DNA of 23,104 nucleotides from positions 1-23,104 of IMG/VR virus record IMGVR_UViG_3300046028_002730; one strand, written 5' to 3'. The notes under the pieces are model-generated. The model saw only the letters and a list, made by a program, of their open reading frames with translations, did not search any database and was not told the origin of the DNA. The DNA is from a virus. The position numbers and the translations under genes are program-made. Of this stretch, positions 1 to 23,104 are shown one piece after another (within the stretch, counting starts at the first letter, position 1; every line of letters starts with the position of its first letter).

Positions 1-2011
1 GCTGAGTGTTACGCTCTGTGTTCATCTTCATTTGAGCTAACTTCATTTCCATTTCACGCTCTTGAGCATTTCTCTGTTCTTCAAGTTGCATACGAACCTG
101 AGTTTCTTGAGCTTGGTACTCTTGCTTGGCTCGCTCCATCTCAACTTGCATCTGCATCTTCTGTTGCTCAAGTTGCATCTGAGCTTGCATTTCCTGTTGT
201 TTCAATTGTGATTGCATTTCTAGCTTCTGCATCTCACCTTGTTGCTTCATCTGTTCAGGTGTCGGTGGTTTAGGTTGGCCTTTAGCTTGTTCAGCTTGTG
301 CTCTAAACTGGTCAGCAGTTTCATCAATAAGACCTTCAAGACCTTTACCAGCCTTAAATGCTGTAACTCCAAACTTCAACATCTCCATTAATAGCGGAGT
401 AAGTTCAGGTACGCCTTGAGCTACTGGCAATGCTGTCTGCATAAATTGGCTGACTGCTGTCAAGAATTCAACACGGTCTTGCTTCTCTTGTTGCTCATCC
501 TGATAAATCATTGAATCCGTAGTTACTTCAATACGGAAGTTCTTAGCTGGCTCATCCTTTAATAATGCAAGGGCTTGAGGGATAAGTGCCTGATCTTGTG
601 GGGATAATTGCATTGCACCGCTAATCTTAACGATAGTGTCATCGGTAAAGTGCTGGCAAATAATCTGTGCTTTGATTTGTAACAAGGCTGTAGCGAAGTT
701 CACTACATCATGTTGCATAGTCTTTAAACGACCTGATGCGTTGTTAGATTTAATAATCTGAGCACCAAGCGTTTCGTTAGGGTCTGTTTGTCCACGCTGA
801 ATGTCAGCAATGCCCATAATCTCGTAGATTTGACCTTTAACTTGATCCATAGCCTGATAAGACATATTCAAAGCTTGGGCAATTGGGGCAATATCTACAA
901 GGTTAATAGCTCCTGCCATGCCTTGTTTCTCGGCAAAACCTTGCCAGTTCTTAACTGGAATGAGTGTGTTGTTCTCACCTTCAGTAAACAAACGAGCAAG
1001 AGATGGCTCTGCTGCATCGTATACGCCACGAACTCTTAAAGCTTGAATGAATCCATCAATACGGTCTGCAAGCGTGTCTAACTGTCTAGCTTGGTCTTGA
1101 TATAGAACAAAATCAGGTACAGGAATCAAACTGTCTGTAGTTAATGTTGAGAACATTGGCTTTGGACATGGCCAAAAGTTTTCTAGTTGTAGTGGGTCAT
1201 CACGGGTGTCAAGAATTTTACCCATTGACTTAGATAGCCAAATCACTTGACCTGTGGCTTTATCCCAAATCTCATAGATAAGGGCTTCTCTTGAACCTTC
1301 GCCCATCTTTTCATTAAATGATTTAGATGTATCAGGCTTAGTGTCTAGTGGAATCTTACCGCCAAGTTCTTCGCCAAAGCGTTCAACCAAGGCTGCTCTT
1401 TCCATGTAGACTTTACGCCATACCGCAGTTACTTCTTCCCATGTACGGGCAACGGTTAGACCAAAGTCACGCCAGTAAACATAGTCAACAGGAGCACATT
1501 CGTACTCAATACGCTCTTGATCTTCACGATAAATACCGCCTTCGGTTTCTGCTTCGTCTGTATCTTCAGTAACTTGAAAACCATCTTCAGGAGCACCATT
1601 GGCTTCACCGCCCATTTGACCAGTAATATGTGGCTCATAACGAACCCAAGCTGTACCACGACCACCTAATAGACGGTCTTGTACGGTTTGTTTCATGGCA
1701 CTAGCGTAGTCACCATAATGTTCAATCTCATATTCCAATGCTCTTTCAAGCATCATGGAAGCAACACGCCCTACAGGGTCATTGTCACGGAATCTACGGC
1801 TTACATCAGGTCTAGGTAGCCGAGCAAATACAGCAGGAGTTATAGTTTGGACATTGCTCCACAGGATATTGAACTTAGCTTGTGGGTTATTACGGCTACG
1901 AGATTCGTCACGGTAACGCTTGACAATCTTATCGGCTCTGCCTTCCCATTCTTTATATGTACGCTCGTACTGGGCTATGCAGTTGTACCAATCTTCGTAT
2001 GTGTGTTCCAT
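1..2011 (-). CDS. Portal protein, 3' end cut by window edge
   Basis: The frame is open from an ATG at 2011 to the left edge (670 codons), so the C-terminus is missing. The product starts MEHTYEDWYN and contains an aromatic, charged N-terminal half (for example LWSNVQTITPAVFARLPRPD), a middle section with DRIDGFIQALRVRGVYDAAEP, and a C-terminal region of more than 100 residues that is almost entirely Q/E/K/M (repeated QMQLEQQKMQ-like units), predicted as a long coiled coil. Portals of podovirus (P22-like) type form the dodecameric vertex ring through which DNA is packaged and ejected, and a long helical C-terminal barrel is typical. It follows the large terminase with a 2-nt gap, the standard TerS-TerL-portal order. 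The family assignment rests on recalled similarity plus this position; the virion role is well supported. Confidence 0.85.
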   Translation of the reverse strand, partial: MEHTYEDWYNCIAQYERTYKEWEGRADKIVKRYRDESRSRNNPQAKFNILWSNVQTITPAVFARLPRPDVSRRFRDNDPVGRVASMMLERALEYEIEHYGDYASAMKQTVQDRLLGGRGTAWVRYEPHITGQMGGEANGAPEDGFQVTEDTDEAETEGGIYREDQERIEYECAPVDYVYWRDFGLTVARTWEEVTAVWRKVYMERAALVERFGEELGGKIPLDTKPDTSKSFNEKMGEGSREALIYEIWDKATGQVIWLSKSMGKILDTRDDPLQLENFWPCPKPMFSTLTTDSLIPVPDFVLYQDQARQLDTLADRIDGFIQALRVRGVYDAAEPSLARLFTEGENNTLIPVKNWQGFAEKQGMAGAINLVDIAPIAQALNMSYQAMDQVKGQIYEIMGIADIQRGQTDPNETLGAQIIKSNNASGRLKTMQHDVVNFATALLQIKAQIICQHFTDDTIVKISGAMQLSPQDQALIPQALALLKDEPAKNFRIEVTTDSMIYQDEQQEKQDRVEFLTAVSQFMQTALPVAQGVPELTPLLMEMLKFGVTAFKAGKGLEGLIDETADQFRAQAEQAKGQPKPPTPEQMKQQGEMQKLEMQSQLKQQEMQAQMQLEQQKMQMQVEMERAKQEYQAQETQVRMQLEEQRNAQEREMEMKLAQMKMNTERNTQ

Positions 2012-2013
2012 GT

Positions 2014-3354
2014 TTATATCCTACGATTAACTATTTTAGGGGTTTCTTTCCACATCTCGTTTAGCGTTACATCCGTTTGCCCGACATGAAGTCCTGTAAT
2101 TCTTGAATCTTTAAGGATAGGGCTATCTTCATCTTTCCATACAATGCTGAGATACCTGAACGCATCTGCTGAGTGCGATGTCCAATCATGTTTCGGGCGA
2201 TCTCTAAATACTTTCTTATCATCATCCCACTCTCGTTGATATTGTCGTAAACATTCAATGCCTTCTTCGCATCTATTATCAAACCAAGTGCGAGTTAATG
2301 CAAGTCGTGTTGCTTGAATACCATCCTGAATTGACAAGTTTGGGACAATTTTTAGATGTTTTATGTCAATTTTTGCAGAAATTTGCTCAATTATGCTTTT
2401 ACCACCACTTGCCAATGTTTTAGCTCTAGCATCGTGAGGGAGATAATGATAGCCATAATTGTATCCAAACTCATCTTCTTTTTGAGCTAGTAAACCTGTG
2501 TAAAACGATATAGGTTGACCGTTAGATGAGTGATGGTCTAATACCCGTATCTCACCGTAAACCACCTGATACCACCAAATAGATGTACTGTCATTAAATC
2601 CCAAATCCCAAGCAGTATGACAAGGGAACATAGGGTCGTAGTCAATTGTAGTAATACGCTCTAAGTCCGTGATTCTACGCATCTCTTGGCCATAATAAGC
2701 ACCCATGATGGCAGCTTCAAAGCTACATAAGAACTCTTGCTCATACTGGTTATCAGACATGGTGGCTTTGGCATCATCTAATTCTGATTGTGGCAAAAGG
2801 TTAGTTTGGTCTGCCCGTAGCACTTTTACATACCAATTAGGCTTTTTAGTTGCTTCGTTATATATATCATAAAAGGCATTATGGCCCTTTGGCGTACCAA
2901 TGAATGTAGCCCAGCCAAGACGATCAGCCAATAGTGGTCGGATAATTTCACCCCAAACGCTAGGTTTCATGTCGGCCATTTCATCCATAACCACGCCATC
3001 TAGGAAATTTCCTCGGAGTGCATCGGGGTTATCAGCACCAAATAGCCTGATTCTAGCCCCATTAATTAGCTCTACCCATAGCTCAGATTGGTTAGATTTG
3101 GTCATTACAGGTTCGGCAAAGCGTTCAAGGTATCGCCAAGCTACTGATTTGGCTTGAGAATAAAAAGGGGCTATATAGGCGTATTGGGCGTGTTGCTTGC
3201 CATCTAACAAGGCTTTAACAATAAGATCATTAATACAGGCTACAGTCTTGCCACAACGCCTGTGTGCCACAATTACTGCCCAACGCTCCTTACGGCTATG
3301 GAAGTCCTCAAAAACGCTTCTAGGGCGGTATTTGAGCTTTATATCCCTATTCAT
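2014..3354 (-). CDS. terL: Terminase large subunit (packaging ATPase/nuclease)
   Basis: A 446-residue two-domain motor that packages DNA into the prohead and cuts the concatemer. The ATPase half shows a Walker A motif (AHRRCGKT, residues 30-37), a Walker B motif with catalytic acid (FLDGVVMDE, 117-125) and the coupling motif FIGTPKG (151-157). The RNase H-like nuclease half shows acidic residues in AWDLGFNDS (D250), LPHDAR (D308) and SADAFR (D397). Length and motif order are normal for the family. Its start overlaps the small terminase by 8 bp and its stop lies 2 nt before the portal start, so all three are translated from one leftward message. Nothing appears truncated. The type of packaging (headful or cos) cannot be told from the sequence alone. 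Confidence 0.97.
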   Translation of the reverse strand: MNRDIKLKYRPRSVFEDFHSRKERWAVIVAHRRCGKTVACINDLIVKALLDGKQHAQYAYIAPFYSQAKSVAWRYLERFAEPVMTKSNQSELWVELINGARIRLFGADNPDALRGNFLDGVVMDEMADMKPSVWGEIIRPLLADRLGWATFIGTPKGHNAFYDIYNEATKKPNWYVKVLRADQTNLLPQSELDDAKATMSDNQYEQEFLCSFEAAIMGAYYGQEMRRITDLERITTIDYDPMFPCHTAWDLGFNDSTSIWWYQVVYGEIRVLDHHSSNGQPISFYTGLLAQKEDEFGYNYGYHYLPHDARAKTLASGGKSIIEQISAKIDIKHLKIVPNLSIQDGIQATRLALTRTWFDNRCEEGIECLRQYQREWDDDKKVFRDRPKHDWTSHSADAFRYLSIVWKDEDSPILKDSRITGLHVGQTDVTLNEMWKETPKIVNRRI

Positions 3355-3682
3355 CTGCCCATGAAATTCTTAAGTCACCACCGTTAGAACCAGTAACCTC
3401 ATTAACTTGGGTTTCTTTCCATCTAGCCCTTGTTTTTAACCAAAAGATAGCGGCAGCGGTATTACCTTTTTTAGCCTGACTAAACAAAGTACCAGCAATG
3501 GCAGCATTGGCATCAATACGCCCTTCGTCTAACTCATCTTTGTAATACTTAACCAATGTATCAGCACTAATCTTTAAGCGTGTGGCTATATCTTCATGTG
3601 GGCAACCCAACGCAGACAAGCGTTTAACCTGTTCTTGGCTGTCTTTGGTTGGTTTATGTGGGGGTCTGCCTTTTTCTGCCAT
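3347..3682 (-). CDS. terS: Terminase small subunit-like DNA-binding protein
   Basis: A 111-residue protein directly upstream of, and overlapping, the large terminase. Residues 20-50 read as a helix-turn-helix (VKRLSALGCPHEDIATRLKI, then a recognition-type helix near TLVKYYKDELDEG), as expected for the subunit that recognises phage DNA and recruits TerL. The middle (IAGTLFSQAKKGNTAAAIFW) matches the oligomerisation helices seen in many small terminases, and the tail WKET...ISWADE is polar. Assignment rests on HTH, size and position; small terminases diverge fast, so the exact family is not claimed. A short gap (2 nt) separates it from the DNA methyltransferase upstream. Confidence 0.85.
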   Translation of the reverse strand: MAEKGRPPHKPTKDSQEQVKRLSALGCPHEDIATRLKISADTLVKYYKDELDEGRIDANAAIAGTLFSQAKKGNTAAAIFWLKTRARWKETQVNEVTGSNGGDLRISWADE

Positions 3683-3684
3683 TT

Positions 3685-4797
3685 TTATAACTCCGCTAAA
3701 ATAGCTTTTTTACCAGTGAAATCTTCCCAACGCTTAACGATTACATCGCAAAACTTAGGGTCAAATTCCATAATAAACGCTTGTAAACCATGTTTTTCAG
3801 CAGCAATTAAGGTTGATCCTGATCCACCAAAGTAATCAGCAATCGTTTTGGCAGAAACATTAAATCGTTTGATAATCCATTCCATCAAAGATACAGGCTT
3901 TTGTGTTGGGTGTACTCGATTGGTCTTTTCAGATGCTTGGGTAAATTGTCTTACAACGCTTCTAAAGTTTGCCCATGCCAACTCGCAATCGGTTTGATCT
4001 GATTGGCCATTGTTTTTATCCCATACCAACCAACATTCGCTGTCAGGCAATACGGAGCAATAATAGTTTGCACCCCACCATATTTGCTTGGCATCAGGAT
4101 ATAAGCCATAAATCAAATTAAACGCATCTTTGGCCACATCAGGGTTATCGTCACCCATAATGTCTGTGCCGTAATTAGCTTTCAATACTGACGATTTGCT
4201 TACAGCGTTCATGCCGTATGGTGGATCTGTATGAATTAAATCAGGTTTTGTGCCATTCATCAGCTTTTCAATATCATGCAACATTGTGCTATCACCGCAC
4301 ATAAGCCTATGATTTCCAAGGATATATATATCGCCAACCTTGGTTTTTGGTTCTTCAGGCAATTCAGGCACAGCATCTTCGTCTGTAAGGCCTTCTTCAA
4401 TCTCAGGTGCTAGTAGCTGATTTAGCTCTTTATCATTAAAACCTGTAAGTGATAGATCAAAGTCTGCATCCTCTAAATCTTGTAGCTCTAGCTTTAAAAA
4501 GTCCATATCCCACCCAGCGTTCATGGCTAGTTTGTTGTCAGCAATAATGTAAGCCTTCTTTTGGCTTTCAGTCATATCTGAACAATCTATTGTGGGTACT
4601 TTGTCTAGGTTTAGCTTTTGGGCAGCCATTAAACGGCCATGCCCTGCAATAATGCCTACCCCGTCTACCAATATAGGGTTGCGAAAGCCAAATTCTTTAA
4701 TGCTTGCGGCAATTTGGGCAACCTGTTCAGGACTGTGGGTTCTGCTGTTCTTTGCGTAAGGGATTAGCTTATCTACAGCAACTTCTTTAATTTGCAT
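3685..4797 (-). CDS. ParB-domain / DNA methyltransferase fusion
   Basis: A 370-residue fusion. Residues 1-90 are a ParB/Spo0J-type nuclease-like domain (VDKLIPYAKNSRTH, then GHGRLMAAQKL at 52-62 and IIADNKLA at 84-91). Residues 155-370 are an amino-methyltransferase of the N6-adenine/N4-cytosine class: catalytic motif IV DPPY at 191-194, RVHPTQKP at 294-301 and the SAM-binding FGGSGST at 323-329. Motif IV before motif I is the beta-type order. It probably methylates phage DNA at a specific site, giving protection from host restriction or marking DNA for a phage process. No cognate restriction enzyme gene is visible, so this looks like an orphan enzyme. It sits immediately before the terminase genes. 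The start ATG at 4797 is preceded by GGTTAAAT, a weak ribosome site. Confidence 0.93.
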   Translation of the reverse strand: MQIKEVAVDKLIPYAKNSRTHSPEQVAQIAASIKEFGFRNPILVDGVGIIAGHGRLMAAQKLNLDKVPTIDCSDMTESQKKAYIIADNKLAMNAGWDMDFLKLELQDLEDADFDLSLTGFNDKELNQLLAPEIEEGLTDEDAVPELPEEPKTKVGDIYILGNHRLMCGDSTMLHDIEKLMNGTKPDLIHTDPPYGMNAVSKSSVLKANYGTDIMGDDNPDVAKDAFNLIYGLYPDAKQIWWGANYYCSVLPDSECWLVWDKNNGQSDQTDCELAWANFRSVVRQFTQASEKTNRVHPTQKPVSLMEWIIKRFNVSAKTIADYFGGSGSTLIAAEKHGLQAFIMEFDPKFCDVIVKRWEDFTGKKAILAEL

Positions 4798-4815
4798 ATT
4801 TAACCAAGTAGTTAG

Positions 4816-4829
4816 TTAATCGTGCTTAA
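4816..4829. promoter_or_regulatory. Imperfect copy of the TTAAG-N4-CTTAA operator
   Basis: The + strand reads TTAAT-CGTG-CTTAA, one base away from the perfect dyad found in three promoters of this window. It lies in the 39-bp gap just upstream of the ParB-methyltransferase gene. I could not find convincing -35/-10 boxes for a leftward promoter here: GTTACA at 4836-4831 is the best -35, and no good -10 follows. It is a weaker or chance site. Confidence 0.3.
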
Positions 4830-4836
4830 TTGTAAC

Positions 4837-4986
4837 TTATTTTACTTCTTTGTCTAAGTCTTTAAGTTTGTTAGCTATAGCAGCCCTACGCTCTAGTCTT
4901 AGTCTTTGATTCTTTTCTAATGTTGATTCATGCTCTTTGCGTAGCATGGCATCTTCTTTTTTGTATTTACGGCTCATAGGTGTCAT
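4837..4986 (-). CDS. Small charged coiled-coil protein (49 aa)
   Basis: A 49-codon frame starting ATG at 4986 and ending TAA at 4837. The start shares its A with the stop of the upstream gene (TGATG), which supports coupled translation; an in-frame ATG also occurs at 4977. The product (MTPMSRKYKKEDAMLRKE..., ending LKDLDKEVK) is about 45% K/R/E/D and reads as one amphipathic helix. No family is recognised. It is the last of four tightly coupled small charged proteins (4837-5619) lying between the ferritin-like gene and the DNA methyltransferase. A nucleic-acid or protein-binding role is a guess. Confidence 0.7.
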   Translation of the reverse strand: MTPMSRKYKKEDAMLRKEHESTLEKNQRLRLERRAAIANKLKDLDKEVK

Positions 4987-5168
4987 CACATATCCTTCAT
5001 CTTAGATTCAATGGTTTCTCTGCGTGTAGGCTTTGCAGTCTTGGCAGATTCTTTAAAGTCTTTGGCTGACGGTCTACCTTCTTCGCCAGCTTTTTTCATA
5101 CGCTCACCTGAACCAGCCTTGATTCTAGCTCTCTTTTTATGGATATTTTCGTAAAGTCCGTTACTCAT
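4986..5168 (-). CDS. Small basic phage protein (60 aa)
   Basis: Sixty residues starting MSNGLYENIHKKRARIKAG and ending TIESKMKDM. The sequence is strongly basic in the middle and resembles a short protein common in uncultured tailed phages (MSNGLYENIHKKR...SAKTAK...). The start is taken at ATG 5168 because it overlaps the upstream stop as TAATG; a GTG 12 nt upstream would add four residues but breaks the coupling pattern of the cluster. Its own stop overlaps the next start as TGATG. Function unknown; the lysine-rich, low-complexity make-up suggests nucleic-acid binding, but nothing in the sequence proves that. Confidence 0.8.
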   Translation of the reverse strand: MSNGLYENIHKKRARIKAGSGERMKKAGEEGRPSAKDFKESAKTAKPTRRETIESKMKDM

Positions 5169-5434
5169 TAGCATTTCCACCTTGCTCTAGCTGCTTTTCC
5201 TCGTTCCCCTGTCCATCCTGCTGATCTTGCACAGAAACTATCGTGGCGTGGGCCACTAGATTGGGGTGCTTGTAAGTTTGCGTTGTTCTTTGCGTTGTAT
5301 GCTTTTCTACCTGCTTCAGTCATACCAGCACCTTCTGCTACTGATTGATAATGACGGCCTTTGCCTTTGGTTGTCTTGGCAATTGGCTTATCGTGCTTTT
5401 CTACTGCTGCACGAATGTCATCTCTACGGCTCAT
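5168..5434 (-). CDS. Small basic protein of the DUF6321-like type
   Basis: Eighty-eight residues with the recognisable pattern GMTEAGRKAYNAKNNANLQAP followed by SFCARSAGWTGERGKAARARWKC at the C-terminus. The two cysteines in the last third and the closing RxRWxC are the features shared with phage proteins grouped as DUF6321, as far as I can recall them. The protein is strongly basic. TAATG overlaps link it to both neighbours, so it belongs to one translational unit with them. The conserved motif argues for a real, selected function (the cysteines and basic helix fit a small nucleic-acid-binding protein), but the function is not known. Confidence 0.82.
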   Translation of the reverse strand: MSRRDDIRAAVEKHDKPIAKTTKGKGRHYQSVAEGAGMTEAGRKAYNAKNNANLQAPQSSGPRHDSFCARSAGWTGERGKAARARWKC

Positions 5435-5619
5435 TACTCACGCTCACCAAGAAAACGACCATAGGCTTCTTCTAGCTTGGCTTTACGCTCACCTTTGGCA
5501 TTATCACGCTCAACATTAAGGGCAATGGCCACAGCTTGTTTCTTAGGCTTGCCAGCTTTCATCTCGGCTTTGATGTTTTTGCCGACTGATTCTTTGCTAC
5601 CTGATTTGTCTAATGGCAT
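5434..5619 (-). CDS. Small phage protein with KQAVAIAL motif (DUF6496-like)
   Basis: Sixty-one residues: MPLDKSGSKESVGKNIKAEM, then KAGKPKKQAVAIALNVERDN and a charged helical tail ending FLGERE. The segment GKPKKQAVAIAL is a widely repeated signature in short phage proteins (DUF6496-like; exact family number not certain). It overlaps the next gene as TAATG and begins 2 nt after the stop of the ferritin-like gene. It is first in the run of four coupled small charged proteins. No function is known; the constant occurrence near packaging and structural genes in phages suggests a role in DNA handling or assembly, which is an inference. Confidence 0.82.
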   Translation of the reverse strand: MPLDKSGSKESVGKNIKAEMKAGKPKKQAVAIALNVERDNAKGERKAKLEEAYGRFLGERE

Positions 5620-5621
5620 GA

Positions 5622-5981
5622 TTAGGCCTTGAATTTAAGTAAGTAAATGGTTGTGTCAATCTCTTGGGCGATATTGTCAATCAACTGGACAATCTCTGAA
5701 TCCATTGGCAAGTCTGAGCGAGCATCTTTAACAAATCGTTGCAAAGATTGTAGGTATGCCAATGGCTCTTTAGGCATGTGGTATGTGCTTGGATAATCAG
5801 TAATTTGACCGTAAATGCCAAAATAAGTTTCAGCTAAAGCATCGGTGTGGTTAATGATGTTCTCGTAAAAATGACCTAAAGCCTTGTGTTTAGCGTAAGA
5901 CTTGGTGGCCCAATGGAAGAAATGGGCATTTGTGCCTGAATGTAACAGGGTTGCAAGAAACAAAGCCATTGACTTTTCCAT
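5622..5981 (-). CDS. Ferritin/Dps-like phage protein (DUF5856-type)
   Basis: A 119-residue all-helical protein. The N-terminus MEKSMALFLATLLHSGTNAHFFHWATKSYAKHKAL carries H, E and D residues spaced as in ferritin-like four-helix proteins (HFFHWATKSYAKHKALGHFYENI), and resembles the phage family known as DUF5856 and, more distantly, Dps. Helices continue through YFGIYGQITDYP and end in a fourth helix (IVQLIDNIAQEIDTTIYLLKFKA). Dps proteins bind iron and protect DNA; whether this protein holds metal cannot be shown here, although H20, H23, H32 and E40 are in plausible positions. An AAGGAATCCTT ATG-like leader (AAGGA about 6-10 nt before the start) precedes the gene. Role in the phage is unknown. 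Confidence 0.72.
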   Translation of the reverse strand: MEKSMALFLATLLHSGTNAHFFHWATKSYAKHKALGHFYENIINHTDALAETYFGIYGQITDYPSTYHMPKEPLAYLQSLQRFVKDARSDLPMDSEIVQLIDNIAQEIDTTIYLLKFKA

Positions 5982-6020
5982 AGGAATCCTTATGTTATGG
6001 GTGCATTTTTTTAATTATAT

Positions 6021-6668
6021 CTAAATCTTCCAAGATTGAATACCTAAATACCCTTTCCAAGTTACTTTATTTTTAACTCCAATGATTTCAGCCAAAACAT
6101 CTAAAGATTGTGAAGAATATAAAGATATATGCCCATTGGCAGGGCCTAAATACCACCAATCACGATGACAAGTTTGGCGGTCATAATAAGCCGTTTGAAA
6201 TGCAATGGATTCATTAGCTAGGCTTGCCATGTGTTTAAAACTAGCAACTGGGTCAGAAAAATGCTCTACAACTTCACAAGCAACAACAATATCTTTTTTG
6301 GGGGATGTATCAATGCTGTAAACCAAGTCAGTTTTTTCAACATCACAACCATCTGCATCAATTCCTAATTCTCTAAATGCTTGTATTGAAAAGCCTTTTC
6401 CGCACCCATAATCTAAAACAGACTTGCCAATCCCATCAGACAATAAATATAAACGCATGGTTTCCAATACCCGACCATTATTAGGTTCTTCAATTACATC
6501 CCAATATTTTGTGTAATCAATCTCATGTTTTGCAAACAAAAAGAAGCATTTAGTACATTCATAATAATTAACGGGTTCACCATCAACTAGAAGTGATCCA
6601 CCTGAACATTTGTTAACAGGCAAATCAAACTTTTTATGGGCTTCTTGTTTACAAATCAAGCATTTCAT
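6021..6668 (-). CDS. Zinc-ribbon SAM-dependent methyltransferase
   Basis: A 215-residue class I methyltransferase. The N-terminus has two cysteine pairs, CLIC (C3, C6) and CTKC (C38, C41), forming a probable zinc ribbon. The SAM-binding motif I is VLDYGCGKG (84-92), and CEVVEHFSDP (131-140) is the typical post-I motif of small-molecule/sugar methyltransferases of the Methyltransf_23 type. The last quarter (YDRQTCHRDWWYLGPANGHISLYS) resembles C-terminal parts of methyltransferases that modify sugars or lipids. Its start lies inside the 3' end of the glycosyltransferase gene (20-bp overlap), so the two are expressed together and probably act on the same glycan. The substrate is unknown; DNA methylation is unlikely because no DNA-methylase motif IV is present. 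Confidence 0.82.
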   Translation of the reverse strand: MKCLICKQEAHKKFDLPVNKCSGGSLLVDGEPVNYYECTKCFFLFAKHEIDYTKYWDVIEEPNNGRVLETMRLYLLSDGIGKSVLDYGCGKGFSIQAFRELGIDADGCDVEKTDLVYSIDTSPKKDIVVACEVVEHFSDPVASFKHMASLANESIAFQTAYYDRQTCHRDWWYLGPANGHISLYSSQSLDVLAEIIGVKNKVTWKGYLGIQSWKI

Positions 6669-7476
6669 AGACTTTTTTTGCTACCTGTGTAGGGGTGATT
6701 GCTTGTAAAACACTGCAAATTTGCACACATTGATAATCGTACCCAGCTTCAGGTCGAGTAAAACAATATGAACAAGGCTCAGAAACTGGTACAGCATGGT
6801 TATTGATTGCCATGTTAAACACAAATTCCTGTGGGTATTGGGCTGTTAAAGTAATAAAAGGCGTTTCAAACAACCCAGCTAAATGAGCAGGGCCACTATC
6901 ACCCCCAATAATTAACTTTGAATCTGCAATAATTTGCATCACTTCTTGCGGTGTTTTGTCATAATACGCCTTAATCGGCAATTCATAAAAAATACTATGC
7001 AAATCTTGCATATCTGATTTCTGTGCTAAAACATACACAAGCAAACCTTTATCTAATAGCTGTATAGCTAGTTTTCTCCAATGTGCTTTAAGCCAAGTTC
7101 TTGAGGGATCAGCAGAAAAAGGTGCAAGCAACACAAAATCGTTTTTAGTTGCGTTTATTTTGATGGTTTTAGGTCTAGCACCATGACAAGGTTCAAAATT
7201 AAAATGGTGGGCTAAATTTTTAATGTACCAATCAATTCGTGAAGGAATGTTTTTTAAATACCCTTGGCGTGTTTGGTTGTCATAACTCCAATTGGCATCA
7301 AAAACAGGTTCATCTTCATTTTTTAATAAAAGATTTGGATGTTCTATTGGTAGCCATTGACCATGTTTAGTGTGAAATACAACTTCGTGTCCTTGGTTTG
7401 CTATTCCACACGCTGCGTACATTCCACAAATCGCATCCCCAATTCCTTGTGCGTTTAAATAAAACGATATTTTCAT
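6649..7476 (-). CDS. Heptosyltransferase-like glycosyltransferase, family GT9
   Basis: A 275-residue GT-B type glycosyltransferase. The N-terminus GIGDAICGMYAACGI (11-25) matches the acceptor-side GxGD motif of heptosyltransferases, and GGDSGPAHLAG (191-201) is the hallmark nucleotide-sugar-binding motif of GT9. It is somewhat short for a typical LPS heptosyltransferase (about 320-350). Four cysteines, CSYC (235-238) and CVQIC (250-254), form a likely metal-binding cluster near the C-terminus, also seen in some GT9 proteins. It overlaps RusA by 4 bp (ATGA) and the methyltransferase by 20 bp. Likely role: modification of a glycan by the phage, for instance host surface sugar to block superinfection, or a virion/DNA glycan. 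The substrate is not determined. Confidence 0.85.
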   Translation of the reverse strand: MKISFYLNAQGIGDAICGMYAACGIANQGHEVVFHTKHGQWLPIEHPNLLLKNEDEPVFDANWSYDNQTRQGYLKNIPSRIDWYIKNLAHHFNFEPCHGARPKTIKINATKNDFVLLAPFSADPSRTWLKAHWRKLAIQLLDKGLLVYVLAQKSDMQDLHSIFYELPIKAYYDKTPQEVMQIIADSKLIIGGDSGPAHLAGLFETPFITLTAQYPQEFVFNMAINNHAVPVSEPCSYCFTRPEAGYDYQCVQICSVLQAITPTQVAKKVYEMLDL

Positions 7477-7835
7477 AAACCCTTTAAATCAAGAACATCA
7501 ATAAGTACCAAACAACCGCCACCTTTTTTAATTTCACCTCTTTGAACTATTAACACATCGATTTGGCTATCATCTTCGTAAACCCCAGCATCCGCTAAAG
7601 CATCCCATAGGGCTTTAATGCGGTTATCTATGTCTTGTTTGCGTCTATCCCTTGGGTAAAGTGTAACTTGCATTTCTAGGCGTTTTTCACCTAGTTTAGG
7701 CACACAATTGGCAATTACATAATCTTGCACTTGAAGTTTGAATTCTCTACCAGCTTTGCTGATACCCATCCTATTCCTAAAAATAGTACGGTAACTGTTA
7801 ACCGATGGGGGTAGGGGTAGGTTAAGCACTATCAA
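7473..7835 (-). CDS. rusA: RusA-family Holliday junction resolvase
   Basis: A 120-residue RusA-type endonuclease. LPLPPSVNSYRT at the N-terminus and the acidic cluster DIDNRIKALWDALADAGVYEDDSQID (68-93) are diagnostic; the catalytic aspartates correspond to D70, D88/D89 and D93, with K74 as the conserved lysine. The family cuts Holliday junctions symmetrically, resolving recombination and branched replication intermediates before packaging. The start is a TTG at 7835, chosen because GGAG lies 7 nt upstream and the residues MIVLNLPLPP fit the family; a GTG two codons later is the alternative. It overlaps the 3' end of the HNH gene by 14 bp and the glycosyltransferase start by 4 bp. Confidence 0.93.
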   Translation of the reverse strand: MIVLNLPLPPSVNSYRTIFRNRMGISKAGREFKLQVQDYVIANCVPKLGEKRLEMQVTLYPRDRRKQDIDNRIKALWDALADAGVYEDDSQIDVLIVQRGEIKKGGGCLVLIDVLDLKGL

Positions 7836-8103
7836 GTAATTTCTCCGTCATTTCAAGTAAATCTTCTTGTCCAATTTGATAGTGTTTTTCAAACCCTTTT
7901 GCACCAAGACCATGTACACCTGTATTTCCTCGGTGGTGTTCAATACATAATCCGATAAATGGTGCATTGGCTCTTTTACCGCCAAATCGCCTAATGTGGT
8001 GAATTTCAACCCCACTATCGTAAGGCTGACCTAAGTGTCGGCATAACGCACATCCAAGTCTTGCAACTTTTGAGTATTGTTCTTTTTCAGCTTTTGTTGG
8101 CAT
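7822..8103 (-). CDS. HNH/Ref-like nuclease
   Basis: A 93-residue protein with C18/C21 (CALC), the paired histidines EIHHIRRFGG (H35, H36), GLCIEHHRG (C53, H56, H57) and GVHGLGAKGFEKHY (64-75). This arrangement matches the HNH-type core of Ref (recombination enhancement function of phage P1), a RecA-dependent nuclease, and the related phage HNH proteins often found next to rusA. It is compact and seems complete for the nuclease domain, lacking the disordered N-terminal arm of P1 Ref. Role: cutting DNA during recombination or DNA repair. It overlaps RusA by 14 bp, consistent with joint function. A general HNH endonuclease is the alternative name. Confidence 0.85.
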   Translation of the reverse strand: MPTKAEKEQYSKVARLGCALCRHLGQPYDSGVEIHHIRRFGGKRANAPFIGLCIEHHRGNTGVHGLGAKGFEKHYQIGQEDLLEMTEKLLDSA

Positions 8104-8254
8104 GATCCACGCTTGCTTGCTCTAGCTTTTCAGCAGATTCAGCAATATCTACCGCAATTTCCATCATTAGCAAAGCACTATTGTTTTTAAGGGCTTCATC
8201 GTACAGACGAATCAATGTTTTTAAAATAAGGAATTCTTCGGTTAATCTAATCAT
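8087..8254 (-). CDS. Small helical protein, unknown (55 aa)
   Basis: A 55-codon frame, ATG at 8254 to TGA at 8087, too short for usual gene callers. It starts inside the stop of the upstream gene (ATGA) and its 3' end overlaps the HNH gene by 17 bp. The product begins MIRLTEEFLILKTLIRLYDE and ends with an acidic helix (IAVDIAESAEKLEQASVDHA). It is predicted as two helices. Coupling at both ends and phage-like packing support it as a gene; no family is recognised. Confidence 0.6.
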   Translation of the reverse strand: MIRLTEEFLILKTLIRLYDEALKNNSALLMMEIAVDIAESAEKLEQASVDHANKS

Positions 8255-8580
8255 ACGGTAAATTTCTCCAATTGTCGGTTATTAGCACTTTCAGTTTGCC
8301 ACGCCTGAAAACGCATCTTAGCTGCTTCTAGCTGCCACTTTAACTTTTCTGCATCCTCTGTGGCTTTTCCTATTGCAACGCATAAGTCTTGATAATCTTG
8401 GCTTGCATAGGCTTCACGCTCTTGTGCTCCAAGGCTTTGTTCGCTTGACTTCTTCATCATAATGGAACGCAATGAATGACGATAGGCTTCTAATTGAGCT
8501 AACTGGCCCTTTGCTTTTGCGTATTCAGGTGCGTTCATGTAAATATAGTTTATTGCTTCGTGTGGATCGTATTCACTCAT
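8251..8580 (-). CDS. Helical phage protein of unknown function (109 aa)
   Basis: 109 residues from ATG 8580: MSEYDPHEAINYIYMNAPEY, a long charged helical middle (AKGQLAQLEAYRHSLRSIMMKKSSEQSLGAQEREAYASQDY) and a coiled-coil C-terminus (AIGKATEDAEKLKWQLEAAKMRFQAWQ). The start is chosen because AAGGAG lies 7 nt upstream and the ATG overlaps the upstream stop as ATGA; a TTG two codons earlier is possible. Similar proteins, with an N-terminal xYDPxxAIxYI and the same coiled coil, occur beside replication and recombination genes in many tailed phages of Gram-negative bacteria, but their role is not known to me. It probably binds DNA or a replication partner (inference). Confidence 0.85.
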   Translation of the reverse strand: MSEYDPHEAINYIYMNAPEYAKAKGQLAQLEAYRHSLRSIMMKKSSEQSLGAQEREAYASQDYQDLCVAIGKATEDAEKLKWQLEAAKMRFQAWQTESANNRQLEKFTV

Positions 8581-8768
8581 AGCCAATCTCCTTTTTGTCC
8601 TGTATTACCCTTGATGTACTGGTCTTGTATATCTCGCATGACTGATGGGCGTCTATTACCAAGTTCATAAGTTGAGATAAGTCTGCGAAACTCTTGCAAA
8701 CCTTTTTCTTTTCTAAGTCTGATCCAATATCTGACTTCGCATCGGTGTCTGTATTCTTCATCGGTCAT
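8577..8768 (-). CDS. Small phage protein of the DUF7696-like type
   Basis: Sixty-three residues: MTDEEYRHRCEVRYWIRLRKEKGLQEFRRLISTYELGNRRPSVMRDIQDQYIKGNTGQKGDWL. The beginning MTDEEYRHRCEVR and the ending KGNxGxKGDW are shared with short phage proteins that accompany replication genes (recalled as DUF7696). The start ATG at 8768 overlaps the upstream stop (ATGA) and its own stop overlaps the next ATG (ATGA). Another frame across the same bases (8573-8761) is open but lacks these features. The product is very basic; a nucleic-acid partner is likely but unproven. Confidence 0.75.
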   Translation of the reverse strand: MTDEEYRHRCEVRYWIRLRKEKGLQEFRRLISTYELGNRRPSVMRDIQDQYIKGNTGQKGDWL

Positions 8769-9133
8769 GCCATCGCTTTCTTAGCCATAACCAGTAGGCA
8801 TTTTTCTTTAAGTTGGTAGTAAGTTAAACCCATGCTATGTACGCCAAGTTCTGCTGCTTTGGCAACAATGCCAGCTTCTGTGGCCATCCATGATTTATCT
8901 TCTTTGACCTTGACTGTCATATCTAGCTCATCTTCCCAACGGCCTTGGTTAAGCCATGTAGCTGGGTGTGGGATGTATTCAGTTTCGGTGTTTTTGATCT
9001 TCCAATACTCTAAATGATTAGGTATGGCTTCTAAAGCATCAGATTGTTCTTGTGGGGTCATTTTTGACCAAGACTTTTCTGCTACTCGTTTGGATATTTT
9101 GCGTGGGTATAACTTCCAAAATTCATTAAACAT
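8765..9133 (-). CDS. Phage replication protein, DnaT/O-protein-like domain
   Basis: A 122-residue protein with the pattern FWKLYPRKISKRVAEKSWSKMTPQEQ (5-30), then YIPHPATWLNQGRWEDEL (53-70). This FWxxYPRK...PHPATWLNxGRWxDE block is normally the C-terminal domain of phage replication/primosome proteins (O-like, DnaT-like), where it helps load the replicative helicase. Here the usual N-terminal DNA-binding winged helix is absent, so the gene encodes only the loader-type domain plus a short tail (LKEKCLLVMAKKAMA). It is the first gene after a leftward promoter (9164-9193), so it is probably the lead gene of the replication/packaging operon. A separate origin-binding partner may lie elsewhere. 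Confidence 0.82.
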   Translation of the reverse strand: MFNEFWKLYPRKISKRVAEKSWSKMTPQEQSDALEAIPNHLEYWKIKNTETEYIPHPATWLNQGRWEDELDMTVKVKEDKSWMATEAGIVAKAAELGVHSMGLTYYQLKEKCLLVMAKKAMA

Positions 9134-9140
9134 TTTTTCT

Positions 9141-9158
9141 CACTTAAGTAGTTAAGTG
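9141..9158 (-). promoter_or_regulatory. Hairpin over the ribosome site of the 8765-9133 gene
   Basis: A perfect palindrome, CACTTAA-N4-TTAAGTG, 7 bp with a 4-nt loop, lies between the predicted start of transcription and the ATG at 9133. In the leftward mRNA the hairpin runs to 8 nt before the start codon, with GTGAG at its 3' side as the only Shine-Dalgarno-like sequence. It could mask the ribosome site or act as a further operator half-set, since it contains the TTAA core of the operator family. Confidence 0.5.
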
Positions 9159-9163
9159 TGTAC

Positions 9164-9193
9164 AGTATACTTAAGTTTGCTTAACTGTGTAAA
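9164..9193 (-). promoter_or_regulatory. Leftward promoter with TTAAG-N4-CTTAA operator
   Basis: On the - strand a -35 box TTTACA (9193-9188; 5 of 6) and -10 box TATACT (9169-9164; 5 of 6) are separated by 18 bp. Between them is a perfect dyad TTAAG-TTTG-CTTAA at 9171-9184 (+ strand reading). A repressor bound to it would block RNA polymerase. The promoter overlaps the stop codon of the small gene 9181-9366 and serves the 8765-9133 gene and those behind it. Confidence 0.7.
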
Positions 9194-9366
9194 GTATTTA
9201 ATAGATATTTTTCTGATCTATACCAAAATTCACATTCAATCAAATTCTTAAGTTTTTGGCTTTTACAGTATTCGTAAGTTGCTACCAAATTGGGGTCATT
9301 CCAGTTATCTAATGTTTTTGGTAATAACTCGTTACTGTCTATATCTTCTATATATATATTATTCAT
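9181..9366 (-). CDS. Small acidic protein, unknown (61 aa)
   Basis: Sixty-one residues from ATG 9366: MNNIYIEDIDSNELLPKTLD, then WNDPNLVATYEYCKSQKLKN and a final aromatic stretch with FWYRSEKYLL. AAGGAAG 5 nt before the ATG is a good ribosome site, which decides this start. The frame remains open upstream to a GTG at 9483, giving a possible 100-residue form whose extra N-terminus (starting AKLVPIQRMTDG) has no ribosome site. No family is recognised. The operator-bearing promoter at 9164-9193 overlaps its stop codon, so its last codons are also regulatory DNA. Confidence 0.6.
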   Translation of the reverse strand: MNNIYIEDIDSNELLPKTLDNWNDPNLVATYEYCKSQKLKNLIECEFWYRSEKYLLNTLHS

Positions 9367-9467
9367 TATTACTTCCTTTTTGGTGAACGCACCTAGCCCT
9401 TTCCTAGATGCCTTCAATAGTTCTTCCTTTTCGGAGCCACTACACCCGTCAGTCATTCGTTGAATAG

Positions 9468-9515
9468 GCACTAACTTCGCCACCTATATTTGAGCTTTTG
9501 CATCAACTTTCCCCC
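9468..9515 (-). other. Noncoding block similar to the element at 11213-11278
   Basis: On the - strand GGGGGAAAGTTGATGC (9515-9500) is followed 22 nt later by AAGTTAGTGC (9477-9468). The early operon has GGGGTGAAAGCGGATGC at 11213-11229 and the same ten bases AAGTTAGTGC at 11269-11278. Both precede small genes. The stretch 9367-9515 otherwise holds only the possible GTG extension of the 61-residue gene. Confidence 0.35.
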
Positions 9516-9576
9516 AGTTGCTCTTGTATCTTAATCGCTGGTGTCGGTTCCCGCCCAATTAAGACCAAGCAGAAAT

Positions 9577-9705
9577 AAAAAAACCCCTTAAGGTTATTCT
9601 AAGTTGAACCCGCTTTGTAAAAGACCAGCCAGCCTTTAAAAAACGCTCAGAATAACCCTAAAGGGTCTAGGCTGGTTCATGCTACATCGCAGGGTTCAAT
9701 CCGCT
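9577..9705 (-). ncRNA. Structured RNA / attenuator-like terminator downstream of the regulator gene
   Basis: This 129-nt segment follows the stop of the HNH-Cro gene with no open frame. Three pairs of complementary arms are present: A, 9583-9600 with 9649-9666 (18 pairs, two of them G-U in RNA); B, 9604-9611 with 9692-9699 (TTGAACCC/GGGTTCAA), extended by GC/GC across a one-base bulge; C, 9629-9635 with 9669-9675 (CCAGCCT/AGGCTGG), or alternatively 9624-9630 with 9670-9676. Arms B and C are nested, while one A arm lies inside and one outside, so A forms either a pseudoknot or an alternative to B/C. On the leftward transcript the last A arm runs directly into seven U (9583-9577), as in an intrinsic terminator. 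It probably ends or attenuates transcription of the regulator; a free regulatory RNA is also possible. Confidence 0.65.
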
Positions 9706-9723
9706 TGATGCCATTATATACGA

Positions 9724-10257
9724 TTATTCCAGTTCAGGCCATATCATTTGAAAATTATCAGGAAACAGGCTTTTTCGGGTAATTAGCCCATGTGATTCTT
9801 TTTCTAGGGTTGCTGCCAACATGACTAGCTTATCCATAGGAATCTCGCTGTTTTGCCACATAGATACGGCTGGTACAGATACCCCAACTAGCTTGGATAT
9901 ACGGGTTGGCCCACCTAAAAGTTTAATTATTGCGTATGTGTTTAATGGTACTGGCATTTTTTCCACTTTTTTAGTTCCTCTGCTTTGCCTATTTTTTTTG
10001 ACTTTATCTTGCATATTTTCTGCATGAGTGCCTAAAAACAAGTGGTTTGGGTTTACGCATAAAGGTACATCGCATTTATGTAAAACCAACATACCCTCAG
10101 GTATTTCGTTGCCATGCAAAATATAAGATGATCTATGGGCATAAATTTCATTGCCAAGCGTGAAATGCCCGTACTTGTAATTGTTTGCACCACTCCAAAG
10201 CCAACAACCATCAGGTTGTTTAACCACTTTTTTCATGAATTTATTTAAATCTTGCAT
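9724..10257 (-). CDS. Fusion of HNH endonuclease and Cro/YdaS-type regulator
   Basis: A 177-residue two-domain protein. Residues 15-95 are an HNH_3-type homing-nuclease module: DGCWLWSGANNYKYGHF, YAHRSSY, VLHKCDVPLCVNPNHLFLGT (H60, C62, C67, N69, H72) and ENMQDKVKKNR. Residues 101-177 match Cro/YdaS-like transcription regulators: LLGGPTRISKLVGVSVPAVSMWQ (113-135) is the helix-turn-helix, and the tail LITRKSLFPDNFQMIWPEL is the family's closing motif. Met101 (position 9957) is preceded by GTGGA and could give a free 77-residue regulator. The gene diverges from the early operon; a near-operator (10256-10269) covers its start, suggesting autoregulation. There is no Shine-Dalgarno sequence, and the best -10 box ends 6 nt before the ATG, so the mRNA may be leaderless. 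Both domains look intact. Confidence 0.88.
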   Translation of the reverse strand: MQDLNKFMKKVVKQPDGCWLWSGANNYKYGHFTLGNEIYAHRSSYILHGNEIPEGMLVLHKCDVPLCVNPNHLFLGTHAENMQDKVKKNRQSRGTKKVEKMPVPLNTYAIIKLLGGPTRISKLVGVSVPAVSMWQNSEIPMDKLVMLAATLEKESHGLITRKSLFPDNFQMIWPELE

Positions 10258-10291
10258 AAGCTATCTTAACTTATTTACAAAATAATTGCAA
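10256..10291 (-). promoter_or_regulatory. Leftward promoter of the regulator gene, with operator-like dyad
   Basis: On the - strand TTGCAA (10291-10286) and TAAGAT (10268-10263) are 17 bp apart, each 4 of 6 to consensus. The + strand segment 10256-10269 reads ATAAG-CTAT-CTTAA, one base from the perfect operator, and overlaps both the -10 box and the ATG at 10257. Transcription would start at or within a base or two of the ATG, giving a leaderless message as known for phage lambda cI. Confidence 0.5.
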
Positions 10292-10298
10292 ATAATTG

Positions 10299-10327
10299 TT
10301 GACATGATGCTTAAGTTGACTTAATAT
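10299..10327 (+). promoter_or_regulatory. Early rightward promoter with TTAAG-N4-CTTAA operator
   Basis: A consensus -35 TTGACA (10299-10304) and -10 TAATAT (10322-10327) are separated by 17 bp. A perfect dyad TTAAG-TTGA-CTTAA fills 10311-10324, overlapping the -10 box. The promoter faces the early operon starting at 10370. Divergent to it is the gene of the Cro-type regulator, the expected binder of the dyad. Confidence 0.82.
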
Positions 10328-10331
10328 TCAA

Positions 10332-10359
10332 TTACGGCAATATGTCGTGATAACCGTAA
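10332..10359 (+). promoter_or_regulatory. Leader inverted repeat before the first early gene
   Basis: TTACGG (10332-10337) and CCGTAA (10354-10359) are complementary with a 16-nt loop. The 3' arm touches the ribosome site AAAGGAG (10358-10364) of the gene at 10370, so folding of the leader could modulate initiation. It may be only a chance stem. Confidence 0.35.
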
Positions 10360-10369
10360 AGGAGCTCTT

Positions 10370-10582
10370 ATGAGTGAAATAGAAACGCAACAGCAAGACT
10401 TCAACAGCTTCCAAGAACACTTGGAACGCATCTTTAAAGACCTAGAAGATGGGGTCACATTAACTCTTGATGAAATTGGCGATCTACGCTATGCCTGTGG
10501 ATTACCGTCACCAGTAAGAAAAAACCCTGTATTAGCTTCAGTCTTTGACGATTTTTCAAACATTTTTGGGAGTAAACAATGA
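10370..10582 (+). CDS. Small acidic early protein, unknown (70 aa)
   Basis: Seventy residues, strongly acidic (MSEIETQQQDFNSFQEHLER, then DLEDGVTLTLDEIGDLRYAC and a hydrophobic end DDFSNIFGSKQ). It is the first gene of the early rightward operon, behind a good ribosome site (AAAGGAG, spacing 5-6) and the operator-controlled promoter. Its stop overlaps the start of the SSB-like gene (ATGA). Its position and acidity fit a small host-takeover or DNA-mimic-like protein, but no family is recognised and this is inference only. Confidence 0.8.
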   Translation: MSEIETQQQDFNSFQEHLERIFKDLEDGVTLTLDEIGDLRYACGLPSPVRKNPVLASVFDDFSNIFGSKQ

Positions 10583-11205
10583 TTATTTCAGACAACAGTA
10601 AAGAATTTAAAATCGCACCAGCAGGTCTACACATGGCTCGCTTGTATTCAATCATTGACCTTGGCCATCAGGCTACAGAATGGGCTGGCGAAACCAAGAT
10701 TATGCACAAAGTTGTATTTACTTGGGAGCTACATGGTGACGATGATGCAGGCCAACCATTAAAAACAGACGATGGAAAGCCTTTAATCGTGTCCAAACGC
10801 TATACCGTGAGTTTAGGCGATCAGGCTCGTTTAAGGCAAGACTTAGAATCATGGTCTAACAAAAAGATGAGCCCTGAAGATCGCAAAAACTTTGACCTTA
10901 AAGGTTTGTTGGGTAAGTTCTGCATGGTAAACATCACTCATAGCGAAGATGGCAAATACGCTAACATCTCAGGCATCAGTCCAGTACCGTCAGCTTTGCG
11001 TAATGTTCAGCCTGAGGGCGTTAATCCTACATTACACTTTTGGTTAAATGAATTTGACCAATCTAAGTACGATGCCTTACCAAAGTATTACAAGGAAAAG
11101 ATTGCAGAATCGTCTGAGTGGCGTGGCAACAAAGCTAAAGAATTGGAATCTGCCTACAGCAAGCCTGTGGCCAACGATTTGCCTGACGATTCTATTCCCT
11201 TTTAA
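10579..11205 (+). CDS. Phage single-stranded DNA-binding protein
   Basis: A 208-residue protein. The first 140 residues are beta-rich (HKVVFTWELHGDDDAG, KRYTVSLGDQARLRQDLESW, KFCMVNITHSEDGKYANISG) in the pattern of phage SSB-type OB folds. The C-terminus is an acidic tail ending DLPDDSIPF, the classic SSB tip that binds partner proteins of replication and recombination. Such proteins coat ssDNA during replication and assist strand exchange. It comes second in the early operon, linked by ATGA to the first gene. The DUF669/phage SSB-like class is meant; identity as a canonical E. coli-type SSB is not claimed. The gene is followed by the noncoding element at 11213-11295. Confidence 0.85.
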   Translation: MIISDNSKEFKIAPAGLHMARLYSIIDLGHQATEWAGETKIMHKVVFTWELHGDDDAGQPLKTDDGKPLIVSKRYTVSLGDQARLRQDLESWSNKKMSPEDRKNFDLKGLLGKFCMVNITHSEDGKYANISGISPVPSALRNVQPEGVNPTLHFWLNEFDQSKYDALPKYYKEKIAESSEWRGNKAKELESAYSKPVANDLPDDSIPF

Positions 11206-11212
11206 TAATTAA

Positions 11213-11295
11213 GGGGTGAAAGCGGATGCTAACGAGCTAGGATTGCCCTTATATACAAGGATTGCCCTAAGTTAGTGCAGCGAGTAGCCCCACCT
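11213..11295 (+). ncRNA. Candidate structured RNA between SSB and cysteine-rich gene
   Basis: An 83-nt noncoding stretch with nested pairing: GGTG (11215-11218) with CACC (11291-11294), CTAAC (11229-11233) with GTTAG (11271-11275), TAGG (11238-11241) with CCTA (11266-11269), and the terminal hairpin CCTT-ATATAC-AAGG (11247-11260). It also contains an 11-base direct repeat, AGGATTGCCCT at 11239-11249 and 11258-11268. The ribosome site of the next gene lies beyond it. It could be a leader element, an mRNA-stability element or a riboregulator; no known RNA family is recognised. Confidence 0.4.
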
Positions 11296-11320
11296 AACAA
11301 GTAAAGTTGAGGAAATTAAA

Positions 11321-11440
11321 ATGAAATCAAGTAAATGTTGTAACCATGATTGCAATGAGGGTAGAAATTGCCCACTAAGGAAAAGTCAAAGTTTTCTTGA
11401 TTTTATTAAAGCAATATTAAGAAAGGTGCTAGGAAAATGA
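11321..11440 (+). CDS. Small cysteine-rich phage protein (39 aa)
   Basis: Thirty-nine residues: MKSSKCCNHDCNEGRNCPLR, then a basic hydrophobic helix (SFLDFIKAILRKVLGK). The cysteines C6, C7, C11 and C17, with H9, fit a small zinc knuckle; the motif CNxxCNxGRNCP recurs in tiny phage early proteins. A GAGG ribosome site lies 9-12 nt before the ATG, and its stop overlaps the next start (ATGA). Too short for routine gene callers, but the coupled overlap and cysteine pattern support it. Function unknown. Confidence 0.75.
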   Translation: MKSSKCCNHDCNEGRNCPLRKSQSFLDFIKAILRKVLGK

Positions 11441-12072
11441 GTTTTTTAGTAGCCAACATTCCACCAGTTAAATGCTTTGTGCGTAAGGAGTTTCTTTATA
11501 ACCACGAATCAGGTCACGGGGAACTAGAGCCTTGCGTATGGATGACGGCCAAAGCAATCAAGGGCCAAGCATTTCGCATTGAATCTATGTTGACTAATTA
11601 CGGTGCTTTGTACGACAAACTACCTATTAGTGCGTATGTGTGGAAAGAAGTAACTGATCCACTACCGCTAGATTTCTTACAGATTTGGGATTGTTTGTCT
11701 TATGACATGGCCGTAATTGAAAAGTCTAATCTGCGTGGTTTAAAGGTCAAATACTTTGGCAAAGATAAACAGTTTCATTTTGGTAACTACTTGTTCACCA
11801 TTGACTTTGCTAGTCCTGATGCCAATCGTTTAGATACTAGCTTTAGTGAGGGTGTAGAAGAACATAAGTCTTACAACTTTATTAAGCTTGACAATGGTCA
11901 GTTTGCTTGTCAGCCCAATAACCGTTGTCTTTGGTACGATGTATCGCTAGTGCCAGCCGTGCTTAAAACACCTGATTTTAAGATACCAACAGAAATCTAT
12001 AGCGTTGAAAACCATGCCAAGTGGACTGCTAAAGATGAGTGGTTTTATAACTTTGTGGAAATAAAAGAATGA
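11437..12072 (+). CDS. Conserved-looking phage early protein, unknown (211 aa)
   Basis: A 211-residue protein with an N-terminal block VKCFVRKEFLYNHESGHGEL and a following VWMTAKAIKGQAFRIESMLTNYGALYDKLPISAYVWK, which I recall from early regions of other tailed phages (sometimes marine), without a known role. The rest is beta-rich and aromatic (FGNYLFTIDFASPDANRL, NNRCLWYDVSLVP), suggesting a compact globular enzyme-like or binding fold. No catalytic motif is visible. It overlaps the cysteine-rich gene upstream and a tiny membrane gene downstream by 4 bp each. Confidence 0.85.
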   Translation: MSFLVANIPPVKCFVRKEFLYNHESGHGELEPCVWMTAKAIKGQAFRIESMLTNYGALYDKLPISAYVWKEVTDPLPLDFLQIWDCLSYDMAVIEKSNLRGLKVKYFGKDKQFHFGNYLFTIDFASPDANRLDTSFSEGVEEHKSYNFIKLDNGQFACQPNNRCLWYDVSLVPAVLKTPDFKIPTEIYSVENHAKWTAKDEWFYNFVEIKE

Positions 12073-12164
12073 TAACCGTACTGATTACCGTGTTAGCTGG
12101 GTTTGGAATCTTGTTTTTAGGAATTATCTCAGTAGCTTTAGCTGTTTGGGTAACTCAAAAATGA
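12069..12164 (+). CDS. Tiny membrane protein (31 aa)
   Basis: Thirty-one residues, almost entirely one membrane-spanning helix (MITVLITVLAGFGILFLGII, then SVALAVWVTQK). Start and stop are each in ATGA overlaps with the neighbouring genes, so it is read in a translational chain. Such tiny single-span proteins in phage early operons often act on the host membrane, but no function is known here. No signal for secretion other than the span itself. Confidence 0.65.
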   Translation: MITVLITVLAGFGILFLGIISVALAVWVTQK

Positions 12165-12325
12165 CTAAGGTAGCCATCATAACCGCTTGGGTGGCGTTAT
12201 TTATTGCTGGGCTAGTGCTTATGTATGGTCATGGCTACAAAAGCGGTAGAAACGCCCAATTAGACTTTGAAGATGTACTAAAAATAGCAAAATCGCAATT
12301 TACTTGCAGAATGGAAAAAAAATGA
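12161..12325 (+). CDS. Small membrane protein (54 aa)
   Basis: Fifty-four residues with one N-terminal span (VAIITAWVALFIAGLVLMYGHG, residues 4-25) and a charged, probably cytoplasmic tail (YKSGRNAQLDFEDVLKIA, ending TCRMEKK). ATGA overlaps join it to the tiny membrane gene upstream and the nuclease downstream. The arrangement is that of a small inner-membrane protein with a soluble helix. Family not recognised. Confidence 0.65.
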   Translation: MTKVAIITAWVALFIAGLVLMYGHGYKSGRNAQLDFEDVLKIAKSQFTCRMEKK

Positions 12326-13065
12326 TAGTCAAAGAAAAGGTACAAGAAAATGGCCATTGGTACACTAAAGACGGCAGTCCAGCCTATACAACCATTGGTA
12401 AAACTGGCGAAAGACCGACCACGCTACGGGATGCAAGAAAACTTGGACTTCTGCCAAGTGTTACAACAATTAATGGAATGTTGTCAAAAGCAGGGCTTGA
12501 CACATGGAAACAGCAACAAGTCCTTTTAGCTGCCTTAACCCTGCCTAGATCAGAAGGTGAATCTGAACAGGAATGGTTGGCCCGTGTGATGCAAGATTCC
12601 AAGGCTACTGGTCGTGAAGCAGCAGAGCGTGGCACAGCTATTCATGCCATTATTGAAAGCTACTTTGAACAAGTTTATATGCCTGAAAAGCCAGCTTACT
12701 TGGATAATATTGATAAAGCCCTTAGAGATGCGTTTGGAGAGCAACTGTGGCTTGCAGAGAAGTCTTTTGGACATCCGCTAGGGTTTGGTGGTAAATGCGA
12801 CCTAATGTCCGTTAATGGCTTTGTAGTGGATTTTAAGACTAAAGAAGCTGACTTAGATAAAGTTGATGTTTACTTTGAACATGAAATGCAATTGGCAGCT
12901 TACCGTGAAGGCCTTGGTATGCCAACAGCTAGAAGTGCCATTGTGTTTGTCAACGCCCTTACCAATCAAGTAAAACTAATAGAAGTTTCCCAAGAAAAGT
13001 TGCAAAGTGGGTGGGAGTGCTTTGAGCATTTACTTAGGGTATATCAAATTAAAAACGGTATATAA
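12322..13065 (+). CDS. PD-(D/E)XK exonuclease, Cas4/RecB-like
   Basis: A 247-residue nuclease. The start is ATG 12322, which overlaps the upstream stop (ATGA); a TTG six codons earlier is possible. Motifs: GTAIHAIIESY (104-114, with H108), AEKSF (E146), GGKCDL (D160), VVDFKTK (D170, K172) and EMQLAAYREG (Q190, Y194). This is the order H-E-D-DxK-QxxxY of Cas4/AddB/RecB-family nucleases. In phages, such enzymes process DNA ends for recombination, often working with an annealing protein. The annealing partner is not identified in this window, though the SSB-like gene is close by. Next genes follow with a TAATG overlap. Confidence 0.88.
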   Translation: MIVKEKVQENGHWYTKDGSPAYTTIGKTGERPTTLRDARKLGLLPSVTTINGMLSKAGLDTWKQQQVLLAALTLPRSEGESEQEWLARVMQDSKATGREAAERGTAIHAIIESYFEQVYMPEKPAYLDNIDKALRDAFGEQLWLAEKSFGHPLGFGGKCDLMSVNGFVVDFKTKEADLDKVDVYFEHEMQLAAYREGLGMPTARSAIVFVNALTNQVKLIEVSQEKLQSGWECFEHLLRVYQIKNGI

Positions 13066-13178
13066 TGTATGCAAGGGCGGCAGGTTTAGACAAAATCTAT
13101 ACTCCTTCACGGGACTGCCGACCCACCATATTCAAAAGTGTTGTTTCTACGCAACTAAGGGTTTTCCTTAGAAAATAA
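13065..13178 (+). CDS. Possible small ORF coupled to the nuclease (37 aa)
   Basis: A frame of 37 residues begins at ATG 13065, sharing bases with the stop of the nuclease (TAATG), and ends TAA at 13178. It starts MYARAAGLDKIYTPSRDCRP and ends LRVFLRK, basic throughout. It has no Shine-Dalgarno sequence of its own, so it would depend on coupling. The segment also has self-complementary parts (CGGCAG 13078-13083 with CTGCCG 13115-13120; CTAAGG 13155-13160 with CCTTAG 13166-13171), so it may instead be a structured RNA stretch. Confidence 0.4.
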   Translation: MYARAAGLDKIYTPSRDCRPTIFKSVVSTQLRVFLRK

Positions 13179-13191
13179 ATGTAAATAGTTG

Positions 13192-13220
13192 TTGACATTG
13201 TTAAGCTACCTTAATAAACT
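13192..13220 (+). promoter_or_regulatory. Second rightward promoter with TTAAG-N4-CTTAA operator
   Basis: A -35 TTGACA (13192-13197) and -10 TAAACT (13215-13220; 4 of 6) are spaced 17 bp apart. A perfect dyad TTAAG-CTAC-CTTAA at 13201-13214 lies between them. It gives a separate start for the genes from 13263 on, under the same presumed regulator as the main early promoter. Confidence 0.68.
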
Positions 13221-13224
13221 AGCA

Positions 13225-13242
13225 TCACTCAATCACGAGTGA
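13225..13242 (+). promoter_or_regulatory. Leader hairpin after the second promoter
   Basis: TCACTC (13225-13230) and GAGTGA (13237-13242) form a perfect 6-bp hairpin with loop AATCAC, at the predicted 5' end of the transcript. The ribosome site AAGGAG follows at 13251-13256. A 5' hairpin of this type can stabilise the mRNA. Confidence 0.5.
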
Positions 13243-13262
13243 GATAGAAAAAGGAGCAACAA

Positions 13263-13433
13263 ATGAACACATACAGCAAACACGCAGAAGTAACAATGGT
13301 TGCCTACAACGGCAAATCTTACAAATCTTCTTCAAAAGAAAATGTAATTACTGGTTTAGTTGAAAAAACTACCGCCAAATACATTTGGATTAGAAGTTAT
13401 GAAGATGGACAAATTTGGAAAGCCGTTAGATAA
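13263..13433 (+). CDS. Small early protein, unknown (56 aa)
   Basis: Fifty-six residues: MNTYSKHAEVTMVAYNGKSY, then KSSSKENVITGLVEKTTAKY and IWIRSYEDGQIWKAVR. The ribosome site AAGGAG is 6 nt upstream, a strong signal. The pattern suggests a small beta-rich domain. It is the first gene behind the second operator-controlled promoter, so strong, regulated production is expected. It is not recognised as a known family. A GC-rich hairpin (13441-13454) follows the stop. Confidence 0.8.
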   Translation: MNTYSKHAEVTMVAYNGKSYKSSSKENVITGLVEKTTAKYIWIRSYEDGQIWKAVR

Positions 13434-13440
13434 ATCAACC

Positions 13441-13454
13441 GCCCCTACGGGGGC
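13441..13454 (+). terminator. GC hairpin, weak terminator
   Basis: GCCCC-TACG-GGGGC forms a strong 5-bp stem 7 nt after the stop of the 56-residue gene. The downstream tract (TACTTTAATAAAAG) has only three consecutive T, so termination would be partial; it may instead protect the 3' end of a short message. Confidence 0.4.
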
Positions 13455-13479
13455 TACTTTAATAAAAGTGAGATAGAAA

Positions 13480-13671
13480 ATGGACATAACTATTAATTAC
13501 ATGGACTGCGTACTTGATTGCGAGTTCGCCTTTGAAGATGCTGACCATAGCGTTGGCTATAACGGTGCAGTCTACTTAGAAACTGCTTGCATTAACGGTC
13601 AAAACATTTACGAGATGCTTTCAGAGAAACACATTGAAGGCATTGAACAAGAAATCTTTGAGAGGATGTAA
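13480..13671 (+). CDS. Small acidic early protein, unknown (63 aa)
   Basis: Sixty-three acidic residues: MDITINYMDCVLDCEFAFED, a middle with VGYNGAVYLETACINGQNIY, and a helix ending GIEQEIFERM. Its layout (beta strands, then a Leu/Glu helix) resembles small phage proteins starting with MDITINYxG..., function unknown. The leader repeats the bases AGTGAGATAGAAAA seen before the gene at 13263, with GTGAG as a weak ribosome site. Its stop overlaps the next ATG (TAATG). Confidence 0.75.
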   Translation: MDITINYMDCVLDCEFAFEDADHSVGYNGAVYLETACINGQNIYEMLSEKHIEGIEQEIFERM

Positions 13672-13760
13672 TGATGATGATTCTTAAAGGTCTATTCCTA
13701 GGTGTTTGTTTCTTTGTCATCCCATTAACTGTGTGGGTTATCCGTACAGGTGGCCTATGA
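13671..13760 (+). CDS. Tiny membrane protein (29 aa)
   Basis: Twenty-nine residues with three consecutive start methionines and one hydrophobic span (ILKGLFLGVCFFVIPLTVWV), ending IRTGGL. The start is in a TAATG overlap with the upstream gene and the stop in an ATGA overlap with the next. The coupled position and clean span support a real gene; function unknown. Confidence 0.6.
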   Translation: MMMILKGLFLGVCFFVIPLTVWVIRTGGL

Positions 13761-13837
13761 GAGAGATTATTCAAGGACTACTTGTAGCGATAGGCATATA
13801 CATCTTGTTCTTTGGTGCTATTCACCTTACTAAATGA
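13757..13837 (+). CDS. Tiny membrane protein (26 aa)
   Basis: Twenty-six residues, one span (MREIIQGLLVAIGIYILFFG, then AIHLTK). It overlaps both neighbours by ATGA and follows another tiny membrane gene, mirroring the pair at 12069-12325. The charged N-terminus and the C-terminal lysine suggest a defined orientation in the inner membrane. Function unknown. Confidence 0.6.
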   Translation: MREIIQGLLVAIGIYILFFGAIHLTK

Positions 13838-14301
13838 GAGTTGATTTATCCAAACATGAGCTTTTCCTATGCGAGTATTTCGGTACTATGCGTAGGAAAA
13901 ATGCCATGCAATTTAACCATGACCGTCAGGTAAGCAAGCAAGATCCGTATGAGATGGATATTGATGGGTTTAAGGGTGAATACATTGTGGCCAAGTTTTT
14001 AAACCTGATGCCTGATTTCACCATCAATCAAAAGAAGAACCCAGCAGACCTAAAAACTTCAGGCGGCAAGAGTATTGATGTTAAATCTACCCGTAATAAA
14101 GAGGGTGATATATATGTTACAGAGTATCACCGTAAAAGCCCTTGTGATTTCTACATCCTAGTCGTTTTAGACGATGATGGTGGCGATATTATTGGTTGGG
14201 TTGATAAGGATGAGTTATTTGAGTTTGCAACGCTACAAAGCGGTTCTCACCCATCCTACAGGTATGACCAAAAACGCCTAAACAACATCAAGCAGTTTTA
14301 A
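13834..14301 (+). CDS. PD-(D/E)XK-like nuclease/resolvase-type protein
   Basis: A 155-residue protein. DGFKGEYIVAKFL (44-56, with E49), NPADL (D72) and SIDVKST (D82, K84) form the E...D...DxK pattern of the PD-(D/E)XK fold seen in small endonucleases and Holliday-junction resolvase-like proteins. Strands IYVTEYHR and CDFYILVVLDDD follow as in that fold. It may cut or bind branched or modified DNA; substrate unknown. It is the last gene of the early operon, begins in an ATGA overlap with a tiny membrane gene, and its stop codon overlaps that of the convergent endolysin gene. Confidence 0.75.
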   Translation: MRVDLSKHELFLCEYFGTMRRKNAMQFNHDRQVSKQDPYEMDIDGFKGEYIVAKFLNLMPDFTINQKKNPADLKTSGGKSIDVKSTRNKEGDIYVTEYHRKSPCDFYILVVLDDDGGDIIGWVDKDELFEFATLQSGSHPSYRYDQKRLNNIKQF

Positions 14302-14735
14302 GCGTATTGGCGTGTGCCTGTTTTATCAATAATCAGGGCTTGCTTGCGTGGGTTTGTGCCAGCTTCACTAGGAATACTGATGTGTGTCCAACGGTCAAAC
14401 TCACGGATTACTTGATCGTATCCAATACCTGCCGCAATAACGGCTTTAACGACCTCATCGGGTGTCATGCTTGGTACACGAATATCTGCCGCACAGCCAA
14501 TACGGTGTTGACTTGTATCTTTAGAACCTACGGCATCATTGACCTGTTTACAGCGAAAAGCTGAGTTAATCATTACTGGTTTACCACCTAAGACCGTCTT
14601 AACTTCTTCTAAGAATGTAGCTAAACGCACAAGGTTGGCCATTTCTGAAATATCAGGTGTGTTATCAATATTAAGGCGATCTGCCGTTTCGCTGGCAGTT
14701 AACTCAGCTAATGAGAAATGTTCACTTAGTTGCAT
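14298..14735 (-). CDS. Endolysin, peptidase M15A-type
   Basis: A 145-residue zinc peptidase of the M15_3 (D-Ala-D-Ala carboxypeptidase-like) family. VMINSAFRC (54-62) is followed by SQHRIGCAADI (75-85), which gives zinc ligands H77 and D84, and WTHIS (116-120), which gives H118. These are the catalytic features of the family; the enzyme cuts peptide cross-links of the cell wall at lysis. There is no signal peptide, so export depends on the holin encoded directly upstream (14722-15123, 14-bp overlap). It is the last gene of the late operon; its stop overlaps that of the early operon. Confidence 0.93.
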   Translation of the reverse strand: MQLSEHFSLAELTASETADRLNIDNTPDISEMANLVRLATFLEEVKTVLGGKPVMINSAFRCKQVNDAVGSKDTSQHRIGCAADIRVPSMTPDEVVKAVIAAGIGYDQVIREFDRWTHISIPSEAGTNPRKQALIIDKTGTRQYA

Positions 14736-15123
14736 TTTTCTTATCCATTATCTTTTCAAGTGTTCTGCCACCAAAATAGGCAGACATAATTAACATACCC
14801 CATTGGCCCAATAGCTCAACATAAGCCTGTTTTACATCTAAACCAAAAGCTGAAGCAGTAGCAAATACAAAGTAACCAGTAAGTATGGCAATTAAAGTCA
14901 TAGGGCGGATGTTCTTAGATAACCAAGAATCTGATCCCATATCAGAAGTCCAACGCTTACTTATTTCTTGAGATTCAACATTGTCAGCTTGTAACTCAGC
15001 TAACTTACCATCTTGTTCTAGTTTAGCTAATTCTGCTAGTGCTTGGGCTTTGGCTTCAGGGTTAGGTAATACTCGGTCTAAAACCTTCTCACCTATACTT
15101 AGTATAGCTGCTATGGGTAACAT
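14722..15123 (-). CDS. Holin, 3-TM type
   Basis: A 133-residue protein. The first 60 residues are a charged coiled helix (AKAQALAELAKLEQDGKLAE), followed by SWLSKNIRPMTLIAILTGYF, the conserved entrance of the 3-TM holin family (GTA/PF11351-type), and hydrophobic segments at about 72-93 and 99-118 (LLGQWGMLIMSAYFGG). It ends in a basic tail (IMDKKNATK). Holins make pores at the timed end of infection to release the endolysin. GAGGAAATAAT upstream gives a good ribosome site, partly inside the previous gene's end. It overlaps the endolysin by 14 bp. Confidence comes from family motif and position. Confidence 0.87.
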   Translation of the reverse strand: MLPIAAILSIGEKVLDRVLPNPEAKAQALAELAKLEQDGKLAELQADNVESQEISKRWTSDMGSDSWLSKNIRPMTLIAILTGYFVFATASAFGLDVKQAYVELLGQWGMLIMSAYFGGRTLEKIMDKKNATK

Positions 15124-15124
15124 A

Positions 15125-15706
15125 TTATTTCCTCATTAACATGGATGATGCGATTAATAACATTGCTTCAGGGTTTTCAGGTTGGGTTTTCCATCCAACC
15201 GTAATTTGACCTATAAATTTATTAGTATCAGGGGGTACAGATACACGGCAAGTATAGTTAATACCCACGGATTTGTACCATAAACCTATTTCAGATTGGG
15301 CAGTCTTATATTCACTACAAGGTATTTCATTAGCCATTAATTTAATAATGTCGTTGTTATTAGATATATTGGCTGTAAAAAGACCTACATCGTAGCCGTC
15401 AAACTCTTTATATCGCTTATCAGGTAGGTAGGCTCTTTCAACAATACGAGTGCCAAGCAAGGGATTAACTGAAAAGATAACAACCATGTCAGCGTTTGTA
15501 CCTTTGAATATGACCTTGGCAGCATCGTCATACCGAGCAGAATTCATAGAAGGTAGCTGTTTGGACTTGGTATAAGCATCAAGCATTAAGCCTTGATTCT
15601 GCCAAATAAAGTAACCAGTAAAGGTTAATACCGCCATAATAACGATGGCAAACAGTCTAAATGGACTGCTGACATAAGCTAATATTTGTGGCAGTAAGTC
15701 TTTCAA
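15125..15706 (-). CDS. Membrane-anchored protein of the lysis region, unknown
   Basis: A 193-residue protein with an N-terminal membrane anchor (FAIVIMAVLTFTGYFIW, about residues 19-35) followed by a soluble beta/alpha domain of about 150 residues (KVIFKGTNADMVVIFSVNPL, DGYDVGLFTANIS, GLWYKSVGINYTCRVSVPP, KFIGQITVGWKTQ). The two cysteines, in NEIPCSEY and NYTCRV, could form a disulphide if the domain is periplasmic. It sits between two other membrane proteins of the lysis cassette and so could be a spanin-like or holin-accessory protein. It does not have a spanin lipobox or a long coiled coil. Family name unknown; GAF-like folding is only a possibility. Confidence 0.75.
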   Translation of the reverse strand: MKDLLPQILAYVSSPFRLFAIVIMAVLTFTGYFIWQNQGLMLDAYTKSKQLPSMNSARYDDAAKVIFKGTNADMVVIFSVNPLLGTRIVERAYLPDKRYKEFDGYDVGLFTANISNNNDIIKLMANEIPCSEYKTAQSEIGLWYKSVGINYTCRVSVPPDTNKFIGQITVGWKTQPENPEAMLLIASSMLMRK

Positions 15707-15711
15707 GCTAA

Positions 15712-15921
15712 TTATTTTGAAGTAAAGTAATGAACTACAAAACCTACAACGCTAGAAAATGCAGAAACAATCATCATTCCAGCCCAAAAACCACCTCTGC
15801 CCTTATTGGCTAAAGCAAGCAGTTCTTCCATGCCTTCTTCTAGTTTGTCAACTTTAGCGGTTAGATTGTCAACCTTTTCCCAAAGCTGCCCGTATTTAAC
15901 AGGATCAATTTCAAATGACAT
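15712..15921 (-). CDS. Small coiled-coil membrane protein, holin-like accessory
   Basis: Sixty-nine residues: MSFEIDPVKYGQLWEKVDNL, a heptad-type coil (TAKVDKLEEGMEELLALANK), a short basic turn and a C-terminal span (FWAGMMIVSAFSSVVGFVVH). This coil-plus-span design resembles XhlA-type and other phage lysis accessory proteins. The start is ATG 15921 because AAGGTG lies 6 nt before it; an in-frame GTG three codons earlier is possible. It lies in the lysis cassette between the tail fibre and the membrane-anchored protein. The exact role is inferred. Confidence 0.75.
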   Translation of the reverse strand: MSFEIDPVKYGQLWEKVDNLTAKVDKLEEGMEELLALANKGRGGFWAGMMIVSAFSSVVGFVVHYFTSK

Positions 15922-15931
15922 AACTTGCACC

Positions 15932-16210
15932 TTAGAAAGTTCCGCAATCTACGGTGTATGTACCTGTTTGCACGAAGTTTAGGGAAACAGCATCACCGCT
16001 TGCAGTAGCATCAGCCACATTCTCAATCAAATTGTTGGTCATGTTTAAAGGGCCTGTCATTGGCGTTTGACCATCAGCGGCTACAGATTGTGTTAAACCA
16101 GCAGCAATATCTGACATGGTTGTATTAGCCCAGCTAGTTGTAATAGCTGTTCCTGTTACTACTGGATTACCAGCAGGTAGGGTATAAGTACCCGATCCAT
16201 TGCGTGACAT
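15932..16210 (-). CDS. Very short tail-fibre-type protein (92 aa)
   Basis: Ninety-two residues: MSRNGSGTYTLPAGNPVVTG, TAITTSWANTTMSDIAAGLT, then TPMTGPLNMTNNLIENVADA and a beta-rich end. The pattern MSRNGSGxYxLPAGNPVxTGTxIxxxWANxTxxDIAxxL is the known N-terminal attachment domain of phage tail fibres/appendages, usually followed by hundreds of residues. Here only this attachment part and one short GGP-like linker unit remain, with a proper stop. It may be an adaptor for another fibre or a truncated relic. It overlaps the upstream ejection-type gene as TAATG. Confidence 0.83.
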   Translation of the reverse strand: MSRNGSGTYTLPAGNPVVTGTAITTSWANTTMSDIAAGLTQSVAADGQTPMTGPLNMTNNLIENVADATASGDAVSLNFVQTGTYTVDCGTF

Positions 16211-17847
16211 TATTGATTCTCCTCTTGATTTGCACCAAACTTAGTCGCACCTTGTAGCGATAACATTCTAGCTAAATTGCGTGTTTCAGGGCTTAAACTT
16301 CTGATTTGTTGATTGGTTAATCTGCTTTGTACAGGCTTAGACAATGCCATTGACCTTAGTGCTGGTCGTGCCAATAATGCCGCCAAGGTAACTGGTGTTT
16401 CACCACCTGAACCTGACAAATAAGTACCACCACCAGCAATTAACGCACCACCTACATCTAGTGGGCTAATCTGTGGCAAGCTACCCATAGATTCTGTTGT
16501 TTTTGTAGCAGTTGGGAAAGCACTACTAAACTCACTAATTTGCTTTAGCTCACCTGACAATGGTCTACCTGCTCTTAGCTGTTGAGCTAATTTGTTTGCA
16601 TCAATTGTTCCACTAGCAGGATTTAACGCTTTTTCAACAGAGTATGTTTTGGCAATTAATTGTCTAGCATCTCTAAAGTTGTTAAGCAAATCTGTTTGTT
16701 TTGTATTTGCTAAGTAATTTTCAATAGTGTTTTCTAAAACTTCACTTGCAGCTTTATTGGCTTTACCTAATCCTTTATCACCTGAAGCAAAAGCCTTGTC
16801 TGCGTTTCCTCGCAATACATTTATCTTGGATACAGCAGAACTTACATCAAACTGAGGTGATCTTAAAGAATCAATTACTTCAACAATTTCATTCTTTTTG
16901 CCTGTAGGAAAGTCTTTTTCAGCTTTAATTGCATCCTTATAAACAGGAATATCATCTAATGCTTGATTGAACTTAGGGCTAGTCTTGATTGTTCCTGAAA
17001 TTCCTAGGTTTTCATACGCTTTACCAGCATTGGTTCTGATGTTGCCAAGAACTTCAGGCGTGATAACTGTATCTTCAGGCAATCCCAAAGATTTGTTTGC
17101 AAGACGATTGGTTACTATCTGATTCTTAAAACTAGCATTTTGAGCAGTTGTTAATTTTCCTGCTGTACCTTCCATTGCACGATTAAGAAGTGAAGGGTTT
17201 ATCTGCGTTGGTGGAATTACATAACCAGCTTCTTGACCTTCTCTAGCAACATTTAAAGAGCCTTGAGATGGGGATGAACCACGAATAAGATTACTTGTGG
17301 CTTTGATACCCTTTTCTAAGGTTGGTGTTGCTGCACCAAAAGCAGTACCGTATAAGGCGGCTTGTTCTCTGTTTTGATCATCAGGTGTTAATCCATAACC
17401 TAATGAGCCACCAATAAGTGCTTGTTCGCCAGTAGCTCTAGCAAAACTAGGTATTTTGTTTAAATTTTGTGCAACCTTAGGAATGTTACCAACCGTAGTA
17501 ATTCCTTTTTGTGCTGCACTATATGGCACAAGATAAGAGCCTACTTGACCAACAGTTGCTGGTACAGGTGCAACACTTTTAGCTCCCTGTGTCATAGCTC
17601 CACCTACTTCAACCATGCGGTCACCAGCATTTTGGAAGCCAAGCATTTGAGTTAAAGCACCAGTTCCCTTAATAAGTTCACCAGCACCACCAACAATCAT
17701 AGGGCCAACAACGCCTGATCTACCACCTGTTTGTGGATTGCGTAAGCTATCTAGAAAACGGTCATAAGATGATACTTGTGGCTTCTCATCCCAAGAAATA
17801 TTCTCTTGAGGTTTTGGAGTATCCCAAACAATATTTTCTTGTGCCAT
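16210..17847 (-). CDS. Probable DNA-ejection/internal virion protein (545 aa)
   Basis: A 545-residue protein. The N-terminus carries two imperfect copies of ENIxWDxxKP (ENIVWDTPKP, ENISWDEKPQ), a pattern I recall from N-termini of podovirus ejection proteins. A Gly/Ala-rich hydrophobic stretch (about 45-160) is followed by long alpha-helical segments (about 180-430) and a second Gly-rich hydrophobic part (LDVGGALIAGGGTYLSGSGG). This amphipathic, membrane-active composition is that of internal virion proteins which leave the particle and cross the host envelope. No lytic transglycosylase motif is visible. It overlaps both neighbours (TAATG). Role from composition and context. Confidence 0.7.
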   Translation of the reverse strand: MAQENIVWDTPKPQENISWDEKPQVSSYDRFLDSLRNPQTGGRSGVVGPMIVGGAGELIKGTGALTQMLGFQNAGDRMVEVGGAMTQGAKSVAPVPATVGQVGSYLVPYSAAQKGITTVGNIPKVAQNLNKIPSFARATGEQALIGGSLGYGLTPDDQNREQAALYGTAFGAATPTLEKGIKATSNLIRGSSPSQGSLNVAREGQEAGYVIPPTQINPSLLNRAMEGTAGKLTTAQNASFKNQIVTNRLANKSLGLPEDTVITPEVLGNIRTNAGKAYENLGISGTIKTSPKFNQALDDIPVYKDAIKAEKDFPTGKKNEIVEVIDSLRSPQFDVSSAVSKINVLRGNADKAFASGDKGLGKANKAASEVLENTIENYLANTKQTDLLNNFRDARQLIAKTYSVEKALNPASGTIDANKLAQQLRAGRPLSGELKQISEFSSAFPTATKTTESMGSLPQISPLDVGGALIAGGGTYLSGSGGETPVTLAALLARPALRSMALSKPVQSRLTNQQIRSLSPETRNLARMLSLQGATKFGANQEENQ

Positions 17848-19232
17848 TATCTGTACTCCATTGTTCCATCAGAATATTGAATTACTCTTTTACCCTTGTT
17901 AGGGCCATCTTGAACAAGGCCTGTTTTTGCAACAGTTTTACCTGATTTAGATTTAGCTTCTGTTTTTAATTCTATTGGCTTAATTTCAACATATTGACGC
18001 AAATTTTCAGGAACTGCTTTTTGTGCAGAACGATAATTTGTTTTAATTGCGTCTGCAGTAAACTCTCTTTGATTGTTATACAGCTTATTTAGCGTAGTTC
18101 TATCTTTTAAGAATGAGTCAAAAGCTGTTGGGTCAGCAAGAACTTGCTCAAGAATCTCCAAGTCAGGGCCGTTAAGAACACCCAAACCAAACGCTTCTTT
18201 ACCTTGTAACTGAGCAGTTCTTAAAGCACCTTTAAATTCTGCCTTTACATTAGGTTTAAGCATATCAGTACCGCTATATTGGCCAAACAAATTAACAAGC
18301 TTATCCAATGATTTTTGATAGCCAATAGCACCGTTAACAGTATCGTTAGCTTTACCAGTTAAAGGTTTGTTTTGCTCTGATACAAATTCTCTAGCTTGTT
18401 TACCACTTAAACCTGCTGGTGGCGGTGGAGCTTTAAAGTAATTGTATTCTTTTGTAGATGGTGCATTAGTTGCTGAAGCAGGGGTTACTGATGAAACATT
18501 TTGTGGATTAACTTGTGTATTAACAGCAGATTGATTACCAACCACAGGTTGACCACCAGCAACAGGAGTATTTGCACCAACAATATTAGGATTGATTCCT
18601 TCATCAGCAAATTTTATTTGTTCTGCTCTACTTAATGCTGGTTTGCTAACACCTAATAATTGCATAGTGCTCTTAGGATCAGGTGAATTTGCATCATAAC
18701 GATAAGTTTCAGTATTGCCAGTCTTATCATTAACTATGTTAATTTCTTGATACTTAGGTTCACGCATTAGCTGTTTAGCTAATATTGGTGCAAGAGCTTG
18801 TGCTTGTGGTGAACGAGCACCAATAGCTTTAGCGTAAGCAGATTGCAAATCAGGAGCTACACCAGCAACACCTTGTTGTGCTCCATAAGTAGGCATACCT
18901 TGGTCATCAAGCAATGTTTGACCTTGTGGGATAACTTCAGGCACAGCTTGACGGCCACGCATTGTAGATAGAATGTCTTGAGATTCAACTACGCCTTGCT
19001 CTCTTAACAATTTTGCCAATTCTTGCTGTTTACGATCTGCTTCCTTGAGCATTTGACCACCTTTGTAGGCACTATATACTTTAGCAATGCCTTCCCATGG
19101 TGATGCACCAACATAACGGCCACTTACCATTTGACCTTGCATATTGTCTGTCAAACCTTTTTGCAATAGTAATTTAGCCAAATCTCTTTGGCGTGAAATA
19201 TCTTGCATTTCAGGTGTAAATTGGTCTGCCAT
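17847..19232 (-). CDS. Probable internal virion/ejection protein (461 aa)
   Basis: A 461-residue protein beginning MADQFTPEMQDISRQRDLAK. The start is fixed by GGAG 6 nt before ATG 19232; an in-frame ATG further up lies inside the upstream gene. The N-terminal 100 residues are helical (LAKLLLQKGLTDNMQGQMVS), the middle is Pro/Gln/Asn/Val-rich and low in complexity (VNTQVNPQNVSSVTPASATN, APPPPAGLSG), and residues about 300-430 are helical and charged (GKEAFGLGVLNGPDLEILEQ). No enzyme motif is seen. Order and composition match ejection/internal proteins of podoviruses; it may instead be a scaffold-like partner of its neighbours. Confidence 0.68.
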   Translation of the reverse strand: MADQFTPEMQDISRQRDLAKLLLQKGLTDNMQGQMVSGRYVGASPWEGIAKVYSAYKGGQMLKEADRKQQELAKLLREQGVVESQDILSTMRGRQAVPEVIPQGQTLLDDQGMPTYGAQQGVAGVAPDLQSAYAKAIGARSPQAQALAPILAKQLMREPKYQEINIVNDKTGNTETYRYDANSPDPKSTMQLLGVSKPALSRAEQIKFADEGINPNIVGANTPVAGGQPVVGNQSAVNTQVNPQNVSSVTPASATNAPSTKEYNYFKAPPPPAGLSGKQAREFVSEQNKPLTGKANDTVNGAIGYQKSLDKLVNLFGQYSGTDMLKPNVKAEFKGALRTAQLQGKEAFGLGVLNGPDLEILEQVLADPTAFDSFLKDRTTLNKLYNNQREFTADAIKTNYRSAQKAVPENLRQYVEIKPIELKTEAKSKSGKTVAKTGLVQDGPNKGKRVIQYSDGTMEYR

Positions 19233-19233
19233 A

Positions 19234-19548
19234 TTATTCTCCGTAATTTCCCCAGCCATTTGCACCTGTGCTGTAATCGCTTGTAGATGAAAGTGGGTTA
19301 GAACCTAATCTTGCAATTTCATACATTTGCTCTAGTTTTAGTTTTGTTTCTTTTGGTTGATTTGCATTACCTTGCCTTAACGCATTAGCCATTTGTATCT
19401 GTTGTGGCGTACCAAGAGCTTGTTGAGCTAATTGACCGCCTTGAGCTAAAGCTTGTTGAGCAGATTGCTGTTGACCTTGTAGGTTTTGCATTACAGGTGC
19501 AATACCCTGTAAATCTTGCATATTCATGTAGTCGTTGTAATTATTCAT
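19234..19548 (-). CDS. Small Gln/Asn-rich virion-type protein (104 aa)
   Basis: A 104-residue low-complexity protein: MNNYNDYMNMQDLQGIAPVM, QNLQGQQQSAQQALAQGGQL, then a helical part with KLKLEQMYEIARLGSNP and a C-terminus ending NGWGNYGE. About one in five residues is Gln. It sits between two larger ejection-type genes with TAATG upstream and a 1-nt gap downstream, so it belongs to the same assembly. The Gln/Ala repeats match those of the gene above (19548-20717), suggesting a shared interaction or origin. Function not known. Confidence 0.68.
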   Translation of the reverse strand: MNNYNDYMNMQDLQGIAPVMQNLQGQQQSAQQALAQGGQLAQQALGTPQQIQMANALRQGNANQPKETKLKLEQMYEIARLGSNPLSSTSDYSTGANGWGNYGE

Positions 19549-20717
19549 TATTTAGCTCCAGCAGCAGAAGAACCAATACTAAACAAACCACTAATCATTG
19601 CATTTCTTTGAGCGTTTGAAGCGTTAGCTGCTGCAATGTTAGCGTTACCTGTCATACCAGCCGCACCTAAATAGTCAGCACCAGCAGTTGTTGCTTGTTG
19701 CGGTGCATTAACATAGAACTGGTTAGGAGTTGTAACTTGTGAACCTGAACGAACAGCATTAAGCGTGTTAATTGGTTCATTACGCTGATAAGCCAACTCT
19801 TGGAATCCTTGACCACGAGCTTGGTTAGCCAATTGAGCTTGAGCCGCTTGATTGCCAAACATTTGTTGTTGAATAGCATTGTTCATCTGCAACTGAGCTT
19901 GGCGATTGCCAAAGTCTTGCTGTGCAGCAGCGTTGCTAAATCCTAAATTAGCCAATTGGTTCTGTTGTTGCTGAGTCATGGCTTGGTTGCCAAATTGACC
20001 AGCTTGCAATGCTTGGTTAAATAAGTTCTGACCAATGCCTTGTGACTGCAATTGTGCTTGTGTCAACAAATCATTTTGTTGTGCACCCAAACCAATTTTG
20101 GCTCGGTTGTAAGCTTCAGTACCAACAGCAATACCTTGATTTGCTAATCTAGCATCTAAGTTTTTCTGTTGAATATCCATCTGCGGTTGTAAGCGTTGCA
20201 TCATTAATGCAGAAGCACGATCCCATCCAGCCATACCTTGGTCTTGTATATCACGCTGTAATTGTTCTGTAGAACCAGCCCTTTGCATAGTTTCAGCATT
20301 ACCCAATTGGTTAAATTGAGGAGCGTTTAATCGGCTAGATAGTTGTGGTAAAGAGCTTGTGCTGAAAGGTTGGTCAATCATCTGACCAACATAATTCAAG
20401 CCTTTTTCTTGTAATCTTCCCAAACCTTTGGAGCTTGCAATGTCGTAATCATACAAAGCCTGTTGGTCAGGGCTTAGTGTTGATGTAGCAGTCCAAGTAG
20501 GGTTTCCGTATGGGTCTTTACCCGTAACGGCATAATTCAGAGATCCGTAAGGTGTTACTTGATTAACACGATTGGAAGCAACCGCTGCCCTTGCAGCATC
20601 TAAGTTACCTGCGGCAGTTTCTTTTGCTGCACCTGTATAGTCAGGAGTTGCAGGAATGTCAGGTTCTCCAAACAACATTCCTGTTACACCACCTAATAAT
20701 CCGCCACCACCGCCCAT
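19548..20717 (-). CDS. Gln/Ala-rich virion protein, probable ejection/head-tail type (389 aa)
   Basis: A 389-residue protein with a Gly-rich start (MGGGGGLLGGVTGMLFGEPD), a conserved-looking block (NQVTPYGSLNYAVTGKDPYGNPTWTATSTLSP, about 53-84), a long helix region of Q/N/A repeats (about 165-305, units such as QLANLGFSNAAAQQDFGNRQ) and a Gly/Ala-rich end. This combination is common to proteins encoded just after head-completion genes in podoviruses and thought to form part of the ejected complex. There is no enzyme motif. It is followed by the Gln-rich small protein (TAATG). Confidence 0.7.
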   Translation of the reverse strand: MGGGGGLLGGVTGMLFGEPDIPATPDYTGAAKETAAGNLDAARAAVASNRVNQVTPYGSLNYAVTGKDPYGNPTWTATSTLSPDQQALYDYDIASSKGLGRLQEKGLNYVGQMIDQPFSTSSLPQLSSRLNAPQFNQLGNAETMQRAGSTEQLQRDIQDQGMAGWDRASALMMQRLQPQMDIQQKNLDARLANQGIAVGTEAYNRAKIGLGAQQNDLLTQAQLQSQGIGQNLFNQALQAGQFGNQAMTQQQQNQLANLGFSNAAAQQDFGNRQAQLQMNNAIQQQMFGNQAAQAQLANQARGQGFQELAYQRNEPINTLNAVRSGSQVTTPNQFYVNAPQQATTAGADYLGAAGMTGNANIAAANASNAQRNAMISGLFSIGSSAAGAK

Positions 20718-20718
20718 A

Positions 20719-21159
20719 TCAATCTCCTAGTTTCTTGCTTAATGAGCATTGAAGATTAAGCCATTTGCAATCTTCTTTTCTCATAGCCATTAAAAGTAAA
20801 TCCCCGTTCTCATGGGCATCTTCAATTAACGCTTTATCTTGGAAACCAAGGTGTCGGTTTAGTTTTACGGCTTCGTCATTAGACGCTTCCATAGTCGCTA
20901 ATATAACCTTTTTTTCCAATTTGTTAAAGGGGTAATCAAAACACGCCCATAATAAATCTTTAGACATCCAATTCTCGCCTACTGAAGCTATGTGCATTGC
21001 ACAGGCATTAGGAATAAAGTTAGTAAACGCTATAACAGCTACCAAATTACCGTCTTTTTCTTGCCCTATAAACTTAGCTTCTTCACCAAACTTCTGAAAT
21101 AACATACGCTCAACCCAAGAACGCATAAATTCCTGATTTTCAGTTGTAACCTTACGCAA
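20719..21159 (-). CDS. GNAT acetyltransferase-fold phage protein
   Basis: A 146-residue protein with the GNAT strand order: MRKVTTENQEFMRSWVERML, GQEKDGNLVAVIAFTNF, MHIASVGENWMSKDLLWACF, ILATMEASNDEAVKLNRHLGFQDK. The last block (NDEAVKLNRHLGF) is the typical GNAT closing motif. The start is TTG 21159, right after the stop of the upstream gene; an ATG 11 codons later would cut the first GNAT strand, so TTG is preferred. GNAT-fold proteins at this place in podoviruses include internal virion protein A (gp13) of T7, so a structural or protein-modifying role is possible. Acetyl-CoA binding is not proven. Confidence 0.78.
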   Translation of the reverse strand: MRKVTTENQEFMRSWVERMLFQKFGEEAKFIGQEKDGNLVAVIAFTNFIPNACAMHIASVGENWMSKDLLWACFDYPFNKLEKKVILATMEASNDEAVKLNRHLGFQDKALIEDAHENGDLLLMAMRKEDCKWLNLQCSLSKKLGD

Positions 21160-23104
21160 TTACAGTACGCCCCCAGCTTCCATCACATAATCAGTTGATG
21201 CCCAATGGAGTTCAATGTTACGGCTTGCCACATTTAAGTTAATTGAACCTGCAAAACCTAATCCTGTAACACCTTGCCATACTTTAGTAGTAATTAAGCC
21301 ACCTGACCAGTTTGCTTGATCCCATCTTGAAGCATCCCAAACACCGTCTGTCAACAAACTTGGGTTAAATTGAACCGCACCTAACTGAGATTGAGTATCA
21401 AAATCAACACTTAGACCGCAGACCACATTGGGTACACCACCAGTAGATTGAAGGATTGGTCTGACCATCATAAAACGCTTTAATTGGCCAGGCCTTTCGT
21501 AATAACTGTACGCTTGCTGTGCAGTAGCTGTAATGTTTGTACCGTTGTCAGAGTATCCATCATAGAAAAGTCCTACGATTCCATTGCCACCAAAAAGCAT
21601 TTCGGAATCGCCTGAAAGTTCCCAACAATAAGCCTGAATATCAGTAAATCTACCCCAAGCCTTTGTAATATTGTGCATTACAAACTGCTCCATTCCTGTA
21701 CTTGTAGGAATAGATAAAATTAGCATGTTTGCACTAGCGTAATAGTTAATTTGCCATCCAAATAAGTCGCTGTACAAGGTAGCAGCTTGGCTCACTGCAA
21801 AATAAATCTTGTCTGTAAGGTTTACACGGGGGTCTAATCGGCTTGACTGTAAGGCAGAAGCCAAAGGCACTAAACCGTCTTTGGTTAGCAACAGTAAATC
21901 GCCTGACCACTTGAAAAAGCATCTACGGTTGAATGTTTGACCTAGTTGCCATACGCCTTTTAATGCCCAAGTAGTTGCGTCATCAGGGTCTGTGCCGTTA
22001 TAAACGATGACTTCACCCATGCTAGTCACAAATACAGCGTAATCGTCTGCACCTTGACCAGCATCTAATGTCCATGTACCCATTGCTTGCAAATAACCTG
22101 AATTTCTAGCAATTCCACCAAAATATAACGGTGAAGCTGCACCACCGATAGCATCCACATCAAGATACCAACAAGCTAAAGTGTCTTTTTGAGTGAAATA
22201 CAAACGATTTTTAAACAAATTTACATTAACAAATGTATTTGAATTAACGCCTGTAATACCAATAGTTGTGTAAGTACCCACTACTGAAGCATCTGCGGTA
22301 GGGGCAGTAGCCATCGTATAGGTAAAGGTACTAGCCCCCGTTACATCAATAACATAAGTGCCGTTGTAATTTGATTCTGTAGCACCGCTAATAGTTACTC
22401 GATTACCGTCTACCAACCCATGTGGTGCAGCAGTAGTCAGAGTAGCGGTTAAGTTTCCAGTTCCACCCCTAGTAATCGTGCTAATTGTTTGAGCAGTAAC
22501 CGTTGTAGCTACATAAAACCAGCGTGTACCGTCATAAATCATTACTGGATCAACACCGTTACAAGCTACCAAAAAGTGTCCTGCTGTATTGGTTATATTG
22601 ACCGACTGTAATTTATCGCTTTGAATACCCGTAAATACACGAACTGCTGGGTTTACAGTAGTTTCATAAATAGTATCACTTGCCACAGCAAATAGCTCGT
22701 AACCGCCCACTTCTGTGTAATTCATTAAAGTATTTACAGGTGTTGTAATACCTTTTTCATAGCTACCGACTACTGAAGCACTACCTGAAGGAACGGAAGC
22801 CATTGTGTAAGTGAATGTTGTACTGTTGACTACGGTGATTGTGAACACACCGTTGTAAGCGGAAGGCGTACATCCTGAAATAGCTACTTGATTACCAGTT
22901 GAAAGTCCGTGTGCTGAAGCCGTTGTAAGCGTAGCAACCGTACTTACACGGGTAATAGTGCTAATAGCCACTACACCAGTAGTTGTTGTTAATAAGCTAG
23001 ATTGTGTCCACCCTTTACGCATGGTCACATCAGTAGGGGTCGGATACCAGTTTACAAGCTGAATAGCATCCATTGGGTTCATGTTAGCTTGGGAATCCCT
23101 AGCG
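21160..23104 (-). CDS. Head-completion/DNA-stabilisation protein, 5' end cut by window edge
   Basis: The frame is open from the stop at 21160 to the right edge. An ATG at 23082 would give 640 residues, but codons before it (A R D S Q A N) continue in frame and fit the family, so the true start is probably outside. The product has NPMDAIQLVNWYPTPTDVTMRKGW near the front, as in P22 gp10-type stabilisation/head-completion proteins, and beta-propeller-like repeats later (VYNGTDPDDATTWALKGVWQ; MLFGGNGIVGLFYDG). Two copies of a 70-residue beta module (residues 40-107 and 200-271, counted from the ATG at 23082) have been inserted. The protein closes the filled head and builds the tail base. It is the first visible gene of the late operon. 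Confidence 0.82.
   Translation of the reverse strand, partial: ARDSQANMNPMDAIQLVNWYPTPTDVTMRKGWTQSSLLTTTTGVVAISTITRVSTVATLTTASAHGLSTGNQVAISGCTPSAYNGVFTITVVNSTTFTYTMASVPSGSASVVGSYEKGITTPVNTLMNYTEVGGYELFAVASDTIYETTVNPAVRVFTGIQSDKLQSVNITNTAGHFLVACNGVDPVMIYDGTRWFYVATTVTAQTISTITRGGTGNLTATLTTAAPHGLVDGNRVTISGATESNYNGTYVIDVTGASTFTYTMATAPTADASVVGTYTTIGITGVNSNTFVNVNLFKNRLYFTQKDTLACWYLDVDAIGGAASPLYFGGIARNSGYLQAMGTWTLDAGQGADDYAVFVTSMGEVIVYNGTDPDDATTWALKGVWQLGQTFNRRCFFKWSGDLLLLTKDGLVPLASALQSSRLDPRVNLTDKIYFAVSQAATLYSDLFGWQINYYASANMLILSIPTSTGMEQFVMHNITKAWGRFTDIQAYCWELSGDSEMLFGGNGIVGLFYDGYSDNGTNITATAQQAYSYYERPGQLKRFMMVRPILQSTGGVPNVVCGLSVDFDTQSQLGAVQFNPSLLTDGVWDASRWDQANWSGGLITTKVWQGVTGLGFAGSINLNVASRNIELHWASTDYVMEAGGVL
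22270..22485 (-). repeat. Beta-module repeat copy 2 in the head-completion gene
   Basis: Residues 200-271 (ISTITRGGTGNLTATLTTAA, HGLVDGNRVTISGATESNYN, GTYVIDVTGASTFTYTMATA). It repeats the pattern of copy 1: STITR, ATLTTA.HGL..GN.V.ISG....YNG, then TFTYTM and ASVVG.Y. The two copies differ at many positions, so the duplication is old. Confidence 0.9.
22762..22965 (-). repeat. Beta-module repeat copy 1 in the head-completion gene
   Basis: Residues 40-107 (ISTITRVSTVATLTTASAHG, LSTGNQVAISGCTPSAYNGV, FTITVVNSTTFTYTMASVPS). A module with an HGLxxGxxVxISG core and a YNGxxxI and TFTYTM strand pair, known from phage structural proteins and other surface proteins. Copy 2 lies about 160 residues further on, separated by family-type sequence. 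Confidence 0.9.

Follow-up and report, generated by a model that had tools for sequence, protein, structure and literature searches.

An HNH nuclease coding sequence inserted in frame at the start of a Cro-type regulator gene in an aquatic phage, and its candidate role as a Cro-guided homing gene

Results

Architecture of the fusion gene. We analyzed a window of 23,104 nucleotides (viral record IMGVR_UViG_3300046028_002730, positions 1 to 23,104), whose source is an aquatic phage. On the minus strand of the window lies an uninterrupted open reading frame that joins an HNH_3 nuclease domain, through a short linker, to a DNA-binding domain of the Cro/YdaS type (Table 1). The HNH_3 family of Pfam (PF13392) matched the N-terminal part well (E value = 1e-10, 41.5 bits versus a cut-off of 24.8), and the motif LHKCDVPLCVNPNHLFLGTHAENMQD of this domain is intact. 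The C-terminal part matched P22_Cro (residues 108 to 143, E value = 6.6e-6, 26.2 versus a cut-off of 30.2) and YdaS (residues 110 to 169, E value = 1e-4), both slightly under the Pfam cut-offs; the unfused homologue L174 exceeded the P22_Cro cut-off (33.1), and the Cro domain of the fusion is 96% identical to the unfused protein of L004. Both parts were also recovered with PHROGs, as an HNH endonuclease (residues 5 to 101, 3e-31) and as a transcriptional repressor (residues 95 to 176, 4e-8). These matches bear out the preliminary description, which had read the gene as an HNH_3 module and a Cro-like regulator in one unbroken frame.

Table 1. Positions of the features discussed (numbering of the window)
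Feature	Positions	Strand	Basis or remarks
HNH-Cro fusion gene, 177 aa	9724..10257	minus	Open frame from ATG at 10257 to stop codon at 9726-9724; two full-length relatives
HNH_3 nuclease domain, residues 1-97	9967..10257	minus	Pfam, PHROG, free-standing relatives, dN/dS
HNH_3 Pfam core, residues 39-83	10143-10009	minus	Pfam
Linker VEKMPVPL, residues 98-105	9943..9966	minus	Alignment; pLDDT <50 at 97-103
Internal ATG (Met101), followed by CCA	9955..9957	minus	Equals start of unfused MP-type cro genes (ATG CCA TTA AAT)
Cro/YdaS-type DNA-binding domain (predicted fold), residues 106-177	9727..9942	minus	Pfam, PHROGs, model, structure matches
Proximal operator TTAAG-ATAG-CTTAT, one mismatch	10256..10269	minus	Overlaps likely -10 (TAAGAT, 10268-10263) and fusion start codon
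Distal operator TTAAG-TTGA-CTTAA	10311..10324		Inside divergent promoter (TTGACA at 10299, TAATAT to 10327) of rightward genes
Operator TTAAG-TTTG-CTTAA	9171..9184		Spacer of minus-strand promoter-like site, upstream of replication gene 9133-8765
Operator TTAAG-CTAC-CTTAA	13201..13214		Directly past a TTGACA, upstream of ORF at 13263
Betaproteobacteria-1 RNA (RF02932)	9444-9565	minus	Rfam, full-length, 99.4 bits, E 6e-18; downstream of fusion gene
RecA-dependent nuclease Ref match (PF16786)	7822-8103	minus	34.8 bits; small gene, second HNH-type nuclease
RusA-like resolvase	7473-7835		Adjoins Ref-like gene
ParB-N domain and N4/N6 DNA methylase in one gene	3685-4797	minus	Adjoins terminase genes
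PHROG 3704 match (annotated ferredoxin, moron/host takeover)	11437-12072	plus	3e-84; early region

An AlphaFold model of the protein gave two confident domains (mean pLDDT 87) separated by a disordered linker at residues 97 to 103. Its top structural neighbors in the PDB were the Cro of Xfaso 1, YdaS, and P22 Cro for the C-terminal part and I-HmuI and I-PpoI for the nuclease part; the probabilities of these matches ranged from 0.7 to 0.99, with every E value above 0.01, as expected because the query was a two-domain protein. A model of a viral YdaS superposed on the Cro part over 72 residues with a TM score of 0.90. Sequence matches and model thus agree on a P22-Cro/YdaS-type fold for residues 106 to 177, the fold that had been proposed for this part from the sequence.

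Fused and unfused relatives. Scans of viral contigs with profiles of the fusion, of Cro, and of the HNH domain yielded two more full-length fusions, from separate metagenome samples (L002, 88% identity; L003, 79%), and no others; a genome scan gave one Cro match and no fusion, and among isolate phages and plasmids the near-full-query matches that were examined (Mx9, 2050H2, and Pseudorhizobium) have ordinary helix-turn-helix tails. The Cro-profile scan of viral contigs reported 367 relatives. About 145 further distinct loci, taken from two scans, were read, and these carry the same regulator without the nuclease, leaving three fused alleles only. The unfused set includes alleles nearly identical to the fused ones (93 to 96% in cro and up to 99% in the 5' flank), and the recognition helix of Cro is identical between fused and unfused proteins. 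The HNH-Cro fusion is real.

Residues H60, N69, and H72 of the nuclease domain, with the residues that flank them, are shared by the three fusions and free-standing relatives, the nearest of which are 53 to 56% identical to the HNH part of the fusion. In most of the free-standing HNH_3 relatives that we read, a conserved K.R...G linker leads into a C-terminal module of the form KLT..V..IR......LA..YGVS...I..I..G..W, and some end differently. In the fusion, Cro occupies the place of this small helix-turn-helix, with which its own helix-turn-helix aligns. Because Cro sits where the module sits, the replacement of one DNA-reader by another is the natural description of the gene.

A fixed insertion site before cro. 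Comparison of vacant (unfused) and occupied (fused) alleles showed that the HNH coding sequence, about 310 bp, sits between the promoter/operator of cro and its coding sequence, and that the point of insertion is one and the same nucleotide throughout. The cro gene of unfused phages begins either directly at or a few bases past ...GTTAAGAT.NCTT or a close variant of it; in the three fused phages, the start codon of HNH follows immediately 3' of the same CTT, and cro sequence returns some 310 bp on. The clearest pair is L002 (occupied) and L034 (vacant), which agree up to GTTAAGATACCTT and again from AACGCAACTGCAATAATTAAACTTTTAGGTGG, the HNH sequence being the sole difference between these points; 59 of 62 bases match 5' of the insert, and the first 38 bases past the cro start codon match exactly. 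The pairs window/L005 and L003/L174 follow the same pattern save for a few bases at the junctions. In the 5' flank of the window, 150 bp are 99.3% identical to unfused L005, and the adjoining 1,350 bp are 99.2% identical to unfused L011. All three pairs therefore display presence and absence of the insert at one fixed site, which is a mark of homing genes. The preliminary description had suggested that the regulator gene might have captured the nuclease; these alleles reverse that order, with the nuclease gene inserting into cro at one fixed nucleotide in several lineages.

The comparison with L011 also placed an abrupt boundary of exchange close to the insertion site: identity with the window is 97 to 100% over about 1.8 kb upstream of cro and 80 to 85% in cro, and there is no similarity directly downstream.

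Many vacant alleles (L198, L204, and others) begin with ATG CCA TTA AAT (MPLN...). The linker differs between the three fusions except for Met101-Pro102, which all three share and which equals this native start, ATG CCA. Since the fusions retain the two codons, the first insertion probably took place immediately 5' of the start of an MP-type cro, whose original start codon would be Met101; free Cro might also be translated from this codon. In L003, cro opens with codons like those of MP-type alleles and the remainder matches L174, so that its 5' end looks, from a few bases, like a short co-converted tract.

Several unfused Cro genes (L084 at 208-426, L234, L236, L245, and L246) have a longer start (MEK/MDK...), in which ATG GAA AAA or ATG GAT AAA precedes the usual first codon. 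The ATG GAA AAA form resembles the GTG GAA AAA that stands directly before Met101 in the fusions, and these genes are possibly remnants or precursors of the insertion.

Movement of the insert and selection on it. We placed the fused alleles in a cro tree of 147 sequences, where they are scattered, each adjoining unfused alleles. A single clade of fused alleles was rejected (AU test, P value = 0.00025), and supported branches force three changes; a pairing of the window with L002 alone was not rejected by the same test (P value = 0.32). Nucleotide identity in pairs with L003 was 0.86 and 0.88 for HNH versus 0.67 and 0.70 for cro (bootstrap, P value < 0.001), and between the window and L002 it was 0.86 for HNH versus 0.79 for cro (P value = 0.04). 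Synonymous divergence (dS) of the window's cro from unfused L005 was 0.17, and that of its HNH from the HNH of L002 was 0.90. Horizontal spread incongruent with the tree of the host gene, another mark of homing genes, is thus seen both in the topology and in the greater similarity of HNH than of cro. These results indicate that the insert either moved between cro backgrounds or was lost from very many of them, and movement appears to be the simpler reading.

Between the fusions, dN/dS of the HNH part was about 0.06 to 0.13, a sign of strong purifying selection, and the three sequences hold neither frameshifts nor stop codons in it. Together with the intact motif, this low ratio indicates that HNH is maintained as a working protein.

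Operators and promoters. Exact copies of TTAAG-N4-CTTAA occur in the window at 9171, 10311, and 13201, all in or beside promoter-like sequences, and allowing up to one mismatch gave six sites where 1.95 were expected. With the one-mismatch copy at 10256, the earlier claim that operators lie at several promoters of this phage holds. The proximal and distal operators are kept with at most one mismatch (the proximal one with one mismatch) in 109 of 109 distinct upstream regions, which are related to each other and hence do not amount to 109 independent cases. This conservation of the palindrome at the promoters speaks indirectly for operator binding and repression by Cro. In the alignments of vacant and occupied alleles, the HNH coding sequence starts at the edge of the proximal operator.

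The fused protein should bind the operators of unfused Cro because the recognition helix is the same in both. This agrees with the idea, put forward in the preliminary description, that Cro could recruit the nuclease to operator DNA. A putative cro promoter was recognized by eye (TTGCAA-17-TAAGAT, below the threshold of the promoter scan); since the start codon lies about where transcription would begin, the cro message is probably leaderless.

No Rfam intron family was found between 9100 and 11500, and the insert of about 310 bp consists entirely of nuclease coding sequence and is too small for an intein splicing domain; we rejected both an intron and an intein as candidates.

Discussion

Relation to known systems. 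Homing endonucleases, bifunctional nuclease-repressors, and Cro proteins are each already known. Homing endonucleases are modular, and some, such as I-TevI, double as repressors through their own DNA-binding domain. I-TevI is the GIY-YIG endonuclease of the T4 td intron and acts as both homing endonuclease and autorepressor, binding its homing site and its operator equally and cutting only where a cleavage sequence is suitably spaced (PMC2988022). Like the fusion, it combines a nuclease domain, a linker, and a DNA-binding domain in one protein, and binding of an operator over its own promoter with distance-dependent cleavage is a likeness that we predict for the fusion by analogy. Unlike the fusion, I-TevI is intron-borne and has a DNA-binding domain of its own, whereas the fusion has an HNH_3 nuclease, lies where no intron was found, and has the whole product of the invaded gene as its DNA-binding domain.

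Free-standing HNH_3 phage endonucleases (PHROGs 1872, 3593, and 826; mob-type) share with the fusion a homologous nuclease domain, an intact motif, and insertion in phage genomes, but the majority of those inspected have a small C-terminal helix-turn-helix (KLT..IR..GVS..W), where the fusion has Cro, in frame with the target gene. The HNH homing nickase I-HmuI (PDB 1u3e), which our model matches structurally, also has an HNH domain followed by DNA-binding modules (a helix-turn-helix/NUMOD region), although an intron encodes it and no phage regulator serves as its DNA-binding part. P22 Cro, YdaS (CP-933P and Rac), and the Cro of Xfaso 1 resemble residues 106 to 177 in fold and sequence and are likewise short early regulators at a divergent promoter, but they stand alone, without the N-terminal HNH. 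CapR of the PLE satellites is a repressor related to the DNA-binding domains of homing endonucleases (PMC10448857) and is a further case in which DNA-binding parts pass between such nucleases and phage regulators. The direction is opposite: CapR is the DNA-binding domain of a nuclease without the nuclease, and the fusion is a nuclease that gained a regulator. No report of an HNH domain joined to YdaS or Cro was found in the literature searched, a limited set that left most subscription papers outside and is thus weak evidence of novelty.

A homing gene guided by Cro. The account that we favor, and hold to be fairly probable, is that a homing-type HNH gene exploits the product of the cro gene it invaded as its DNA-reader; here we infer cleavage, its position, repression by the fusion, and spread by homing. 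The HNH gene, in frame and lacking a stop codon, would have entered an autoregulated cro downstream of its promoter/operator and upstream of its coding sequence, and the usual C-terminal helix-turn-helix of the nuclease would thereby have been swapped for Cro. Because it takes the place of that module, Cro would have two jobs: bound to TTAAG-N4-CTTAA, it would repress its own and other early promoters, and it would also position the nuclease beside the operator. A vacant allele in a relative that infects the same cell has its operator directly against the 5' end of cro. The nuclease would nick or cut that end, after which repair would copy HNH into the allele. In the carrier, the insert shifts the 5' sequence of cro about 310 bp away from the operator, which would protect it. 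The preliminary description had imagined the protein cutting competitors that lack the site or differ in it; the expected target is better put as the vacant cro allele, because there the operator abuts the cro coding sequence, while the insertion parts the two in the carrier.

The use of the same insertion nucleotide in several phage lineages, as homing endonuclease genes do, speaks for this account, and other observations speak against it. At least three more operators, each flanked by its own sequence, remain in the carrier, and a nuclease tethered by Cro could nick the carrier genome at these sites unless it needed specific flanking sequence; the sequence to the left of the proximal operator is the same in the carrier. 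Conservation of silent sites is no higher at the 5' end of cro than in the rest of the gene (0.44 versus 0.45), so no constrained cleavage site is visible there. Only three fused alleles are known, and a passive insert could also spread by ordinary recombination among mosaic phages.

Such recombination in the early region is the means of spread under an alternative that we regard as unlikely, in which HNH was captured once and serves regulation, through an extra DNA contact or the arrangement of the dimer, or as a weak nickase at its own operators, with no homing. The strong mosaicism of these phages around cro and the in-frame expression from cro's own promoter fit this alternative, and purifying selection suits any protein function. 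A useful regulator, however, might be fixed somewhere, and the fusion is rare against the unfused alleles inspected, even in near-identical backgrounds; one insertion nucleotide with tight boundaries on both sides suits targeted insertion instead, and the nuclease motif has stayed intact.

We give still less credence to the proposal that HNH-Cro is a weapon with which the carrier excludes related phages in the same cell by cutting their operator regions, the spread of the insert being a by-product. The DNA of unfused relatives should indeed be bound, because these phages share the operators and an identical Cro recognition helix. The carrier has the same operators, however, and could protect itself only through spacing or flanking sequence, as the homing model already holds; the proposal is also hard to separate cleanly from homing with exclusion of markers.

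That HNH is an inactive or decaying passenger, with free Cro made from Met101 doing the work, agrees with the native cro start retained in three of three fusions but is very improbable in view of the low dN/dS, the intact catalytic motif, and the undisrupted frame in three independent sequences. An assembly or sequencing artefact, which the derivation of the window from a metagenome might suggest, is excluded because L002 and L003 come from other samples: three different sequences (79 to 88% protein identity) on three contigs have the same architecture and junction, and with them the objection of an assembly error, raised in the preliminary description, falls away.

Returning to the Cro-guided homing account, we tentatively suggest that the fusion may exemplify a homing endonuclease that has no DNA-reading domain of its own and uses the product of the invaded gene, with the operator as anchor of the homing site, expression autoregulated, and the carrier protected by spacing. 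If so, a selfish gene would gain its target, a promoter, autoregulation, and possibly self-protection through one in-frame insertion, and the regulatory specificity of a phage would become tied to the cutting of related phages. The natural set of vacant and occupied alleles makes the model of a Cro-guided nuclease directly testable.

Neighboring genes and RNA. Other features of the window are listed in Table 1. With the small Ref-like gene, which adjoins that of a RusA-like resolvase, the window has a second nuclease of the HNH type, and one gene adjoining the terminase genes combines a ParB-N domain with an N4/N6 DNA methylase. The early region contains the gene matching PHROG 3704. Sequence similar to RF02932 lies 3' of cro in many unfused relatives as well (72 to 100% identity), and this match may be a clue to a betaproteobacterial host and to phages as a home of the RNA.
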